Shown: in pieces, positions 1 to 64,000 of the stretch
Layout: every line of letters starts with the position of its first letter
Position numbering within the stretch: position 1 is the stretch's first letter
The notes under the pieces: generated by a model
What the model saw: only the letters and a program-made list of their open reading frames with translations
What the model was told of the DNA's origin: nothing
The model's database searches: none
Position numbers and translations under genes: made by a program
Assembly: GCA_015057035.1 (NCBI GenBank)
Contig: SVFC01000001.1
Span: 1-64,000 of the forward strand
Length of the DNA: 64,000 nucleotides
From: Lachnospiraceae bacterium
GTDB lineage: Bacteria; Bacillota; Clostridia; Lachnospirales; Lachnospiraceae
Direction: 5' to 3'

Positions 1-2
1 AT

Positions 3-134
3 GCTATCAATCAAGCCTTAGAATGGGGCTGGATTCCATATGGACAGGTAGTTGAGGGGAATGAAGTGTCGATGAGATTACAGGATTCACTGGGGCTTCA
101 TATGTCGAAAAGTCCAGTGGTGTGGATTTGGTAA
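3..134 (+). CDS. C-terminal end of an unidentified protein (partial)
   Basis: An open frame enters from the left edge and ends at the TAA at 132-134. The 43 visible residues start AINQALEWGWIPYGQVVEG and end in KSPVVWIW. I do not recognise a family; the tail is aromatic-rich. It is followed at once by a promoter for the next gene, so it belongs to an upstream transcription unit. No terminator is obvious between its stop and that promoter. Confidence 0.5.
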   Translation, partial: AINQALEWGWIPYGQVVEGNEVSMRLQDSLGLHMSKSPVVWIW

Positions 135-153
135 AAAATATTATTGTTTTCTG

Positions 154-182
154 TTGACATGGCGGTCTATGAGTGATAGACT
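154..182 (+). promoter_or_regulatory. Sigma-A type promoter of the lipoprotein gene
   Basis: TTGACA at 154-159 and TAGACT at 177-182 are separated by 17 bp. The downstream gene starts about 45 nt further on, after an AAAGGAG ribosome site at 215-221. Confidence 0.55.
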
Positions 183-228
183 AACATCAAGGGGAAAACA
201 AAAAATAGTATTTTAAAGGAGAATGGGA

Positions 229-1002
229 ATGAGAAAATTGAAATTAGTTAGCATTGCCACAATGTTAGTTCTGGCGATGATGCTGACAGCATGTAACGGA
301 ACACCAAGTCAGGGTGACGGGAATAAGCCAAGTAGTTCTGTAAAGCCAAGTGAATCAGATAAACAAGATTCACAGTTGCCAAGCCAGTCAGAGGATCCAA
401 GCGAACCAGAATCACAGTTACCAAGTCAGTCAGAAGACCCAAGTGAGTCAGAGAATCCAAGTGAGCCATTAGAAGACGGCTGGACTAGACTTACCGAGGA
501 TGAATTGAAATGGTTTAACGAGCAGTTCTTCAATGTTGATGGGAATGCTATTGTGAATGCATTTTTGAACGGTACATACACAGATGTAAAAGACATTAGT
601 ATGTATGATTTGTTTTACGATTGTCCAAATCAGTCAGAAGTAGAAGTTACTAAGGCAGAAAAGGTTCTTTTGGAAAAGAAATGGGAAGAAATTTATACCG
701 ATATTCAGAAGGTTCCTGCTTCCTATATGGATGATATGTTAAGCAAGTATGCAAATATTAAACTGGCGGATTCCAATAAGGTTGAGCTAGATATGCTAGT
801 ATATCTTGAAGATTATGATGCATATTATAGTATGCATGGTGATACGCACTATACACCAGTTGAAGTTAAGAGCGGCGTCAAAGATGCAAATGGCAATGTA
901 AAATTACAGTATCTTTATGTTGAAGATGAACTAGAATATGTTGTCACATTAAAAGCTCATGAAAATGGTTATTATTTTGTATCAAACGTTTTAGCTGAAT
1001 AA
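229..1002 (+). CDS. Secreted lipoprotein with a Ser/Glu/Pro linker, unknown function
   Basis: The 257-residue product begins with a lipoprotein signal peptide ending in the lipobox LTAC, with the acylated cysteine at residue 22. A low-complexity linker follows (about residues 24-85) with near-identical units of the type QLPSQSEDPSE, typical of wall-spanning spacers. The remaining ~170 residues form an acidic, aromatic-rich globular domain that I do not recognise. I place the start at 229 because the AGGAG at 217-221 lies 7 nt upstream of it; the in-frame ATG at 223 is only 1 nt from the Shine-Dalgarno. It is monocistronic, with its own promoter and a strong terminator. Likely a surface-exposed protein anchored in the membrane; function unknown. 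Confidence 0.85.
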   Translation: MRKLKLVSIATMLVLAMMLTACNGTPSQGDGNKPSSSVKPSESDKQDSQLPSQSEDPSEPESQLPSQSEDPSESENPSEPLEDGWTRLTEDELKWFNEQFFNVDGNAIVNAFLNGTYTDVKDISMYDLFYDCPNQSEVEVTKAEKVLLEKKWEEIYTDIQKVPASYMDDMLSKYANIKLADSNKVELDMLVYLEDYDAYYSMHGDTHYTPVEVKSGVKDANGNVKLQYLYVEDELEYVVTLKAHENGYYFVSNVLAE

Positions 1003-1018
1003 CCACACTAATATTACG

Positions 1019-1060
1019 CGATATGCTATTTTGAAAAAGAATAGCATATCGTGTTTTTTT
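1019..1060 (+). terminator. Rho-independent terminator
   Basis: A perfect 12-bp stem (1019-1030 with 1040-1051) and a 9-nt loop are followed by a T tract at 1053-1060. It closes the lipoprotein gene. Confidence 0.9.
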
Positions 1061-1103
1061 GTGTTACAATGGGCTAAGTTTCAAGAAAAAGGACGTAACG
1101 AGA

Positions 1104-1769
1104 ATGAAAAACGCATTTAGAGAAATATACGCAGGATTTTTTGAAAAAGAACATTTCTGGCCACGTTTGGTTGCAACGGTAGTGGCAGTAATTGTAATGG
1201 GATTTTGCTTGTCATGGTTGCTTTTGGTAGACTGGGGCACTGACCCTTGTACGCTGATGAACAATTCTATTTCACAAACTTTAGGGATTTCCTTAGGAAA
1301 CTGGCAGGCGTTACTGAATACAGTGTTGCTGGTGGTAGTTGTGATTTTTGGTGGCAGAAACTTAGGCTTTGGTACACTGGCCAATATGTATCTGGTAGGA
1401 TATAGTATCGACTTCTTCATGTGGATTTGGGGTCAAGTGCTTCCAGAGGGACTGTTTGATTCCTGGGTGGTAAAGGTGTTGGTAATGGTTCCTGCACTGG
1501 TGATTTTTGTATTTGCGGTGGCAGTGTATGTGGATATGAATATGGGAACTTCACCATATGATGCCATGCCGATGATTGTTTCACAGCGGTTGCCTAAGGT
1601 ACCATTTAAGGTAGTGCGTATGGGATATGATGCGCTGGTAACGGTGATTGGTATGTTGTTTGGAGGAAGCCTTGGCGTTGTGACGTTTGTTATGGTATTA
1701 GCCCTCGGACCAGTTATTGAGTGGGTGAGCAAACTGCTCAGTAAGAAGTGGGACTTTTCCGAAATATAG
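1104..1769 (+). CDS. YczE/YitT-like integral membrane protein
   Basis: This 221-residue protein has about five hydrophobic segments and the motifs WGTDPCTLMNNSIS and MNMGTSPYDAMP, which mark the COG2364 (YczE-like) membrane family. The two GT-P motifs look like an internal duplication of a re-entrant or pore segment. Members are often called putative transporters, but the substrate is unknown. I start at ATG 1104; an upstream TTG at 1059 overlaps the previous terminator and is unlikely. No good Shine-Dalgarno precedes 1104 (only an AAGGACG about 8 nt upstream), so expression may be weak. The next gene begins 32 nt downstream on the same strand. Confidence 0.75.
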   Translation: MKNAFREIYAGFFEKEHFWPRLVATVVAVIVMGFCLSWLLLVDWGTDPCTLMNNSISQTLGISLGNWQALLNTVLLVVVVIFGGRNLGFGTLANMYLVGYSIDFFMWIWGQVLPEGLFDSWVVKVLVMVPALVIFVFAVAVYVDMNMGTSPYDAMPMIVSQRLPKVPFKVVRMGYDALVTVIGMLFGGSLGVVTFVMVLALGPVIEWVSKLLSKKWDFSEI

Positions 1770-1801
1770 ATTTGGGCACAGACAAGTGAGATTGGAGTAC
1801 T

Positions 1802-2557
1802 ATGCAGGTTATTTTTATTCACCACAGTTGTTTTCTTGTGGAAGTAGATGATAAGGTTTTAATTTTTGATTATTTTGATGGCGATAAGGTTAACGGATTT
1901 ACCTTTACAGGCAAGATCCCAGAATATCAGCCAGATACCAAGATTTATATGTTTGCCAGCCATAGTCATAAGGATCATTATGATATGGATATTCTTCGTT
2001 GGGCAGAAAAATACGAGAATATCAAATACATTTTCTCTAAGGACATTCGTATTGCACCGAATTTCCTGGCGAAGCACGGTATTGATCCAAAGGTACGTGA
2101 GCGTGTGACTTTTGTGGCACCAGATAAAAAGTATCAGGTGGACGATTTAAACATCAAAACCCTACGTTCCACTGATGCAGGCGTAGCATTTTATGTGGAA
2201 ACCAATGGGGCAACCTTTTTCCACGCAGGAGATTTGTCGAACTGGAAGTGGGCTGGGGCAGGAGAATTGACCAATGGAGTCCAGGAAAGAAATTATAAGT
2301 TCCAGATTAGACAGATTAGGAATCTGCCAATCAACCTGGCATTCGTTCCAATGGATCCTCGTATGGGAGAGTATCAATACGATGGATTTGATTATTTCCT
2401 GAAGGAAACGGATGCAGATTTGGTTTTCCCGATGCATATGTGGCAAAACTACGAGGGGATTGCCTTGTATAAGAGAAAAATCACCAATTCTGGAATGGCA
2501 GACCGTGTTATGGACATTTCCAGAGAAAATCAGGTGTTTTTAATTGGAGAAGAGTAG
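1802..2557 (+). CDS. Metallo-beta-lactamase fold hydrolase
   Basis: The 251-residue protein has the metal-binding signature HSHKDH (His54, His56, Asp58, His59), preceded by an N-terminal strand with IHHSCFLVE and followed by FHAGDLSNWKW and a late MHMW histidine, in the order expected for a two-metal MBL-fold enzyme. It lacks extra RNA-binding (beta-CASP) domains and resembles the Lactamase_B_3 group of small cytoplasmic hydrolases. There is no signal peptide. Substrate cannot be deduced. It may be cotranscribed with the YczE-like gene; the next gene has its own promoter. Confidence 0.8.
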   Translation: MQVIFIHHSCFLVEVDDKVLIFDYFDGDKVNGFTFTGKIPEYQPDTKIYMFASHSHKDHYDMDILRWAEKYENIKYIFSKDIRIAPNFLAKHGIDPKVRERVTFVAPDKKYQVDDLNIKTLRSTDAGVAFYVETNGATFFHAGDLSNWKWAGAGELTNGVQERNYKFQIRQIRNLPINLAFVPMDPRMGEYQYDGFDYFLKETDADLVFPMHMWQNYEGIALYKRKITNSGMADRVMDISRENQVFLIGEE

Positions 2558-2566
2558 TTAAAACTG

Positions 2567-2595
2567 TTGAAATATGGAAGTTTTTTGGTTATAAT
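2567..2595 (+). promoter_or_regulatory. Promoter for the small membrane protein and alaS
   Basis: TTGAAA at 2567-2572 and TATAAT at 2590-2595 are 17 bp apart, a near-ideal sigma-A promoter. No terminator or other promoter separates the next two genes, so this probably drives both. Confidence 0.8.
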
Positions 2596-2635
2596 ATTGT
2601 GAGCGTATTTTGCGTAATAAACGGAGGTAAAGATT

Positions 2636-2785
2636 ATGGAATTTTTATTGTGTGTATTACAGTATATTTTGATTGCGTTAGTTTTGGCGGCGGTCGCGGG
2701 ACTTGGATTTTTTGTTGGAATGAAAATGCGTAAAGCTTCTGATGCAAAAAAGGCAGCTGCGGCAACAGAAGAAACTGAAGAATAA
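2636..2785 (+). CDS. Small single-pass membrane protein upstream of alaS
   Basis: A 49-codon gene starts at ATG 2636, 7 nt after GGAGGT (2623-2628). The product has one hydrophobic helix (about residues 4-27, ending AAVAGLGFFVGMK), then a basic patch KMRKASDAKK and an acidic end AATEETEE. This is the plan of a small N-out/C-in membrane peptide. It has a good promoter and lies 33 nt before alaS, so it is cotranscribed with it. I do not recognise a family, and a link with alanylation is only positional. Its codon use and ribosome site look like those of a real gene. Confidence 0.75.
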   Translation: MEFLLCVLQYILIALVLAAVAGLGFFVGMKMRKASDAKKAAAATEETEE

Positions 2786-2818
2786 TAAAGAATAATAAAG
2801 AAATAGAGGAAGTTTGAA

Positions 2819-5479
2819 ATGAAAAAGAGTTTAGGCGTAAACGAATTGCGCAGAATGTATCTTGAATTTTTCGAGAGCAAAAATCATTTAGCAATGAAGA
2901 GCTTTTCATTGGTACCACACAATGATAACAGCTTATTATTAATCAACGCTGGTATGGCACCACTGAAACCATACTTCACAGGACAGGAGATTCCACCACG
3001 TAACCGTGTGACAACCTGCCAGAAGTGTGTACGTACTGGTGATATTGATAACGTTGGTAAGACAGCACGTCACCTTACATTTTTTGAAATGCTTGGTAAC
3101 TTCTCATTTGGCGATTATTTCAAAGAAGAAGCTATCGAATGGTCTTGGGAATTTTTAACCAAGGTTCTTGGCTTAGAAGAAGACAGATTATATCCATCTA
3201 TCTATGGTGAAGATGATGAAGCATTCGAAATCTGGAATAAGAAGGTTGGCGTTGCAGCAGATAGAATCACACGTTTCTATCGTGACCCAGTTACAGGCGA
3301 ATGTGACAACTTCTGGGAACACGGCGCTGGACCATGTGGCCCATGTTCAGAAATTTACTATGACAGAGGCTTAAAATATGGCTGTGGCAAACCTGATTGT
3401 AAGGTTGGCTGTGATTGTGACCGTTTCATGGAAGTATGGAACAACGTATTTACACAGTTTGAAGGCGATGGCAAAGGCAATTACGTAGAACTTGCTCAGA
3501 AGAACATCGACACAGGTATGGGTCTTGAAAGACTTGCAGTTGTTATGCAGGACGTAGATTCTGTATTTGATATTGATACAATGAAAGCAATCCGTGATAA
3601 GGTTTGTGAGATGTCAGGTAAGACATACCAGACTAACGAAAAAGACGATATCTCTATCCGTCTTATTACAGACCATATTCGTTCTTCAACATTCCTTGTA
3701 TCAGATGGTGTAATGCCTTCTAACGAAGGTCGTGGATATGTTCTTCGTCGTTTGATTCGTCGTGCAGCTCGTCACGGACGTATGCTTGGTATCGACGGAA
3801 CATTCCTTGCAAGACTTTCTGAAACAGTTATTGCAGAGAGCAAGGATGGTTACCAGGAGTTAGAAGATAAGAAAGCATTTATCTTCAAGGTTCTCACACA
3901 GGAAGAAGAGAAGTTCAACAAGACTATCGATCAGGGTCTTGCTATCCTTAACACAATGATGGACGAGACTAAGGCTGCTGGCGTGAGCGTATTATCTGGA
4001 GAAAATACATTCAAACTCTATGATACTTATGGATTCCCAGTAGACTTAACAAGCGAAATCTTGGCAGAGTCAGGATTCACATATGATGAAGCTGGTTTCA
4101 AGGCTTGTATGGAAGAACAGCGTCAGAAAGCACGTAGCGCACGTAAAGTAACGAACTACATGGGTGCTGATGCAACTGTTTATGAAGAAATTGACACATC
4201 TATCACATCTGAATTCGTTGGATACGATAGATTAGTTCATACATCTAAAGTTTCTGTACTTACAACAGAAACAGAAATCGTAGAAGCATTATCTGATGGC
4301 GACAACGGCACAATCATCGTTGATGAAACACCATTCTATGCAACAATGGGTGGTCAGCAGGGCGATAAGGGTATCATCCGCACAGCAAACGGTGAGTTCA
4401 AGGTTGTTGACACTGTCAAATTACTTGGTGGTAAAGTTGGTCATATCGGACAGATGGTTTCTGGTATGATTTCTGTTGGGGAAGAAGTAGAACTTATAGT
4501 GGACAAAGAATTACGTGCAAAAACCTGCCGCAACCACTCTGCAACACACTTACTTCAGAAAGCACTCCGTGAAGTACTTGGTACTCACGTAGAGCAGGCT
4601 GGTTCATATCAGGATGGCGAGAGAACACGTTTTGACTTCTCGCACTTCTCAGCAATGACAGCAGAAGAAATCGCTAAGGTAGAAGCAATCGTAAATGAAC
4701 AGATTGCTCTTGGAACACCAGTTATCACAGAAGTTATGACAGCAGATGAAGCTAAGAACAGTGGCGCAATGGCTCTCTTCGGAGAAAAATATGGTGAGTC
4801 AGTTCGTGTAGTAAGCATGGGTGACTTCTCTAAAGAACTTTGTGGTGGTACTCACGTAGCAAACACAGCAGAAATCACAGCATTCAAGATTGTATCTGAA
4901 AGTGGTGTTGCTGCAGGTGTTCGTCGTATCGAAGCATTAACAGGAAGCAATGTATTTGCTTACTATCAGGATATTGAAAACAGATTAAATGAAGCTGCTA
5001 AGGTTGTAAAATCAACTCCAGCAAATCTCGTTGAGAGATTAGAGCACTTAATGGCAGAAATGAAAGCTTTGGCTTCTGAAAATGAATCCTTAAAGAGCAA
5101 AGCTGCAAAAGATGCACTTGGTGATGTAATGGATCAGGTTGTAGAAGTTAAGGGAGTAAAACTTCTTGCTACAAGTGTTGATGGTGTAGACATGAATGGC
5201 CTTCGTGACCTTGGTGACCAGCTCAAAGAAAAACTTGGCGATGGTGTAGTAGTACTTCTTTCTTCATGTGAAGGTAAAGTCAACCTTATCGTTATGGCTA
5301 CCGATGGAGCACAGGCAAAAGGCGCACATGCTGGTAACTTAATCAAAGCAGTTGCTGTCAAAGTTGGCGGTGGCGGTGGCGGACGTCCTAACATGGCTCA
5401 GGCTGGCGGCAAGAACCCAGCAGGCATCCCAGACGCAATCGCAGAAGCAAAAGTTGCGTTAGAAGGTATGTTAGCATAA
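2819..5479 (+). CDS. alaS: Alanyl-tRNA synthetase
   Basis: An 886-residue protein of normal AlaRS length that charges tRNA-Ala with alanine in the cytoplasm. The class II catalytic core is at the N terminus (RRMYLEFFESKNH, then FFEMLGNFSFGDYF). The editing domain carries the zinc motif HSATHLLQKALREV and the distant CGGTHV. The C-terminal oligomerisation/C-Ala domain ends in a glycine stretch followed by RPNMAQAGGKNP. An insert in the catalytic domain has extra cysteines (CGKPDCKVGCDCDRF), also seen in other clostridial AlaRS. The start has the ribosome site AGAGGAAG about 7 nt upstream. It follows the small membrane protein gene in one operon. Confidence 0.97.
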   Translation: MKKSLGVNELRRMYLEFFESKNHLAMKSFSLVPHNDNSLLLINAGMAPLKPYFTGQEIPPRNRVTTCQKCVRTGDIDNVGKTARHLTFFEMLGNFSFGDYFKEEAIEWSWEFLTKVLGLEEDRLYPSIYGEDDEAFEIWNKKVGVAADRITRFYRDPVTGECDNFWEHGAGPCGPCSEIYYDRGLKYGCGKPDCKVGCDCDRFMEVWNNVFTQFEGDGKGNYVELAQKNIDTGMGLERLAVVMQDVDSVFDIDTMKAIRDKVCEMSGKTYQTNEKDDISIRLITDHIRSSTFLVSDGVMPSNEGRGYVLRRLIRRAARHGRMLGIDGTFLARLSETVIAESKDGYQELEDKKAFIFKVLTQEEEKFNKTIDQGLAILNTMMDETKAAGVSVLSGENTFKLYDTYGFPVDLTSEILAESGFTYDEAGFKACMEEQRQKARSARKVTNYMGADATVYEEIDTSITSEFVGYDRLVHTSKVSVLTTETEIVEALSDGDNGTIIVDETPFYATMGGQQGDKGIIRTANGEFKVVDTVKLLGGKVGHIGQMVSGMISVGEEVELIVDKELRAKTCRNHSATHLLQKALREVLGTHVEQAGSYQDGERTRFDFSHFSAMTAEEIAKVEAIVNEQIALGTPVITEVMTADEAKNSGAMALFGEKYGESVRVVSMGDFSKELCGGTHVANTAEITAFKIVSESGVAAGVRRIEALTGSNVFAYYQDIENRLNEAAKVVKSTPANLVERLEHLMAEMKALASENESLKSKAAKDALGDVMDQVVEVKGVKLLATSVDGVDMNGLRDLGDQLKEKLGDGVVVLLSSCEGKVNLIVMATDGAQAKGAHAGNLIKAVAVKVGGGGGGRPNMAQAGGKNPAGIPDAIAEAKVALEGMLA

Positions 5480-5508
5480 CGACTTTAAGATAAGTAAGGT
5501 AAGTGAGA

Positions 5509-5670
5509 ATATATTTTAGCAGTCTATTTTGTCGTGAGTGAAATGATTTTCGGCGGTATATTTTAGAAGATAAGACGAGGTCAAACAACGTGTCGAGTCG
5601 TTCTTCTAAAATATATCGTTGAAAATCTTATAAACTACTTGACAAAATAGAAATACTTGTTAAAATATAT
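5509..5670. repeat. Large imperfect inverted repeat filling the alaS-rpsU gap
   Basis: Three nested pairs of arms are visible: 5509-5518 with 5661-5670 (10 bp exact), 5524-5533 with 5641-5650 (10 bp exact), and 5545-5570 with 5602-5627 (26 nt, all but three pairs Watson-Crick and those three G-T). A 31-nt centre remains. The right outer arms contain the -35 and -10 boxes of rpsU. As RNA it would fold into one long hairpin that could end alaS transcription, although there is no T tract. A MITE-like insertion is an alternative. Confidence 0.75.
5639..5666 (+). promoter_or_regulatory. Promoter of rpsU
   Basis: TTGACA at 5639-5644 and TAAAAT at 5661-5666, spacing 16 bp. Both boxes lie inside the right arms of the inverted repeat described for this gap. 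Confidence 0.7.
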
Positions 5671-5733
5671 AACGTTAGTGCAATTATTATTGCCTTACAG
5701 TTGAATCCACAACTGGAGGGAGGTCAGGATTAG

Positions 5734-5910
5734 ATGTCAAGCGTAGTAGTTAAAGAAAACGAAACTTTAGATAGCGCATTACGTAGATTTAAAAGAAACT
5801 GTGCAAAAGCAGGTATTCAGCAGGAAATTCGTAAACGTGAACATTACGAAAAACCATCTGTAAAGCGCAAAAAGAAATCTGAAGCAGCTAGAAAGAGAAA
5901 ATTCAACTAA
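5734..5910 (+). CDS. rpsU: 30S ribosomal protein S21
   Basis: The 58-residue product starts [18 protein letters not shown] and continues [20 protein letters not shown], ending in the very basic tail [15 protein letters not shown]; this is the full-length bS21 pattern. S21 binds the 30S platform near the anti-Shine-Dalgarno of 16S rRNA. The ribosome site GGGAGGT ends 9 nt before the start. It is monocistronic, between its own promoter and a strong terminator. Confidence 0.97.
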
Positions 5911-5922
5911 TAAGGATTTTAG

Positions 5923-5956
5923 AGGAATCTCGCATAAGCGAGGTTCCTTTTTTTTT
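5923..5956 (+). terminator. Terminator of rpsU
   Basis: Arms 5923-5933 and 5938-5948 form an 11-bp stem with one G-T pair and an ATAA loop, followed by nine T residues. Confidence 0.9.
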
Positions 5957-6049
5957 CAAAAATAGTGTTTCTAGTTTAAATCGGGTGCAAGATACTTGTG
6001 AAATTGTTATAATGACATCAGATTTTTAGAAGAAAGTTGAGGAAATGAT

Positions 6050-6520
6050 ATGGATAAAATCCAAGTTGGACTTAAGATTGCTAATTATAGAAAAGAAAAA
6101 GGATTCACTCAGAAAGATTTGGCAGAGAAGCTTGGAGTGACAGATAAATCTGTTAGCAAATGGGAGACAGGAGTGAATTTCCCTGATGTGGCTATATTAG
6201 AAACACTTGCAGAAGAATTAGGCATAACAGTTCTAGAATTATTGGATCTAGAAACATCTTCTGCAGATGAGATTGTAAAAGAAATGACAGAGTTTTCCGA
6301 GGTTCAACGTAAAATGGCTCTGGAAAGGGAACGGATTTCTAAGACAGAAATTGTTTTGATTAGCATATTTTTGATTGTTGGTGAATGGATTTTCTTATCC
6401 CTTATGCTTAGTTTTTTTGACGGGTGGACGGGAGTTATCTTAGGAGTTGCTTTTTTTACATCTGTGGAGATAGTAATTTGTACTGCTATGATTATAAATA
6501 GCATTAGGAAAAATCGATAA
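6050..6520 (+). CDS. XRE-family regulator with two C-terminal membrane helices
   Basis: The 156-residue protein starts with a Cro/C1-type helix-turn-helix (residues 5-62; motif TQKDLAEKLGVTDKSVSKWETG), the subtype common in Firmicutes. After a short linker come two hydrophobic segments (about 100-122 and 127-149). It is thus a membrane-tethered DNA-binding protein. A TATAAT at 6008-6013 gives a likely promoter. The next gene's ribosome site follows the stop directly, so the two are probably cotranscribed. Target genes are unknown. Confidence 0.8.
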   Translation: MDKIQVGLKIANYRKEKGFTQKDLAEKLGVTDKSVSKWETGVNFPDVAILETLAEELGITVLELLDLETSSADEIVKEMTEFSEVQRKMALERERISKTEIVLISIFLIVGEWIFLSLMLSFFDGWTGVILGVAFFTSVEIVICTAMIINSIRKNR

Positions 6521-6532
6521 TTGGAGAAGAAT

Positions 6533-7105
6533 ATGAAGTTAGAATTGCACCAAGGCCGCCCAGCAGATATAACAGGCCGCCTTGAAAAAGAAATCAGAAC
6601 CTATGATTTATTAGATGAACTTGAAATTCCATATGAGAGGGTAGACCACGATGAAGCTAATACTATGGAAGCCTGTGCTGCCATTGATGAGGTGCTGGCG
6701 CCAGCAGTGATTTGTAAGAATCTATTTTTGTGTAATACACAGCAAACCAAGTTTTATCTACTAATGATCAAAGAGGACAAGAAGTTTAAGACCAAGGAAA
6801 TCTCTAAGCAGATAAATAGTTCCAGACTTTCTTTTGCTCCAGCGGAATATATGGAGAAGTTTTTGGATATTACTCCGGGTTCAGTAAGTGTCATGGGACT
6901 AATGAATGATAGAGAGAACAACGTGCAACTTCTTGTGGATGAGGATGTTTTAAAAGGAGAATACTTTGGTTGCCATCCTTGCATCAATACCTCTAGTATG
7001 AGGTTGAAAGTAGCAGATGTGTTTGAGAAGTTTTTACCAGCGATACACCATGAGTATCTGACGGTAACCTTGGTGGGCGAAGAAGTCGCGAAAGAAGACT
7101 GTTGA
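6533..7105 (+). CDS. ProX-type aminoacyl-tRNA(Pro) deacylase
   Basis: A 190-residue YbaK/ProX domain protein that hydrolyses mischarged (for example alanyl-) tRNA-Pro in trans. Visible marks are the N-terminal YDLLDELEIPYERVDHDEA, the conserved lysine in AVICKNLFLCN, KEISKQINSSRLSFAP, the TPGSVSVMGL loop and the end GCHPCINTSSMRL; all are typical of the stand-alone prolyl-tRNA editing proteins. I use ATG 6533, 6 nt after GGAG at 6523-6526, rather than the TTG at 6521 that directly abuts the previous stop. It is translationally close to the XRE gene. Confidence 0.88.
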   Translation: MKLELHQGRPADITGRLEKEIRTYDLLDELEIPYERVDHDEANTMEACAAIDEVLAPAVICKNLFLCNTQQTKFYLLMIKEDKKFKTKEISKQINSSRLSFAPAEYMEKFLDITPGSVSVMGLMNDRENNVQLLVDEDVLKGEYFGCHPCINTSSMRLKVADVFEKFLPAIHHEYLTVTLVGEEVAKEDC

Positions 7106-7128
7106 TATAGGTTGAGAAGTTGTGTGGA

Positions 7129-7184
7129 TTGACAAAATTTGGTTGCTAGGTACACTTGAAAAAATGAAATAGTTTTGCTACACT
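7129..7184 (+). promoter_or_regulatory. Two overlapping candidate promoters
   Basis: One candidate is TTGACA 7129-7134 with TACACT 7151-7156 (16 bp). The second is TTGAAA 7156-7161 with TACACT 7179-7184 (17 bp). Both point towards the membrane protein gene at 7238. The second would start transcription inside the palindrome that begins at 7185. Confidence 0.5.
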
Positions 7185-7218
7185 ATCCAAGGTTAGTTTT
7201 AACTAACCTTGGATTTTT
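7185..7218 (+). promoter_or_regulatory. Perfect palindrome: operator or leader terminator
   Basis: Arms 7185-7198 and 7201-7214 are exact inverted copies (ATCCAAGGTTAGTT) around TT, followed by TTTTT to 7218. It could terminate the proX transcript. It also sits immediately after a -10 box and 6 nt before the ribosome site of the next gene, so it could be an operator or attenuator. The half-site AGGTTAG recalls DtxR/IdeR boxes, but the spacing is wider than in those. Confidence 0.6.
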
Positions 7219-7237
7219 CGTTTAAAGGAGAGTATTG

Positions 7238-7570
7238 GTGAATTCAAAAGTTTTAAACATTTTATTATTAATCGCATTTGTTCTAACCATAATGGTTCCG
7301 TTAACAGGGCTTATGGTACATAAGCTTGTATCTGTTTTCTTTTTGATTCTGTGTGCAATTCATACCATCGCATACCGAAAGAAAATGAACTGGAAACGCT
7401 GGGGTGTACTTGGAATTATTCTTGTAGCCTTTTCCAGCGGAATCTTTGGAATAGTTTTTGAAGAAATTCCTGTAATTATTGCAATGCATAAGGTAATTTC
7501 TATTTCCTCTGTGTTTTTTCTTGCAATTCATATTTTTGTTTTTCATCGTAAATTGACACATCAGAAATAA
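7238..7570 (+). CDS. Small membrane protein with paired histidines, DUF4405-like
   Basis: About 110 residues with three or four hydrophobic segments. Histidines lie at the same place in two helices (LILCAIHTIAYRKKMNWKRW and VFFLAIHIFVFHRKL) plus MVHK and MHK, a pattern seen in small DUF4405-type proteins that resemble cytochrome b heme-binding four-helix units. Heme binding is inference. I prefer GTG 7238 (7 nt after AAGGAG at 7225-7230) to TTG 7235. The preceding palindrome suggests regulated expression. No redox partner gene is adjacent. Confidence 0.65.
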   Translation: MNSKVLNILLLIAFVLTIMVPLTGLMVHKLVSVFFLILCAIHTIAYRKKMNWKRWGVLGIILVAFSSGIFGIVFEEIPVIIAMHKVISISSVFFLAIHIFVFHRKLTHQK

Positions 7571-7673
7571 AATTGCATCAAATTCAAAAAACAACTTTAA
7601 TCAACTTGTACTTTCTAGGATAATAGAATTAGATAAGGTGTGAAGCACCTTAGGGGAAAAGGAGAAGTACGGG

Positions 7674-9782
7674 ATGAATAAAGGAAAGATGATACAGAAA
7701 ATTGGTGTGGGTTTATTGGCAATTATCTTATTGGTCAGTGTGATTCCGGCGGAATTGTTTGATGCGGCACCAAATTGGGGAAACCGTATCACTCACGGAA
7801 CCTCAGACAAAGAAATCACAAAGGATATGCTAAATAATACTCCACCTGCAGATTATGTGATTGATCAGGCAACACAGGGCAAGGCAAAGGACGGAGAGTA
7901 CAATAAGTTTTTTCTAGAAGAAGATATTCAGATTGTGAAGATTACTATTGATGAGAATAACTTAAACTATGTACTTCAGAACGCAGTGGAAGAACCTTAT
8001 GTTATGGCAGAAAGTGTTACCATTGGTGACGCTACTTTAGGATATGTAGGGTTCAAAACCAAAGGAAGTTTTACCTTAGAGCATGCTTACACAGACAATC
8101 CAGGCAGTGACAGATTTTCTTTTACCATTAACTTTGGAAAATACATAAAAAAGGCTCAGTACGGCAAGAAACAGGATTTCTTTGGCTGTAACAAGATTAG
8201 TTTCAATAACTTTTTCTTTGATAAGACCATGATGAAGGAGTTTTTTGCTCTGAAATTGATGGACGAAATGGGACTTCCAACTCCACAGTATGGTTTGGCG
8301 AAACTCTACATCAACGACCAGTATTATGGCGTTTATGCTATGGTGGAGGCTATGGATGAATCCATTCTCGAACAGTACTATGGTGTAGATGACGATGAAC
8401 TGAGCAGCTATCTTGTAAAACCAGAAGGAACTAATTTCCTTGAGGATTCTCTGGCAGAAAATCCAGATCCATTATGGGAGAGTGACGAGGATACCAAAGA
8501 AGATGTAGAAGATATGCTTCCAACGGTTTACGGATGGGTGAAAAAACTCAATGCTCTTCACGAGGGAAAAGATTTTGACGGCAAGAAAATAGACGTCAAT
8601 AGTGAGGAATATATTGAACTTTTGAATCAGATTTATGATGTGGATGAAGTTCTTAGATATTTTGCAACCCATAGCTGGTTATGCCAGATGGACAATATGT
8701 TTGATGGCTTTAAAAACTATGGACTTTATGTGGATCCTCAGGGCAAGGCTATGATTATTCCATGGGATTATGACTTGAGTTTTGGTTGTTTCTATCCAAG
8801 TACTGCAGAGGCAACAGCGAACTTCCCATTGGATGTAATGTGGAGAAATTGGGATAACAGCACAAATGCAACTGCATTTTACAAGAATTATCCACTGTTC
8901 AATGTAATCTATCAGAACGATAGTTTAAGAGAGAAATATCATCAGTATATGAAGGAATGTTCTCAGATTGCTGCATTGGGTGGCAAGTTAGAGTCCACGG
9001 GAGCAGTGTATGAGCCAGGCTATTTCTACTCATACATTGAATCAATGCAGGAAGAAATCATTGCAGCGGCAGGGGAAAAACTGGCAAGTAACGTATATTA
9101 TATGAACAATACCCGCCAGCCTGGAGATGCTAAGAGTGGTATTCCAAACCTTGGCAAAATAATTGCTCTTCGTGCAGTAGGTGTCTATACCCAGGTGGAA
9201 GGCATCAAAACTACAGTTTCTGGTGCAGGATGTCGTTTGGAAACATTAGGAAATGCCATTGCAGGTGATTCCGTGAAACGTGGAAATATTACCATTGTGG
9301 ATGCAACTACTGGTATTTTTGCAACGGCAGATTATGCTAGGGATAATCGTAATACGGTTCAGTTAAACCTGAAAGTGGTGGATAAAGCAGACACTTCCTT
9401 TGGCAATATTGCTAAAACTCTTGGATGTAGTGAAGACAAGCTGATGCTCTATTTTATGAGCAATAAAGCAACACCATCAGGTGAATATACACTAACCATT
9501 CCAATGTCACAGGAAGGTTTGGATGCAGGTAAGAAGTATGTAATCTATGCTACGGATACAGATGGAAATGTAAAAGAATTAGAACCTACCATAGAGGGGA
9601 ATCTCTATACAGTTCAGACAGCAGAATTGGGATACATTGCCGTGGTAGAAGGCGGTGGCAATCCTGTGATGAATATTGGCGATGGTGATTTCCCATGGGA
9701 CGTTGTTATTGTTTTTGCAGTATTTGCAGTGATTGGATTTGTGTTCGTACTAGCAATTCTAAAACGTAATAAAGCAAAATAG
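7674..9782 (+). CDS. Membrane-anchored CotH-kinase family protein
   Basis: A 702-residue protein with an N-terminal membrane segment or signal (residues 10-27), an extracytoplasmic CotH-kinase domain (about 65-480) and a C-terminal TM helix (about 676-695) with a basic stop-transfer tail. CotH features include GFKTKGSFT, the FSFTINF strand, KISFNNFFFD, GLPTPQYGLAKLYIND, YGVYAMVEAMDE and the metal-binding PWDYDLSFG. CotH proteins are atypical kinases; in Bacillus CotH phosphorylates spore-coat proteins. Here the domain faces outside the membrane, so substrates are probably envelope or matrix proteins. A small beta domain (about 550-670) precedes the TM. It ends at a bidirectional terminator. 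Confidence 0.85.
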   Translation: MNKGKMIQKIGVGLLAIILLVSVIPAELFDAAPNWGNRITHGTSDKEITKDMLNNTPPADYVIDQATQGKAKDGEYNKFFLEEDIQIVKITIDENNLNYVLQNAVEEPYVMAESVTIGDATLGYVGFKTKGSFTLEHAYTDNPGSDRFSFTINFGKYIKKAQYGKKQDFFGCNKISFNNFFFDKTMMKEFFALKLMDEMGLPTPQYGLAKLYINDQYYGVYAMVEAMDESILEQYYGVDDDELSSYLVKPEGTNFLEDSLAENPDPLWESDEDTKEDVEDMLPTVYGWVKKLNALHEGKDFDGKKIDVNSEEYIELLNQIYDVDEVLRYFATHSWLCQMDNMFDGFKNYGLYVDPQGKAMIIPWDYDLSFGCFYPSTAEATANFPLDVMWRNWDNSTNATAFYKNYPLFNVIYQNDSLREKYHQYMKECSQIAALGGKLESTGAVYEPGYFYSYIESMQEEIIAAAGEKLASNVYYMNNTRQPGDAKSGIPNLGKIIALRAVGVYTQVEGIKTTVSGAGCRLETLGNAIAGDSVKRGNITIVDATTGIFATADYARDNRNTVQLNLKVVDKADTSFGNIAKTLGCSEDKLMLYFMSNKATPSGEYTLTIPMSQEGLDAGKKYVIYATDTDGNVKELEPTIEGNLYTVQTAELGYIAVVEGGGNPVMNIGDGDFPWDVVIVFAVFAVIGFVFVLAILKRNKAK

Positions 9783-9796
9783 ATTTATAGAAAAAT

Positions 9797-9836
9797 AACC
9801 TCCGACATTTGAAAAAAGTGTCGGAGGTTTTGCTTT
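9797..9836. terminator. Bidirectional terminator
   Basis: A 12-bp stem (9797-9808 with 9818-9829, one G-T pair) has an A run before it and a T-rich tract after it. It serves both the CotH gene and the convergent TetR gene. Confidence 0.85.
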
Positions 9837-10412
9837 TTATGATGGAAGAGATGTTGGTGGAGCAATGCTTTTTACAAGGAACTCTGATATTTCTTCTTCG
9901 TTCAAATCATCAGGATGATTCATCCACCAGTAAACAACGTTAATAAGTCCTCCGGCATAAAAAGAAATCATCAGTTCATTTTTGGGGGTTAATGGATAAG
10001 ACTGTAGAGTAGAAAATACATTACCTAATTCGCTTACAATCAAATCCTGCAAAGACTGATATAAGAATGACATCATATTACTATTGCGAAGTCCGTCCAC
10101 CAATTTTTTATGGCTTTTTACAAATTGAAACATTTCATGCAACATATTAATGGAGTAGGCCAGGGGATCCGCAGCAAGTGCATCTGCAGTGGTACGAGAT
10201 TTGAAGGTTTCACTGATGCCTGTCAGGTAAAATTGAAAGTATTCATATTTATCAGCAAAATGCTTGTAAAAGGTAGTTCTTCGAATCATCGCCGCATCAC
10301 AGAGTTCGTTCACAGTGATTTCCTCAAAATTTTTTTCTTCTAATAGGATAGTAAAGGCGTTATGAAGTGCCTGATAGGTTTTTTGAATTCGTAAATCTAA
10401 CTTTTTTTCCAT
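9837..10412 (-). CDS. TetR/AcrR-family repressor of the adjacent MMPL locus
   Basis: The 191-residue protein has an N-terminal TetR helix-turn-helix (residues 8-55; FEEITVNELCDAAMIRRTTFYKHFADKYE in two parts) and a C-terminal ligand/dimer domain of the TetR_C_8-like kind. It is divergent from the MMPL transporter gene with 163 bp between the two starts. Two palindromes lie in that gap. By analogy with TetR-RND pairs it probably represses the exporter and is released by a substrate of that pump. Confidence 0.88.
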   Translation of the reverse strand: MEKKLDLRIQKTYQALHNAFTILLEEKNFEEITVNELCDAAMIRRTTFYKHFADKYEYFQFYLTGISETFKSRTTADALAADPLAYSINMLHEMFQFVKSHKKLVDGLRNSNMMSFLYQSLQDLIVSELGNVFSTLQSYPLTPKNELMISFYAGGLINVVYWWMNHPDDLNEEEISEFLVKSIAPPTSLPS

Positions 10413-10459
10413 AGTGCTTCCTTACTCATAAATTAAGAAAAATTTTATAAAATTTAATG

Positions 10460-10480
10460 GACAAAAAAATGATTTTTGTC
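10460..10480. promoter_or_regulatory. Candidate operator near the tetR start
   Basis: GACAAAAA and TTTTTGTC are exact inverted arms around 5 nt. It lies 48 bp upstream of the tetR start codon and shares the half-site GACA with the second palindrome, so autorepression is plausible. Confidence 0.45.
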
Positions 10481-10511
10481 GTTTAATTTACATTTATAAA
10501 AATTTGGTCTA

Positions 10512-10565
10512 TTGGCAAATTTCTACGGGTAAATTATCATAATAAGTGACAAATGTCAATTATTA
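10512..10565 (+). promoter_or_regulatory. Promoter and TetR-type operator of the MMPL gene
   Basis: TTGGCA at 10512-10517 and TATCAT at 10535-10540 are 17 bp apart. A 26-bp palindrome at 10540-10565 (TAATAAGTGACA, AA, TGTCAATTATTA; one mismatch) begins at the last base of the -10 box and runs to the ribosome site AGGAGG. A repressor bound here would cover the transcription start. Confidence 0.65.
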
Positions 10566-10575
10566 GGAGGGTAAA

Positions 10576-13110
10576 ATGGAACAAAAGAAGGAAAAAGGCA
10601 ACATAATGGAGAAAATTGCCACAATCATTGTAGATAAGAGAAATTTGTTTTTCTTGCTCTATATCTTTGCGATTGTGTTCTGCATTTTCTCGATGGGATG
10701 GACGTTAGTAGAAAATGATGTAACCAAATATCTGTCGGAAGAAACAGAGACTCGTCAAGGGTTAGAAACCATGAATGACAATTTCGTTACGACAGCAGAT
10801 GCCCGTGTGTTGATTTCAAACATTACATATGATGATGCTAAGGCATTATACGATGAGATTGTTGAAGTGGACGGAGTTAGTATGGTTACATTCAACAATA
10901 CAGAAGAGCATTATAAAAATGCCAATGCTTTGATGGCAATTACCTTTGGAGCAGGTCCATTGGAAACTCCATCTATGAATGCACTTGCGGAGATTAAGGA
11001 GATTCTAGCAGGATATGACGTGGCCTATGATACTGCAGTCGGTTACGATGAGAATGCGGAATTAAAAGAACAGATGGCACTGATTCTAGTAGTAGCAGTG
11101 GTTATCATTGTGATTGCATTAGTGCTTACTTCTACCGCATATATGGAAGTTCCAGTTTTGTTGCTGACTTTCGGTATTGCGGCACTTCTTAATATGGGAA
11201 CCAACTTTATGATTGGAAAAATCAGTTTTATCTCTGACTCAGTTGCAGTGGTTTTGCAGTTGGCCCTTGCCATTGACTATGCCATTATTCTGGCACATCG
11301 CTATTCTGCAGAACATGAGATTATGCCGGCGAGAGAAGCGTGTATAGCCGCTTTATCCAAAGCGATTCCAGAGATTACAGCATCATCCATGACCACTATT
11401 AGCGGTTTGGCTGCATTGGGATTTATGGAATTTGGAATTGGTTTGGATATGGCAATTGTGCTGATTAAGTCCATTTTCCTCAGTCTGTTATCTGTATTTA
11501 CACTGATGCCAGGCTTACTTATGTTATTTACCCCTCTTATTGATAAAACAAAACACAAAAAATTATTGCCAGATGTATCGATGATAGGACGTTTTGCAGT
11601 AAAGACAAGATATATTATTCCACCAATTTTCGTAGTAGTAATCATTGCGGCATTTTTCCTATCTAATGCCTGTCCATACTGTTATTCTTACAATGATTTA
11701 CAAACTGCAAATATGAGTGAAAAACAGGTGGCATATCAGAAAGTAAAATCCATCTTTGGAACCAGCAATATGGTGGCGGTTATGGTGCCAACAGGAAATT
11801 ATGAGGCAGAGGCAGCCATTTTGGAAGAGTTGGGAGCTTGCGACGAAGTAAAATCCACCATGGGACTTGCCAACATGGAACTGATGGATGGATATATGCT
11901 GACAGATGCGTTGACTCCACGCGAGTTTTCAGAGCTACTGGGACTTGATTACGAAATTGCAGAAGTATTATACAGTGCATATATTATGGATGGAGAAGAA
12001 TATGGTCGGTTGTTGGGCGTTGATGGCGTAAAGATTCCATTATTTGATATGTTCTGCTTCTTGAAAGACACCATTGATGAAAGCGGTATCGTATTAGAAG
12101 GCGATATGGCGGAAATGGTGGAAATGCTTGATATGCTGGATATGGCAAAAGAGCAGTTGCAAAGTGAGAATTACAGTCGTATGGTGGTGTATTTAAACCT
12201 TCCAGAGGAAGGGGAGGAAACCTATGCCTTTCTTGATAAAATACATGAGATTACAGACAAGCATTATGAAGATACCGTATATGTCATTGGTAACTCAACC
12301 AGTTCCAGAGACTTATCGGCTTCTTTTGCAAAAGATAATCTGATTATTACAATTTTATCGATTGTATTCGTTATTGCAGTATTATTATTTACTTTCCAGT
12401 CCGCTGGACTTCCAGTACTACTGATTGTTGTTATTCAGGGAAGTATCTGGATCAACTTTGCTGTACCAACCATTACCCAGACACCATTATATTTCTTGGG
12501 CTATCTGGTGGTAAATGCAATTCAGATGGGTGCGAATATCGACTATGCAATCGTTATTTCCAGCCATTACAGAGAGCTGAAGGAAAAACTTCCACCAATG
12601 GAAGCAATTGTTGTGGCTGTGAATAAGGCATTCCCAACAATTTTTACTTCCGGAACCATTATGGCGTCTGCAGGAATATTATTGACAGTTATTTCCACAC
12701 AGCCAGTTATCTCTATCTTAGGAGGCTGTATTGGTCGCGGAACCTTGATTTCTATGGGATTAGTTCTCTTTGTATTACCTGGAATTCTAGTGCTTGGAGA
12801 TAAGATTATCGAAAAGACCAGTTTTGAAATGAAGGGAATTGAACTTGGGGAAAGAGAAGAAACTGGAACAATGCTTGTGAATGGTCGAGTACGTGGCTAT
12901 GTGGCAGGTTATATGGATGCAGATGTGAATGGTGCATTACATGGGCGTGTTCATGCGTTGATTGCAACAGGGGATGACCTTGAGGTTTTAGAAGAAGATC
13001 CAGATGCAGTAGAGAAAGCCAAGGCAGAATTAAAAAATATGCAATCGTTGAATTTGCATAGCAGTATCACAGAAGCAAAAGGAAAAGGAGGTGTAGGGAA
13101 TGAAAAATAA
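10576..13110 (+). CDS. MMPL/RND-superfamily exporter
   Basis: The 844-residue protein has a duplicated RND layout: TM1 (about 23-45), an outside loop, five TMs (about 165-320), then TM7 (about 345-365), a second outside loop (to ~590) and five TMs (about 595-740). Each half has the MMPL signature in the expected helix: LALAIDYAIILAHRYSAEHE and MGANIDYAIVISSHYRELKE. It is proton-driven; the substrate (lipid, toxin or bile-salt-like compound) is unknown. A ~100-residue cytoplasmic tail is charged. Its 3' end overlaps the next gene by 11 nt, so the two are translationally coupled. The divergent TetR gene probably controls it. Confidence 0.88.
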   Translation: MEQKKEKGNIMEKIATIIVDKRNLFFLLYIFAIVFCIFSMGWTLVENDVTKYLSEETETRQGLETMNDNFVTTADARVLISNITYDDAKALYDEIVEVDGVSMVTFNNTEEHYKNANALMAITFGAGPLETPSMNALAEIKEILAGYDVAYDTAVGYDENAELKEQMALILVVAVVIIVIALVLTSTAYMEVPVLLLTFGIAALLNMGTNFMIGKISFISDSVAVVLQLALAIDYAIILAHRYSAEHEIMPAREACIAALSKAIPEITASSMTTISGLAALGFMEFGIGLDMAIVLIKSIFLSLLSVFTLMPGLLMLFTPLIDKTKHKKLLPDVSMIGRFAVKTRYIIPPIFVVVIIAAFFLSNACPYCYSYNDLQTANMSEKQVAYQKVKSIFGTSNMVAVMVPTGNYEAEAAILEELGACDEVKSTMGLANMELMDGYMLTDALTPREFSELLGLDYEIAEVLYSAYIMDGEEYGRLLGVDGVKIPLFDMFCFLKDTIDESGIVLEGDMAEMVEMLDMLDMAKEQLQSENYSRMVVYLNLPEEGEETYAFLDKIHEITDKHYEDTVYVIGNSTSSRDLSASFAKDNLIITILSIVFVIAVLLFTFQSAGLPVLLIVVIQGSIWINFAVPTITQTPLYFLGYLVVNAIQMGANIDYAIVISSHYRELKEKLPPMEAIVVAVNKAFPTIFTSGTIMASAGILLTVISTQPVISILGGCIGRGTLISMGLVLFVLPGILVLGDKIIEKTSFEMKGIELGEREETGTMLVNGRVRGYVAGYMDADVNGALHGRVHALIATGDDLEVLEEDPDAVEKAKAELKNMQSLNLHSSITEAKGKGGVGNEK

Positions 13111-15985
13111 CATAATTCGTCGCATTGGTGTCCTTACACTTATCATCAGTATGTTTCTTACAATGGTGCCAGGAGTATATTTTGCAGAAAATGGTCAAGA
13201 GAATGTGGATGATGTTGTTGGAGCAATAATTCCAGATATCAAAATTGAGATTCCAGAAGATGCGATATACCTTGCCACAGCGGAAGAATTTCTTGCTTTT
13301 GTGGAGAATTGTCGTGTAAATACTTGGAGTGTTGGAAAAACCTTTGTTTTGTCTAAGGATATTGACTTATCCGGAGAAGAGTTTGATGGAATTCCAACCT
13401 TTGGCGGTATTTTTGTGGGACAAGGATATACCATCAAAGGACTTCAACTCATAGGCAAAGGTTCTGTAGTGGGATTTTTCCGTTATTTACAGAAAACTGC
13501 CATCGTTGATGGGCTGAAACTGGAAGGTAGTGTTACTCCAGATGGAACCAAAAGCGTAGTTGGCGGTTTTGCTGGGAAGAACGCAGGTGTAATTCAAAAC
13601 TGTACATTTTCTGGCACAGTCAGTGGATATGAGCAGGTAGGTGGCTTTGTAGGCTACAATGAGTCTACAGGCGTTATCAATCGTTGTGCTACCAATGGTG
13701 AAGTATATGGTAGTCATTTTATTGGCGGAATTGCTGGGGATAATGCGGGACAGATTCTTGCCTGCACCAATGAAGCGGAGATTAATACAAAATCCGTTCA
13801 GAATTCTGTAAATCTGGAAGATATTACACTCGATAATATTATTAATACAGAGCGTGTGGATATTGCTACTGACATTGGTGGCATTGCAGGTATCAGTAGT
13901 GGTGTCATTCGCCAGTGTACCAATCAGGGTGTAGTAGGCTATAAGAATATGGGCTACAACGTAGGAGGTATTGCAGGAAGCCAGAATGGGTATCTGACAG
14001 ATTGCGTGAATAATGCCAATATATGGGGACGTAAGGAAGTCGGTGGTATCGTTGGACATATGGAGCCAAATATCGTTCTCGTTTTTGAAAAGGATTCCTT
14101 ACAGATTCTTTCTGAGCAGTTTGAAGTATTAGGAGAACGTATTAGTGTTCTTACAGATACGATTGACACATCTAATAAGAAACTGACCAAAGAATTAGAT
14201 GCTTTGGAAGCGGATATGGACAAGATTCAGGATGCCCTAGATGTGATTTCTGAGGAACTTAATCTTGAGGAACTAGAAAAAAATAAAGACAAAACAGATT
14301 CCGAAGACTCTCTAGAAGATGAGTATGAGAATCTCAAAGAAATGTTAGACAAATTGGAAGATGTAGATTGGGATAGGGTGTCTAAGGCAATTACTACAAT
14401 TAGTGATTCAACTGCAGATGCCTATGATAAAATATCCAACATTCAGGAAATTGTAAGTAAGACCTCCAAAGATGCGGGAGAACAGGCAGAAGTGATCATG
14501 GATGATTTGGAAAAAATCATGGATACATTGTCGGTTTTTGAAGAGCATATGGGATATACCATAGAAGACATCTCCGAGGAAGATACAGAAGAAGTCACTC
14601 TTGGAAAAGTGGCCAACTGTATCAACTATGGCAGAATCACAGGAGAGATTAACGTAGGTGGAATTGCTGGAATGATGGCAGATGAAACGGATCTGGACGC
14701 ATATGAAGATATTGCAACTTCTGGAACAGAGTCACTACATGCTATTTATAAAATGCGCGTCGTAGTTCGAGATTGTAAGAATTTTGGTACCATAGAAGGT
14801 AGTAAGCAATATATCGGTGGTGTGGCAGGACAGATGCTGATAGGTGCTGTGCTAGAAAGCGTGAATACTGGCAACCTAGATGCGTTAAATGCAGATTATG
14901 TAGGGGGAATTGCCGGAGAGAGCCTTGGTGTAATTCGCAATTGTAGTAGTAAAAGTATAATTGCCGGAGACTGTTATGTAGGTGGAATTGCTGGAGAGGG
15001 GCGTAAGGTGCAGGATTGCTATGCCTTTGTATCCATTGCGGCTTTTCAGGAGAAAGCGGGTGCAATTCTGGGACACATGGCAGAACTGCCTGAATATATC
15101 GAAGACACCTTGGAAGAAGAGGCAGATGATTCACAGGCACAACAGATTTCTATAGAAAATACTGATGTTATTAGAAATTATTATTATCTTGTAGGAAGAG
15201 AAGTTGGTGGTATTGATGGAATCATCTATACTGGAGTTACGGAACCTACAGATTTGGAAGAGTTTTTGTCATTACCAAATCTTCCGGTGGAGCTTAAGGT
15301 TGTAACTATTTGTTTCAAAGCACAGAACCAGGATGAACAGAAGTTTACAATTGCCGTAGGTAGTGACTTCCCAGAATCAGAGATCCCAGTATTGTCTGTG
15401 GATAGTGTTGAAGAATACAACTGGAAAATCGTTCCGCCAGTAACTTCGCAGGTGCTTGGAATGGGTGAAACAGAAACGGTAGAGTATATTTCTGTTGAAA
15501 GTCTGCAACATATCTTGTTTAATCAGACTTACGAAGCAATATTTGATTTGAAATCCACCGTAATTCAAGCAACAGACAAATCCGAAAATAATCTATCAGT
15601 ACTTTTGGCAGAAGGTGTTTTTGCAAGAAATACGATACTTACAATGACAGAAGAACTGGATATGGAATCTTTCCTGAAAAACTGGAAAGTGGAATTTTCT
15701 AATCCAGGTGTCACGCGTCTGCATTACTTAATTCCGTCAGAAGTAAATAAAACCTTCACAAAACTTTATGTGAAAAACACTGATGGAAAATGGACAGAGC
15801 GTGAATTTACAGTAGACGGAAGTTACATGATATTTGACTTCACCGATGATGATGTAAATTTTGCGATTCTTGAAGATTATAGTGGTTTATCACGACTGAT
15901 GACTTGGGTAGGCATCGGGCTTGTGGGAATCATTGTAATAATTGGTGCTTTACGATTTGTTCTTAAGTCAAAAGGGAAAAAATAA
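13100..15985 (+). CDS. Surface GLUG-repeat protein with an inserted coiled coil, partner of the MMPL pump
   Basis: A 961-residue protein with a signal peptide (residues 1-28), many GLUG-type beta repeats (for example VVGGFAGKNAGVIQNCTFSG, EVGGIVG, YVGGIAGESLGVIRNC; about 130-335 and 510-680), a charged helical segment (about 340-490) that interrupts the repeats, a distal beta domain, and a C-terminal TM (about 932-953) with a KSKGKK stop-transfer. The helical insert reads as two long amphipathic helices, like the hairpin of a periplasmic adaptor. GLUG units usually form a beta-solenoid. The overlap with the MMPL gene and the SD AGGAGGTG inside that gene imply a joint function, perhaps as an extracytoplasmic adaptor or conduit. 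Confidence 0.8.
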   Translation: MKNNIIRRIGVLTLIISMFLTMVPGVYFAENGQENVDDVVGAIIPDIKIEIPEDAIYLATAEEFLAFVENCRVNTWSVGKTFVLSKDIDLSGEEFDGIPTFGGIFVGQGYTIKGLQLIGKGSVVGFFRYLQKTAIVDGLKLEGSVTPDGTKSVVGGFAGKNAGVIQNCTFSGTVSGYEQVGGFVGYNESTGVINRCATNGEVYGSHFIGGIAGDNAGQILACTNEAEINTKSVQNSVNLEDITLDNIINTERVDIATDIGGIAGISSGVIRQCTNQGVVGYKNMGYNVGGIAGSQNGYLTDCVNNANIWGRKEVGGIVGHMEPNIVLVFEKDSLQILSEQFEVLGERISVLTDTIDTSNKKLTKELDALEADMDKIQDALDVISEELNLEELEKNKDKTDSEDSLEDEYENLKEMLDKLEDVDWDRVSKAITTISDSTADAYDKISNIQEIVSKTSKDAGEQAEVIMDDLEKIMDTLSVFEEHMGYTIEDISEEDTEEVTLGKVANCINYGRITGEINVGGIAGMMADETDLDAYEDIATSGTESLHAIYKMRVVVRDCKNFGTIEGSKQYIGGVAGQMLIGAVLESVNTGNLDALNADYVGGIAGESLGVIRNCSSKSIIAGDCYVGGIAGEGRKVQDCYAFVSIAAFQEKAGAILGHMAELPEYIEDTLEEEADDSQAQQISIENTDVIRNYYYLVGREVGGIDGIIYTGVTEPTDLEEFLSLPNLPVELKVVTICFKAQNQDEQKFTIAVGSDFPESEIPVLSVDSVEEYNWKIVPPVTSQVLGMGETETVEYISVESLQHILFNQTYEAIFDLKSTVIQATDKSENNLSVLLAEGVFARNTILTMTEELDMESFLKNWKVEFSNPGVTRLHYLIPSEVNKTFTKLYVKNTDGKWTEREFTVDGSYMIFDFTDDDVNFAILEDYSGLSRLMTWVGIGLVGIIVIIGALRFVLKSKGKK

Positions 15986-15988
15986 AAG

Positions 15989-16020
15989 AATGGAGTCCCC
16001 ATAAGAGGGACTCCATTTTG
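15989..16020. terminator. Bidirectional terminator
   Basis: An 11-bp perfect stem (15989-15999 with 16007-16017) is flanked by an A-rich left side and TTTT on the right, between convergent genes. Confidence 0.85.
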
Positions 16021-16024
16021 GATT

Positions 16025-16660
16025 TTAGAAACCTAATACTTCTCCCACAAGGATGACCTTGATTCGATTAGGTACGCGACTTGCTCTTGTAATAACAATC
16101 TGGTCGCAGATAGTATCTCCAAGGCAATTGCCGCAAACACCAGTTACAGAACATGGTGTATTTTTATTTAAGCGGATACAGTTCTGGGAAGCAGCGATAT
16201 CACGGCTTCTGGTTACGCCTTCTTCCACAGTTTTTACGATTTTATTCATACCAGCGAGAATGATGACATTTTCTGGTCCGTAAATAAGGGCTGCAACACG
16301 ATTGCCAGTGCCATCAATGTTAATCAGCTCGCCATCCTGGGTGATAGCATTGGAACTCATAAAGTAATAATCGCAGGACAGAGAGTCATGGAAAATCTTC
16401 TTGGTTTCTTCTGGGGAAGTTGCCTTGGAACGATCTAATACAGTTACATCAGTACGCTCGCGAAGAGCATCTAAGATTCCAATTTCATCTAATGTAACAG
16501 AACCACCCCAGGCAGCGCTAGAACCACCAGTCACCAAAGCCATTGCCAGTTCTTTTGCTTCTTCAACTGTTTCGCAATAGTGACCTTCCATATGTCGTTT
16601 TGTCAGACCTTTGATTACGGTATCTGCCAGTTTCTTATAGTAATCTTTTTTTACGCTCAT
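16025..16660 (-). CDS. LUD-domain (LutC/YkgG-like) protein
   Basis: A 211-residue stand-alone LUD (DUF162) domain protein. Marks are the N-terminal helix with a CETVEEAKELA segment, the glycine-rich GGSSAAWGGSVTLDEIG, YYFMSSNAIT, GELINIDGTGNRVAAL and the cysteine-containing end GVCGNCLGDTICDQ. Family members act in lactate utilisation or bind phosphorylated or redox ligands; single-domain clostridial forms have no settled role. A purple Fe-S function is not shown, although three C-terminal cysteines could bind a metal. It is convergent with the GLUG gene and divergent from the ABC gene. Confidence 0.82.
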   Translation of the reverse strand: MSVKKDYYKKLADTVIKGLTKRHMEGHYCETVEEAKELAMALVTGGSSAAWGGSVTLDEIGILDALRERTDVTVLDRSKATSPEETKKIFHDSLSCDYYFMSSNAITQDGELINIDGTGNRVAALIYGPENVIILAGMNKIVKTVEEGVTRSRDIAASQNCIRLNKNTPCSVTGVCGNCLGDTICDQIVITRASRVPNRIKVILVGEVLGF

Positions 16661-16800
16661 AATATGCCTCCCAATTGGTGAATTAAATCGAAATTCATTC
16701 CTGCATTATTTAAGAAATTAGTCAGGAACCTTATATGGATAGTATAGTGATTTTATTATAAGATTTCAAGAAAATATCCAAGAATAAATTGTGTGCAACT

Positions 16801-16828
16801 TTGACATAAAATAAAATTGTGATACAAT
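16801..16828 (+). promoter_or_regulatory. Promoter of the ABC transporter gene
   Basis: TTGACA at 16801-16806 and TACAAT at 16823-16828, spacing 16 bp, 50 nt upstream of the start codon. The rest of the 218-bp divergent gap is AT-rich and shows no other clear element. Confidence 0.75.
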
Positions 16829-16878
16829 TAATTCTTAGTTAGGAAAAAGTAATTGGAGCTAGAAGAGAGAGTAGTATT

Positions 16879-18606
16879 ATGAAGAATTTAAAGAAATTGT
16901 TATCCTATTATAAACCACATATGAAAATGTTCTGGGCAGATATGCTGTTTGCTACATTATCGGCATGTATTGCACTTACATTGCCACTGATTGTGCGATA
17001 TGTAACCAGTACATTAATCTATCTTCCAGCGGAAGAAATCGTTCGTCAGATTACCATAATTGGCATTGCACTGGTAGTTTTGATTGGACTTGATTTTTAC
17101 TGCAAATTTTTCATTGGAAATTACGGTCATGTTATGGGAGCAAAAATCGAATATGGCATGAGAGCAGAGATTTTTAATCATATGCAGAAATTGTCCTTCT
17201 CGTTTTATGACGATCAGAAGGTAGGGCAGCTTATGAGCCGTATTACTACGGATTTGTTTGAGATTACAGAGCTTTTGCATCATGGACCAGAGAATATTAT
17301 TTTGTCAGTTTTAAAAATCACAGGTGCGCTGATTATTTTAACAGGCATTAATCCAGTGCTTACTTTAGTGGCTTTTGCGGTTTTGCCATTTATGTTTACC
17401 TATGCATTTTTCCTAAATCGAAAGATGCGTAGTGCATTTCGAAGCAATCGTCAGAAAATCGCAGAAATCAATGCGCAGATTGAAGATAACCTGTCAGGAA
17501 TCCGTGTGGTGAAATCCTTTGCCAATGAAGAAGTGGAAAATCAGAAGTTTAAAGTTGGAAATGATGGATTTTTATCTGCGAAAAAGAATAGTTACTTCTA
17601 TATGGGAAGTTTTCAGGCGGGAATTGCTTCTTTTACAACGTTGATTCAGGTTTGTGTTATTGTGGTAGGAAGTCTCTTGATTTCCCAGGGAAGTCTTAAC
17701 GTGGTAGATTTGGTTACCTTCCTGCTTTATATTGGAGTGTTTACAGATCCAATTCGTACACTGATTGACTTTACCGAGCAGTTCCAGAACGGCTACAGTG
17801 GTTTTGAGCGTTTTATGGAAATTATGAATACGGAGCCTGACATTGCGGATGCTCCAAATGCCGTTGAATTAAAAGATGTCAAAGGCGACATTAGTTTTGA
17901 AGACGTTACCTTCCGCTATAATGATCATTCAGAAACCATATTAAACGGTGTAAATCTGGAAGTTCCAGCAGGAGCGTATATGGCTTTGGTTGGCTCTTCA
18001 GGAGCAGGAAAAACAACGCTGTGTTCTTTGATTCCGAGATTTTACGACGTAAATAGCGGAACTATTCGTATTGATGGTGTAGATATTCGTGAAGTGACTC
18101 TTAAGAGCCTTCGCAATCAGATTGGTATCGTACAGCAGGATGTATATCTGTTTGCAGGTACGATTTTTGAAAACATTTCCTATGGTAAGCCAGGGGCAAC
18201 GATGGAAGAAGTTATTGAGGCTGCAAAAAATGCTAATGCTCATGATTTCATTATGTCTTTCCCAGAGGGATATAACACTGACATCGGTCAGCGAGGTATC
18301 AAGCTTTCTGGCGGACAGAAACAACGTCTGTCTATTGCCAGAGTGTTCTTAAAGAACCCACCAATCCTGATTTTTGACGAGGCAACATCTGCCCTTGATA
18401 ATGAGAGCGAGAAAGTAGTGCAGGAATCTTTGGAAAGTCTTGCAAAGAACCGTACTACATTTGTCATTGCCCATCGTCTTACTACAATTCAGAATGCGGA
18501 AAAGATTCTGGTGCTCACAGAAGAAGGCATTGCTGAGTCTGGTACACACGAAGAATTGCTGATGAAGAAAGGAATTTATGAAAAATTATATCACATGCAT
18601 TTCTAA
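16879..18606 (+). CDS. ABC exporter half-transporter (fused permease and ATPase)
   Basis: The 575-residue protein has six TM segments in an ABC_membrane domain (about 18-300) and a C-terminal ATPase with Walker A GSSGAGKTT, Q-loop QQDVYLF, signature LSGGQKQRLSIARVF, Walker B ILIFDEATSALD and switch His in IAHRLTT. It is the MsbA/LmrA-like export type and would work as a homodimer, as no second half gene is adjacent. Substrate unknown. The downstream lysozyme gene begins 29 nt before its stop codon, so both are made from one transcript. Confidence 0.92.
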   Translation: MKNLKKLLSYYKPHMKMFWADMLFATLSACIALTLPLIVRYVTSTLIYLPAEEIVRQITIIGIALVVLIGLDFYCKFFIGNYGHVMGAKIEYGMRAEIFNHMQKLSFSFYDDQKVGQLMSRITTDLFEITELLHHGPENIILSVLKITGALIILTGINPVLTLVAFAVLPFMFTYAFFLNRKMRSAFRSNRQKIAEINAQIEDNLSGIRVVKSFANEEVENQKFKVGNDGFLSAKKNSYFYMGSFQAGIASFTTLIQVCVIVVGSLLISQGSLNVVDLVTFLLYIGVFTDPIRTLIDFTEQFQNGYSGFERFMEIMNTEPDIADAPNAVELKDVKGDISFEDVTFRYNDHSETILNGVNLEVPAGAYMALVGSSGAGKTTLCSLIPRFYDVNSGTIRIDGVDIREVTLKSLRNQIGIVQQDVYLFAGTIFENISYGKPGATMEEVIEAAKNANAHDFIMSFPEGYNTDIGQRGIKLSGGQKQRLSIARVFLKNPPILIFDEATSALDNESEKVVQESLESLAKNRTTFVIAHRLTTIQNAEKILVLTEEGIAESGTHEELLMKKGIYEKLYHMHF

Positions 18607-20134
18607 GAAAAATAGAGAAGCACTTCTGTATTGTGCTTTGGCATTGGTTGTGATTGTTATCGCATGTCTGGTGCTTTTGTGGGGGAATGCTTCAAATGCG
18701 AATACGAAAGATTCAGAAACTCAAAGTAGTTCGGAACTGAAGTCAGAATATGGAACTGAGACGGAAACAGGAGTGGTGACGGAGACAGAAACTGAATCGA
18801 CGATTGAGACTGAAACAGATTCTGTAACGGAATCAGATACAGTAACAGAAACAGAATCAAAAACGGAAACAGAATCGAAAACCGAAACAGAGTCCGAGTC
18901 TGAAACTGAATCGGAACCTACAACAGAAGAACCTGAGATTTTTATACCGAATAAGGAAGTCCTGCGTTATGGAATTGATGTTTCAAAATGGCAGGGAACC
19001 ATTGATTGGAAAAAAGTTGCAGATACAGGAATTGATTTTGTTTTAGTGCGTGTAGGGAACCGTACGCTTGTGGACGGTACCATCAAGGAAGACCCAACTG
19101 CCCGATATAATCTGCAGGAAGCAAATAAGTACGGAATTAAGGTTGGCGCCTATTTCTTTTCCACGGCTGTAACGGAGGCAGAAGCAAAGGAAGAGGCAGA
19201 CTGGGTGCTTAATCTTATCAAAGAATACAAGATTACATTCCCAGTAGTATATAATTGTGAGGGGTTTGAAAAAGAGGGAAATCGTCAGTATAAGCTTAGC
19301 AAGAGTGAGCGAACTGACTTGGCTTTGGTTTTCATGAATCACATTGCCAAGGCTGGCTATACACCAATGTTTTATGCGTCTAAGCTTGATATGGAGCAAG
19401 AAAAACATTGGGAGATGTCTCGCATTGAAGATAAGTACAAGGTTTGGGTGGCACAGTATATTACAGGAAAATACTCAGATGAGTTGAATTCTGGCTATAC
19501 CGGCATTCACGCTATGTGGCAGTACAGCAATAAGGGATCGATTGCTGGCATTAAGGGTTCAGTAGATTTGAATGTGTCTTATTTTGATATGGACACCGCT
19601 ATTGGTGGAGGAGCGTCTACGGATGATAAAGTCGATATTGATGCTCTTATGAATTTTAAAGAGGTAAGAGAAGAGGTTACCGCCAAAGAATCCACCAATT
19701 TAAGAGATTTTCCAAGTCAGGGAGAAGAGAGTAAGGTAATGTATACCTTACAAAATGGTGAAGTCGCCATTCGTACTGGAATAAGCGATACTGGCTGGTC
19801 CAGAGTGGAATATAGGGGACAGGTGTATTATGCAGTGTCTAGTCTTCTTACAACAGATTTAACGGTAGCACCATCGGATTCCGAAGAGGAAGATTCAGGG
19901 GAGATTAAAACGCAGTTTACAGAAGTAAACGAGAAGGTTACTGCCAAGGAAGTGGTTAACCTTCGTAACATCCCAAGTACAACATCTGAAGATTCTATTG
20001 TGGTAGCACAGTTAACTAAGGGAGAGGTTATTGTTCGAACTGGAATTAACACGGATGTAGGATGGTCGAGAGTAGAATATAACGGACAAGTGTTATATTG
20101 TGTTAGTAGTTATTTAGAGGTAGTTGAAGAGTAA
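18578..20134 (+). CDS. Membrane-anchored GH25 muramidase with two SH3-like domains
   Basis: A 518-residue cell-wall hydrolase: one N-terminal TM (about 14-35), a Thr/Glu/Ser-rich spacer (about 40-125, units such as TETESK), a GH25 lysozyme domain (about 131-330; GIDVSKWQG with Asp134) and two bacterial SH3-type repeats (about 370-425 and 450-515; VTAKE-NLR-P and GWSRVEY pattern). The usual catalytic D-x-E on strand 4 reads YNCEGF, so the Asp is Asn226 while Glu228 is kept. The start overlaps the ABC gene; an AAAGGA 5 nt upstream supports it. Probably acts in wall remodelling or daughter-cell separation. Confidence 0.87.
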   Translation: MKNYITCISKKNREALLYCALALVVIVIACLVLLWGNASNANTKDSETQSSSELKSEYGTETETGVVTETETESTIETETDSVTESDTVTETESKTETESKTETESESETESEPTTEEPEIFIPNKEVLRYGIDVSKWQGTIDWKKVADTGIDFVLVRVGNRTLVDGTIKEDPTARYNLQEANKYGIKVGAYFFSTAVTEAEAKEEADWVLNLIKEYKITFPVVYNCEGFEKEGNRQYKLSKSERTDLALVFMNHIAKAGYTPMFYASKLDMEQEKHWEMSRIEDKYKVWVAQYITGKYSDELNSGYTGIHAMWQYSNKGSIAGIKGSVDLNVSYFDMDTAIGGGASTDDKVDIDALMNFKEVREEVTAKESTNLRDFPSQGEESKVMYTLQNGEVAIRTGISDTGWSRVEYRGQVYYAVSSLLTTDLTVAPSDSEEEDSGEIKTQFTEVNEKVTAKEVVNLRNIPSTTSEDSIVVAQLTKGEVIVRTGINTDVGWSRVEYNGQVLYCVSSYLEVVEE

Positions 20135-20138
20135 AAAA

Positions 20139-20185
20139 TGGCTGTTGCAGATACCTATAAGGGTATGGTGTAACAGCCACTTTTT
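20139..20185. terminator. Bidirectional terminator
   Basis: Outer arms 20139-20146 and 20172-20179 are exact (TGGCTGTT/AACAGCCA), with a second inner stem GATACC/GGGTAT. A-rich and T-rich flanks lie on either side, between convergent genes. Confidence 0.75.
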
Positions 20186-20188
20186 GAA

Positions 20189-20629
20189 TTATAACATAAG
20201 TTTTGCAAGAAGTGCTTCTTGTAATACCTGGGAAAAGTTAATGTTCTGCTCTAAGGCTTTCTGGTTTAACCAGGCAGGAATGGTTAGTGTCTTTTTGACG
20301 GATTTTTCAAAATGTTCTTTGGCGTAGGCTGCTACGTCGACGGAGACCATGTTGACGAAAGAATTTGGTGAACGTGGGCATCCTTCTTCGTATAATTTGT
20401 CTTCAATTGCCTTGATGTTGACGCTAGATAAAGAAGACGGTGCAGGAATTTCATCGCCATCTATTTGCGCATCATAAATATATCCTGCTAAACAATCAAC
20501 GGCCATAAGCATTGCATCTTCCAGATTATCGCCACATGTAGCGAGATGGCCGTTTTCTAAATCTGGAAAAATCACAGAGTATCCTCCATTATCTTCTTCA
20601 AAAAAACAAGCTGGATACATAGTTAACAT
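20189..20629 (-). CDS. hicB: HicB antitoxin
   Basis: A 146-residue protein with the HicB partial RNase-H-like fold at the N terminus (YPACFFEEDNGGYSVIFPDL, then ENGHLATCGDNLEDAM and an A-DCLAGYI helix) and a C-terminal DNA-binding segment (KKTLTIPAWLNQKALEQN). It neutralises HicA and normally represses the operon. It begins 1 nt after the hicA stop codon; GGGGG in the hicA end supplies the ribosome site. Confidence 0.9.
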   Translation of the reverse strand: MLTMYPACFFEEDNGGYSVIFPDLENGHLATCGDNLEDAMLMAVDCLAGYIYDAQIDGDEIPAPSSLSSVNIKAIEDKLYEEGCPRSPNSFVNMVSVDVAAYAKEHFEKSVKKTLTIPAWLNQKALEQNINFSQVLQEALLAKLML

Positions 20630-20630
20630 A

Positions 20631-20846
20631 TTATTTTCCCCCTTTCTTATGAGGTGGTAGTTCTATTTGAGCCTGCTTTAATATTTCATGTTCTGTTTTG
20701 GCGTTCAAATCTTTAGTATGAAATGGAATCGTAACCTTGCCAGGTTTTGTTGGATGTTTATAATGCCGATGGGATCCTTTTTGCGAATCGTTGTACCATC
20801 CATCTGCCAGTAATATACGTTCCATTTCTTTTGGTGTTAATGGCAT
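20631..20846 (-). CDS. hicA: HicA mRNA interferase toxin
   Basis: The 71-residue toxin has the double-stranded-RNA-binding-like HicA fold with the catalytic histidine in the motif QKGSHRHYKHP, followed by VTIPFHTKDLNAKTEHEILKQ in the usual order. HicA cleaves mRNA during stress. It is first in the operon, toxin before antitoxin, the common hic order, and uses AAAGGAG 8 nt upstream of the start. Confidence 0.93.
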   Translation of the reverse strand: MPLTPKEMERILLADGWYNDSQKGSHRHYKHPTKPGKVTIPFHTKDLNAKTEHEILKQAQIELPPHKKGGK

Positions 20847-20860
20847 ATATTTTCTCCTTT

Positions 20861-20896
20861 ATTGTATGAATCTATACGTGTTTTGTCAACACGTAT
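20861..20896 (-). promoter_or_regulatory. hicAB promoter with palindromic operator over the -35 box
   Basis: Reading the minus strand, TTGACA (20889-20884) and TACAAT (20866-20861) are 17 bp apart. The exact palindrome ATACGTGTT/AACACGTAT (20874-20882 with 20888-20896) covers the -35 box. This is where HicB would be expected to bind for autorepression. Confidence 0.75.
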
Positions 20897-21161
20897 TTAG
20901 AAGACGCGTATTATTTGAGCGGGGATTATAGCTTGCATAGAACAAACATGATAAAAAAGATACTAACTTATGGATAATCGTTCGAATCGAACTATGAAAT
21001 CTAGATTGCTTGTTGGGGGCAAGCAATGAGATTTCCTATAGGATACTATATAGGGAATGTATTTACAACAGTTGCAATTTTGCGTGTTTCATTGTAAAAT
21101 AATTAGTTGTGAAAAAGCAAATAATAGGAAAAAATTTATATAAAGATAAGGAGATAGAAAA
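20897..21161 (+). promoter_or_regulatory. Upstream region of the CobW genes: palindromes and a promoter
   Basis: No gene is seen here. GTTCGAATCGAAC (20980-20992) is a 13-bp palindrome. A two-part hairpin follows: GAAATCT with AGATTTC (20996-21002, 21029-21035) enclosing ATTGCTTG with CAAGCAAT (21005-21012, 21020-21027). TTGCAA 21072-21077 with TAAAAT 21095-21100 (17 bp) is a good promoter for the next gene. The palindromes lie upstream of it, where a metal-responsive regulator might act; that is inference. Confidence 0.5.
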
Positions 21162-22466
21162 ATGACTAAAATTGATATTATTTCAGGTTTCCTTGGAGCA
21201 GGAAAAACAACATTTATCAAAAAAATGTTAGAAGAAGCTTTCAAAGGCGAACAGATTGTATTAATCGAAAACGAATTCGGTGAAGTTGGTATCGATGGCG
21301 GATTTTTAAAGGATTCTGGTATCGAAATCACAGAAATGAACTCAGGATGTATCTGTTGTTCCTTAGTTGGTGATTTTGCTACAAACTTAAACGAAGTAAT
21401 CACAAAATATCATCCAGACCGTATCTTAATTGAACCATCAGGTGTTGGCAAATTATCAGATGTTATGAAGTCTGTTATCGATATTGAAAAAGAGCAGGAT
21501 GTAAAACTGAACGCTCTTGTAACTGTTGTTAATGCTTTAAAAGCAAGCAAACAGATGAAAGCATTTGGAGAGTTCTTCAATAATCAGATTGAACATGCGA
21601 CAACGATTATCTTGAGCCGTAGCCAGAATGCAACAGCAGAGCAGTTAGAAGCTTGTGTAAAACAGATGCAGGAATTAAATCCTAAGGCTGCAATTATCAC
21701 AACTGCTTGGGATGCTATTGATGGAAAGCAGATTCTTAACGTTATGGAAGGACAGGATAGCCTTGAAATGAAGGTTCTTGCAGAACATCACGCACATGAA
21801 CATGAACATCACCATCACCATGAACATGGCGAAGATTGTACATGCGGATGTCATGACCATGACCATGAGCATGAACATCATCACGACCATGATGAAGACC
21901 ATGAATGCTGTCACGGACATCATCACCACGATGAAGACCATGAATGCTGTCACGGACATCATCACCACGATGAAGACCATGAATGCTGCCATGGACATCA
22001 CGACCATGATGAAGACCATGAATGCTGCCATGGACATCACCATCACGATGAGGACCACGAATGTTGCCATGACCATCACGACCATGAACACCATCATGAT
22101 CATGAACACCATCATGACCATGACGAGCACTGCACATGTGGCTGCCACGACCATGATCACGAACATGGACATCATCACCATCATGCAGATGATGTATTTA
22201 CAAGCTGGGGTAAGGAAACACCTCACAAGTTTGACCGTGCTAAGATTGAAGAAATCTTAAAAATCTTCTGTGATACAGAAGAATATGGAACAATTCTTCG
22301 TGCCAAGGGTATGGTTGAAAGCACTGACGGAACATGGATCTACTTCGATATGGTTCCAGGCGAATACGAGCTTCGCGAAGGTCAGCCAGATTACACAGGC
22401 AGACTTTGTGTCATCGGAACTGACATCGACGAACATAAATTATTAGAACTCTTCGAAATCGCTTAA
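21162..22466 (+). CDS. CobW/COG0523 GTPase with a long His-rich metal-binding insert
   Basis: The 434-residue protein is a G3E-family GTPase. Walker A is GFLGAGKT (9-16), followed by ENEFGEVGIDGG, the metal motif Cys63-Ile-Cys65-Cys66 and the EPSGVG loop. The usual NKxD base-recognition motif is replaced by ILSRSQN. Between the G domain and the CobW_C domain (about 365-430) lies a segment of about 135 residues (208-343) made almost only of His, Asp, Glu and Cys, with two CTCGCHDHDHEH blocks flanking five DEDHECCHGHHHH-like units. Such proteins are metallochaperones, usually for zinc, sometimes nickel or cobalt. It is cotranscribed with a second CobW-like gene 13 nt downstream. Confidence 0.9.
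   Translation: MTKIDIISGFLGAGKTTFIKKMLEEAFKGEQIVLIENEFGEVGIDGGFLKDSGIEITEMNSGCICCSLVGDFATNLNEVITKYHPDRILIEPSGVGKLSDVMKSVIDIEKEQDVKLNALVTVVNALKASKQMKAFGEFFNNQIEHATTIILSRSQNATAEQLEACVKQMQELNPKAAIITTAWDAIDGKQILNVMEGQDSLEMKVLAEHHAHEHEHHHHHEHGEDCTCGCHDHDHEHEHHHDHDEDHECCHGHHHHDEDHECCHGHHHHDEDHECCHGHHDHDEDHECCHGHHHHDEDHECCHDHHDHEHHHDHEHHHDHDEHCTCGCHDHDHEHGHHHHHADDVFTSWGKETPHKFDRAKIEEILKIFCDTEEYGTILRAKGMVESTDGTWIYFDMVPGEYELREGQPDYTGRLCVIGTDIDEHKLLELFEIA
21891..22085 (+). repeat. 39-bp in-frame tandem repeat in the CobW gene
   Basis: Five direct copies of a 39-bp unit begin at 21891, 21930, 21969, 22008 and 22047. Copies 1 and 2 are almost identical and copy 5 is most diverged. Each encodes 13 residues with two adjacent cysteines and five to six histidines. 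Copy number could change by slippage without breaking the frame. Confidence 0.85.
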
Positions 22467-22479
22467 TGGAGGAAAATAA

Positions 22480-23427
22480 ATGGCAAATCGCGAGATTCCA
22501 GTATATCTTTTTACTGGATTTATGGATAGCGGAAAAACCTCTCTCATTCAGGACACATTGTTTGAGAACGACTTTGCAGAAGCAGGTAAGGGCGTAATCA
22601 TTATGTGTGAAGACGGGGATGTGGAGTACGACCTTGAAAAACTGAAAACTGTGAATTTTTCAGTGGTGACCATTGAAAAGGAAGAGGATTTCACAGATGA
22701 AAAATTAAAAGAAATCAATGACCAGTACAAACCAGATCAGGTATTCATCGAATACAACGGAACCTGGGAGATTGCCCACATCTTAGAAGCGAAGCTTCCA
22801 AAGGGATGGGTGATGGTACAGGCTCTTGCAACGGTTGATTCCACCACATTTGATACCTACTGGAACAATATGCGTGCAATGATGCAGGAGCAGGTATTTG
22901 AAGCAGACGTTGTTATTTTTAACAGAACAGATGACACTACGGACCGCGGCAAACTCCGTCGTCAGATTAAGACGGTAAACCGTAAAGCTCAGATTGTGTA
23001 CGAGAGAACCGATGGAAGCATCGATGAGAGAGAGGAAGAACTTCCATTTGACATTAATCAGGAAGTAATCGAACTGTCTGATGCTGACTATGGTATCTGG
23101 TACATGGATGCAGTGGACAATTACAAGAAATACAATGGTAAAAAGGTAAAATTCCTTGCTCTTGTATATAATCCAGACAACCTTAAGAGCGGTGTGATGG
23201 TTCCAGGACGTTTTGCAATGACTTGCTGTGTGGATGATATTACATTCATTGGATTCAAGTGTAAGTATCCAAAAGAAAAAGAGATTCCACACAAATCATG
23301 GATTACCATTACTGCTGAGGTACGTGTGGAATTTGCAATGGAATATAAGGGAAAAGGCCCAGTTCTGTACCCAATCTCCATTGAGCCAGCAGAAAAACCA
23401 GAGGATGAACTGGTGTATTTCACCTAA
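22480..23427 (+). CDS. CobW-like GTPase fused to a YcgQ/DUF1980-like domain
   Basis: A 315-residue protein. The N-terminal ~180 residues form a second G3E-type GTPase: Walker A GFMDSGKT (13-20), CEDGDVEYD in place of the ENE switch, EYNGTW in place of EPSG, and NRTD as a possible NKxD. It lacks the CxCC metal motif. The C-terminal part (about 205-310; KFLALVYNPDNLKSGVMVPG, then RFAMTCCVDDITFIGFKC) matches my memory of the YcgQ/TIGR03943 (DUF1980) C-terminal domain. In Bacillus, YcgQ is linked to zinc limitation. The fusion and pairing suggest one metal-homeostasis machine. Confidence 0.75.
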   Translation: MANREIPVYLFTGFMDSGKTSLIQDTLFENDFAEAGKGVIIMCEDGDVEYDLEKLKTVNFSVVTIEKEEDFTDEKLKEINDQYKPDQVFIEYNGTWEIAHILEAKLPKGWVMVQALATVDSTTFDTYWNNMRAMMQEQVFEADVVIFNRTDDTTDRGKLRRQIKTVNRKAQIVYERTDGSIDEREEELPFDINQEVIELSDADYGIWYMDAVDNYKKYNGKKVKFLALVYNPDNLKSGVMVPGRFAMTCCVDDITFIGFKCKYPKEKEIPHKSWITITAEVRVEFAMEYKGKGPVLYPISIEPAEKPEDELVYFT

Positions 23428-23458
23428 AACATCCTGAGCAATTACAATTTGTGCTTAA

Positions 23459-23499
23459 AAAACGACTTTTTGTGAAAATCACAGGAAAGTCGTTTTTTT
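23459..23499 (+). terminator. Terminator after the CobW pair
   Basis: Arms 23459-23469 and 23486-23496 form an 11-bp exact stem AAAACGACTTT/AAAGTCGTTTT followed by T residues. Confidence 0.85.
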
Positions 23500-23565
23500 A
23501 TTGCTATAATCAAAAATAGAAAAGTATGGTACAATCAGATTATAACATATAAGGGAGAGGACATA

Positions 23566-25962
23566 ATGAGTTTGAAATACGAAGCGATTATTAGCAAAAT
23601 GACACTGGAAGAAAAAGCACTTATGATGTCTGGAAAAAACACCTGGCAGACAGTGGACTATCCAGAATATGGAATCCCATCTATGATGATGTCCGATGGA
23701 CCTCATGGTATGCGTACTCAGAATCCGGAAGCAGGCGACCACTTAGGAATCAACCAGAGTATTCCTGCCACATGTTTTCCTACAGCAGCCGGAATTGCCA
23801 ATAGCTGGGATGAAGCATTAGGAGAAGAGATAGGTAGAGCATTGGCAGAAGAAGCTATCTCTATGGGTGTTCACGTCATCTTAGGACCAGGATTGAACAT
23901 CAAGAGAAGTCCTCTTTGTGGACGCAACTTTGAGTATTTTTCCGAGGATCCATACCACGCAGGTAAGATGGCAGCATCTTACATAAAGGGAATCCAGAGC
24001 CTTGGAATCTCTGCATGTCCAAAACATTTTGCAGCAAATAGTCAGGAACTGCGCAGAATGGCAAGTGATTCTGTAGTAGATGAGAGAACCTTCCGTGAGA
24101 TTTATACCACAGGCTTTGAAATTGCTGTGAAAGAAGCAAAACCTAAGTCTATTATGTCTTCCTATAATGAAATCAATGGTGTATATGCCAATGAGAATCA
24201 ACATCTGTTACAGGAAATTCTCGTAGATGAATGGGGCTTTGACGGATACGTAGTATCAGACTGGGGAGCAAGCAATGACCACGCCCTTGGTGTTAAACAT
24301 GGTTCTCATTTGGAGATGCCTGGAACAGGTTCAGTAGGACAGAAAGAAATCCTAAAAGGAATCGAAGAGGGCGTATTAACAGAGGATGAGTTAAACCAGC
24401 GTTTGGATGAACTGTTAGATGTTATTTTTACAACTCATGAAGCAGCAAAAAAGGCAAACATTACAGCCTTTGATGTGGAAGCACATCACGAATTAGCGAG
24501 AAAAGCGGCAGAGGAAGCCATCGTTCTGTTAAAGAACGAGAACCATATTCTTCCTTTAAAAGAAAGAACTAAGGTTGCAGTAATTGGAGATTTTGCAAAA
24601 AATCCGCGATATCAGGGTGCAGGCTCTTCTCTGGTAAATCCTACAAAAACACCAGAGTCCATCTTAGAATGTATTGATGACAGCGGACTTCAGATGATTA
24701 GCTTTTCACAGGGGTATGAGCGCAATGCAAAACCAGATGCGAAGCTGATTGAGGCGGCAATCAAGGTTTCCGCAGATGCGGACGTGGTTTTAGTTTTTGC
24801 AGGGCTGGATGAGGTGAAGGAAGCCGAAGGGTTAGACCGTAGCGATATGAAAATCTCAGAAGCCCAGAATCTTTTGATTGAATCACTTACAGAACAGTAT
24901 GACAACGTGGTTGTGATATTATCTGCAGGTTCACCAATCGAAATGCCTTGGGCATCTAAATGTAAAGCCATTGTGCATGGATATTTAGGTGGGCAGGCAG
25001 GGGCATCAGCGATGCTTCGTGTTTTAACTGGCAAGGTAAACCCATCGGGAAGACTGAATGAAACCTATCCAGTGCGTTATGAAGATACGCCAGCCTATGC
25101 ATATTATCCAAGCAAGGAAAGAACCAGCGAATACAGAGAAAGCTTGTACGTAGGTTATCGTTATTACACCACAGTTGGCAAAGAAGTAGCCTATCCGTTT
25201 GGTTATGGACTTAGCTACACCACTTTTGAATACAGCAATCTTAGTGCAACAGACAAAGAAGTGCGTTTTACATTGAAAAACACGGGTACAGTGGATGGGG
25301 TAGAGATTCCACAGGTTTACGTTGGTACCGCTTCAAATACTGTGTTCCGTCCGAAGAAGGAACTAAAAGGCTTTAAACGTGTTGCGCTTAAGGCAGGGGA
25401 AGAAACAGAAGTTGTGATTCCTTTAGATGACAAGGCATTCCGTTTCTATGATGTTCGCACCAATACCTGGGAAGTAGAAACTGGAACCTATTCTATTATG
25501 GTTGGTAGAAATGCCAATAATGTAGAACTTCAGACAGAGATTGCCATAACAGGTACGGTAAATAACGGAGGCTATGACTTAGAAAAAATGCCATCTTATT
25601 TTGCAGGTAATATTACAGATGTAACAGACGAAGAGTTCCAATTACTTTATGGAAGAGACATTCCAGAAGGTGGCTGGAGCGGAGAAATCGGAATTAACGA
25701 TGCATTTTGTCAGTTTTATTATGCAAAAGGGATGTTGGCGCGTCTGATTTACCGAGTGCTTAACGGACAAATGGAAAAGAGCCTGAAAAAGGGAGACCCA
25801 AATTTAGACATTCTATTTATCTATAACATGCCAATTCGCGGGATTTCACGAATGACAGGTGGAATGGTAAATATGAAAATGGTATACGGAATTACCGATA
25901 TTGCCAATGGCCACGCCTTTAAGGGCATCTGGCATGTAATTAAGGGCTTTTTCTCTCGCTAG
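23566..25962 (+). CDS. Cytoplasmic GH3 beta-glucosidase
   Basis: The 798-residue enzyme has the canonical GH3 order: TIM-barrel N domain (about 1-300) with the nucleophile Asp232 in VVSDWGA and the KHFAANSQE motif, then the alpha/beta C domain (about 320-560) and an FnIII-like domain (about 575-665; YPFGYGLSYTTFEY). A further ~120-residue tail (from about 675), common in clostridial GH3, ends in basic residues. There is no signal peptide, so it would cleave imported beta-glucosides or short beta-glucans. It sits directly upstream of the two-component system and the secreted GH16 enzymes. Confidence 0.92.
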   Translation: MSLKYEAIISKMTLEEKALMMSGKNTWQTVDYPEYGIPSMMMSDGPHGMRTQNPEAGDHLGINQSIPATCFPTAAGIANSWDEALGEEIGRALAEEAISMGVHVILGPGLNIKRSPLCGRNFEYFSEDPYHAGKMAASYIKGIQSLGISACPKHFAANSQELRRMASDSVVDERTFREIYTTGFEIAVKEAKPKSIMSSYNEINGVYANENQHLLQEILVDEWGFDGYVVSDWGASNDHALGVKHGSHLEMPGTGSVGQKEILKGIEEGVLTEDELNQRLDELLDVIFTTHEAAKKANITAFDVEAHHELARKAAEEAIVLLKNENHILPLKERTKVAVIGDFAKNPRYQGAGSSLVNPTKTPESILECIDDSGLQMISFSQGYERNAKPDAKLIEAAIKVSADADVVLVFAGLDEVKEAEGLDRSDMKISEAQNLLIESLTEQYDNVVVILSAGSPIEMPWASKCKAIVHGYLGGQAGASAMLRVLTGKVNPSGRLNETYPVRYEDTPAYAYYPSKERTSEYRESLYVGYRYYTTVGKEVAYPFGYGLSYTTFEYSNLSATDKEVRFTLKNTGTVDGVEIPQVYVGTASNTVFRPKKELKGFKRVALKAGEETEVVIPLDDKAFRFYDVRTNTWEVETGTYSIMVGRNANNVELQTEIAITGTVNNGGYDLEKMPSYFAGNITDVTDEEFQLLYGRDIPEGGWSGEIGINDAFCQFYYAKGMLARLIYRVLNGQMEKSLKKGDPNLDILFIYNMPIRGISRMTGGMVNMKMVYGITDIANGHAFKGIWHVIKGFFSR

Positions 25963-26003
25963 TAATTCGGTATAATATAAGAAAAAACGTAGGGAGTAGA
26001 GGA

Positions 26004-26720
26004 ATGAGAAATATTGCAATTGTAGAAGATGAAGATTCCGCAGCTGCATTACTAAACGGATACATAGAGAAATATGCGGAAAAATCCGGACAACAGTTTC
26101 GTGTGGTGCGTTTTAAAAATGGTGTAGACTTTTTAAAGGACTACCAGGCCACCTATTCGGTTGTATTTATGGATATTCAAATGCCACAGAAAAACGGGAT
26201 GAGTGTTGCTTTTGATTTGCGTGAAATTGACAAGACGGTTTCTATCATTTTTGTAACGAACCTGTCTCAGTACGCACAAAAAGGATATGAAGTAGATGCG
26301 GTTGGTTACCTGATGAAGCCAGTTAGTTACTATGACTTTGAATTAAAGTTCCGCAAGGCGTTGGACGTTTATGCCATGAATGAGGAACAGAAGGTTACTA
26401 TTACAGTGGCGGGAGGATTTTGTCGTATTTCTACTGACAAGTTGATGTATGTGGAAGTGGTAAAGCACCGTCTATATTATCATCTGGTAGACGATGTAAT
26501 TGAGGTAACAGGCGTTTTATCTAAAGTAGAAGAAGAACTGAAACAGTATGGTTTTATGCGCTGTAATCAGTGTTTTTTGGTAAATCCTAAGTTCGTAGTC
26601 AGTGTAAAAGGCTATGACGTACAGGTAGGAAACGAGATTCTTGCCATTAGTAGACCGAAAAAGAATGCATTTATGGAAGAATTAACAACCTGGCTTGCAG
26701 GAGCGGAGGGGAGAAGATAG
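26004..26720 (+). CDS. LytTR-family response regulator (AgrA-like)
   Basis: The 238-residue protein has a receiver domain (1-120; EDEDS acidic pocket, phospho-acceptor Asp57 in FMDIQMP, Lys in MKPVSYYDF) and a LytTR DNA-binding domain (about 140-230; YVEVVKHRLYYH, FMRCNQCFLVNPKFV). LytTR regulators bind imperfect direct repeats upstream of target promoters. TATAAT at 25971-25976 gives a probable promoter. The sensor gene follows after 2 nt. Nearby targets may be the glucanase genes downstream. Confidence 0.92.
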   Translation: MRNIAIVEDEDSAAALLNGYIEKYAEKSGQQFRVVRFKNGVDFLKDYQATYSVVFMDIQMPQKNGMSVAFDLREIDKTVSIIFVTNLSQYAQKGYEVDAVGYLMKPVSYYDFELKFRKALDVYAMNEEQKVTITVAGGFCRISTDKLMYVEVVKHRLYYHLVDDVIEVTGVLSKVEEELKQYGFMRCNQCFLVNPKFVVSVKGYDVQVGNEILAISRPKKNAFMEELTTWLAGAEGRR

Positions 26721-26722
26721 TT

Positions 26723-28111
26723 ATGGGTGCTGTATTACAGAATTATAGTAGTATAATGCTTGAATTTTTAACGGAACTATATATTTTCTGTGCCTTTTTC
26801 TTTGTGAAGCTGGAACGCAAGCCAAAGTTTTGGTTTAGACTTATTGCAGGCTTTGTGGGAGTTGTTGCTTTGGCGTTTCCAGTAGCATGGCTTTATACAC
26901 TGGTTGGTCATGTGGTATGGGGCAGAGTAATCGTTTATGTGATTTTGTTTGCGCTTGTAACCTTGCATGCCAAGATTTGTTTTGAAGATTCCATCTGGGT
27001 GGTGCTGTTTTGTAATAGTATGGCTTATGCCGCGCAGAACCTGACGTACAAACTGTTTTTGATGTTTTGGTGTTATGGAGAAAAAGCACGATGGTTTGAC
27101 TTGTGGGGCAGAAACTTTAATGTGCTGTATCGTTTGGTATATTATTCCTTTATTAGTGTTGTGATTTTAGTGTTGTATTTAACAGTGATACGTAAAATTG
27201 CCAACAAGATTCACTCTAGTAAGTTGGATCGAAGTCTGTTAGCGCTGATTATGGTAACCCTGGTGATTACTATTTTCCTGTGTTCCTTTGAAGATATTTA
27301 TTTTTCGAGATTGTGTGTGGAAAGAGAGAATAGATTTGATTCTTTGGAATTCTATGTCTTAAGACAGACGGGAAATGCTTTTTCTGCGATTTGCTGTTTT
27401 ATTTCTCTGATTCTGGCTTCCAAGGCCTTATTGGAGAGGGAGCTGATGCAGGAAGTAGCGTATTTGAAGTATTCCATCAAACAGGGACAGAAACAGTATG
27501 AAATATCCAAAGATACCATTGATATGATTAATGTGAAAATCCATGACATTAAGTACAAGATCAATACGGTATTAAAGGACCAGAAGGATGTGCCTGCAGA
27601 GATTATTGATGACTTGAGAAAGTCCGTGCGAATCTATGATTCCAACATTGAGACGGGTAATGAATTTTTAAATGTATTTGTTACAGATAAGAGCTTGTAC
27701 TGTGAACAGAATGGTATTACTTTGTCCTGTATGGTGGATGGATCCAAACTGGATTTTATGGAGGCAGGCGACCTGTACTGTCTGTTTGGTAATATTATGG
27801 ATAATGCTTTGGAATCGGTAATGAAGATTCAAGAAAGAGAGAAACGTGTAATCAACCTATCCGTAAAAGCAAAAAACAACATGTTGTTTATTCAGTCAGA
27901 TAACTATTATACAGGAGATATTGAATTTAAAGATGGTTTGCCTCAGACGACCAAGGGAGACACTCAGTGGCACGGCTTTGGAATGCAGAGTATCCGAATG
28001 ATTGTGCAGAAGTACGGCGGAGAATTGTCTACCTATGTCGTGGATGATATTTTCCATCTGAGCATTCTGTTTGGAGATATATCCAGTATAAATGTGCAAA
28101 ATATGAAATAA
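26723..28111 (+). CDS. AgrC-like GHKL sensor histidine kinase
   Basis: A 462-residue membrane sensor with about six N-terminal TM helices (1-235), a dimerisation/phosphoacceptor helix with His274 in NVKIHDIKYKI, and a GHKL ATPase domain (N box NIMDNALESVM, G box GFGMQSIRMIV). This is the layout of peptide-sensing AgrC/ComD kinases and related Lachnospiraceae sensors. No precursor-peptide gene or AgrB processing gene is visible beside it, so the signal may be a sugar or an envelope cue. It ends at a terminator before the GH16 gene. Confidence 0.9.
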   Translation: MGAVLQNYSSIMLEFLTELYIFCAFFFVKLERKPKFWFRLIAGFVGVVALAFPVAWLYTLVGHVVWGRVIVYVILFALVTLHAKICFEDSIWVVLFCNSMAYAAQNLTYKLFLMFWCYGEKARWFDLWGRNFNVLYRLVYYSFISVVILVLYLTVIRKIANKIHSSKLDRSLLALIMVTLVITIFLCSFEDIYFSRLCVERENRFDSLEFYVLRQTGNAFSAICCFISLILASKALLERELMQEVAYLKYSIKQGQKQYEISKDTIDMINVKIHDIKYKINTVLKDQKDVPAEIIDDLRKSVRIYDSNIETGNEFLNVFVTDKSLYCEQNGITLSCMVDGSKLDFMEAGDLYCLFGNIMDNALESVMKIQEREKRVINLSVKAKNNMLFIQSDNYYTGDIEFKDGLPQTTKGDTQWHGFGMQSIRMIVQKYGGELSTYVVDDIFHLSILFGDISSINVQNMK

Positions 28112-28122
28112 ATTGACAGTTT

Positions 28123-28157
28123 AGGAATGTCTATTGTGAATAGGCATTCCTTTTTTT
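28123..28157 (+). terminator. Terminator of the two-component operon
   Basis: Arms 28123-28134 and 28140-28151 pair over 12 bp with one G-T and a TGTGA loop, followed by seven T residues. Confidence 0.9.
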
Positions 28158-28190
28158 ATACTGTAAATATCTTAGAATTGGAGAATATGA

Positions 28191-28940
28191 ATGCGTAGCA
28201 AGAAACTCATTATTTTAGGAATGATTTTGGGCTTGGTACTGGGAACGATAGGATGTACCCCAGCTTCGTCGAATTCCGAACCTTTAGACAACATTCCAGA
28301 TAGATGGACAACAGAAGAAGAGAAAATTGCAGTTTTCGAAGAAGGGCATCCAGAAGGCTTCTGGGCACGAAACGACAGAGGCAATGGTGGAATGTTTAAC
28401 TGTTCCTTTAGCAAACTCAACGCAATCGTTGCAGACGGGCATTTGACCTTGAAACTGGATCAGAGAAACAACAACTATGTAGGAGCAGAATACAGAACCC
28501 ATCAGCAATATTCTTATGGTTTTTATTCTGTCAGCATGAAACCAGCCAAATGCTCTGGAGTAATCACTTCCTTCTTTACATATACCGGAAGACCTTGGGA
28601 TGAGATTGATATTGAATTCCTGGGGAATGACACTACCAAAGTACAATTTAATTATTTTGTCAGCGGTGAAGGCGGACATGAATACGTATATGATTTAGGA
28701 TTTGATGCGTCGGAAGAATTTCATGAATACGCTTTTGACTGGCAGCCAGATTCCATTACCTGGTATGTGGATGGAAAAGCAGTATATAAAGTAACGGGTG
28801 AGATGCCACAGACGGCAGGACACATTATGATGAACTTCTGGAATGTGGCAGATTATAAATCCAATTGGGCAGGAAAGTTTGAAGGGAAAAACCTTCCAAT
28901 TACAGCTCAATATGAATGGATAGGGTTTTCAAGCGAATAA
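28191..28940 (+). CDS. GH16 beta-glucanase lipoprotein, single-domain
   Basis: A 249-residue lipoprotein (lipobox GTIGC, Cys23) with one GH16 domain of the lichenase type. The catalytic motif is EIDIE with Glu138 (nucleophile), Asp140 and Glu142 (acid/base), preceded by YSYGFYSVSMKP and followed by FNYFVSGEGGHEYVYDLGFD and the ITWYVDGKAVY strand. It should cleave internal beta-1,3/1,4 glucan bonds at the cell surface. It heads the glucanase genes after a terminator, so it needs its own promoter in the ~35-nt gap or upstream; none is clear. Confidence 0.92.
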   Translation: MRSKKLIILGMILGLVLGTIGCTPASSNSEPLDNIPDRWTTEEEKIAVFEEGHPEGFWARNDRGNGGMFNCSFSKLNAIVADGHLTLKLDQRNNNYVGAEYRTHQQYSYGFYSVSMKPAKCSGVITSFFTYTGRPWDEIDIEFLGNDTTKVQFNYFVSGEGGHEYVYDLGFDASEEFHEYAFDWQPDSITWYVDGKAVYKVTGEMPQTAGHIMMNFWNVADYKSNWAGKFEGKNLPITAQYEWIGFSSE

Positions 28941-28979
28941 AAACGCTTTAAAATATATTTATATAAGGAGAGAAAAAGA

Positions 28980-30929
28980 ATGAAAAGGAAAAATGTATTT
29001 GCCTTAAGTATGGCAATCGTAATGCTGGTAGGCACACTTCTTACCGCTTGCGGAAGCACAAAAGTAATTGAATTAGCTGACAAGACATTAGCACAGGGAA
29101 CAACTGTAATCGACTTTAGTAAAGAAGTAGATTCAAGTGTGATCTTCGAGTCCGACGGATGGACCAATGGAGATGTATTTAACGTTGTATGGACAAAAAA
29201 CAATGTTAAGTACGAAGATGGCACATTAAAACTTGGTATCACCAAAGAAGATAAGACTGCATGGTTAGATGAAAAGGAAGTAACCTACCACTATACAGCA
29301 GGCGAAGCTCGTACACAGAATTATTATGGTTATGGTGATTATGAAGTTAAGATGAAACCATCAGCTAACCACGGTACAGCCAGCACCTTCTTTGTATGTA
29401 CAGGACCATATGATGAAAAGATTACATACAATGAAGATGGCACAGTTACCACCTCTAAGAATCCACATGATGAAATCGATATCGAATTCTTAGGAAAAGA
29501 CACCACACATGTACAGTTCAACTTCTTCGTTGATGGCAAGGGTGGCAATGAATATATGTATGACCTCGGATTTGATGCATCCAAAGAATACCATGAATAT
29601 GGATTCCGTTGGGAAGAAGACAGCATCACATGGTTCGTTGATGACAAGCCAGTATACAAAGTAACTACCGACAAAAACGTTGAAACAGGCGCTAACGTTA
29701 AGGTTGTAGACAAATTACCTTCAACACCAGGTAGAATGCTTGCAAACTACTGGTGCGGTAACCTGAAAGCGGAAGGCTGGATGGGTAAATACTCAGGCAA
29801 CACAAAAGACAATGGATGTGAATATCAGTGGATTTCTACAACAGCAGAAGGTGCACCACTGAATGGACCAGCACCAGATCAGGGCGGAGAGGAAAAAGTA
29901 GAAATCGATTGGAGCAAAGTTACAGCAATTGCTCCTACATTTGGAAGTACAGACCTCTATACAGTAGCAATCGACAACAATTCTGCAAATGTAAAATATG
30001 ATGCCATTGGCGGAAGTTCATATTTAAACGTAGAAATGGATATTGCAGATGCAGCAGCATCTAAGAATGTATTACATCTTACATTAACCAACAATGGTAC
30101 AACAGATGCACAGGTTCGTGTAAATATCGTTGATGATGCTTTATTGTCAAGCGGTGCACAGAACGCATCTACCAACCAGTCTGCAACATTAGATGGAGCA
30201 GAAGTATATACAGACCTTGTTTGGGGTGGCTCCTTCTTTACAATCCCAGCAGGTAAGAGCGCAGAAGCAGTAGTATACTTCACTGGTTCTGTAGAAAAAC
30301 TACAGCTTATGATTGACTCATCAAGAAATGACGCGAATACATATGCAGGCGATGTTACTGTAAGCGAAATCAAATTCGCTCAGGATGGAGAAGTAGAAAC
30401 TCCTGCAGATCCAAACCCAGAGAAACCAGTGGATCCAAATCCAGGTACAGGGGAAGGAGAAGCATTAACATTCTGGGCAAATGCCGGATATACAGTAGAT
30501 ACAACAGCACCAGCTAAGGTTCTTAATGTAAAATACGAAGGTGCAGATAACACATACGCACCAATCGGTTCTTATGTAGCAGATTTAGCAAATGCAAACA
30601 ATACATTTAGTTTCAAAGTAACAAACAATGGTTCTGAAATGGTAGCGATTCGTGTTGACGTTCAGGGAACAACAAAAGTTGGTAACTCAGATTGTTTAAA
30701 CGTATCCGCAACAGCAGATGGCAACGCCGCATATACAGACATGGAATGGGGCGGATCTAAGATTGAAGTAGCAGCAGGTGCAACTGTTACTGTAGTGGTT
30801 TCTTATGATACAACCACAGACAAAGGCACAGCTACAAACGTAATGTTCTTTACCGGAAGCCAGTTAGGTACAGGTGCAACAGTATCTGTAGACGTAACAT
30901 TAAGTGACTTCCAGTTTTCTACAAAATAA
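28980..30929 (+). CDS. Multidomain GH16 beta-glucanase lipoprotein with two C-terminal beta domains
   Basis: The 649-residue lipoprotein (lipobox LLTAC) has a GH16 domain (about 40-300) with EIDIE at Glu165, Asp167 and Glu169. Two related beta-sandwich modules follow (about 315-475 and 500-649), separated by a Pro-rich linker. Both carry a similar TDLVWGGSFF/TDMEWGGSKI segment and NNG(T/S) turns, so they arose by duplication. I infer carbohydrate-binding modules but cannot name the CBM family. The GH16 part is clearly paralogous to the preceding enzyme. Acts outside the cell on mixed-linkage or beta-1,3 glucan. Confidence 0.9.
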   Translation: MKRKNVFALSMAIVMLVGTLLTACGSTKVIELADKTLAQGTTVIDFSKEVDSSVIFESDGWTNGDVFNVVWTKNNVKYEDGTLKLGITKEDKTAWLDEKEVTYHYTAGEARTQNYYGYGDYEVKMKPSANHGTASTFFVCTGPYDEKITYNEDGTVTTSKNPHDEIDIEFLGKDTTHVQFNFFVDGKGGNEYMYDLGFDASKEYHEYGFRWEEDSITWFVDDKPVYKVTTDKNVETGANVKVVDKLPSTPGRMLANYWCGNLKAEGWMGKYSGNTKDNGCEYQWISTTAEGAPLNGPAPDQGGEEKVEIDWSKVTAIAPTFGSTDLYTVAIDNNSANVKYDAIGGSSYLNVEMDIADAAASKNVLHLTLTNNGTTDAQVRVNIVDDALLSSGAQNASTNQSATLDGAEVYTDLVWGGSFFTIPAGKSAEAVVYFTGSVEKLQLMIDSSRNDANTYAGDVTVSEIKFAQDGEVETPADPNPEKPVDPNPGTGEGEALTFWANAGYTVDTTAPAKVLNVKYEGADNTYAPIGSYVADLANANNTFSFKVTNNGSEMVAIRVDVQGTTKVGNSDCLNVSATADGNAAYTDMEWGGSKIEVAAGATVTVVVSYDTTTDKGTATNVMFFTGSQLGTGATVSVDVTLSDFQFSTK

Positions 30930-30952
30930 TTGGAAAGTATAGAGATATAGAT

Positions 30953-33900
30953 ATGAAATCAAAGAAAAAAAGTATTATTATCACAACAAGTATTGCGGTT
31001 TTATTGGTTTTTACAATTGTGTTAAATACTTTGGCCCTGACCAAGTTCGATAATATTTTTGAAAAATATTTCGGAAAATCTGAGGCAACAACCACAGGAG
31101 ACACTTTAGGGGCAGATGTGAATTATGTTAAGAGCGATTTTAACAGCCCATCCGAACTCTATGCTTATGAAGAATCCAAGGTAGCAGAGATTGCACAGGA
31201 AGGAATTGTACTCTTAGAGAACAATGGAATTCTTCCTCTGGAAAAAGGAACAACCCTTAGTATTTTCAGCCACTCTTCGGTGGATCTGGTAAGTGGTGGT
31301 TCTGGTTCCGGCTCTGGCTCCTTTGAACTTACGAAAAATCTAAAAGAAGGTCTGACCAATGCAGGCCTTCTTGTAAATGAAAAGTTATGGAATTTCTACG
31401 AAAGCGGCGACGGTTCAAAATACAAGAGAGGCCCTGGTGTTATTAACTATGGTGCAGACTTAAACTGGGCAATCAACGAATGTCCTCTTAACGTAATCAC
31501 AAAGGATTCTCAGTTGGTAGAATCCTTTGACAACACAGTAGCAATGTTTGTTCTGTCTCGTACAGGCGGCGAAGGTGGCGATGAAGCCCGTGATATGGCT
31601 GCTTTTGGAGGAGTGTCAGGACAGCATTACTTAGAACCAGATAAAACAGAATTAGAAATCATTGAATATTTAAATGACAATTTTGACAATGTGATTCTTC
31701 TTGTTAACTGCAACAACGCCATGGAACTTGGCTGGGTAAAAGACTATGAAAATATCACAGCCGTTGTAAACTTCCCAGGCGCAGGAAGAGTTGGTACCTA
31801 TGGCTTAGGCTATATGCTTACTGGTATCGATGAAAAAGGCAATGCTTTTTCACCATCAGGTCATCTCGTAGATACCTTTGTATACGATAACTTCTCCTCT
31901 CCAGCAATGCAGAATATGGGAGACTTCGTATTCGAAAACTCTCATTACTATTATGTAAACTATGCGGAAGGTATCTACGTAGGTTACAAATACTATGAAA
32001 CCCGTTATGAAGATATCGTTACAGGAAGAGCAAATGCAGGCAGATACAATTATGCCAATACAGTGACTTATCCATTTGGATATGGATTGAGCTACACAGA
32101 TTTTGAGTGGTCTGATTTTACCATGTCACAGGCTGACAAAGATGGTAAGATTACAGTTACTCTCAATGTTAAGAATACTGGCGACCGTGCAGGCAAGGAC
32201 GTAGTACAGGTTTATGTACAGGCGCCTTACTTTGAAAATGGTGTGGAAAAAGCCTCAGTAAACCTCGTGGGATTTGCAAAAACATCCCTTTTAGCAGCAG
32301 GTGCCAGCGAAAAAGTAGAAGTTGTGATTGATGTGAAAAACTTCACTTCTTATGACGTAAATGCAAACGGTGGTAAAGGTGGATATATTCTTGACGCAGG
32401 AAAATACTATGTTACTGCAGCAAGTAATGCCCACGAAGCAATCAACCAGATTCTTGTGGCACGTTCACAGGATGGAGATACCACAGTAAACACAGAACTT
32501 CTGGTAGACGCAGCAACAGACGATAGCCAGATTGCAGCAGGCACTGTTATGGTTGGTGTACATCATCAGGAAAAGTATGATTCTACAACTTATTCAGTGG
32601 CAGGGGAAGGACTTGCAAACATTGAAAACCAGTTTGACGATGCAGATTTAGAAGATGCAAACTATCTGTCCCGAAGCAACTGGAAGATGATGGAACAGAA
32701 CGGTTTACGTTATGGCTATGGTTCCTCTGTAGCCAGCAGAGCAGAAGTAGGTGGCAAACAGTTCTACCATCCATTATCTGAAGAAATGAGAAAGAGATTA
32801 GAATCTTTCAATTCTTTAAATCCAACAGTGGGAACGGATAACAAGAATTATGTATTTGCAGAAAATAACGATGTAGAACTCATTGACCTTAGAGGTTTGT
32901 CTTATGATGATCCACTTTGGGAAGCATTATTAAACCGTATCACATTAAAAGAACTTTCTAAACTCATTGATGAAAGTGGATACTGCTCACCAGCAATGTT
33001 ATCCATCCATAAACCAAAGGTAACAGACTTAGATGGTCCAGCAGGACTGAATGATATTATTGCTCATGGTTCAATGCCAATTGGCGATGGACTTCGTGCA
33101 ATGACCTGGCCAACCCAGTATATCCTTGCATGTTCATGGAATGTGGACCTGGCAGAAGATATGGGCCGTGGTGTGGCTGAAGATGGTTTGTACAGTGGCA
33201 CCGTAGGCTGGTATGGACCTGGTATGAATATTCATAGAACTCCTTTCTCAGGAAGAAACTTTGAATATTATTCTGAAGATCCATTTATCTCTGGCGTGTT
33301 AGGAAGAGCAACGGTAAATGGTGCTGCCCAGAAGGGTATGTATGCATTTATCAAACACTTTGCATTAAACGATCAGGAAACTCATCGTGATGAATACGGC
33401 ATTGCGACTTTCTCACAGGAGCAGGCAATCCGTGAACTTTACATGAAACCATTTGAAATGACAATCCTTGATAATACAGTGGAAATCAACTACAATAAAG
33501 CTATCAAAGATGCAAATGGCAATATCACAGGATACGAGATGGCAACTACCACAGTACCAGCTGCAACAGCTATTATGACATCCTTCAACCGTATCGGAGC
33601 AACCTGGGCGGGTGGACATTATGGACTGATTACAGAAGTGCTTCGTGAGGAATGGGGCTTCAAGGGCTTCGTTCTTACCGACTACGAAGTAGGTGGCGGT
33701 AAAGGGGCATACATGGAAACCTTACAGTGTCTTGCTGCAGGTGGAGATGCGAAGCTTAAGACGGTAGGTATGGATGCTTTATTTGGATTTGACCTTTCTA
33801 AACATCCAGAATATCAGGGATATGGAAAAGAGGCAGCTCACCATATTCTCTATACAGTTGTGAATTCAGCGGGTATGAACGGATATGTGCATGGTGTACA

Positions 33901-34024
33901 GTATGTAGAAGGTTTTGCATACTACAAACTCATCCTGATTGCTTGGGATGTGGTAGCCGCAGGACTTATCATCTGGTTATGCATCTTGTTATTCAAGAAG
34001 AAAAAAGTTGCCGTAGAGGCATAA
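30953..34024 (+). CDS. Membrane-anchored, circularly permuted GH3 glycosidase
   Basis: A 1023-residue GH3 enzyme with the domain order inverted. After a TM (about 7-28) comes the GH3 C domain (about 60-300), the FnIII-like domain (about 370-500; YPFGYGLSYTDFEW), and only then the TIM barrel (about 635-970) with SGRNFEYYSEDP, KHFALNDQE and the nucleophile Asp910 in VLTDYEVGGG. A second TM (about 990-1012) and a basic tail finish the protein, so both ends are cytoplasmic. Permuted GH3 enzymes are known from rumen Lachnospiraceae. It probably trims glucan oligomers released by the two GH16 lipoproteins. Confidence 0.9.
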   Translation: MKSKKKSIIITTSIAVLLVFTIVLNTLALTKFDNIFEKYFGKSEATTTGDTLGADVNYVKSDFNSPSELYAYEESKVAEIAQEGIVLLENNGILPLEKGTTLSIFSHSSVDLVSGGSGSGSGSFELTKNLKEGLTNAGLLVNEKLWNFYESGDGSKYKRGPGVINYGADLNWAINECPLNVITKDSQLVESFDNTVAMFVLSRTGGEGGDEARDMAAFGGVSGQHYLEPDKTELEIIEYLNDNFDNVILLVNCNNAMELGWVKDYENITAVVNFPGAGRVGTYGLGYMLTGIDEKGNAFSPSGHLVDTFVYDNFSSPAMQNMGDFVFENSHYYYVNYAEGIYVGYKYYETRYEDIVTGRANAGRYNYANTVTYPFGYGLSYTDFEWSDFTMSQADKDGKITVTLNVKNTGDRAGKDVVQVYVQAPYFENGVEKASVNLVGFAKTSLLAAGASEKVEVVIDVKNFTSYDVNANGGKGGYILDAGKYYVTAASNAHEAINQILVARSQDGDTTVNTELLVDAATDDSQIAAGTVMVGVHHQEKYDSTTYSVAGEGLANIENQFDDADLEDANYLSRSNWKMMEQNGLRYGYGSSVASRAEVGGKQFYHPLSEEMRKRLESFNSLNPTVGTDNKNYVFAENNDVELIDLRGLSYDDPLWEALLNRITLKELSKLIDESGYCSPAMLSIHKPKVTDLDGPAGLNDIIAHGSMPIGDGLRAMTWPTQYILACSWNVDLAEDMGRGVAEDGLYSGTVGWYGPGMNIHRTPFSGRNFEYYSEDPFISGVLGRATVNGAAQKGMYAFIKHFALNDQETHRDEYGIATFSQEQAIRELYMKPFEMTILDNTVEINYNKAIKDANGNITGYEMATTTVPAATAIMTSFNRIGATWAGGHYGLITEVLREEWGFKGFVLTDYEVGGGKGAYMETLQCLAAGGDAKLKTVGMDALFGFDLSKHPEYQGYGKEAAHHILYTVVNSAGMNGYVHGVQYVEGFAYYKLILIAWDVVAAGLIIWLCILLFKKKKVAVEA

Positions 34025-34037
34025 GGAGTATTACGGA

Positions 34038-34631
34038 ATGAATGCGTTAAAAAATTGGTGGAACAACTTTGAACAGAAGCATCCAAAGGCATCGAAGTGG
34101 GTGCGAGAAGGTGGATTATTCTTCATCTTCAGTAACCTGGTAACGGTGGTGCAGTATATCATCTATGCGTTTCTCCCAAATATGTTAGGCCTTGGTCTGG
34201 CAGGAATGGAATGGAGCTGGCCAGCAATTCCAGCCCGTCTGTTTGGCATAGATTTTACATGGAATGCCATCGGTTATGATGTGCTCTATGATGCCGCTGG
34301 CAATGTTGTAATTGGCGGTGGTGTGGGATATCTCATTGCAATGCTTGCAGGTTCTTTCCTGGCACAGTGTATTAATTTTCCACTCCAGAGAAACATTACA
34401 TTCCGAAGCAAAGGAAATCCATGGTACCAGGCAATGTGGTATTTTATCGCATGGGTGGCAATCACCTTCGTGGTGAATTCCATTAACTGTGTCTGGGTAG
34501 CAGTGGCAAGCCAGTTGCTGCCAGGCTGGATCTATAACCTGGGAACCACCTTCCTAATGGGTGGAATCTCCATGGTAGTGTTCTTCTTTGTGTTTAAGAT
34601 CATTTTCCCGGAGAAGAAGGAAGAGAAATAA
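34038..34631 (+). CDS. GtrA-like polytopic membrane protein
   Basis: The 197-residue protein has four hydrophobic segments in the GtrA layout, with the conserved post-helix-2 motif NFPLQRNITFRSKGN (family pattern NF-x-N-R-x-x-TF) and a final helix before KIIFPEKKEEK. An extra ~70-residue stretch between the first two helices is larger than usual for GtrA. GtrA proteins help to flip polyprenyl-linked sugars. It begins 13 nt after the permuted GH3 and is certainly in that operon, an unexpected partner for secreted glycosidases. Confidence 0.72.
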   Translation: MNALKNWWNNFEQKHPKASKWVREGGLFFIFSNLVTVVQYIIYAFLPNMLGLGLAGMEWSWPAIPARLFGIDFTWNAIGYDVLYDAAGNVVIGGGVGYLIAMLAGSFLAQCINFPLQRNITFRSKGNPWYQAMWYFIAWVAITFVVNSINCVWVAVASQLLPGWIYNLGTTFLMGGISMVVFFFVFKIIFPEKKEEK

Positions 34632-34640
34632 TAAAATGTC

Positions 34641-34713
34641 AAAAGCCAGGAGTTACTCCTGGCTTTTTTGCATAAGAAAACACACGCGGCTCCAGGACGG
34701 AACAACGTGTGTT
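34641..34713 (+). terminator. Terminator followed by a second hairpin
   Basis: Arms 34641-34652 and 34656-34667 (12 bp, AGCCAGGAG core, TTA loop) plus T residues form a strong terminator. A second stem, AACACACG with CGTGTGTT (34679-34686, 34706-34713), follows at once. Confidence 0.88.
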
Positions 34714-34814
34714 TCTATTTATAGTTTTACATAAATAATAGAATTTGTAAGGGAATAGTGGTATTATTTTTATAGTGATATTATTTTACAGAAACATGAG
34801 CGGAGAAGAATATA

Positions 34815-35558
34815 GTGACGATTCAGTATAACAACGAAACCATAGAAATCACAATTAAACGAAGCAAGAGAACCACCGCTTGCCTGCGCATACAGCCAGA
34901 TGGAACAGTAGAAGTGCGAGGCCCAAGGCTTATGTCGGATGCCTTTGTGCGCAACTTCGTAGAAGCAAAAGCAGACTGGATTATCCAGAAACGCAGGGAA
35001 GTGGCAGAACATCAGAGCAAGAAACGAGAACACACTTATCAGAGTGGGGATGTGTTCCTGTATCTTGGGGAGGAATATGTGCTGACACTGGTGGCGGCAG
35101 GGAGAAAGAGAGTGGAACTGGTAAGGGCTGAGGGAACTAGCGGGATAGTTGACGAGAATCCACAGAATTATAACCGTCTTGTGCTTTATACCACTTCCTT
35201 CGAACCTCGCAACATCGAAAAGCACATCAAGGAGTGGTATAAAAAGCAGGCAGCTGAGTACATTACCAGTCGTGTAAATTATTATGCAGATATGATTCCA
35301 GGAGAACATACTGGCATCACCATGGAGAATCGCAAAGGTCGTTGGGGCAGTTGTAGCAGCACCAGAGAATTAACCTTCAACTGGCGTCTGATGTTGGCAC
35401 CGAAGGAGATTATCGATTATGTGGTAGTTCATGAATTGTGTCACTTGAAACATATGGACCATAGCCCAGCGTACTGGAAAGCAGTTGGAAATGTGTTGGC
35501 GGATTATAAGGAGAGAAGAGAATGGCTGAAAGAGAACGGGATTGGGTTGAATCTGTAG
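34815..35558 (+). CDS. YgjP/DUF45-type zinc metallopeptidase
   Basis: The 247-residue cytoplasmic protein belongs to the YgjP-like (M48-related) metallopeptidases: N-terminal strand-rich part (TIKRSKRTTACLRIQPDG, EVRGP), the RWGSCSS motif, and the zinc site HELCH (His206, Glu207, His210) with the third ligand downstream in HMDHSPAYW. In many genomes this family accompanies restriction systems, but its target is unknown. The start is a GTG with AGCGGAGAAG upstream. The sirtuin gene begins 36 nt before its stop, so the pair is coupled. Confidence 0.88.
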   Translation: MTIQYNNETIEITIKRSKRTTACLRIQPDGTVEVRGPRLMSDAFVRNFVEAKADWIIQKRREVAEHQSKKREHTYQSGDVFLYLGEEYVLTLVAAGRKRVELVRAEGTSGIVDENPQNYNRLVLYTTSFEPRNIEKHIKEWYKKQAAEYITSRVNYYADMIPGEHTGITMENRKGRWGSCSSTRELTFNWRLMLAPKEIIDYVVVHELCHLKHMDHSPAYWKAVGNVLADYKERREWLKENGIGLNL

Positions 35559-36286
35559 AAAAACTAAAACAATATATTGAGGAATCGGATTCTATTGTCT
35601 TTTTCGGTGGCGCAGGAGTATCCACGGAAAGCGGTGTTCCGGATTTTCGTAGCAAGGATGGCTTATATAATCAGCACGACGTACAGTTTGAGAAATACGA
35701 CCCAGAGTATCTTCTTAGCCACAGTTGTCTGATTGACCACCCAAATGTATTTTTTGAATATTATAGACAGAAAATGGATGCCCGTGGTGTGGAACCGAAC
35801 ATCACCCACAAGGTTTTGGCGCAGTTAGAACAGCAGGGGAAACTTACTGCAGTGGTGACTCAGAATATTGACGGCTTGCATCAGAAAGCCGGAAGTAAGC
35901 GTGTATATGAGCTTCACGGAACAACCCTACGCAATTACTGTAGCTGGTGTAAGAAGGAATATCCTTCTGATTACCTGTTTGAAAATAAAGACGCAGTACC
36001 AAAATGCGACTGTGGTGGAATGATTCGCCCAGATGTGACCTTGTATGAAGAATCACTATCTGATCAAGCGGTAAGCGGGGCAATCCACGCCATAGCCAGC
36101 GCAGATATGCTAATCATTGGTGGAACCTCTCTTCGGGTATATCCTGCAGCAAGTTATGTGAGATATTTCCGCGGAAAGCATCTGGTGGTGATTAATCGGG
36201 AACCTCTGGATGTGAAGTTGGATCAGGAAAATGATTTGTTTATTTGTGGGTCATTGGGGGAAGTGTTTGGGGAGGTAGTAAAATAG
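35522..36286 (+). CDS. Sir2-family NAD-dependent protein deacylase
   Basis: A 254-residue sirtuin with GAGVSTESGVPDFRS (NAD binding), QNIDGLHQKAGS, the catalytic His in ELHGT, a zinc ribbon (CSWC and CDCGG) and the late GTSLRVYPAASYV and VINREP motifs. It is the common bacterial CobB/Sir2 class, removing acyl groups from lysines. It has a GGAGAG ribosome site inside the peptidase gene and ends at a terminator. Confidence 0.93.
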   Translation: MAERERDWVESVEKLKQYIEESDSIVFFGGAGVSTESGVPDFRSKDGLYNQHDVQFEKYDPEYLLSHSCLIDHPNVFFEYYRQKMDARGVEPNITHKVLAQLEQQGKLTAVVTQNIDGLHQKAGSKRVYELHGTTLRNYCSWCKKEYPSDYLFENKDAVPKCDCGGMIRPDVTLYEESLSDQAVSGAIHAIASADMLIIGGTSLRVYPAASYVRYFRGKHLVVINREPLDVKLDQENDLFICGSLGEVFGEVVK

Positions 36287-36294
36287 AATTGTTG

Positions 36295-36321
36295 ATGGGG
36301 CTCTTGAGAGAAGAGTCCCAT
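36295..36321 (+). terminator. Hairpin terminator after the sirtuin gene
   Basis: ATGGGGCTCT (36295-36304) pairs with AGAGTCCCAT (36312-36321) with one G-T. The T tract is weak. Confidence 0.55.
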
Positions 36322-36391
36322 TGTGTTATTATAATGATATCTTTTTTTCTTGTTTGTTTTGCATAAAATATTGTTTCGAAAGGGGAAAACA

Positions 36392-36661
36392 ATGTTACAT
36401 GAAGCTGTATTGAGCCATCAGGGTGAGTTTACTTCATTTCGATATGGTGAGCATAATATTCGTTTTAAAACTTCTGCTAAATTAGAAAAATATATTGAAA
36501 TAAGAGAGTGGGATCATGGATATATTGTCGTCATGGCGAAATATGAAGGGCAAGATGCAGTAGAAGAATATATTGATTTGGTGCCAATCTTGGATAATCT
36601 CTATTTTGATGCAGATGCGTTTTTGGCGCCAATAGAGAAAGTGAGGATAGAGTATGACTAA
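36392..36661 (+). CDS. Small protein of a three-gene DUF4160-type module, member 1
   Basis: An 89-residue acidic, beta-rich protein (MLHEAVLSHQGEFTSFRYGE, IREWDHGYIVVMAKYEG). It resembles short uncharacterised proteins that I recall from gut Bacteroidia and Clostridia as always followed by the next two genes; a specific Pfam number (possibly DUF7724) is from memory and uncertain. The ATG at 36392 has AAAGGGGA 6 nt upstream. It overlaps member 2 by 8 nt. Confidence 0.65.
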   Translation: MLHEAVLSHQGEFTSFRYGEHNIRFKTSAKLEKYIEIREWDHGYIVVMAKYEGQDAVEEYIDLVPILDNLYFDADAFLAPIEKVRIEYD

Positions 36662-36875
36662 CGTTACAGATGTAGCGGATGCTGCAAATGTGATTGTTAA
36701 TGGATATGCTTTTACTATGGATGGAGCATATGTGAAAGTATTGAATCTTAACAAACCATCGAAAGCAGCATATATTAGGAAAAATGGCGAAGTACTAGAA
36801 ACAAGTATGGACGATATTGAACTTGATATAGTACAGGATTATTACAAAAGAAATTGCAAATACATGGAGGAATAG
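36654..36875 (+). CDS. Small protein of a three-gene DUF4160-type module, member 2
   Basis: A 73-residue protein with a short beta hairpin NGYAFTMDGAYVKVLNLNKP and an acidic second half (LETSMDDIELDIVQDYY). It starts inside the end of member 1 and stops 1 nt before member 3, so the three are translated together. In size and position it recalls DUF2442-type partners of DUF4160 proteins, but direct similarity is weak. Confidence 0.62.
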   Translation: MTNVTDVADAANVIVNGYAFTMDGAYVKVLNLNKPSKAAYIRKNGEVLETSMDDIELDIVQDYYKRNCKYMEE

Positions 36876-36876
36876 A

Positions 36877-37155
36877 ATGCCTAAATACTATGAATACAAA
36901 GTGTGCGGGTATTATCTATATTATACCTCACATTGTATTATTGAAGCGATGCATGTTCATGCTAGCGACAAGAAAATGACAGAGCATGGCTCTGCAAAAT
37001 TTTATGTAAAGAGCAATGGAGATACAATTATTGAAAATATCGGAATTTTAACAGATAGGGAAATAAGAGTTATCCGTGAGTTCATTAAAGATAATTATAA
37101 AGAAATGTATCTTAAATGGACTGAAATGAGTGATAGTGGATTCTATAATAATTAA
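36877..37155 (+). CDS. DUF4160-like protein, member 3
   Basis: The 92-residue protein has the DUF4160 pattern: an N-terminal strand MPKYYEYKVCGYYLYY, the central histidine pair in MHVHASD, a K-F-V/I-x-x-x-GD-x-I block, and a C-terminal helix with IREFIKDNYKEMYLKWTEM matching the usual W-containing end. DUF4160 proteins often sit beside small antitoxin-like partners. A second member is encoded at 45450-45704 in this window. Confidence 0.65.
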   Translation: MPKYYEYKVCGYYLYYTSHCIIEAMHVHASDKKMTEHGSAKFYVKSNGDTIIENIGILTDREIRVIREFIKDNYKEMYLKWTEMSDSGFYNN

Positions 37156-37166
37156 TGTTAGACAAG

Positions 37167-37197
37167 GGCTGTGCTTCAATTAGAAGCGCAGCCTTTT
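37167..37197 (+). terminator. Terminator of the three-gene module
   Basis: GGCTGTGCTTC (37167-37177) pairs with GAAGCGCAGCC (37183-37193) with one G-T, then TTTT. Confidence 0.8.
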
Positions 37198-37313
37198 GGC
37201 GTATATAAGCATATACCATACTTAAGAAAAAAGATAGTGATACAGAATGGTATCTCACATTGTTATGTGAAGTAGAAACGGTTCAGTTGATGCATTAGGG
37301 AAAGATTGCATAT

Positions 37314-37400
37314 TATAAGACCGGACAGAGTTTGCACAATCCAAAATGTGCCAACTCTGTCCCTTTTTTTGATATAAAGAATATGAGATAATAAAATAAT
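37314..37400 (+). repeat. Repeated hairpin, copy 1, left of the HNH/methyltransferase pair
   Basis: ATTATAAGACCGGACAGAGT begins the copy. GGACAGAGTT (37323-37332) pairs with AACTCTGTCC (37353-37362), the stem extending inward as TGCACA/TGTGCC, then C and seven T residues. It ends with ATATGAGATAATAA. The same elements recur in copy 2 at 39140-39218. It can act as a terminator. Confidence 0.8.
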
Positions 37401-37438
37401 GTGCTATAATTGTAAAAAATGAAAAAGGATGTATCATT

Positions 37439-38554
37439 ATGCAGCTCCCATACTCATCAGACCTACAAACTGAATACCTAAGCCGTCTCTTTGACAACAA
37501 GAGCGAGTGCTACAAATTATTCTGGTTTCAGGCGCTTCTAGGTAAAATCACAGAAGGCAAAGACGTGATAACCTATGAAGAACTGGTGAATGAGATGATT
37601 GCAGACTCGTGGTATATGGTCACGGAATACCACCTGAATCTCGGACCGAAGGACAACCTTGAGGCAGCAGTAAAATATTTATCGCAGTTATCAGGGATTA
37701 AGTCCTCTGAGAAAAAAGACAAAATCCTTGATTTCCTAGCCAGATGTCAGGATAAGGAATTCCTGCGTTTGAAAAAGGTGTTGATAGACAATGTTCCATA
37801 TCGTCTGCAAGCACCATTCCTACCAGATATCAAAGGAAGAGAGTGGGATTGTTCCAAAGAAGAACTAGTGCAAAAAATCAATCGTGAGCAGCGACTTCTG
37901 TATTACTTTGATAAAATACAGGGATTACAGACCACCGTGCGAATCAACGCAGAATGGAAAAACTATTTTATCCGCAATCAGGAGATACTCCGTGGCTGGA
38001 TTCAGTATAATATGATTACATATTTGCAGAAACGCAATCCAAGTGTGCCAGGCATCTCCGACAAACTGTATCCACCGCAGATGCGCAATCTTGACAAGGT
38101 GAAGAAATTCTGGAAAATGCGTTTGGAAATCTGTCCTGTCAACGACATTTATGGTAACATTAATATCACCAAAGACAACATCTCCATAGACCATTTTGTG
38201 CCATGGTCTTATGTGGCACACGATGAAATGTGGAATTTGCATCCGACCACCAGCAACATTAATAGTAGCAAAAATAACAGTCTTCCAGCCTGGGACAAGT
38301 ATTTTCCATTGCTAAGTCAGCAAGAATACGAATCTTATCAGTTAATTGGAAAATACGACAGACTACATGACGAGTTCGAAAAATGTGCCAAAGCGCACTT
38401 AAACAGCGACGATGTCAGATTCCGTCTCTATCGAGATGGACAGAGTCTGGAAGAATTTCAAAATGAATTATCATCAATCATCTACCCAGTATATTGCTCT
38501 GCAAAAAACTGTGGTTTCGAGGAATGGGTATATCAAAATGGACAAAACAATTAA
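37439..38554 (+). CDS. HNH-endonuclease domain protein
   Basis: A 371-residue protein with an alpha-helical N-terminal ~200 residues (SECYKLFWFQALLGKI, EELVNEMIADSWYMV) and an HNH nuclease motif near residues 245-285: ISIDHFVPWSYV (Asp251-His252), then WNLHPTTSNINSSKNNSLP, giving the His-Asn-(Asn/His) set. Such proteins are found in defence islands; the N-terminal helices may recognise a partner or target. A TATAAT at 37405-37410 and AAAGGA before the start support expression. It overlaps the methyltransferase gene by 17 nt. Confidence 0.82.
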   Translation: MQLPYSSDLQTEYLSRLFDNKSECYKLFWFQALLGKITEGKDVITYEELVNEMIADSWYMVTEYHLNLGPKDNLEAAVKYLSQLSGIKSSEKKDKILDFLARCQDKEFLRLKKVLIDNVPYRLQAPFLPDIKGREWDCSKEELVQKINREQRLLYYFDKIQGLQTTVRINAEWKNYFIRNQEILRGWIQYNMITYLQKRNPSVPGISDKLYPPQMRNLDKVKKFWKMRLEICPVNDIYGNINITKDNISIDHFVPWSYVAHDEMWNLHPTTSNINSSKNNSLPAWDKYFPLLSQQEYESYQLIGKYDRLHDEFEKCAKAHLNSDDVRFRLYRDGQSLEEFQNELSSIIYPVYCSAKNCGFEEWVYQNGQNN

Positions 38555-39125
38555 TTACTACAATCAGCACGCACAGGAATTCTGTGAAAACACCAAGAAC
38601 GCTGATATGAGTCATGTATTAGAAAAATTCATAGCACACTTACCACAAAATGCATTGATTTTGGATGCTGGCTGTGGAAGCGGCAGAGACAGTAAATACT
38701 TCCTGGAAAAAGGCTTTCAAGTAGAGGCTTTTGATGCGTCAGAAGAACTCTGCAAAATCGCCAGCGAACACATCGGACAAGAAGTAAAATGCATGACTTT
38801 CCAGGAAATGACGGATGCTAATAAATACGACGGCATCTGGGCATGTGCCTCTCTTCTTCATGTGTGTAAGGCAGAACTCCCAGACGTTATGAAACGACTG
38901 GTGCAGGCACTGAAAGAAAATGGCAAGTTATATGCTTCTTTCAAATATGGCGATGGGGAACGTGAAAAAGACGGACGTTTCTTTAGTGACTATAATGAGG
39001 AGACAGTAGCGGAACTGCTGAATGAGGCAGGAGTACAGGTGCTGGAATGCTTTGTGACTGGGGATGTACGCAGTGGTCGTGGCGATGAGATGTGGGTGAA
39101 TGTGATTGGGAGGAAAAGGAAATAG
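38538..39125 (+). CDS. Class I SAM-dependent methyltransferase
   Basis: The 195-residue enzyme has motif I LDAGCGSGRDSKYFL, the acidic EAFDAS strand and a post-motif YDGIWACASLLHV, typical of small-molecule methyltransferases (TehB/UbiE-like). There is no N-P-P-Y/F motif of DNA amino-methyltransferases. I use ATG 38538 because motif I is then at the normal distance; the longer frame from 38412 only shadows the HNH gene. The overlap implies that nuclease and methyltransferase are coexpressed. Confidence 0.85.
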   Translation: MDKTINYYNQHAQEFCENTKNADMSHVLEKFIAHLPQNALILDAGCGSGRDSKYFLEKGFQVEAFDASEELCKIASEHIGQEVKCMTFQEMTDANKYDGIWACASLLHVCKAELPDVMKRLVQALKENGKLYASFKYGDGEREKDGRFFSDYNEETVAELLNEAGVQVLECFVTGDVRSGRGDEMWVNVIGRKRK

Positions 39126-39139
39126 AATATAAAAATGAG

Positions 39140-39218
39140 ATTATAACCGGACAGAGTTGGAACAAATTGATAGTTGACAACTCTGTCCCTTTTTTATGGG
39201 TAAAAAATGTGAGATAAT
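39140..39218 (+). repeat. Repeated hairpin, copy 2, right of the HNH/methyltransferase pair
   Basis: ATTATAACCGGACAGAGTTG begins the copy. GGACAGAGTTG (39149-39159) pairs exactly with CAACTCTGTCC (39178-39188), then C and six T residues. It ends with ATGTGAGATAATGA, like copy 1. The broken restriction gene starts at once after it. Confidence 0.8.
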
Positions 39219-41502
39219 GAACTGAACAAGCACTACGGTTGGAGTAAATTCATCGTTGTTGTTCCCTCTGTTGCTATCCGTGAAGGTGTCTATAAGTCCT
39301 TCCAGATGACACAGGAACACTTTGCAGAAGAGTACGGTAAGAAGGTTCGCTTTTTCATCTACAACTCTGCACAACTTACCGAGATTGACCGTTTTGCGTC
39401 TGACAGTTCCATCAATGTAATGATAATCAATTCTCAGGCATTCAATGCCAAAGGCAAAGATGCTCGTAGAATTTATATGAAACTGGACGAGTTCCGTTCT
39501 CGTAGACCGATTGATATTATTGCCAAGACTAATCCGATTCTGATTATTGACGAACCTCAGTCTGTTGAAGGAACTCAGACCAAGGAGCGACTCAAAGAGT
39601 TCCATCCTTTGATGACCCTCCGTTATTCTGCTACCCATAAATCAGATAGTATCTATAATATGATTTACCGTCTGGATGCTATGGAAGCATATAACAAGCG
39701 ACTGGTTAAGAAGATTGCCGTTAAGGGTATCACAGAGACTGGAAGCACGGCAACTGAGAGTTATGTGTATCTGGAAAGTATCAACCTTTCCAAAGCAGAC
39801 CCGACTGCTACATTGCAGTTTGACTTCAAAGGTGCAACTGGAATTCGTAAGAAGTCAATGAAAGTGGGCATCGGATTCAATCTTTACGACAACTCTGGTT
39901 ATCTAGATGAATATAAAAACGGTTTCGTAGTTAAGACGATTGATGGACGAGATGACTCTGTTGAATTTTTGAACGGTATTAGAATTTATGCAGGTGATGT
40001 TATTGGTAAGGTCAGCGAGGAGCAACTTCGCCGTATACAGATTCGTGAAACCATCCTTTCTCACATCCAGCGAGAAAGAGAACTCTTTTATAAGGGGATT
40101 AAGGTTCTGTCCTTATTTTTTATTGATGAAGTTGGGAAGTACAAACAGTATGATAATGCAGGTCAACCTTTCAATGGGATTTATGCAGAAATGTTCGAGG
40201 AAGAATATGCAGACATAGTGGAATCAATGCAATTAGAATTGGGTGAGGATGAATACATTAAGTATTTGAATATGATTACTCCTTCTTCTACGCATGCAGG
40301 TTATTTTTCTGTGGATTCGAAAGGAAAGATGATGAATTCTAAACTAGGTAGAAAAGAAACCATCTCAGATGATATTGATGCATATGACCTGATTATGAAA
40401 AATAAAGAATTGCTTCTAGATAGAAATCCAAAGAAATCACCAGTTCGCTTTATTTTTTCTCATTCAGCGTTGCGCGAAGGATGGGATAATCCAAACGTAT
40501 TTCAAATTTGCACATTAAAGCAAAGTAGCAGTGATGTTAGAAAACGTCAAGAAGTAGGACGAGGACTTCGACTTTGTGTAAATCAAGACGGAGAACGTAT
40601 GGATAGTAATGTCCTAGGCAATGAAGTTCATAATGTTAATGTTCTTACTATAATAGCAAGTGAAAGTTATGATTCTTTTGCAAAAGGATTGCAGACTGAA
40701 TTAGCCGATGCAGTTGGTAATCGTCCAAAAGTAGTGACTCCAGAGTTGTTTATGGGTAAGATTATTAAAGATGCACAAGGGAATACGGATGTGATTTCCA
40801 ATGATATTGCTAGAGAAAGAAGATATAAAGGCTTATGGTGATAAAGATAAAATTTCCGTTAATAACAATGTAAAATATGATTTGATTGGTAAACTTGTAG
40901 ATGAAACTGGGCTGACAAGGAAGGCAATTGTTCAAATACTGTCAGGGATAGATAAAAATGTGTTTAATCAATTTAGGGATAATCCTGAAGAGTTTATCAT
41001 AAAAGCTGCCTCGTTGATTAACGATGAAAAGGCAACTGCTATTATTGAACATATTACATACAATGTACTTGATGAGCAATATGATACTACGATTTTCACT
41101 GACCCAACTATTAAAGGGAAACTGGGAGTAAATGCAATGAAGACAAGTAAGCATTTATATGATCATATTGTTTATGATTCAAACAATGAAAAAGCATTTG
41201 CGGAGAATTTAGATATTAGTAGTGAGATCGCGGTATATGTAAAACTCCCAGATGGATTTTATATTTCAACACCAGTTGGAAAATATAATCCTGACTGGGC
41301 AATTGCATTTTACGAAGGTGAGACGAAACATATCTACTTTGTTGCAGAAACTAAAGGATCAATGAAATCTATGCAACTTCGATTAATTGAAGAATCAAAA
41401 CTTCATTGTGCGAGAGAGCATTTTAAAGCAATTAGTGGAGAAAATGTTGTATATGATGTTATAGATAGTTATCAGGCTTTGTTAGATAAAGTTATGAAAT
41501 AA
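39213..41502 (+). pseudogene. Type III restriction enzyme res subunit, truncated and frameshifted
   Basis: From 39213 the frame reads NELNKHYGWSKFIVVVPSVA with no start codon. The first part has helicase motifs ILIIDEPQS (DEAD-like box), LRYSATHK and the late HSALREGWDNPNVFQICTLK and RQEVGRGLRL. Missing are the N-terminal ~100 residues including Walker A. At about 40830 the frame is lost: it stops at 40841, while the C-terminal nuclease part (KYNPDWAIAF and FVAETKGS, a PD-ExK site) continues in the +1 frame to 41502. From memory, intact relatives also have more sequence at that junction, so an internal deletion is likely. No mod gene is present. Confidence 0.85.
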
Positions 41503-41565
41503 GATGTAAATGTTGTGATAATTTGCGGTTATATGTAAAATTCCTTTTTGTGATACCTGGTTATA

Positions 41566-41594
41566 TTGACAAAACATACTTTATTGCGTTAAAC
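41566..41594 (+). promoter_or_regulatory. Promoter of the T-box leader and trpXYZ
   Basis: TTGACA at 41566-41571 and TTAAAC at 41589-41594, spacing 17 bp. Confidence 0.65.
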
Positions 41595-41599
41595 TACTA

Positions 41600-41880
41600 C
41601 CAACATGAAAAACCGTTGAGAAAGAGTAGTAAGCATTAACTTGAAATCACAGAGAGTCGCAGATGGTGGGATTGCGGTATGGATGTTTTTGCTGAATGGA
41701 CTTTTGAGGGTGCTTTTGAACTATAGTAGGGAGCACCGGGAACCGAACCCGTTATCAAGTCGGCATGTATGATAGTACATGAAAGAGTGGGCGTTTTCGT
41801 CAAGATGAGTGGTACCGCGGAAGATAAGTTTATATTCCGTCTCAGACTTAGTTTAATACTAGGTTTGAGGCGGTTTTTTC
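41600..41880 (+). ncRNA. T-box riboswitch responding to tRNA-Trp
   Basis: The T-box sequence ATGAGTGGTACCGCGG lies at 41805-41820. Stem I has the AGAGAGTCGC and GATGGTGGGATTGCGG elements and a specifier loop GAATGGAC with UGG at 41697-41699, the Trp codon. The terminator has a 14-bp stem (41837-41850 with 41860-41873, three G-T pairs) and six T residues. Uncharged tRNA-Trp would stabilise the antiterminator and allow trpXYZ expression. A 67-codon frame inside it is chance. Confidence 0.92.
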
Positions 41881-41984
41881 ATATCACGAGTCGTCGTTCA
41901 AAAATCACTCCACTTAATTCAAACTGTTCAACTGGTTTCGAAATGTTACAACAACATTTTATAACCCATTAGGAGGACACTTTC

Positions 41985-43004
41985 ATGAAAACAAGCATCA
42001 AATCAACAATCATCACAGCAGCTTTAACCCTAGCAGCAGCCTTTTCTATCACTGCCTGCGACAGCAATGCAGGTGCGGATGCAGACTACAAGGTTGCCAT
42101 CGTAAAATACGTAGATGACGCATCTCTGAATCAGATTGAGGACGCCATCATCGCACAGATTGAGGCGAAGGAAAAAGAGTTGGGCGTGACAATTGATGTA
42201 CAGAAATATAACGGTCAGGCAGACGGCACAATCTTGAATCAGATTGCAGCAGAAGTGGTGGCAGATGATGTGGACGTAGTAGTTCCAATCGCCACACCAG
42301 CCGCAGTGCTCATGCAGTCAGCTACCGAAGGAACAGACATTAAGGTGGTATTTTCCGCAGTATCAGACCCAGTTGGTGCAGGACTTGTGGCAAGCAACGA
42401 TGCACCAGGCTCTAACGTAACAGGCGTTTCTGATGCCATTGACACAGCAGCCATTATGGACCTGATTTTATTGCAGAATCCAGATATCAAATCCATCGGT
42501 TTGCTTTATGACAAAGGTCAGGCTTCATCCACCGCATCCATCGCTGATGCAAAAGCATATTGCGAAGGCAAAGGTATCACAGTAGTGGAAAAAACTGGTA
42601 CTAACACCACAGAAGTACAGGCAGCGGCTGATGCTTTAGTAGCAGCGGGCGTAGAAGCAATCTTTACTCCACAGGACAACACCATTATGGTAGCTGAGTT
42701 ATCTATTTTTGAGAAATTTACGGAAGCCAAGATTCCACACTACACAGGCGCAGATTCTTTTGCATTAAACGGCGCATTTTTAGGCTATGGTGTCAACTAT
42801 GTGAACCTTGGAACCTTAACAGCAGATATGGTAATCGACGTGACAGTAAATGGTGCGAATCCAGCAACCACAGCAGTAAAAACCTTAGATGACGGTATCA
42901 TTATGGTAAATACCGAGACCGCTACCACATTAGGTATCGATTACAACATTTTCAAAGACAGTTGCTCAGAACTGAAGACGACAGTTACAAAGCAGGAGTT
43001 TTAA
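41985..43004 (+). CDS. trpX: Tryptophan ABC transporter, substrate-binding lipoprotein
   Basis: The 339-residue lipoprotein (lipobox ITAC) is a PF04392-type binding protein: ADYKVAIVKYVDDASLNQI, DVVVPIATPAA, VFSAVSDPVGAGLV, then FTPQDNTIMV and YTGADSFALNGAF. This family, with the two following genes, forms the predicted tryptophan importer TrpXYZ. The UGG T-box immediately upstream supports tryptophan as the substrate. AGGAGGA precedes the ATG. Confidence 0.88.
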   Translation: MKTSIKSTIITAALTLAAAFSITACDSNAGADADYKVAIVKYVDDASLNQIEDAIIAQIEAKEKELGVTIDVQKYNGQADGTILNQIAAEVVADDVDVVVPIATPAAVLMQSATEGTDIKVVFSAVSDPVGAGLVASNDAPGSNVTGVSDAIDTAAIMDLILLQNPDIKSIGLLYDKGQASSTASIADAKAYCEGKGITVVEKTGTNTTEVQAAADALVAAGVEAIFTPQDNTIMVAELSIFEKFTEAKIPHYTGADSFALNGAFLGYGVNYVNLGTLTADMVIDVTVNGANPATTAVKTLDDGIIMVNTETATTLGIDYNIFKDSCSELKTTVTKQEF

Positions 43005-43008
43005 TATT

Positions 43009-43974
43009 ATGCCTTCCATCATTACTTTACCAATCATCCAAAGCGCCTTAGAACTGGGGCTTATCTATTCCCTGGTGGCGCTGGCGTTATTTATATCTTT
43101 TTCCATATTGGACATTGCGGATTTGTCTACAGACGGGTGTTTTACCCTTGGCTGTGCAGTCTGTGCCATGTTTACCATCGCAGGACACCCAATCCTTGGG
43201 CTTTTTGCGGCAATGGCAGCGGGAGTATGCTCAGGATTTTTAACAGCGTTCCTGCAGACTAAGCTTGGCATTGCTTCCATTCTGGCAGGTATCATCGTTA
43301 ATACGGGACTTTACACCATCAACCTCATGGTCATGGGCTTTTCCTCTAACGTGAACCTGTTCGGCTGCGATTCCATTTTTACATGGGGAAAAGAGGCCAT
43401 TGGTGGAACCTGGTACAAACTCATTATCGTCGCAGTGATTGTCATTGCAGTTGCGGCATTGATTGCTGTATTCTTAAATACTCGACTGGGGCTTTCCATT
43501 CGTGCCACAGGGGACAATCCGGACATGGTGCGTGCGTCCAGTATCAACACTAAATTGATGATTACCATCGGTCTTTGCGTGGCAAATGCCTTAACGGGAC
43601 TTTCTGGTGGCCTTCTGGCGCAGTACAACCGTTCCTGCGACATTAACTTGGGTACAGGTATGGTAACAATAGCTCTTGCCAGCCTTATCATTGGCGAGAC
43701 CTTGATGGGGAAGGGCGGAATCAAAAAACGTATTGTAGGCGTGATTTTGGGAAGCTGTCTCTATCGTTTTATCGTAGCCATTGCCCTTCGTCTGGATGTT
43801 CCAGCGGAGAGCTTGAAGCTGGTTTCTGCCATCATCGTAGCAGTTGCCATTGCATTCCCTTATGTGAAAAAACAGATGGATTTTGCAAAAAGTAAACGTG
43901 CATCCAAAGCGGAGAATAAGGAATTTATCCGTCAGATGTTAGCAGAAGAGGAAGGAGGTCATTCTTGTGAGTAA
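43009..43974 (+). CDS. trpY: Tryptophan ABC transporter, permease
   Basis: A 321-residue permease of the branched-chain/LivH-like BPD_transp_2 fold with eight or nine TM helices. Typical signatures are ILDIADLSTDGCFTLG near the N terminus, LSIRATGDNPDMVRASSIN and LANALTGLSGGLLAQYNRS-like text with SLIIGETLMG. It starts 4 nt after trpX and overlaps trpZ by 8 nt. It would form the membrane channel as a homodimer. Confidence 0.88.
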   Translation: MPSIITLPIIQSALELGLIYSLVALALFISFSILDIADLSTDGCFTLGCAVCAMFTIAGHPILGLFAAMAAGVCSGFLTAFLQTKLGIASILAGIIVNTGLYTINLMVMGFSSNVNLFGCDSIFTWGKEAIGGTWYKLIIVAVIVIAVAALIAVFLNTRLGLSIRATGDNPDMVRASSINTKLMITIGLCVANALTGLSGGLLAQYNRSCDINLGTGMVTIALASLIIGETLMGKGGIKKRIVGVILGSCLYRFIVAIALRLDVPAESLKLVSAIIVAVAIAFPYVKKQMDFAKSKRASKAENKEFIRQMLAEEEGGHSCE

Positions 43975-44824
43975 AGTGGAAACAAAACAGGAAGAACACA
44001 GCAGAACTTCCAATTTAAATAACATGCTGGTACTTCGCAACATTACAAAGACCTTCAACCCAGGCACCGTCAATGAGAAGTGCGCCTTAAATCAGGTGAA
44101 CCTTACCTTGAAAAAAGGTGATTTTGCAACAATTATAGGAAGTAACGGCGCGGGAAAGTCTACGCTTTTTAACGCCATTACAGGTTCCTTTTTTGTAGAT
44201 AGAGGTTTGATTATGTTAGACGGGGAGGACATAACATATCAGAAAGACCATATCAGAAGCCGAGTGATCGGCCATTTGTTCCAAGACCCACTAAGAGGCA
44301 CAGCGCCGCATATGACAATCGAAGAGAATATGGCTTTGGCTTATCTTCGTTCCTCCAAGTCGAAAAATGCGTACTTTAGCCGTATCAACGCTAAAGACAA
44401 AGCGAAATTCCGCGAGCAGCTGGCGCTTCTTGGTATGGGGCTGGAGGACCGGATGAAACAACCGGTAGGGTTATTGTCTGGAGGGCAGAGACAGTCTCTG
44501 ACCCTTCTTATGGCAACCTTCGTAACCCCAAAGATTCTGCTCCTTGACGAGCACACCGCAGCCCTTGACCCTGCCACCGCAGAGAAAGTACTGCAGCTTA
44601 CCAAAGATATTGTGGCAGAGCGAGGCATTACCTGCCTTATGATTACCCACAATATGAAACAGGCATTGGAACTTGGCAACCGCACCCTGATGATGGACAG
44701 TGGCAATATCGTGCTGGATATCGAAGGGGAGGAGCGTGCTGGTTTGTCTGTGGAAGATTTGCTGGTGAGATTCCAGGAGAATGCCAAGAAAGCGTTGGAT
44801 AATGATAGAATTTTGTTGTCCTAG
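43967..44824 (+). CDS. trpZ: Tryptophan ABC transporter, ATP-binding protein
   Basis: The 285-residue ATPase has Walker A GSNGAGKST, signature LSGGQRQSLTLLMA, Walker B ILLLDEHTAALDP (His where Pro or Ala is usual) and the switch His in MITHNM. It starts at GTG 43967 with AAGGAGGT 7 nt upstream inside trpY. It ends before a hairpin terminator. Confidence 0.9.
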   Translation: MSKVETKQEEHSRTSNLNNMLVLRNITKTFNPGTVNEKCALNQVNLTLKKGDFATIIGSNGAGKSTLFNAITGSFFVDRGLIMLDGEDITYQKDHIRSRVIGHLFQDPLRGTAPHMTIEENMALAYLRSSKSKNAYFSRINAKDKAKFREQLALLGMGLEDRMKQPVGLLSGGQRQSLTLLMATFVTPKILLLDEHTAALDPATAEKVLQLTKDIVAERGITCLMITHNMKQALELGNRTLMMDSGNIVLDIEGEERAGLSVEDLLVRFQENAKKALDNDRILLS

Positions 44825-44885
44825 ATTTTTATAATTGTCTAATGATAATTTTAGAGTGTTAAGATAAGAGCGGTATGAAACAAGA

Positions 44886-44940
44886 AACGGCTTCCGAACT
44901 CGGTTGATTTTGTTCCCGAGATTGGAAGCCATTGTTTTGT
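44886..44940. terminator. Bidirectional terminator
   Basis: An 18-nt stem (44886-44903 with 44916-44933; GGCTTCC/GGAAGCC core, three mismatched or G-T pairs) and GTTTTGTT close trpXYZ, convergent with the XRE gene. Confidence 0.75.
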
Positions 44941-44957
44941 TAGTTGAGTTACCAGTG

Positions 44958-45434
44958 CTAGTTTTTTGGAACGAATTCAATTTTGAGCCGCATTCCCATA
45001 CCTTCGGCGAGGCGGGAAAGGGTTTTCACGGATGGATTGGCTTTGCCGGTTTCGATGTCGCTAATATCACCTTGATAGATTCCAGTTGCTTGTCCCAAGT
45101 CACGTTGGGTCATATTGACAGAAGCGCGGGCGTAGGTAAGATTTACAGCCATCTGCTCTATGTCAGAGAGAGGATGCTTGATTCCTGTTGGGATACCAGA
45201 TGCCCAGATTTCTTCAGAACTTAAATCTAAATCATCATTCCAATAGATAGCATAGCCTGCAGACCCTGAAATTCGCACTTGCTTAAATAAACTATTATTT
45301 TCTTCCAATATTTTAAATTGAGGATAATCGGAATACAATTGTCGAATATCATAAGTTTTCTCCATACCATCACGAAAAACAGCAAGCAAGGTATGATTAT
45401 CTATAGTAGTAATTGTCTTGATAAGATGATACAT
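44958..45434 (-). CDS. DUF2442-XRE fusion, antitoxin-like regulator
   Basis: The 158-residue protein has a DUF2442-type N-terminal domain (about 1-80; TLLAVFRDGMEKTYDIRQL, AIYWNDDLDLSSEEIWASG) and an XRE helix-turn-helix at about 95-152 (MTQRDLGQATGIYQGDISDIETGKANPS). DUF2442 often pairs with DUF4160, here the gene just upstream. It probably binds the palindrome in the shared promoter. Confidence 0.85.
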   Translation of the reverse strand: MYHLIKTITTIDNHTLLAVFRDGMEKTYDIRQLYSDYPQFKILEENNSLFKQVRISGSAGYAIYWNDDLDLSSEEIWASGIPTGIKHPLSDIEQMAVNLTYARASVNMTQRDLGQATGIYQGDISDIETGKANPSVKTLSRLAEGMGMRLKIEFVPKN

Positions 45435-45449
45435 AGCGGTCCTCCTTAA

Positions 45450-45704
45450 TTATTCAAGCGGTTCTAATTCATGGAAGTTTTGAGAATTCCACATTTCCAA
45501 TAATTCGTCTCTGTATTGTTCAATAAACTCTTTTACCAGTAACTGTGCTTTTTTAGGCATAGTTCCATCACGCATTTCACCAGTAGCAATCCAGAACAAA
45601 CCTTCATAATCACCGTAAATAGCGTGAATATGTGGAGGATTGTGTTCTTTATCTTTGAAATACATCATAATCACAATCCCATAAAACCTAGATATAACAG
45701 GCAT
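45450..45704 (-). CDS. DUF4160 protein, toxin-like partner
   Basis: An 84-residue DUF4160 protein: ISRFYGIVIMMYFKD, the signature HNPPHIHAIYGDYEG, a GEMRDGTMPKKAQLLVKEFI helix and LLEMWNS. It is first in a two-gene operon with the DUF2442-XRE gene 15 nt downstream. Order and size fit a toxin-antitoxin-like pair, but toxicity is not established for this family. Confidence 0.88.
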   Translation of the reverse strand: MPVISRFYGIVIMMYFKDKEHNPPHIHAIYGDYEGLFWIATGEMRDGTMPKKAQLLVKEFIEQYRDELLEMWNSQNFHELEPLE

Positions 45705-45721
45705 ATAATATTTCTCCTTTC

Positions 45722-45750
45722 ATAATATAGGATATATCCTATATTGTCAA
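45722..45750 (-). promoter_or_regulatory. Promoter with a perfect 22-bp operator between its boxes
   Basis: On the minus strand TTGACA (45750-45745) and TATTAT (45727-45722) are 17 bp apart. The perfect palindrome AATATAGGATATATCCTATA plus TT (45724-45745) fills the spacer exactly. AAGGAG follows before the DUF4160 start. The XRE protein encoded by this operon is the obvious ligand. Confidence 0.8.
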
Positions 45751-46008
45751 CGATTTATCTCCATTGGAAGAAATATTAAATATCACATATAAATATAAAA
45801 ACTATATGAATCTTTTGGACGACACAATCCAAATAAGATATATGAGAAAAAAGACGAATTTATTATACAAAATTTCAAGATTTATAGCAAGAAATACCAT
45901 TGATATTTTTTTATCAATCCTATAAAATGGTTCTATTGTGTGTTAAAATAACATTTATACTATTAGTGCGAAAAAATACAAAGTTTATAATATACAGGAG
46001 GAATGAAC
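45751..46008 (+). other. AT-rich intergenic region before the nfn pair
   Basis: No gene is seen. ATTGATA and TATCAAT form a small inverted repeat around a T run near 45900-45917. A promoter for the next gene probably lies near 45936-45961 (TTGTGT and TATACT), but the spacing is short, so I am not sure of it. AGGAGG is at 45996-46001. Confidence 0.4.
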
Positions 46009-46899
46009 ATGTACCCAATCGTTCGTAAAGAAAAATTGGCAGATCAGATTATCCTTATGGATGTTAAGGCACCACTTGTTGCCAGAAAATGCCTGCCAGG
46101 ACAGTTTATTATTGCAAAAACAGATGAGCTCGGAGAGCGTATTCCACTTACCATCTGTGACTATGATAGAGAGGCAGGAACAGTAACCATCGTTGTTCAG
46201 ACCATCGGTGCAGGAACTCTTCGTATGATGGATTTGAATGAAGGTGACGAGCTTATGGACTTTGTAGGTCCTTTAGGCTGTGCTTCAGAACTATGTGAAG
46301 AAGAGAACTTAGAAGAAACAAAGCAGAAAAAAATCGTATTTATCGCAGGTGGACTTGGTATCGCACCAGTCTATCCACAGGTAAAATGGCTCCATGAGCA
46401 TGGCGTTGATGTAGACGTTATTATGGGATGCCGTAACAAGGACCTTTTATTCTACATAGACGAAATGAAAGCCGTTGCGAAAAATGTATACGTTGCTACA
46501 GACGACGGTTCTTATGGATTCCATGGCAATGGATGCGCACAGTTAGAAGCACTCTATAATGATGGTGTTCGTTATGACCATTGTGTTGCCATTGGACCAA
46601 TGATTATGATGAAATACGTATGTCTTTTAACTAAGAAGTTGGAAATTCCAACCATCGTTTCTATGAACCCAATTATGGTAGATGGAACTGGTATGTGTGG
46701 TGCATGTCGTCTTATGGTTGGCGGACAGGTAAAATTCGCTTGTGTTGACGGACCAGAATTTGACGGACACTTAGTTGACTTTGATCAGGCAATTGCAAGA
46801 CAGGCTCAGTACAAGACAGCAGAAGGCCGTGCAAAGCTTGCATATGAAGAAGGAGACACCCACCACGGTGGATGCGGACATTGCGGAGGTGACGAATAA
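46009..46899 (+). CDS. nfnA: FAD/NAD-binding, [2Fe-2S] reductase subunit (NfnA/SudB-like)
   Basis: The 296-residue subunit has an FAD-binding beta barrel (IPLTICDYD), a NAD-binding domain (FIAGGLGIAPVYPQVKWL), and a [2Fe-2S] loop DGTGMCGACRLMV with a later cysteine in FACVDGPEFDGH. A short Cys-rich end, HHGGCGHCGG, is extra. With the next gene it forms the NADH-dependent reduced ferredoxin:NADP oxidoreductase (bifurcating transhydrogenase) or a related sulfide/dihydroorotate dehydrogenase-like complex. I use ATG 46009, 7 nt from AGGAGG; ATG 46003 is 1 nt from it. Its stop overlaps the next start (TAATG). Confidence 0.85.
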   Translation: MYPIVRKEKLADQIILMDVKAPLVARKCLPGQFIIAKTDELGERIPLTICDYDREAGTVTIVVQTIGAGTLRMMDLNEGDELMDFVGPLGCASELCEEENLEETKQKKIVFIAGGLGIAPVYPQVKWLHEHGVDVDVIMGCRNKDLLFYIDEMKAVAKNVYVATDDGSYGFHGNGCAQLEALYNDGVRYDHCVAIGPMIMMKYVCLLTKKLEIPTIVSMNPIMVDGTGMCGACRLMVGGQVKFACVDGPEFDGHLVDFDQAIARQAQYKTAEGRAKLAYEEGDTHHGGCGHCGGDE

Positions 46900-48284
46900 T
46901 GGACGTTTTAAAGAGAGTACCAGTACGTGAGCAGGAACCAGCCGCTCGTGCTAAGAATTTTGAAGAAGTATGTTATGGCTACAACGAAGAAGAAGCAGTA
47001 GCAGAGGCTTCCCGTTGTTTGAATTGTAAAAATGCCCTTTGTATGCAGGGCTGTCCTGTATCAATCAATATTCCAGGATTCATTGAACAGGTAAAAAATC
47101 GCAATTTCGAAGAAGCATATCAGATTATTTCTCAGTCTAGCGCGCTTCCAGCAGTTTGTGGACGTGTTTGCCCACAGGAAAGCCAGTGTGAAGGAAAATG
47201 TATCCGCGGCTTCAAGGGAGATCCAGTTGCTATCGGTAAACTGGAACGCTTTGTAGCTGACTGGGCTAGAAAAAATGGAATCAAACCGAAAAAAGCAGAG
47301 AAAATGAATGGTCATAAAGTTGCTGTCATCGGTTCAGGCCCTGCAGGACTTACCTGTGCAGGCGACCTTGCAAAACTTGGCTATGAAGTAACTATTTTTG
47401 AAGCATTACATGCTGCAGGTGGTGTACTTGTATATGGCATTCCAGAATTCCGTCTTCCAAAAGACGAAGTTGTTGCTGCAGAAGTTGCTAACGTAGAAGC
47501 ACTTGGTGTTAAGATTGAAACTAACGTTGTTATTGGTAAATCTATCACTATCGACGAATTAATCGAAGAAGAAGGATTCGAAGCTGTATTTATCGGCTCT
47601 GGTGCTGGACTTCCTAAGTTTATGGGAATCCCAGGAGAACAGGCAAATGGTGTATTCTCAGCCAATGAATACTTAACCAGAAATAACCTTATGAAAGCTT
47701 TCAAAGAAGGCTATGAAACACCAATCAGCCGTGGCAACAAGGTGGTAGTCGTTGGTGGTGGTAACGTAGCTATGGACGCTGCTCGTACAGCACTTCGTCT
47801 TGGCGCAGAAACACACATCGTTTACCGTCGTAGTGAAGCAGAACTTCCTGCACGAGTAGAAGAAGTACACCATGCAAAAGAAGAAGGTGTGATTTTTGAC
47901 CTTCTCCAGAATCCAACGGAAATCCTTGTAGATGAAAAGGGCTGGGTAAAAGGCATCAAGATTATCAAAATGGAACTTGGCGAACCAGATGCATCAGGTC
48001 GTCGTCGCCCAGTAGAAGTACCAGGTTCAGAATACGAAATCGAATGTGATACTGTAATCATGTCTCTTGGAACTTCACCAAACCCATTGATTTCTTCTAC
48101 CACAAAAGGCTTAGACACCAATAAATGGCAGTGTATCGTTGCAGAAGAAGCAACTGGCGCAACCTCCAAAGAAGGTGTTTACGCTGGTGGTGATGCTGTA
48201 ACTGGTGCTGCAACCGTAATTCTTGCTATGGGAGCTGGCAAAGCCGCTGCCGCTGGAATTCATGATTATCTTACTAATAAATAA
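46899..48284 (+). CDS. nfnB: FAD/Fe-S NADPH oxidoreductase subunit (NfnB/GltD-like)
   Basis: The 461-residue subunit has an N-terminal double [4Fe-4S] domain (CLNCKNALCMQGCPVSINIP and VCGRVCPQESQCEGKC), an FAD Rossmann fold (AVIGSGPAGLTCAGDLAKLG), the NADPH site VVVGGGNVAMDAARTA and the late GVYAGGDAVTGAATVI. It is the GltD-like flavoprotein; no GltB-type large subunit is near, and the partner upstream points to NfnAB rather than glutamate synthase. Its last five codons and the stop lie in the left arm of a giant inverted repeat. Confidence 0.87.
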   Translation: MDVLKRVPVREQEPAARAKNFEEVCYGYNEEEAVAEASRCLNCKNALCMQGCPVSINIPGFIEQVKNRNFEEAYQIISQSSALPAVCGRVCPQESQCEGKCIRGFKGDPVAIGKLERFVADWARKNGIKPKKAEKMNGHKVAVIGSGPAGLTCAGDLAKLGYEVTIFEALHAAGGVLVYGIPEFRLPKDEVVAAEVANVEALGVKIETNVVIGKSITIDELIEEEGFEAVFIGSGAGLPKFMGIPGEQANGVFSANEYLTRNNLMKAFKEGYETPISRGNKVVVVGGGNVAMDAARTALRLGAETHIVYRRSEAELPARVEEVHHAKEEGVIFDLLQNPTEILVDEKGWVKGIKIIKMELGEPDASGRRRPVEVPGSEYEIECDTVIMSLGTSPNPLISSTTKGLDTNKWQCIVAEEATGATSKEGVYAGGDAVTGAATVILAMGAGKAAAAGIHDYLTNK

Positions 48285-48541
48285 AATATAGGTTTTCTAT
48301 ATTTCATGAAATGAGCCTTGTTATATGTTGAGCTCGTACACGCTTTCGCTCTTCATCGTAACGTAACGGATACTAAGTATCCATCATAAGCAGTTTATCT
48401 AATTGCACATAAATGTGCATTATCTAAACCGCTTATAATGTATACTAAGTACCGACGACGATGAAAGGTACGATTCAACATATAACAAGGCTCATTTCTT
48501 CATACATATTAAGTCTTTAATTCATATTTATTAGTAAGATA
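48267..48541. repeat. Giant imperfect inverted repeat beginning inside the nfnB end
   Basis: Exact arms are 48267-48283 with 48525-48541 (17 bp) and 48308-48331 with 48475-48498 (24 bp). Between them both halves stay alignable with gaps: ATACTAAGTAT/ATACTAAGTA near 48371 and 48431, CATAAGC/GCTTATAATG, and a centre TTGCACAT/ATGTGCA near 48401-48419. The outer left arm is coding (TATCTTACTAATAAATA). No open frame and no transposase are seen. Confidence 0.82.
48330..48356 (+). repeat. 27-bp dispersed repeat, copy 1
   Basis: The stretch GAGCTCGTACACGCTTTCGC and the next 7 nt recur at 48584-48610 with two C-to-T changes. Copy 1 lies in the left half of the giant inverted repeat. Confidence 0.8.
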
Positions 48542-48583
48542 CTCAATAAATTTGCAACGGCAGTTGGTTGGGAGGGCAGTTCT

Positions 48584-48610
48584 GAGCTCGTACACGCTTT
48601 TGCTCTTTAT
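48584..48610 (+). repeat. 27-bp dispersed repeat, copy 2
   Basis: Direct repeat of 48330-48356 with two changes, outside the giant inverted repeat. It ends where the GGGTGT hairpins begin. Confidence 0.8.
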
Positions 48611-48612
48611 GC

Positions 48613-48857
48613 GGGTGTGGAGAAATGATTTTTTCTCCACACCCATAGATTTTAAGAAATAAAGGGGAAATCTATAGATTTTGGAATGAAGCGGGTGTGA
48701 GATAAAGAAAATTCACCTGCACCCGCTGGTTTCGGAGAAACCAGGGTGCAGACAGAAAAATGGGATAGTACACCCGTTTTTGCTTAAAATAAATAAAAAA
48801 TGCAAAGTAAATCTTATAATTGTCGGGTGTATACGAAACAAAGAGCGTATACACCCG
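48613..48857. repeat. Cluster of hairpins built on GGGTGT/ACACCC
   Basis: GGGTGTGGAGA (48613-48623) pairs with TCTCCACACCC (48634-48644). CTGGTTT pairs with GAAACCAG near 48726-48745, next to GCGGGTG and CACCCGC copies. CGGGTGTATACG (48824-48835) pairs with CGTATACACCCG (48846-48857). No gene is seen. Confidence 0.75.
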
Positions 48858-48904
48858 CGTAATTTCTCAGCGCATCTTCGTACGGGTGTATTTCTCTCAT
48901 GTTT

Positions 48905-49092
48905 CCCCATACACCCGCGCAGACCATTTCAAGCCCTAAAATCCCCATACACCCGCGCAGGCCATTTCAAGCCCTACAATCCCCATACACCCGCGCAGGC
49001 CATTTCAAGCCCCAAAATCTCCATACACCCGCGCAGGCGCTTCCTCCAAGCACCCCATACACCCCAAATACCCCATACACCCACGTAACTAT
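48905..49092. repeat. 38-bp minisatellite with CCATACACCCGCG core
   Basis: Three near-identical 38-bp units start at 48905, 48943 and 48981 (CCCCATACACCCGCGCAG then a CATTTCAAGCCC half). A fourth at 49019 diverges after the core, and two more short CCCCATACACCC copies follow. The core is the reverse complement of the GGGTGTAT in the hairpins upstream. Frames through it are proline-rich and look like chance. Confidence 0.85.
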
Positions 49093-49095
49093 CCC

Positions 49096-49124
49096 TTGCA
49101 ACACCATCCAAAATAAGGTATAAT
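49096..49124 (+). promoter_or_regulatory. Promoter of the four-gene unknown operon
   Basis: TTGCAA at 49096-49101 and TATAAT at 49119-49124, spacing 17 bp, directly after the minisatellite and 53 nt before the GTG start. Confidence 0.75.
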
Positions 49125-49177
49125 TTCTATATCTATTTTAGTACGTACGATAAGACGTTAGAAGTGAGGAAAAATAA

Positions 49178-52100
49178 GTGCGTAAGCGAATTAAGCAACT
49201 GGCCAGAGGCAAATTCGAATACGCGAAACCACAGCTTCAGATTTCTGAGGAAGAGATTGCATTTACGGTGATCGAAGGGGAAGATTACGAGGGGAGTTTT
49301 ACAATTTCTAGTGAAAATCCTGTCAAGCTGCGCGGGCTTGTGTATTCCACCAATCCAAGAATGGAATGTCTGACACCTCAATTTGAAGGGGAAACGGTTC
49401 GGATTCGGTATCAATTTCATAGCTTTGGTTTAAGCGAAGGACAGACCGAGAAGGGTGATTTTGTCATTATTTGTGAACAGAATGAAATCAGCCTTTCTTT
49501 TTGTGCGTCCGTTTCCAAGAAATATGCCGATACTTCTATTGGCACAGTGAAGAATCTCTATGATTTTTCACAACTTGCCAAGTCGAACTGGAGCGAAGCG
49601 TTCCAGTTGTTCTATCACAAGGATTTTTCCAATATTATCAAAGAAAACGAGATTAAGGAAGGCATGATTTACCGTGGAATCATGGGAGCGAAGCCTTCGA
49701 ATCAGAATATGGAAGAATTCTTAATCGGAATTCGTAAAAAAGATAAGGTATCCTTCTCTCTAAGCAAAAAATCCTTAGAATTCTACAATTTAAGAGAAAC
49801 CATCAAGGAGTCCATCGAGATTAAGAAGGATAACTGGGGTTACATTGAGATTAATGCCACTTGTGAGGAAGGCTTTGTACGAATTGAGAAGAAAAAGATT
49901 CGTTCAGAGGATTTCATTGGAAGTGTTTATAGTTTTGAATTTTTTGTTGATGTGAATCAATTGCATGCAGGTAAGAATTTTGCACGGATTACTTTGTCCA
50001 GCGTTTATGAGACTCAGACCATTGAGATTGTAGCCAGTGTGTCAGACAGAGCCCAGAAGGATGAGCCAATGACACTTCAGAAGAAGGAATGTCAGGCTGG
50101 CATTATGGAACTGTATCAGGCATACCGTCTGAAACGTATCGTGACAGGTGTTTGGGCAAATGAAACCATCGAGATATTGAATCATCTTCATGCTTTAGAA
50201 CCAGAAGAACCAATGCATGTGCTGATGAAGGCACAGTGTTTGATTATCAATCGTCAGCGTCAGGAAGCAGAGTGGATTCTGGACGAGTTCAAGCGTGAAT
50301 GGTTAGATAGACGTTCTCCAATCTGGGCATATTTCTTGTACATTATGACTCTGATTGAACGTGAGCCAACCTACGTGGACAAGCTGACCAAGGAGATTGA
50401 AGGCATTTTCCACGAGAATCCTGATTCTGTATTGTGTTTCTGGATACTGACCTTCTTACAGGAACAGTATTTTAATAATAATGCCCTGAAACTGAAATCC
50501 ATTGGATATTGGGTAATGAAGGGATGCTCTTCTCCATATTTGTACCTGGAGGCATATTATCTGATTTGGCAGGATCCATACTTGTTAACCAAATTGGATG
50601 AGTTTGAAGTGCGCGTGCTTCGTTGGGCGGTGCGTCATCGTGCCATCACCAAGGACATCGCCATTCAGATATTCCAGATTATGGAGACAGAGAAAGGCTT
50701 TAAGCCAGTATTATATGATTTGCTTTGTGCAGCTTATGAAGCAAATCCGAAACCGGAGTATGTGGGAGTGATTTGTAGTTATCTGATTAAAGGTCAGCAG
50801 TACGACCACAAATACCATCACTGGTTTGAAACAGGAATTGAGTTAGAACTGCGTATTACCAGCCTCTATGAGGCATATCTGATGTCTATGGATGAGCGTC
50901 GCATTGCGCCAGTGCCTAAGATTATCCAGATGTATTTCCAATACGACAGTGGACTTCCATATAAGAAAATGGCGGTGCTGTACAACAACATCATTGCTTC
51001 GAAAACTGTAAATCCTGAGGTTTACCAGAGATATTGCCGTGCTATGGGCAAATTTGCCATGGAACAAATCATTGCAGGTCATATGGATGACAATCTGGCC
51101 GTTGTCTATGATGATATGTTGGATTTGGGCGTGATTAATGGGGAAATTGCTCGTTCCCTTTCTCACATTATCTTCACCCACAAGGTTGTGGTTTTCGATG
51201 AAAAAATGGTAAGAGCCATTATCTATCAGAGACAGTTAAAAGACCCACAGATTGTTCCAATTGTGGATAATACAGCATATTTCCAATTGTATTCCAAGGA
51301 ATATGTCATTGTCTTTGAGGATGAAAAGGGACAGCGTTTTGCGGGAAGTATTCCACACCAGCTTCAGAGCCTTATGGATAGCCATAAATATCTGGAGAAA
51401 TGTATGGAATTGGCTCCACAGCAGCTTCCATATCTGCTTTCGTACTTTGATACCCGTCAGAATTATCTGACCTTTGCACCAGAGGACAAAGAACATTTCC
51501 GAATCCTGATGTTCTCTGAGGCGATTAGTGCAGAGTACAAATCCAAGATGTTGCCTGAGATTTTACGTTTCTATCAGGTACATGCTTATGATGGCATGAT
51601 AGAAGAGTATCTGACCAGAGCAGACTATAGCAGATTAGAAGCGAACACCAGACGTTTTGCTATGGAACTTCTTGTGGAGAATCACTTGTTTGCGATTGCT
51701 TATGAAAAAGTAATGGAATACGGTATCGACCAAATCGGTTCTGCAGCCAAGGTGGCTCTGGCCAGCCACATGATTACAAGAACTGAATACGAAGAGGATG
51801 AATTTTTGATTCGTTTGGCAGCGACTGCATTCCGTGCAAAAAAATACAATGACAAGATTCTGTCATATCTATGCCAGCATTTTAGCGGACCGTCCAGAGA
51901 TATGTTACGTCTTTGGTGTGCCGCGCAGGACTATGAGATTGAACTGTTTGATTTATCTGAACGACTTTTGGTTCAGACTATGTATGCAGAAGACCTCATT
52001 CATGAAACAATGCCAGTGTTTGCCTACTATTACGAGGCAGGTGGCAAGGATTTTGTGACTCTGGCATATATTACAGAATGTGCGCATCGTTACTTTGTAG

Positions 52101-52720
52101 ATAACGAGACCATTGATGATGATATTTTTGAACTGATTCAGGCGAGATACATATATAATCTGGAATTGAATGATGCCTGCAAACTGGCATTACTTCGTCG
52201 ATATTCCGAATTAGTCAATCTGACAGACAAACAGCTCACCATAGAAGATGAGCTTCTGGCGGAATACACCAGACGTAATATGCATTTTGCATTCTACAAA
52301 CGTCTCAATCAGGAACTGATATTGAAATACCATCTGTATGACAAGGTATTTTTGGAATATCGCACCAATCCTCACAGCCACGTCATGTTGCATTACAGCC
52401 GTGATGAGGATGGGGAAAACTTTATCAAAGAAGATATGTTAGACGTTTACGATGGTATTTTTGTAAAATCCTTCGTTATGTTCTTTGGAGAAGCAGTGCA
52501 GTACTACATCAGTGAAGAGCATAACAATGAGATTCAAGTTACAGAAAGCAGCCGTATCGTAAACAATGACGTATACAACAAGAACGACGTAAGTCGATAT
52601 AACCTGCTCAATCAGATGTTGATTTCCAACACCTTACAGGAAGAGCAGGAATTGTACCGTGCTATGAAGCAGTATGCAGGTTATGAGGATGTAACACGGA
52701 ACATCTTTAAGCTATTATAG
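49178..52720 (+). CDS. Large DUF5717-like protein, first gene of the unknown operon
   Basis: The 1180-residue protein has no signal peptide or TM. The N-terminal ~290 residues look like two beta-sandwich domains (ISEEEIAFTVIEGEDYEGSF, then VSFSLSKKSLEFYN), with KNLYDFSQLAKSNWSEAFQLFY between them. The other ~850 residues are helical and TPR/HEAT-like (IMELYQAYRLKRIVTGVWAN, RQEAEWILDEF). I recall it as DUF5717, seen mainly in Lachnospiraceae, with no function assigned. The start is GTG with GTGAGGA upstream. The next gene follows after 12 nt. A scaffold role is inferred from shape only. Confidence 0.75.
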   Translation: MRKRIKQLARGKFEYAKPQLQISEEEIAFTVIEGEDYEGSFTISSENPVKLRGLVYSTNPRMECLTPQFEGETVRIRYQFHSFGLSEGQTEKGDFVIICEQNEISLSFCASVSKKYADTSIGTVKNLYDFSQLAKSNWSEAFQLFYHKDFSNIIKENEIKEGMIYRGIMGAKPSNQNMEEFLIGIRKKDKVSFSLSKKSLEFYNLRETIKESIEIKKDNWGYIEINATCEEGFVRIEKKKIRSEDFIGSVYSFEFFVDVNQLHAGKNFARITLSSVYETQTIEIVASVSDRAQKDEPMTLQKKECQAGIMELYQAYRLKRIVTGVWANETIEILNHLHALEPEEPMHVLMKAQCLIINRQRQEAEWILDEFKREWLDRRSPIWAYFLYIMTLIEREPTYVDKLTKEIEGIFHENPDSVLCFWILTFLQEQYFNNNALKLKSIGYWVMKGCSSPYLYLEAYYLIWQDPYLLTKLDEFEVRVLRWAVRHRAITKDIAIQIFQIMETEKGFKPVLYDLLCAAYEANPKPEYVGVICSYLIKGQQYDHKYHHWFETGIELELRITSLYEAYLMSMDERRIAPVPKIIQMYFQYDSGLPYKKMAVLYNNIIASKTVNPEVYQRYCRAMGKFAMEQIIAGHMDDNLAVVYDDMLDLGVINGEIARSLSHIIFTHKVVVFDEKMVRAIIYQRQLKDPQIVPIVDNTAYFQLYSKEYVIVFEDEKGQRFAGSIPHQLQSLMDSHKYLEKCMELAPQQLPYLLSYFDTRQNYLTFAPEDKEHFRILMFSEAISAEYKSKMLPEILRFYQVHAYDGMIEEYLTRADYSRLEANTRRFAMELLVENHLFAIAYEKVMEYGIDQIGSAAKVALASHMITRTEYEEDEFLIRLAATAFRAKKYNDKILSYLCQHFSGPSRDMLRLWCAAQDYEIELFDLSERLLVQTMYAEDLIHETMPVFAYYYEAGGKDFVTLAYITECAHRYFVDNETIDDDIFELIQARYIYNLELNDACKLALLRRYSELVNLTDKQLTIEDELLAEYTRRNMHFAFYKRLNQELILKYHLYDKVFLEYRTNPHSHVMLHYSRDEDGENFIKEDMLDVYDGIFVKSFVMFFGEAVQYYISEEHNNEIQVTESSRIVNNDVYNKNDVSRYNLLNQMLISNTLQEEQELYRAMKQYAGYEDVTRNIFKLL

Positions 52721-52732
52721 AAGGGCACCCAC

Positions 52733-53965
52733 ATGGAAAGAAGAGAGAAAGTCTATGTCGGAATCGATATTAACGACCGATATGCGATGATTAGCTATTA
52801 CAAACTGAATATGGATGAACCGGAAACAGTCAGCACCATCGCAGGCAGTGAATATTATCAGATTCCAACCCTGCTTGCCAAGAGAAAAGCCCTTGGACAG
52901 TGGTACTACGGAGACGAAGCCAGAAAAATGGCCAAGAATTCCGAAGTGATTTGCGTGGACTCCCTCTTAAAGCGTGCGGTCAATGGGGAAAATATCCGAA
53001 TTGAGGATGAAACCTATGAAGCATGGAAGCTTCTTGCTATGTTTTTAAAGAAGGTAATGGACCTTCCAATGAAACTGGGCAACGCAGTTTCTTGTGACCG
53101 ATTGATTCTGTCCGTAGAGAGATTATCCAGAAGCAATATGGAGGTTTTCTGGAAGATTGCTCCAACCTTAGGGCTTTTGCCAGAACAGTTTATGGTGATT
53201 GATCACAAGGAGAGTTTCTATTACTTTGCGTTGAGTCAGCCAGAAAACTTATGGATTCATGATGTATATCTGTTTGAAAACGATGGTAAAAATGTTCACT
53301 ACTACGGTTTAAAACGAAACACCAGAACCACACCACAGGTGGTTTCCATTAAGGAAAGTATTAAGACGCCTCTGGATGACAGAAAGGACGAGGAATTCCT
53401 GCACATCTTGCAGAAAGCCTTTGAAAATCAGATTATCACTACGGTTTACCTGGTAGGAGAAGGGTTTGAAGGCGGATGGATGAAGGATTCCCTTACATAC
53501 ATCTGTCGTGGCAGACGAGCTTTTATGGGCAACAACCTGTATTCTAAGGGGGCCTGCTATGCAGGTTTTGTTAGAGATAACCCAGAAAACTGGAACTGTA
53601 TCTATATGGGTGAAAACGAGATGAAGTTTAACTTAAGTCTCAAGATTCGTGACAGAGGAGAATTATCCTTCTACACCTTGATTAGTGCGGGAAAGAACTG
53701 GTTTGAGACCAAAGGCGAATGTGAAGTGATTTTATCTGGTTCTGGCGAAATTGACTTCTGGAAACAGTTGCCAAATAGCCGTGAAGCAGTAATCGAAACC
53801 TTGGAACTTACAGATCTGCCAAGCAGACCAGACCGAACCACAAGACTTCGTATTACTGCAACACCGGTATCGGATGAGAAAATCGAAGTGAAGATTCGAG
53901 ATCTGGGCTTTGGTGAAATCTATAGAAGTACAGATAAGGTCTGGAGATACACCATGACCATGTAA
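52733..53965 (+). CDS. Degenerate Hsp70/actin-fold protein (DUF5716-like)
   Basis: The 410-residue protein follows the Hsp70 nucleotide-binding domain plan: VYVGIDINDRYAMISYY (phosphate-1 strand), YQIPTLLAKRKALGQWYYGDEARK (compare IPS...GEEA in Hsp70), RLILSVERLSRSNMEVFWKI, FMVIDHKESFYYFAL (compare NEPTAAA) and VYLVGEGFEGGWMKDSL then GNNLYSKGACYAG (adenosine loop and end). The phosphate loops DxGT and DxGGG are replaced by DINDR and FENDG. It may bind nucleotide poorly or act as a pseudo-chaperone. A ~90-residue beta domain ends it. I recall this as DUF5716. Confidence 0.72.
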   Translation: MERREKVYVGIDINDRYAMISYYKLNMDEPETVSTIAGSEYYQIPTLLAKRKALGQWYYGDEARKMAKNSEVICVDSLLKRAVNGENIRIEDETYEAWKLLAMFLKKVMDLPMKLGNAVSCDRLILSVERLSRSNMEVFWKIAPTLGLLPEQFMVIDHKESFYYFALSQPENLWIHDVYLFENDGKNVHYYGLKRNTRTTPQVVSIKESIKTPLDDRKDEEFLHILQKAFENQIITTVYLVGEGFEGGWMKDSLTYICRGRRAFMGNNLYSKGACYAGFVRDNPENWNCIYMGENEMKFNLSLKIRDRGELSFYTLISAGKNWFETKGECEVILSGSGEIDFWKQLPNSREAVIETLELTDLPSRPDRTTRLRITATPVSDEKIEVKIRDLGFGEIYRSTDKVWRYTMTM

Positions 53966-53977
53966 TGGAGATATAGA

Positions 53978-54817
53978 ATGGGCGAAATACTATTTTGTAA
54001 CCAGCCAATTGCAGCCTTGCCTTATTACATTGAAGGCATATCCTGGAATGTCTATTCTCTGGAAGAATTGTGTTATTACATCGAGAATAACACCTATCTT
54101 TTGGAAAAAGACTTTATGACCGAGGAACTGTGCACTTGGGTTGGAAAAGAAGTGAAAAATGAAAAATTAGCAGAACGCCTTCGGGATATTTTGAGGATGG
54201 ATGGACGCTTGTCAGAGTTTGTGCTGGCGATTTTGGTGGAATGTGGCTATAGTTCACGGGAAACCATCAAGGAAGTGGTACGTCTGATTCGTGAGATGGA
54301 GGAGAAGTCGGACTTCGAATGCAACAAGGTTCGTGCGGACCGCCTCATGGAGAAGGAAAAATACCTAAGCAGTATTTATGAGTACAAGAATCTGCTGGAG
54401 GCAGATGATGCAGGCGAACAGCCACCACAGCTGATAGGCAATATCTGGCACAATCTTGGAACTGCCTATGCGAGACTGTTCTTATTCCAGGAAGCCATTC
54501 ATTGTTATGAGAGAGCGTATTACCTGAATAACAACGAAGAGTCCTTAAAAGAAGCGCTGATGGCTTATCGTTGCCTAAAGGACGAGGATGGTTTCTATGA
54601 TATGGCAAAAGCAAATGGCCTGTCAGAGGAAGAGATTACTCGTTTTAAAACAGAACTCTCTGTGGCTAGTAGAAGTGATGCAACAAAAGAGTTTGAAGAG
54701 AAACTAGAAGCCATTGCCATGATGAATGAGAGTGGACAGAAAAACGAGTATCATAAAGCCATTTCCAGTATTATTTTCAATTGGAAAGAAGAATATAGAA
54801 GAATTTGTAGGATTTAA
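53978..54817 (+). CDS. TPR-like helical protein of the unknown operon
   Basis: A 279-residue soluble protein. The middle has TPR-type helix pairs (about 140-215; KEKYLSSIYEYKNLLEADDA, IWHNLGTAYARLFLFQEAIHCYERAYYLNN), a clear tetratricopeptide pair. The N-terminal part (ILFCNQPIAALPYYIEGISW) and the C-terminal helical end are unassigned. TPR proteins often bind Hsp70 tails or act as scaffolds, which fits the preceding gene. It starts 12 nt after that gene and ends 2 nt before the next. Confidence 0.75.
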   Translation: MGEILFCNQPIAALPYYIEGISWNVYSLEELCYYIENNTYLLEKDFMTEELCTWVGKEVKNEKLAERLRDILRMDGRLSEFVLAILVECGYSSRETIKEVVRLIREMEEKSDFECNKVRADRLMEKEKYLSSIYEYKNLLEADDAGEQPPQLIGNIWHNLGTAYARLFLFQEAIHCYERAYYLNNNEESLKEALMAYRCLKDEDGFYDMAKANGLSEEEITRFKTELSVASRSDATKEFEEKLEAIAMMNESGQKNEYHKAISSIIFNWKEEYRRICRI

Positions 54818-54819
54818 GT

Positions 54820-55983
54820 ATGTCATTTTTAGATTTGTTTAGAAGAAAAAAGAATAAAAATATCGAAGTGGCAGAGGAAACCATTCAGCCAGTAATGCTA
54901 ACAGACCAGAAGGCCATTAATCATTATGTGGTGGAACTTTGTGAGCAGATGATTGACATCTCCAAGGGGATGGAAGAGGTTCGTGAGGAATACGAGCAGG
55001 TAACATCATATTTTAATGATATTACCATTGTGGAAGGTCTGGAGGGACAGCAGAAGGACACCTTGGTGGATGTGGCTACCAGCGTGACCAAACTTACCAA
55101 AGCCAGAAATGATTATCTGAATGCGGACCATAGAATCACAGATGAGATGTTTCATCTGTTAGATGATAACGAAGCAGAAATGCCGGGAATCATTAAGAGA
55201 TTGAAGGCTAATGAAGAATATCTGGATGCCATTAAGCGTGATATGAATCGTCTGTCAGGAGAAAAGATTGAGTGGAGTGTCCTTCGTCAGGAACGTTCCA
55301 CAGAGCAAAAAACTCTACGTCAGATGTCTTTTACCATGCTGTATGTATTTGGTGCATCAGCCATTGTGGTTGCGGCAGTGTCATTGATGCTGAAATGGGA
55401 TTTGTTACCTCTTCTGGTTGTAGCCCTTCTGGCAGTAATCGCAGGGTCATACATTGTGCTTCGTATGCAGGATTGTGCCAAGGAGATTAAAAAGTGCGAT
55501 GCAAATCTGAATCGTGCCATTGCTTTGGAAAATCGCGTGAAAATCAAATTCGTCAATATCAAAAATGCTGTGGATTATACCTGCGAACGATTCCATGTCA
55601 ACAATTCTATGGAATTAACCTATAATTATGAACAGTACATTGAAGCATGCAAGGAACGAGAGATTTTCAAGCAGACCAATGAAGATTTGGAATACTTTAA
55701 CGGACGTCTGGTACGTCTGCTAGGGGCAATGAACTTGTATGATCCAAAAGTATGGTTAAACTATGCAGATGCCATTGTTGATCCTAGAGAAATGGTAGAA
55801 GTAAAACATAACTTATTTGCACGTAGACAAAAGCTTCGTGAACGAATTGAATATAACTTATCCGCCATTGAAGACATGAAAAAAGAAGTAGAGAAATACA
55901 TCGATAGTCTTGGAGAAAAACAAGAACAGGTTCGAACCATTATGGCAAGAGTAGATGAGATAAACAAAGGAAACACACCGTAA
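54820..55983 (+). CDS. Coiled-coil membrane protein of the unknown operon
   Basis: The 387-residue protein has a basic N terminus (FRRKKNKN), a long helical region (30-160), two adjacent TM helices (about 170-190 and 194-212) separated by a short loop KWDLLP, and a second long helical region (215-380) ending in a coiled coil. Both soluble parts are thus cytoplasmic, forming an arch anchored by a hairpin. I recognise no family. It would be the membrane anchor of the complex suggested by this operon. Confidence 0.75.
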   Translation: MSFLDLFRRKKNKNIEVAEETIQPVMLTDQKAINHYVVELCEQMIDISKGMEEVREEYEQVTSYFNDITIVEGLEGQQKDTLVDVATSVTKLTKARNDYLNADHRITDEMFHLLDDNEAEMPGIIKRLKANEEYLDAIKRDMNRLSGEKIEWSVLRQERSTEQKTLRQMSFTMLYVFGASAIVVAAVSLMLKWDLLPLLVVALLAVIAGSYIVLRMQDCAKEIKKCDANLNRAIALENRVKIKFVNIKNAVDYTCERFHVNNSMELTYNYEQYIEACKEREIFKQTNEDLEYFNGRLVRLLGAMNLYDPKVWLNYADAIVDPREMVEVKHNLFARRQKLRERIEYNLSAIEDMKKEVEKYIDSLGEKQEQVRTIMARVDEINKGNTP

Positions 55984-56000
55984 CAGGTGTGTTTTTCTTA
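55971..56000 (+). terminator. Terminator overlapping the operon's last stop codon
   Basis: AAACACACC (55971-55979) pairs with GGTGTGTTT (55986-55994), then T residues. The TAA stop at 55981-55983 is in the loop. Confidence 0.85.
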
Positions 56001-56002
56001 TG

Positions 56003-56030
56003 CACCCATACTGTTCTAAAGCATAATATA
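56003..56030 (+). promoter_or_regulatory. Possible sporulation-sigma promoter of cotJ
   Basis: CATAATATA at 56022-56030 fits the CATANNNTA -10 pattern of SigK (SigE has a similar CATANNNT). CACC at 56003-56006 could be the short SigK -35 with a 15-bp gap, 1 nt shorter than usual. No sigma-A boxes are seen. Confidence 0.45.
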
Positions 56031-56060
56031 TAGTGTATTAAGTATGTAGGAGAAATATGT

Positions 56061-56330
56061 ATGGACAACAGAAATTGCACACAATGTTCTCGCGATAACC
56101 GTACCAATGAGACATGCGGACGTGAGAATTATACACGTGACAATTTCCCACGCAACAACTGCTCTGATAGTGACTGTGACCGCTGGGAAATTGCCATGGG
56201 ATATGTTCCTTGGCAGAACTTAAGAGATGTATATGAACCAGCACAGGCGCTTCGCGCTGGAACCCTTTTCCCTGAACTGGAAAAACCATTTATGGCCCGG
56301 GATATGGCAAGAAAGGGGGCTAGACGATGA
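56061..56330 (+). CDS. cotJA: Spore coat protein CotJA
   Basis: An 89-residue protein. The C-terminal half matches CotJA (AMGYVPWQNLRDVYEPAQAL, AGTLFPELEKPF); the N-terminal 40 residues are rich in Asn, Cys, Arg and Asp and poorly conserved, as usual. It acts in the spore coat with CotJB and CotJC. It overlaps cotJB by 4 nt. Confidence 0.92.
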   Translation: MDNRNCTQCSRDNRTNETCGRENYTRDNFPRNNCSDSDCDRWEIAMGYVPWQNLRDVYEPAQALRAGTLFPELEKPFMARDMARKGARR

Positions 56331-56575
56331 ATAGAATGCAGATGTTAGAATGGGTACAGATGTTATGCTTTTGCGTAGTGGATATGCAGCTCTATTTAGA
56401 TACACATCCAGATGATGAAGAAGCGTTTTGCTATTTTAAGGAAGCCGTAGAAATGTATGAAAAGGCAAAAATGAAATTTGAAGAAAATTATGGCCCATTG
56501 GTTGCCACTTCAGCAGCAATGCATGGACAGTGGACCTGGGCAGATATGCCATTGCCTTGGGAAGGAGTAAGATAG
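56327..56575 (+). CDS. cotJB: Spore coat protein CotJB
   Basis: An 82-residue protein with the CotJB pattern: QMLCFCVVDMQLYLDTHPDD, then EEAFCYFKEAVEMYEKAKMK and a YGPL segment ending WTWADMPLPWEG. It sits between cotJA (ATGA overlap) and cotJC (1-nt gap), the invariant cotJ order. Confidence 0.93.
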   Translation: MNRMQMLEWVQMLCFCVVDMQLYLDTHPDDEEAFCYFKEAVEMYEKAKMKFEENYGPLVATSAAMHGQWTWADMPLPWEGVR

Positions 56576-56576
56576 T

Positions 56577-57173
56577 ATGTGGGTTTATGAAAGAAAATTA
56601 CAGTATCCGATTAACATTACCAGACCAAATCCTGCCATGGCAAAATTTATCATGAGCCAGTATGGTGGACCAGACGGCGAAATTGCAGCTTCCATGCGTT
56701 ATTTGTCTCAGCGTTATTCTATGGATAACCGCAGAGTTGCAGGACTCTTAACGGACATTGGTACAGAAGAACTTGCGCATATGGAAATGATTGCTACCAT
56801 CGTTCGTCAGTTGACAAAAGGCTGTAGTGCAGAGGAATTAAAAGAATCTGGACTTGGAGCTTACTATATTGATCATACTGGTGCAATCTGGCCTCAGGCG
56901 GCTGGCGGAATTCCATTCAACGCATGTGAATTCCAGAGTAAGGGCGACCCAATCACCGACCTGTTTGAAGACCTTGCTGCAGAACAGAAGGCGCGTACCA
57001 CCTACGACAACATTCTTCGTCTTGTAAAAGACCCAGAAGTTGCCGACCCAATTAAGTTCCTTCGACAGCGTGAAGTGACCCACTTCCAGCGTTTTGGTGA
57101 AGCGCTTCGTATGGTTCAGGAGCAGCTTGACTGCAAGAACTATTACGCATTCAACCCATCCTTTGATAAGTAG
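56577..57173 (+). CDS. cotJC: Manganese-catalase-like spore coat protein CotJC
   Basis: The 198-residue protein is a ferritin-like four-helix dimanganese catalase homologue. Metal ligands are visible in GGPDGEIAASMRYLSQRY, GTEELAHMEMI (Glu and His), FEDLAAEQKARTTYD and REVTHFQRFGEA (Glu and His). It would help to protect the spore from peroxide. It ends the cotJ operon before a hairpin. Confidence 0.94.
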   Translation: MWVYERKLQYPINITRPNPAMAKFIMSQYGGPDGEIAASMRYLSQRYSMDNRRVAGLLTDIGTEELAHMEMIATIVRQLTKGCSAEELKESGLGAYYIDHTGAIWPQAAGGIPFNACEFQSKGDPITDLFEDLAAEQKARTTYDNILRLVKDPEVADPIKFLRQREVTHFQRFGEALRMVQEQLDCKNYYAFNPSFDK

Positions 57174-57185
57174 TTTTTTCTATAA

Positions 57186-57224
57186 GCTGTCTCCCGTGCA
57201 AAAGTTACGAGAGACAGCATTTTT
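57186..57224 (+). terminator. Terminator of cotJABC
   Basis: GCTGTCTC (57186-57193) pairs with GAGACAGC (57211-57218), followed by TTTTT. Confidence 0.8.
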
Positions 57225-57262
57225 GTTATAGTTACAATAGCCTTTTGATATAGCTTGTTTTA

Positions 57263-57291
57263 TTGATTTCACACAATTCATTTGGTATAAT
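57263..57291 (+). promoter_or_regulatory. Promoter of the arylpyruvate operon
   Basis: TTGATT at 57263-57268 and TATAAT at 57286-57291, spacing 17 bp, 61 nt before the first start codon. Confidence 0.7.
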
Positions 57292-57352
57292 TTTCATATT
57301 CGCAAAGTTTTGCTTTTGCGAGTGTAAGGAATAGGGAAAATGAGGAAAGTTT

Positions 57353-58987
57353 ATGGTAATTACGGATTTTTTAGAGAGAAATGCAAGGGAATATCCAAAT
57401 GATATCTGTCTGGTGGAGATTAACCCAGAGATTAAGGAAGACAGAAGGGTAACCTGGAAAGAATATGAATTGATTGAGCCAAGTCCTAAGACAAGCTACC
57501 GCCGTGAAATCACCTGGGGTGTGTTCAACGAAAAGGCAAATCGTTTTGCCAATCTTTTGATTCAAAGAGGCATCAAAAAAGGAGATAAGGTGGCAATTCT
57601 GATGATGAACGGCTTGGAATGGCTTCCTATCTATTTTGGCGTGTTGAAAACAGGCGCATTGGCGGTTCCACTTAATTTCCGTTATTCAGCAGAGGAGATA
57701 GAATACTGTGTTAATCTTGCAGAAGCAGACATTCTGGTGTTTAGCAATCCATTTATCGGACGTGTGGAAGAAATCGCGGACAGAATTAGCAAAGGTCGTC
57801 TTTTGATTTATGTAGGCGAGGGCTGTCCAGGTTTTGCAGATGATTATAATTCCCTGTCTGCCAACTGTTCCAGTCAGTCTCCAATGGTGCCACTGACGGA
57901 CGAAGATTACGCAGCAATTTATTTTTCATCTGGTACCACAGGTTTTCCAAAGGCAATTTTACATAAACACAGAAGTCTCGTGCATTCCTGCATGGTAGAG
58001 CAGAATCATCACGGACAGAAAAAGGACGATGTCTTTTTATGCATTCCACCTTTGTATCATACGGGTGCGAAAATGCATTGGTTTGGAAGTCTTTTGTCAG
58101 GAAGCAAAGCAGTGCTCTTAAAGGGCACCAAGCCAGAATTTATTTTAGAAGCTGTATCAAAGGAAAAATGTACGATTGTGTGGCTCTTAGTTCCATGGGC
58201 GCAGGATATTTTGGAAGCCATTGAAAGTGGACAGGTCAACTTGGAGGATTACGACCTGAAACAGTGGAGACTGATGCACATCGGTGCGCAGCCAGTACCA
58301 CAGAGTTTGATTAAGAAATGGAAGTCTATTTTCCCAGAACACGATTATGATACCAACTACGGATTGTCAGAGTCTATCGGACCAGGCTGTGTACATCTTG
58401 GTATGGAGAATATCCACAAAGTTGGAGCTATCGGAAAAGCAGGCTACGGCTGGGAAGTAAAAATCGTAGATGAAAAACACAACACCGTAGAAAAAGGACA
58501 GGTTGGAGAACTGGCGGTCAAAGGCCCTGGTGTTATGACCTGTTACTATAGAGATGAAAAGGCCACGAACGAAGTGTTAGCAGATGGATGGCTTTTCACA
58601 GGAGATATGGCGCAGGAAGACGAAGATGGATTCATTTTCCTGGTTGACCGTAAGAAAGATGTCATTATCAGTGGTGGTGAGAACCTCTATCCAGTACAGA
58701 TTGAGGATTTCATCCGTACGAATGATAAAGTTCACGATGTAGCAGTAATAGGTCTTCCAGATAAGCGTCTTGGAGAAATTGCGGCTGCGATTATCGAGTT
58801 AAAAGATGGTGTGACCATGACAAAAGAAGAGATTGACGAGCATTGTTTAGGAATGCCACGTTATAAACGTCCACATGAAGTTATTTTTGCAGATATTCCA
58901 CGAAATCCAACAGGCAAGATTGAAAAGCCTAAGCTTCGTGAGAAATATGGTGCAAACCGCCTGATTGCGGAACAGAATATGGGCTAA
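57353..58987 (+). CDS. Class I adenylate-forming enzyme (acyl/aryl-CoA synthetase)
   Basis: A 544-residue ANL-superfamily enzyme that activates a carboxylic acid with ATP and passes it to CoA. Visible motifs: YFSSGTTGFPKAILHKH (A3), TNYGLSESIGPG (A5), LADGWLFTGDMAQEDEDGFI (A7), RKKDVIISGGENLYP (A8) and the catalytic Lys in PRNPTGKIEKPKL (A10). Since it heads an operon with iorAB and a phenylacetate-CoA ligase, an arylacetate or related acid is a likely substrate; this is inferred from neighbours. A charged insert near residues 35-50 is unusual. The next gene starts 19 nt downstream. Confidence 0.88.
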   Translation: MVITDFLERNAREYPNDICLVEINPEIKEDRRVTWKEYELIEPSPKTSYRREITWGVFNEKANRFANLLIQRGIKKGDKVAILMMNGLEWLPIYFGVLKTGALAVPLNFRYSAEEIEYCVNLAEADILVFSNPFIGRVEEIADRISKGRLLIYVGEGCPGFADDYNSLSANCSSQSPMVPLTDEDYAAIYFSSGTTGFPKAILHKHRSLVHSCMVEQNHHGQKKDDVFLCIPPLYHTGAKMHWFGSLLSGSKAVLLKGTKPEFILEAVSKEKCTIVWLLVPWAQDILEAIESGQVNLEDYDLKQWRLMHIGAQPVPQSLIKKWKSIFPEHDYDTNYGLSESIGPGCVHLGMENIHKVGAIGKAGYGWEVKIVDEKHNTVEKGQVGELAVKGPGVMTCYYRDEKATNEVLADGWLFTGDMAQEDEDGFIFLVDRKKDVIISGGENLYPVQIEDFIRTNDKVHDVAVIGLPDKRLGEIAAAIIELKDGVTMTKEEIDEHCLGMPRYKRPHEVIFADIPRNPTGKIEKPKLREKYGANRLIAEQNMG

Positions 58988-59006
58988 AAGGAAAGGAACT
59001 AGAAAC

Positions 59007-60746
59007 ATGAGTGAAAAGAAGATTATGCTTGGAAATGAAGCAATTGCCAGAGGGGCATTTGAAGCGGGCGTGAAGGTGTCAGCGGCTTATCCTGGCACAC
59101 CAAGCACAGAAATCAGTGAAAATATTGTAAAATACCCAGAAATCTATGCAGAATGGGCTCCAAACGAAAAGGTTGCCATGGAAGTTGCCATTGGCGCATC
59201 TATCAGTGGCGTTCGTGCTATGGCTTCTATGAAGCACGTAGGTGTCAACGTAGCAGCAGACCCTCTGTACACCGTTTCTTATTGTGGTGTCAATGGTGGT
59301 TTGGTATTAGTTGCTGCAGATGATCCGGGCCTTTATTCTTCCCAGAATGAGCAGGATACCAGATGCGTTGCAAGAGCAGCTATGGTGCCAGTATTAGAAC
59401 CTTCAGACTCTCAGGAAGCAAAGGATTTTATGAAATATGCCTTTGATTTATCTGAAAAATATGACACACCAGTCATTTTAAGAACAACTACACGTTTATC
59501 TCACTCACAGGGATTGGTTACGCTGGAAGAGCGTTGTGAACCAGTGGATGCAGAATACGAGAGAAATCCTGCCAAATACGTTATGATGCCAGGCAATGCA
59601 AAGCATCGTCACGTATATGTAGAGCAGAGATTAAAAGATATGGCAGAAGACGGTTGCACAATGCCAATCAATAAAGTTGAGATGAAGGATACCAAGATTG
59701 GTTTCATCACCAGTGGTATTGCTTATCAGTACGTAAAAGAGGCTTGTCCAGATGCCAGCGTGTTAAAACTGGGTATGGTACACCCACTTCCAAGAAAACT
59801 CATTGAAGACTTTGCTTCTAAGGTGGAAACACTTTACATATTTGAAGAATTAGAGCCAGTATTTGAAGAACAGATTAAATCCTGGGGCATCCCATGTATT
59901 GGAAAAGAAATCTTTACCGTACAAGGGGAATACAGTGCCAATATGCTTCGCAAGGCAGTGTTAAAAGAAGAAGTGGTATCGAAAGCTCCTGCACAGGTGC
60001 CAGCAAGACCACCAATTCTGTGTCCAGGCTGTCCTCATAGAAGTGTATTTTCAGTACTTAACAAACTGAAAATCCATGCTGCAGGAGACATCGGCTGTTA
60101 CACTTTAGGTGCAGTTGCTCCTCTTAGCGTTGTAGATACCACTATTTGTATGGGAGCCAGCATTTCCACACTTCACGGTATGGAAAAAGCCAAAGGCAAG
60201 GATTATATCAAGAACTGGGTAGCAGTGATTGGCGATTCTACCTTTATGCACACTGGGGTGAATTCCCTCATCAATATGGTATATAACCAGGGCACAGGAA
60301 CTGTTATGATTCTTGATAACTCAACAACGGGTATGACAGGTCATCAGGATCACGCTGCTACTGGAAAAACTCTTATGGGACAGGAAGTTCCTGCAATCAG
60401 TATTCCTGATTTGTGTCGTTCTCTAGGAATCAAGAATGTAGTAGAAGTAAGTGCTTTTGATACAGCAGCTTTAGAACGCATCGTAAAAGAAGAAGTGGCA
60501 AAAGATGAAGTGTCTGTTATTATCACAAAAGCACCTTGCGTTCTCCTTAAGAAACAGAAGGCGACCAAGGTTTGCAGACCACTTCCAGAGAAATGTAAAA
60601 AATGTGGCATGTGCTTACGCCCAGGTTGTCCTGCACTGACCAAGAATGCAGATGGAACCATCTCTATTGATGAAACCATGTGTAATGGCTGTGGACTTTG
60701 TGCTGGAATCTGTAAGTTTGACGCAATCGAGCAGGTGGAGGTGTAA
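59007..60746 (+). CDS. iorA: Indolepyruvate:ferredoxin oxidoreductase, alpha subunit
   Basis: The 579-residue subunit oxidises aryl-pyruvates (from Trp, Phe, Tyr transamination) to aryl-acetyl-CoA with ferredoxin as acceptor. It has the PFOR-type domains in order: LGNEAIARGAFEAGV and AAYPGTPSTE, a middle domain, the TPP domain (CPGCPHRSVFSVL, AVIGDSTFMHTGVNSLINM, MILDNSTTGMTGHQDH) and a C-terminal two-[4Fe-4S] ferredoxin part (CKKCGMC...GCPAL and CNGCGLCAGICKFDAI). I start at ATG 59007, with AAAGGAA upstream. iorB follows after 3 nt. Confidence 0.95.
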   Translation: MSEKKIMLGNEAIARGAFEAGVKVSAAYPGTPSTEISENIVKYPEIYAEWAPNEKVAMEVAIGASISGVRAMASMKHVGVNVAADPLYTVSYCGVNGGLVLVAADDPGLYSSQNEQDTRCVARAAMVPVLEPSDSQEAKDFMKYAFDLSEKYDTPVILRTTTRLSHSQGLVTLEERCEPVDAEYERNPAKYVMMPGNAKHRHVYVEQRLKDMAEDGCTMPINKVEMKDTKIGFITSGIAYQYVKEACPDASVLKLGMVHPLPRKLIEDFASKVETLYIFEELEPVFEEQIKSWGIPCIGKEIFTVQGEYSANMLRKAVLKEEVVSKAPAQVPARPPILCPGCPHRSVFSVLNKLKIHAAGDIGCYTLGAVAPLSVVDTTICMGASISTLHGMEKAKGKDYIKNWVAVIGDSTFMHTGVNSLINMVYNQGTGTVMILDNSTTGMTGHQDHAATGKTLMGQEVPAISIPDLCRSLGIKNVVEVSAFDTAALERIVKEEVAKDEVSVIITKAPCVLLKKQKATKVCRPLPEKCKKCGMCLRPGCPALTKNADGTISIDETMCNGCGLCAGICKFDAIEQVEV

Positions 60747-60749
60747 ATC

Positions 60750-61340
60750 ATGGCAAAAGGAAATACGAAGAATATTATGATTGTCGGTGTAGGTGGACAA
60801 GGAACCCTGCTTACCAGCCGAATTTTAGGTGGAATCACCATTGATGCAGGATATGATGTCAAACTCTCAGAAGTGCATGGTATGGCACAGAGAGGTGGAA
60901 GCGTTGTTACTTTTGTTCGTTATGGCGAGGAAGTAGCAGAGCCAATCGTAGAAGAAGGTCAGGCAGACGTGCTTATTGCTTTTGAGATGTTAGAAGCAAA
61001 ACGTTATGCGCATTTTCTGAAAAAAGACGGTGCCATTGTAGTCAATGAACATCGCATCGACCCAATCACTGTAGTTACAGGAATGGCAGAATACCCTGAG
61101 AATATTTTAGAAGATTTGGAAAAAGACCATAAGGTATATCGTGTAAATGCTATGGAAGAGGCTATTAAATTAGGCAATTCCAGAGTGTTTAACATTATCG
61201 TACTCGGAGTTGCAGCAAGACATATGGATTTTTCAAAAGAGGCATGGCTACGAGTAATCGAAAACACAGTTCCTCCAAAAACAGTTGAGCTGAATAAGCA
61301 GGCATTTTTGTTAGGATATGAGGGAGGATACGAGAAATGA
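60750..61340 (+). CDS. iorB: Indolepyruvate:ferredoxin oxidoreductase, beta subunit
   Basis: A 196-residue POR-gamma-type subunit ([52 protein letters not shown]). With IorA it forms the O2-sensitive oxidoreductase. Its end overlaps the next gene by 4 nt (ATGA). Confidence 0.95.
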
Positions 61341-62635
61341 TTTGGAATGAAACAAAAGAATGTATGAGTCGTGACGAGATGAACAATCTCCAGAGCAAAC
61401 GACTGGTAAAATTAGTTGACAGAGTGTATCACAACGTAGAATTTTACCGCAAGAAGATGCAGGAACTTGGAATTGAACCTGGAGATATCCGTGGAATCGA
61501 GGACCTGGAAAAACTTCCATTTACCACTAAGAATGACTTGCGTGACAATTATCCATTTGGATTATTTGCAGTGCCACAGTCTCAGATTGTACGCGTGCAT
61601 GCATCTAGCGGCACAACAGGCAAAGCGACTGTAGTTGGTTACACCAAAAAGGACATTGATATATGGGCAGAATGTGTAGCCCGTGCCTTTGCACAGGCAG
61701 GTTTAAATCGGGATGATATCATTCAGGTTGCTTACGGCTATGGACTTTTTACAGGTGGTCTTGGAGCACATTATGGCGCAGAACATCTTGGCGCAACGGT
61801 AGTTCCTATGTCTACAGGTAATACTAAGAAACTCACCACAATGATGAAGGATTTTGGTGCAACAGCCATTGCCTGTACGCCATCTTATCTGTTACATATT
61901 GCAGAAACTTTAGAAGCAGATGGAGACTTAGACAAGATCAAGTTAAAAGCTGCAATCTGTGGTGCAGAGCCATGGACGGAAGCTATGCGTAAACAGATTG
62001 AAGAGAAATTACATATCAATGCTTTTGATATTTATGGATTGTCAGAGATTATGGGACCAGGTGTTGCCTGTGACTGTATTTATCACAAGGGACTTCACGT
62101 ATATGAAGACCATTTCTTACCAGAAATCATCGACCCAGAGACATTGAAGGCAGTTCCAGAAGGTGTAACAGGTGAATTGGTATTTACTACACTTACCAAG
62201 GAAGGAATTCCACTTCTTCGTTATCGTACAAGAGACTTAACAAGTATCAGTTATGATAAATGTGAATGTGGCAGAACCTTAGCGAGAATCAGCAGATTCA
62301 AAGGACGTTCCGATGATATGCTTATTATCCGAGGTGTGAACGTATTCCCATCCCAGGTAGAAGCAGCGCTTCTTGAAATGGGTGAAGCATCGCCACATTA
62401 TATGATGATTGTTGACCGTGTAAACAATCTGGATACCTTAGAGATTCAGGTAGAAGTAGATGAGAAGTTCTTCTCTGATAAGATTAGTGAACTGGAAAAT
62501 CTCACCAAGAAGATTGCCCACGTTATTCAGCAGGCAATTGGCCTTGCAGCAAAAATCAAACTGGTTGAGCCTAAGACTATCGAGAGAAGTATGGGGAAAG
62601 CAGTACACGTTATTGATAAACGTAAGCTTGTATAG
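61337..62635 (+). CDS. paaK: Phenylacetate-CoA ligase
   Basis: The 432-residue enzyme is a PaaK-type adenylate-forming ligase: [74 protein letters not shown] and a C-terminal AMP-binding_C_2 domain. It interconverts arylacetate and aryl-acetyl-CoA. Running in reverse it could make ATP from the CoA thioester produced by IorAB, as in archaeal arylacetate metabolism. The operon context supports this. Confidence 0.93.
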
Positions 62636-62644
62636 GAGGTTTGT

Positions 62645-63067
62645 ATGTTTTTAAATCAGATATCTGTATTTTTGGAAAATAGAACAGGACGTTTGGATGA
62701 AGTATTAGAAACGATAAAAGTAAATGACATCAATATTTTGTCCCTTTCACTGGCAGATACCAGTGATTATGGGCTTCTTCGTATGATTGTTTCGGATGCG
62801 GAAAAATGCAAAAGTGTTCTAAAAGAAGCAGGTTTTTCAGCACACTTAACACCGGTAATTGCTGTAAAACTTTCTCATCAGGTAGGACAGTTACAGGCGA
62901 TTCTTGCTGAAATCGACAAAGCAGGAATGAATATCGAATATATGTATGCGTTAGCAACTGGCAATAATGATGCCTCTATCGTTATTCGTACTGCAGATGT
63001 GGAAGAAACTACCCGTGCTTTAGAAAAAATTGGGGTAGAATTAGTGCGTAGTTCGGATTTGGTGTAG
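62645..63067 (+). CDS. ACT-domain protein, likely aromatic amino acid sensor
   Basis: A 140-residue protein with two ACT domains (about 3-68, ISVFLENRTGRLDEVLETIK; and 70-138, VIAVKLSHQVGQLQAILAEI). Such proteins often follow paaK/ior genes and bind amino acids. It probably senses Phe, Tyr or Trp to adjust the operon's enzymes. AGGAGGT overlaps the paaK stop codon. Confidence 0.9.
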   Translation: MFLNQISVFLENRTGRLDEVLETIKVNDINILSLSLADTSDYGLLRMIVSDAEKCKSVLKEAGFSAHLTPVIAVKLSHQVGQLQAILAEIDKAGMNIEYMYALATGNNDASIVIRTADVEETTRALEKIGVELVRSSDLV

Positions 63068-63115
63068 AAAGTTCGTAAAGTCATTAAACAATTACGTCTT
63101 AAACGAAATCATAAG

Positions 63116-63147
63116 AGCGTTTGACAATAAGTCAGACGCTTTTTTTT
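63116..63147 (+). terminator. Terminator of the arylpyruvate operon
   Basis: AGCGTTTGAC (63116-63125) pairs with GTCAGACGCT (63131-63140), one G-T, AATAA loop, then seven T residues. Confidence 0.9.
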
Positions 63148-63171
63148 ACAGGAATCTATACTACAAATCTA

Positions 63172-63200
63172 TTGATAAAATCAATAAATTGTTATATAAT
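63172..63200 (+). promoter_or_regulatory. Promoter of gltX
   Basis: TTGATA at 63172-63177 and TATAAT at 63195-63200 with 17 bp between. A 16-bp palindrome ACGTTTTAGAAAACGT lies at 63224-63239 in the leader. Confidence 0.8.
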
Positions 63201-63278
63201 GATTTGACTTGTGAAGATATAGGACGTTTTAGAAAACGTTCTTGAGATAAGAGACTAGAAGATAAGAGGAGAACAATT

Positions 63279-64000
63279 ATGAGCAAAGTTAGAACAAGAT
63301 TTGCACCAAGTCCAACTGGTAGAATGCACGTAGGTAACTTACGTTCTGCATTATATGAGTTTTTAATTGCAAAGCATGCAGGTGGAGATTTCATGCTTCG
63401 TATTGAAGATACTGACCAGGAGCGTTTTGTAGAAGGTGCAGTAGATATTATTTATAGAACTATGGAGAAAACTGGTCTTGTACACGACGAAGGTCCAGAC
63501 AAAGATGGTGGCGTTGGTCCATATGTACAGAGCGAACGTATGCAGACTGGTATCTATATGAAATACGCTAAGGAATTAATTGAAAAAGGCGAAGCATATT
63601 ACTGTTTCTGTGACAAAGAACGTCTCGAAACATTAAAGTCAGAAGTAGTAGAAGGCAAGGAAATCACTGTATATGACAAGCATTGCTTACATCTTTCCAA
63701 AGAAGAAATCGAAGCAAACCTTGCAGCTGGTAAGCCATTCGTTATCAGACAGAACATTCCTAACGAAGGAACAACTACTTTCCATGACGAACTTTACGGC
63801 GATATCACAGTAGAAAATGCAGAATTAGATGATATGATTCTCATCAAATCTGACGGATATCCTACCTATAACTTCGCTAACGTAGTAGATGACCACACAA
63901 TGAACATTACACATGTTGTTCGTGGTAACGAATACCTTTCATCATCACCAAAATATCAGAGACTTTATGATGCATTTGGTTGGGAATCACCAACTTACAT
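63279..64000 (+). CDS. gltX: Glutamyl-tRNA synthetase, 5' part
   Basis: The frame starts at ATG 63279 and runs off the window edge; 240 residues are visible, about half the usual ~490. Class I signature is [20 protein letters not shown] (HIGH = HVGN), then RIEDTDQER and [14 protein letters not shown]. It charges tRNA-Glu. AGAGGAGA is 7 nt upstream. The KMSKS motif lies beyond the window. Confidence 0.96.

Follow-up and report, generated by a model that had tools for sequence, protein, structure and literature searches.

A four-gene operon encoding a pseudo-Hsp70 in Lachnospiraceae, and the longer multi-Hsp70 operon of related families

According to the excerpts of PMC7083937 used here, Ssz1 of the ribosome-associated complex (RAC) is lidless, binds ATP, does not hydrolyse it, needs no classical nucleotide exchange factor and belongs to a fixed complex. 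The excerpted account of GAP1-N2 systems (Kaur et al. 2020, PMC7159879) places them in several phyla, associates them with a multicellular habit, and describes neighbourhoods that hold an HSP70, a GrpE, a second HSP70 that lacks its peptide-binding domain, and proteins in which FNIII is joined to DnaJ or TPR. For the operon considered here, and for the families DUF5717 and DUF5716 to which its first two proteins belong, no published function or description was found by title and abstract among the matches listed from the open-licence PubMed Central literature, the single match for the two families having a title on another subject; this agrees with a preliminary description of this DNA that had credited the two families with no function.

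The window, that is, the whole stretch of 64,000 nucleotides that was analysed, carries the operon as four genes, P1 to P4, all on the + strand and separated by gaps of 12, 12 and 2 nt in the ORF call, as tightly ordered as had been reported. Its features, by position, are:

49096..49124, + strand: candidate sigma-70-like promoter, TTGCAA-17-TATAAT, 10/12
49178..52720, + strand: P1, 1180 aa, GTG start, DUF5717 scaffold protein (Pfam; AlphaFold2 pLDDT 87.7)
49235..50035, + strand: P1 residues 20-286, a pair of PapD/ASH/HYDIN-like beta sandwiches at the N-terminus
50063..51160, + strand: P1 residues 296-661, first TPR-like helical solenoid (predicted structure)
51170..51370, + strand: P1 residues 665-731, beta domain between both solenoids (predicted structure)
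51380..52342, + strand: P1 residues 735-1055, second helical solenoid (predicted structure)
52343..52561, + strand: P1 residues 1056-1128, C-terminal beta domain (predicted structure)
52733..53965, + strand: P2, 410 aa, lidless DUF5716 pseudo-Hsp70 made of a nucleotide domain and a substrate-binding beta domain
53357..53383, + strand: P2 residues ~209-217, loop replacing the missing lobe IIB (~85 residues); alignment and predicted secondary structure, place approximate
53978..54817, + strand: P3, 279 aa, TPR-like protein
54820..55983, + strand: P4, 387 aa, coiled coil with two-TM hairpin
55336..55458, + strand: P4 residues 173-191 and 195-213, TM hairpin (hydropathy)
55971..55994, + strand: terminator-like symmetric stem, then T's; overlaps the last stop codon

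The promoter proposed earlier is present as a site, but it counts as weak evidence because such sites are no denser across 48000-57500 than in shuffled sequence (23 found vs 23.6 expected). At the proposed terminator the symmetric stem with its T's is there; the terminator scan puts it on the - strand only. An NCBIfam scan gave matches far below cut-off only.

The linkage of P1-P2-P3(-P4) is far beyond chance. The survey of gene order covered 57 distinct short loci, and every one of them keeps the genes together in the same order and on the same strand, some without P4; this bears out the earlier reading of a single operon. These 57 loci, and 44 long loci, were de-duplicated by sequence; to be counted, a locus needed a called P2 or Hsp70-C, which leaves L113/L041 outside both sets, along with long-form fragments that lack Hsp70-C, L053 and L121 among them. 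ORF calling dropped P2 in L113/L041 and P3 in L015 for overlap; L113 does have its P2 and L015 its P3. DUF5716 occurs in 145 of 150 sampled genera of the window's family, nearly always as a single copy. In some loci of both forms the operon is followed by valS (7/30 short and 3/27 long loci of at least 7 kb, the 27 long loci possibly including duplicates), a minority pattern that does not extend to the window.

A new finding is that other families of the order carry these genes within a longer multi-Hsp70 operon, so that what the preliminary description had considered particular to Lachnospiraceae would be so in its four-gene form only. The long operon runs P1 (often split), Hsp70-A, a GrpE protein, Hsp70-B, Hsp70-C, Hsp70-D-vWA and a TPR protein; Hsp70-B is the equivalent of P2 and the TPR protein that of P3, and a two-TM coiled coil equivalent to P4 closes the operon in some loci only. 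This order is violated in none of the 44 distinct long loci, 19 of which carry every gene from Hsp70-A through to the TPR protein. The relatives are named, for example, Defluviitaleaceae and Candidatus Epulonipiscium, and belong to the NCBI order Lachnospirales; NCBI files Epulonipiscium under Lachnospiraceae, and the family grouping used here separates those genomes from the window's.

The Hsp70s of the long operon differ in their active sites. Equivalents of DnaK K70, E171 and T199 are intact in Hsp70-A (13/13), Hsp70-C (15/15) and Hsp70-D (11/11), whereas Hsp70-B retains K70 in 0/17, E171 in 2/17 and T199 in 0/17, and 22 further Hsp70-B rows have neither K70 nor T199. These counts omit L001, a copy of the window; the DnaK controls were intact in 9/11, the two control rows L074 and L075, which are not DnaK, having been counted here and removed before the tree was built. 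A search of the phylum with Hsp70-D, which returned mainly DnaK-like matches (295/299 genomes), was discarded and its loci were kept as DnaK controls; the set of 32 Hsp70-D may include duplicates, and ORF starts were trimmed in L123 (A1) and in L061 and L062 (A3). Hsp70-A and Hsp70-C are lidless and Hsp70-D is fused to vWA. The GrpE protein carries its conserved C-terminal domain after a long N-terminal extension (residues 510-642 of 645 in L130; the L048 counterpart has only 279 aa). The Hsp70-B of L052 bridges two families, matching both HSP70 (1.8e-14) and DUF5716_C (2.2e-33); the Pfam HSP70 model gave no match to the Hsp70-B of L048.

P2 itself matches DUF5716_C (1.2e-105), as had been proposed; Pfam HSP70 gives no match to it, even at E<=1. 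Its predicted structure (AlphaFold2 pLDDT 91.1) combines an Hsp70-like nucleotide domain with a beta domain, and its Foldseek matches are headed by DnaK (E 2.3e-20) and include the Ssz1 structures 6sr6 and 5mb9. A profile of P2 alone reaches DnaK at 1.4e-4 only, by the N-terminus alone, and one of P2 with Hsp70-B reaches it at 1.7e-14 across positions 9-400; P2 identity and DnaK score show a moderate correlation only (rho 0.53, n = 44). By descent P2 belongs to the Hsp70 superfamily, with homologous nucleotide and substrate-binding beta domains, and it has neither lobe IIB nor the helical lid of the complete Hsp70 plan: the lobe IIB region holds 35-52 residues in 30/30 P2 sequences vs 106-139 in 39 Hsp70-B rows (about 33 distinct, at least six loci having been entered twice), and the lid region is essentially empty in the alignment of 21 P2. 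In P2, K70 is retained in 0/21, E171 in 0/21 and T199 in 1/21, and all three are absent from 9 further rows. Judged by these missing residues, P2 is predicted not to be a catalytically competent Hsp70, and the pseudo-Hsp70 of Hsp70-like layout that had been read from the window alone agrees with structure prediction and alignment. Because the D8 equivalent is kept in 20/21, P2 may still bind some nucleotide.

In a tree P2 groups with Hsp70-B, as sister to the Hsp70-B of the long-operon genome G062 (98). The tree was built quickly and its long branches may be grouped artificially, which is why the placement of P2 within Hsp70-B leans on gene order as well. A search for further near relatives in the G062 family returned only G062 itself; the Hsp70-D and TPR reading frames of this family appear interrupted, as they might in an operon still being reduced. 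Identity between P2 and Hsp70-B (19%) is hardly above that between Hsp70-B and DnaK (18%), and the mean identity of Hsp70-B is 25% to its neighbour Hsp70-C vs 17-18% to A, D and DnaK. Since Hsp70-B is already dead beside GrpE and active Hsp70s, loss of the ATPase would predate reduction of the operon. The direction of change is not fixed by unrooted comparison alone, and the short operon could instead be ancestral, other families having later inserted Hsp70-A, GrpE, Hsp70-C and Hsp70-D. That order of events is very unlikely, however: Hsp70-B is a decayed Hsp70 that resembles the adjacent Hsp70-C most, P2 nests with Hsp70-B beside long-operon genomes, and several families would need the same genes inserted at the same places.

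Hsp70-C was found in 65 of 196 genomes of the order, a search that did contain positives, and none of the 65 lies within the window's family. At strict E it was found in 0/391 genomes of the class and 0/259 of the phylum, figures that are no proof of absence because these samples included no known Hsp70-C carrier. In a class genome outside the family (G412), DUF5716_C scored below cut-off at a locus (L064) without any operon gene. Within the window's family, 8/8 tested genomes have a single GrpE above cut-off, against two in each of 7/7 long-operon genomes.

P1 was identified by Pfam as DUF5717_N (1.2e-289) and DUF5717 (3.4e-98), again as proposed, and its AlphaFold2 model (pTM 0.61) is the protein of beta domains and helical repeats that had been anticipated. 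Its profile found no relative among solved structures at E<=1. The Foldseek matches of the first solenoid include Ski3, CTR9, IFT-A and Naa15, and those of P1 also comprise axonemal central-apparatus chains and the PapD-like domain of HYDIN, 2e6j (TMt 0.71, rmsd 3.5), the latter being placed on residues 20-286 by predicted strands and not by the Foldseek aligned range. The beta domains of P1 resemble those of ciliary scaffold proteins. These axonemal matches, together with the actin ATPase fold that is common to Hsp70, could be read as signs of a polymerising actin-fold machine or of the cytoskeleton-like machine that was suggested in the preliminary description, but that reading gains no direct support and we give it the least weight of the readings considered here. 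P2 is a relative of Hsp70 and not a polymerising actin, being closest to DnaK and carrying a substrate-binding beta domain; it lacks the catalytic residues and the IIB lobe, and no other ATPase was recognised in the four-gene operon.

P3 looks TPR-like, in line with the earlier claim, its best Pfam model falling just short with 25.6 bits vs a cut-off of 25.7; its long-operon counterpart is well above the Pfam cut-offs, and P3 is likely its orthologue. In five genera P2 and P3 are fused. P4 matched no Pfam family above cut-off, and its profile gave weak matches to coiled-coil and other proteins among solved structures (best 1.3e-4, to keratin). Hydropathy shows two hydrophobic segments, in agreement with the earlier two-TM coiled-coil reading, and because basic residues flank both outer sides, both soluble parts of P4 probably face the cell interior. 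P4 is not a strict part of the core: in ten relatives, five with unfused and five with fused P2-P3, the 5-9 kb of downstream sequence contain no recognisable P4.

Our analysis suggests that P1-P4 probably form a membrane-tethered complex, left over from a dedicated multi-Hsp70 machine and independent of ATP. The architecture and ancestry of the operon are well supported; gene order, homology, the intact catalytic residues of Hsp70-A, -C and -D and their loss in Hsp70-B and P2, the loss of lobe IIB in P2, the absence of Hsp70-C and of a second GrpE from the tested genomes of the window's family, and the P2-P3 fusions are established at the level of sequence, and we infer that the products are partners. 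The full machine, as other families of the order would still encode it, comprises P1, three ATPase-competent Hsp70s, one dead Hsp70, a long GrpE, a TPR protein and, in some loci, an anchor. In the window's family, P1 as a large beta/TPR-like scaffold and P3 as a TPR adaptor would together provide a platform for P2, which P4, a two-TM coiled-coil anchor, would fix to the inner face of the membrane. P2 would no longer cycle with ATP, its beta domain might hold a partner segment or client constitutively, as in lidless Ssz1, and the complex as a whole might serve as a static holding or docking station. The chaperone-like, membrane-bound character proposed earlier fits this reading through the Hsp70 layout and the two-TM hairpin. 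Membership of an already described complex, a possibility raised at the same time, was looked for and not found.

The complex might instead be an active client-folding chaperone, in which P2 brings the housekeeping DnaK, DnaJ and GrpE to membrane clients via P1 and P3. The pairing of an atypical Hsp70 with a TPR partner is common among co-chaperones; Ssz1-Zuo1, recruiting for Ssb, offers a precedent, and the window genome keeps one DnaK and one GrpE above cut-off. We nevertheless regard such activity as rather unlikely. No J-domain family was found in the operon components scanned with Pfam, nor an HPD motif in P1-P4. Nor is the operon visibly in the HrcA regulon: no CIRCE box was found upstream of it (best 12/18, shuffles reaching 13), 52 rows of relatives, which may include duplicates, gave at best 13/18, equal to shuffles, and the dnaK locus of the window genome itself has an 18/18 match.

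A conflict or defence system of the GAP1-N2-neighbourhood kind, whose complex would sense invasion and trigger an effector, is improbable. Similar parts do occur in the neighbourhoods described by the excerpted source (Kaur et al. 2020, PMC7159879), and PADLOC models match three of the four long-operon proteins scanned: Hsp70-C and Hsp70-D match PDC-M61B, a candidate-system model (3.9e-11 and 2e-7), and the GrpE protein matches ZorA3 weakly (0.0014). However, the PDC-M61B matches sit in the nucleotide domain and may reflect plain Hsp70 similarity, and none of the four window proteins matches PADLOC at E<=1. GAP1, GTPase and effector domains were not found in the scanned components, nor GAP1-N2 or GTPase in three scanned flanking genes, and a near-constant single copy across a family is unlike most defence systems.

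Returning to the remnant of a multi-Hsp70 machine, we tentatively envisage, as a possibility short of an even chance, that an Hsp70 lost its catalysis, its lid and lobe IIB along with its exchange factor and its sister Hsp70s, and became the basis of a core, ATP-free membrane structure in the window's family, while in relatives the full machine, equipped with a GrpE and a vWA-Hsp70 of its own, still drives an undescribed process. If true, this would be, within the literature searched, the first instance of a complete multi-Hsp70 machine having shrunk to a scaffold that needs no ATP. That one lineage lacks both the second GrpE and lobe IIB, which GrpE levers open, puts the exchange mechanism to a natural test and leads to the prediction that P2 needs no nucleotide exchange to work. 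The long form, an undescribed Hsp70 operon that contains both a pseudo-Hsp70 and a GrpE of its own, constitutes a natural experiment on how Hsp70s divide their labour. The two families of unknown function, found in almost every sampled genus of the window's family, become a testable complex.

Compared with the GAP1-N2 systems of the excerpted source (PMC7159879), the likeness lies in Hsp70, GrpE and beta-domain/TPR proteins within one neighbourhood, whereas the window operon is near-universal and single-copy in one family and has no GAP1, GTPase or effector in its scanned components. The long operon resembles DnaK-GrpE in its catalytically intact Hsp70s and the conserved C-terminal domain of its GrpE, and differs in its three active Hsp70s and one dead one, its extended GrpE and the lack of any J-protein found; its ATP part was not found in the window's family. 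Closest to P2 in character is Ssz1 in RAC, which P2 would match as a non-hydrolysing, lidless Hsp70 with a substrate-binding beta domain. P2 has lost lobe IIB, a loss that the excerpts of PMC7083937 do not mention for Ssz1, and where the partner of Ssz1 is a J-protein (zuotin) at the ribosome, the window operon encodes a membrane protein. DUF5716 and DUF5717, which Pfam carries as families of unknown function, appear here as a pseudo-Hsp70 and its probable scaffold.

Reading the open reading frames of the window gave the four genes, P1 to P4, with the gaps and strand that the preliminary description had reported:

49178-55983, + strand: the four-gene operon P1-P2-P3-P4
48904-49038: 38-bp tandem repeat, 3.6 copies, 94% match, directly upstream of the operon's promoter candidate
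56061-57173: three small genes immediately downstream of the operon, which we take to resemble a CotJA/CotJB/CotJC spore-coat cluster

The proposed assignment of P1 to DUF5717 was confirmed by matches to both Pfam models, and that of P2 to DUF5716 by a match to DUF5716_C. P3 is TPR-like according to Pfam, while P4, for which no Pfam family exceeded its cut-off, contains two hydrophobic segments with basic flanks on the outer sides of the hairpin, as judged by hydropathy. A promoter and a terminator had also been claimed for the operon: a candidate promoter site is present but is no better than shuffled expectation, and the terminator stem is present, overlapping the last stop codon of the operon. 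A 15-base core of the tandem repeat occurs four times at 48904-49038 and, with up to two mismatches allowed, nowhere else in the window.

The genes stay together in relatives. None of 57 distinct short loci, i.e. fetched relatives de-duplicated by P2 sequence, showed an out-of-order arrangement: 44 read P1-P2-P3-P4, 7 P1-P2-P3, 5 P1 followed by a fused P2-P3, and 1 P1-P2-P4, in which P3 is present after all, in the gap between P2 and P4. Intergenic gaps were 60 nt or less in 148/153 cases. Twelve loci lacked P4, and because 5-9 kb of downstream sequence was read in ten of these, P4 is truly absent or unrecognizable in those ten. P4 of locus L062 (6164-8413) has an additional charged, apparently coiled-coil tail of ~360 residues. 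Five genera (L209-L213), selected for long frames from the DUF5716 genus survey, encode a single P2-P3 protein, with P2 extending to ~387-426 and P3 starting from ~426-453; these fusions may descend from one event, and the joining of P2 and P3 into one protein supports a predicted physical pairing of the two. Of 150 genera sampled from the window's family, 145 have DUF5716 (122/125 good-quality genomes); the 14 control genomes all lack it. It is single-copy save in two genomes, one of which carries one gene in two pieces. Within the window's genus, 54 of 59 genomes gave a P2 match, the five without one being 58-83% complete, and P2 identity to the window correlated with DnaK bit score (Spearman 0.53, 44 genomes), in moderate agreement with the expectation for vertical descent. 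In a sample of 391 genomes of the class, DUF5716 exceeded the cut-off in 16, every one of them from the window's family and the window's own genome included; a 17th match fell under the cut-off.

Searching with P2 also returned paired weak matches, in frames of ~500-550 aa, in other families of the order, where a longer, multi-Hsp70 version of the operon is found. Its order is constant, namely P1, Hsp70-A, a long protein ending in GrpE, Hsp70-B (the counterpart of P2), Hsp70-C, Hsp70-D with a vWA domain, and a TPR protein, with a two-TM coiled coil ending the operon in some loci only; P1 often comes as two separate pieces, one beta (~390 aa) and one helical (~900 aa). Pfam identified HSP70 in A, C and D, GrpE over the cut-off, VWA, TPR, and DUF5717 in the split P1. 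In all 32 Hsp70-D proteins longer than 650 aa, the motif of the vWA metal site is DTTGSM or DTTSSM. The profile of short-form P3 matched the long-form TPR protein at 51-86 bits where it is intact and at 77 bits for a piece, the two having a common N-terminal motif beyond the repeats, and that of P4 matched the long-operon coiled coil at 101-150 bits. There were no order violations in 44 distinct long loci, 19 of which contain all six of A, GrpE, B, C, D and TPR. The other 25 are incomplete and many run into a contig end; in six (L132, L143, L144, L145, L146 and L148; three of these MAGs are labelled Defluviitaleaceae) the flanking sequence extends far enough to reveal a split or shortened operon, with parts missing. 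Intergenic gaps in ten long loci were mostly short or overlapping, one being 512 nt. Carriers among the matches listed are MAGs labelled Candidatus Epulonipiscium, Defluviitaleaceae, Eubacteriaceae, Eubacteriales, or unclassified Clostridia, Clostridiales or Bacillota, together with one record without a MAG mark, Clostridia bacterium MS499-75. In the long-operon genome G062, the single genome of its family in the search for near relatives and the one whose Hsp70-B is closest to P2, both Hsp70-D and TPR (L048, 5340-7384 and 4205-5231) have interrupted frames, which reflects either a mistake in assembly or ongoing decay.

The Pfam HSP70 model did not match P2. Hsp70-B and Hsp70-C of locus L052 each match both HSP70 and DUF5716_C and thus bridge the two families, and Hsp70-B of L048 matches DUF5716_C alone (3.4e-74). 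A profile of P2 with Hsp70-B reached DnaK at 1.7e-14 with both domains covered, and one of P2 alone at 1.4e-4 over the N-terminus only. The AlphaFold2 model of P2 is confident (91.1), with DnaK (4ani, E 2.3e-20, TMq 0.48) as best Foldseek match and Ssz1 (6sr6, 5mb9) also among the matches. Residues are named in E. coli numbering, anchored by motifs in the DnaK of the window's genome. K70, E171 and T199 equivalents are intact in Hsp70-A (13/13), C (15/15) and D (11/11), and are largely gone from Hsp70-B and P2: K70 in 0/17 and 0/21, T199 in 0/17 and 1/21, E171 in 2/17 and 0/21, respectively, with D8 retained in 17/17 and 20/21. A further 22 Hsp70-B and 9 P2 rows contained neither K70 nor T199, and E171 in one Hsp70-B.

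Between the phosphate-2 and adenosine motifs lie 122 residues in DnaK, 151-154 in Hsp70-A, 118-120 in C, 127 in D, 106-139 in Hsp70-B, and 35-52 in P2 (30/30 rows). The block absent from P2 is residues ~203-285 of the genome's own DnaK, corresponding to E. coli ~223-305, subdomain IIB. P2 has thus lost the lobe on which the exchange factor acts. The ~30 extra residues of Hsp70-A in the IIB region lie near where GrpE would dock. All eight genomes tested from the window's family (its own, four with the short operon read and three known only by DUF5716) have one GrpE over the cut-off, one of the last three (G959) having an additional match under it; all seven long-operon genomes tested have two, the second within the operon (in G847 assigned by position, 1.5 kb from Hsp70-C). 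Among 196 genomes sampled from the order, 65 have Hsp70-C, and none of these carriers belongs to the window's family, which is represented by at least 20 genomes in the sample. In the window's genome (85% complete), the HSP70 model found DnaK in two pieces, a 374-aa frame on contig C2 with low, similar scores against Hsp70-A, C and D, and two further frames that, by eye, look like MreB. The 374-aa frame (G000:C2:81091-81732; L103 7059-8183) starts inside the nucleotide domain, ends in a hydrophobic segment and is possibly truncated. The ATP-driven part is thus, as far as these genomes show, missing from the window's family. Since the distributions coincide, we infer that the loss of IIB and of the second GrpE happened together.

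A maximum-likelihood tree computed from 86 Hsp70s put all P2 in one clade (99), which joined first the Hsp70-B of the long-operon genome G062 (98) and next that of L126 (97), also a long-operon genome; A, C, D and DnaK formed one clade each. Because the method was quick, the branches are long and the tool warned of false joins, the tree alone is not decisive for an origin of P2 within Hsp70-B. Hsp70-B has a mean identity of 25% to Hsp70-C versus 17-18% to A, D and DnaK, a similarity suggesting that it arose from its neighbor, Hsp70-C. Of the loci that offer at least 7 kb to inspect, 7 of 30 short ones (the window not among them) and 3 of 27 long ones have valS downstream in the same orientation, as do three long loci with less room; the long loci with valS represent five distinct records in three families, L119 and L130 being one record. 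This suggests that short and long operons share a chromosomal place in the valS-linked genomes. The simplest explanation is that the operon was reduced in the window's family.

In the AlphaFold2 model of P1 (87.7, pTM 0.61), two N-terminal beta domains precede the first of two helical solenoids, a further beta domain separates the solenoids, and another forms the C terminus. By Foldseek, P1 resembles TPR scaffolds (Ski3 and CTR9, for example), a HYDIN PapD-like domain and chains of the ciliary central apparatus, with low TM-scores by P1 length (at most 0.16 among the 50 listed); the only good match was a single HYDIN domain (2e6j, TMt 0.71). An arm of the Chlamydomonas central apparatus houses an HSP70A (PMC9113940), which may be viewed as a parallel, with no homology claimed. 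Ssz1 binds ATP without hydrolysis, is lidless with a full substrate-binding beta domain, works without a classical exchange factor and is fixed in a complex (PMC7083937); the loss of IIB takes P2 beyond this state. From this precedent and the further loss, we propose that the complex is static and tethered to the membrane, and that the beta domain of P2 would hold a stretch of a client or partner protein. Recruitment of the housekeeping DnaK by the complex is a live rival, but Pfam found no J-domain in the components scanned, the HPD tripeptide occurs in the components of four long loci inside Hsp70-C only, and no CIRCE box was found upstream of the operon in the window or in 52 rows of relatives.

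Hsp70-C and -D of L052 (5787-9496) both hit PDC-M61B, a candidate-system model of PADLOC (3.9e-11 and 2e-7), which bears on an improbable rival reading as a defence system and may reflect plain Hsp70 similarity. Our searches of the open-licence PubMed Central literature yielded no description of DUF5716/DUF5717 or of this operon. The nearest described neighborhoods are the GAP1-N2 HSP70/GrpE systems which, as described by Kaur et al. 2020 (PMC7159879), have their own GAP1 and GTPase genes and are spread across several phyla, unlike the operon described here. The operon belongs among the Hsp70 systems as a new form, with a real chance that it is something more.
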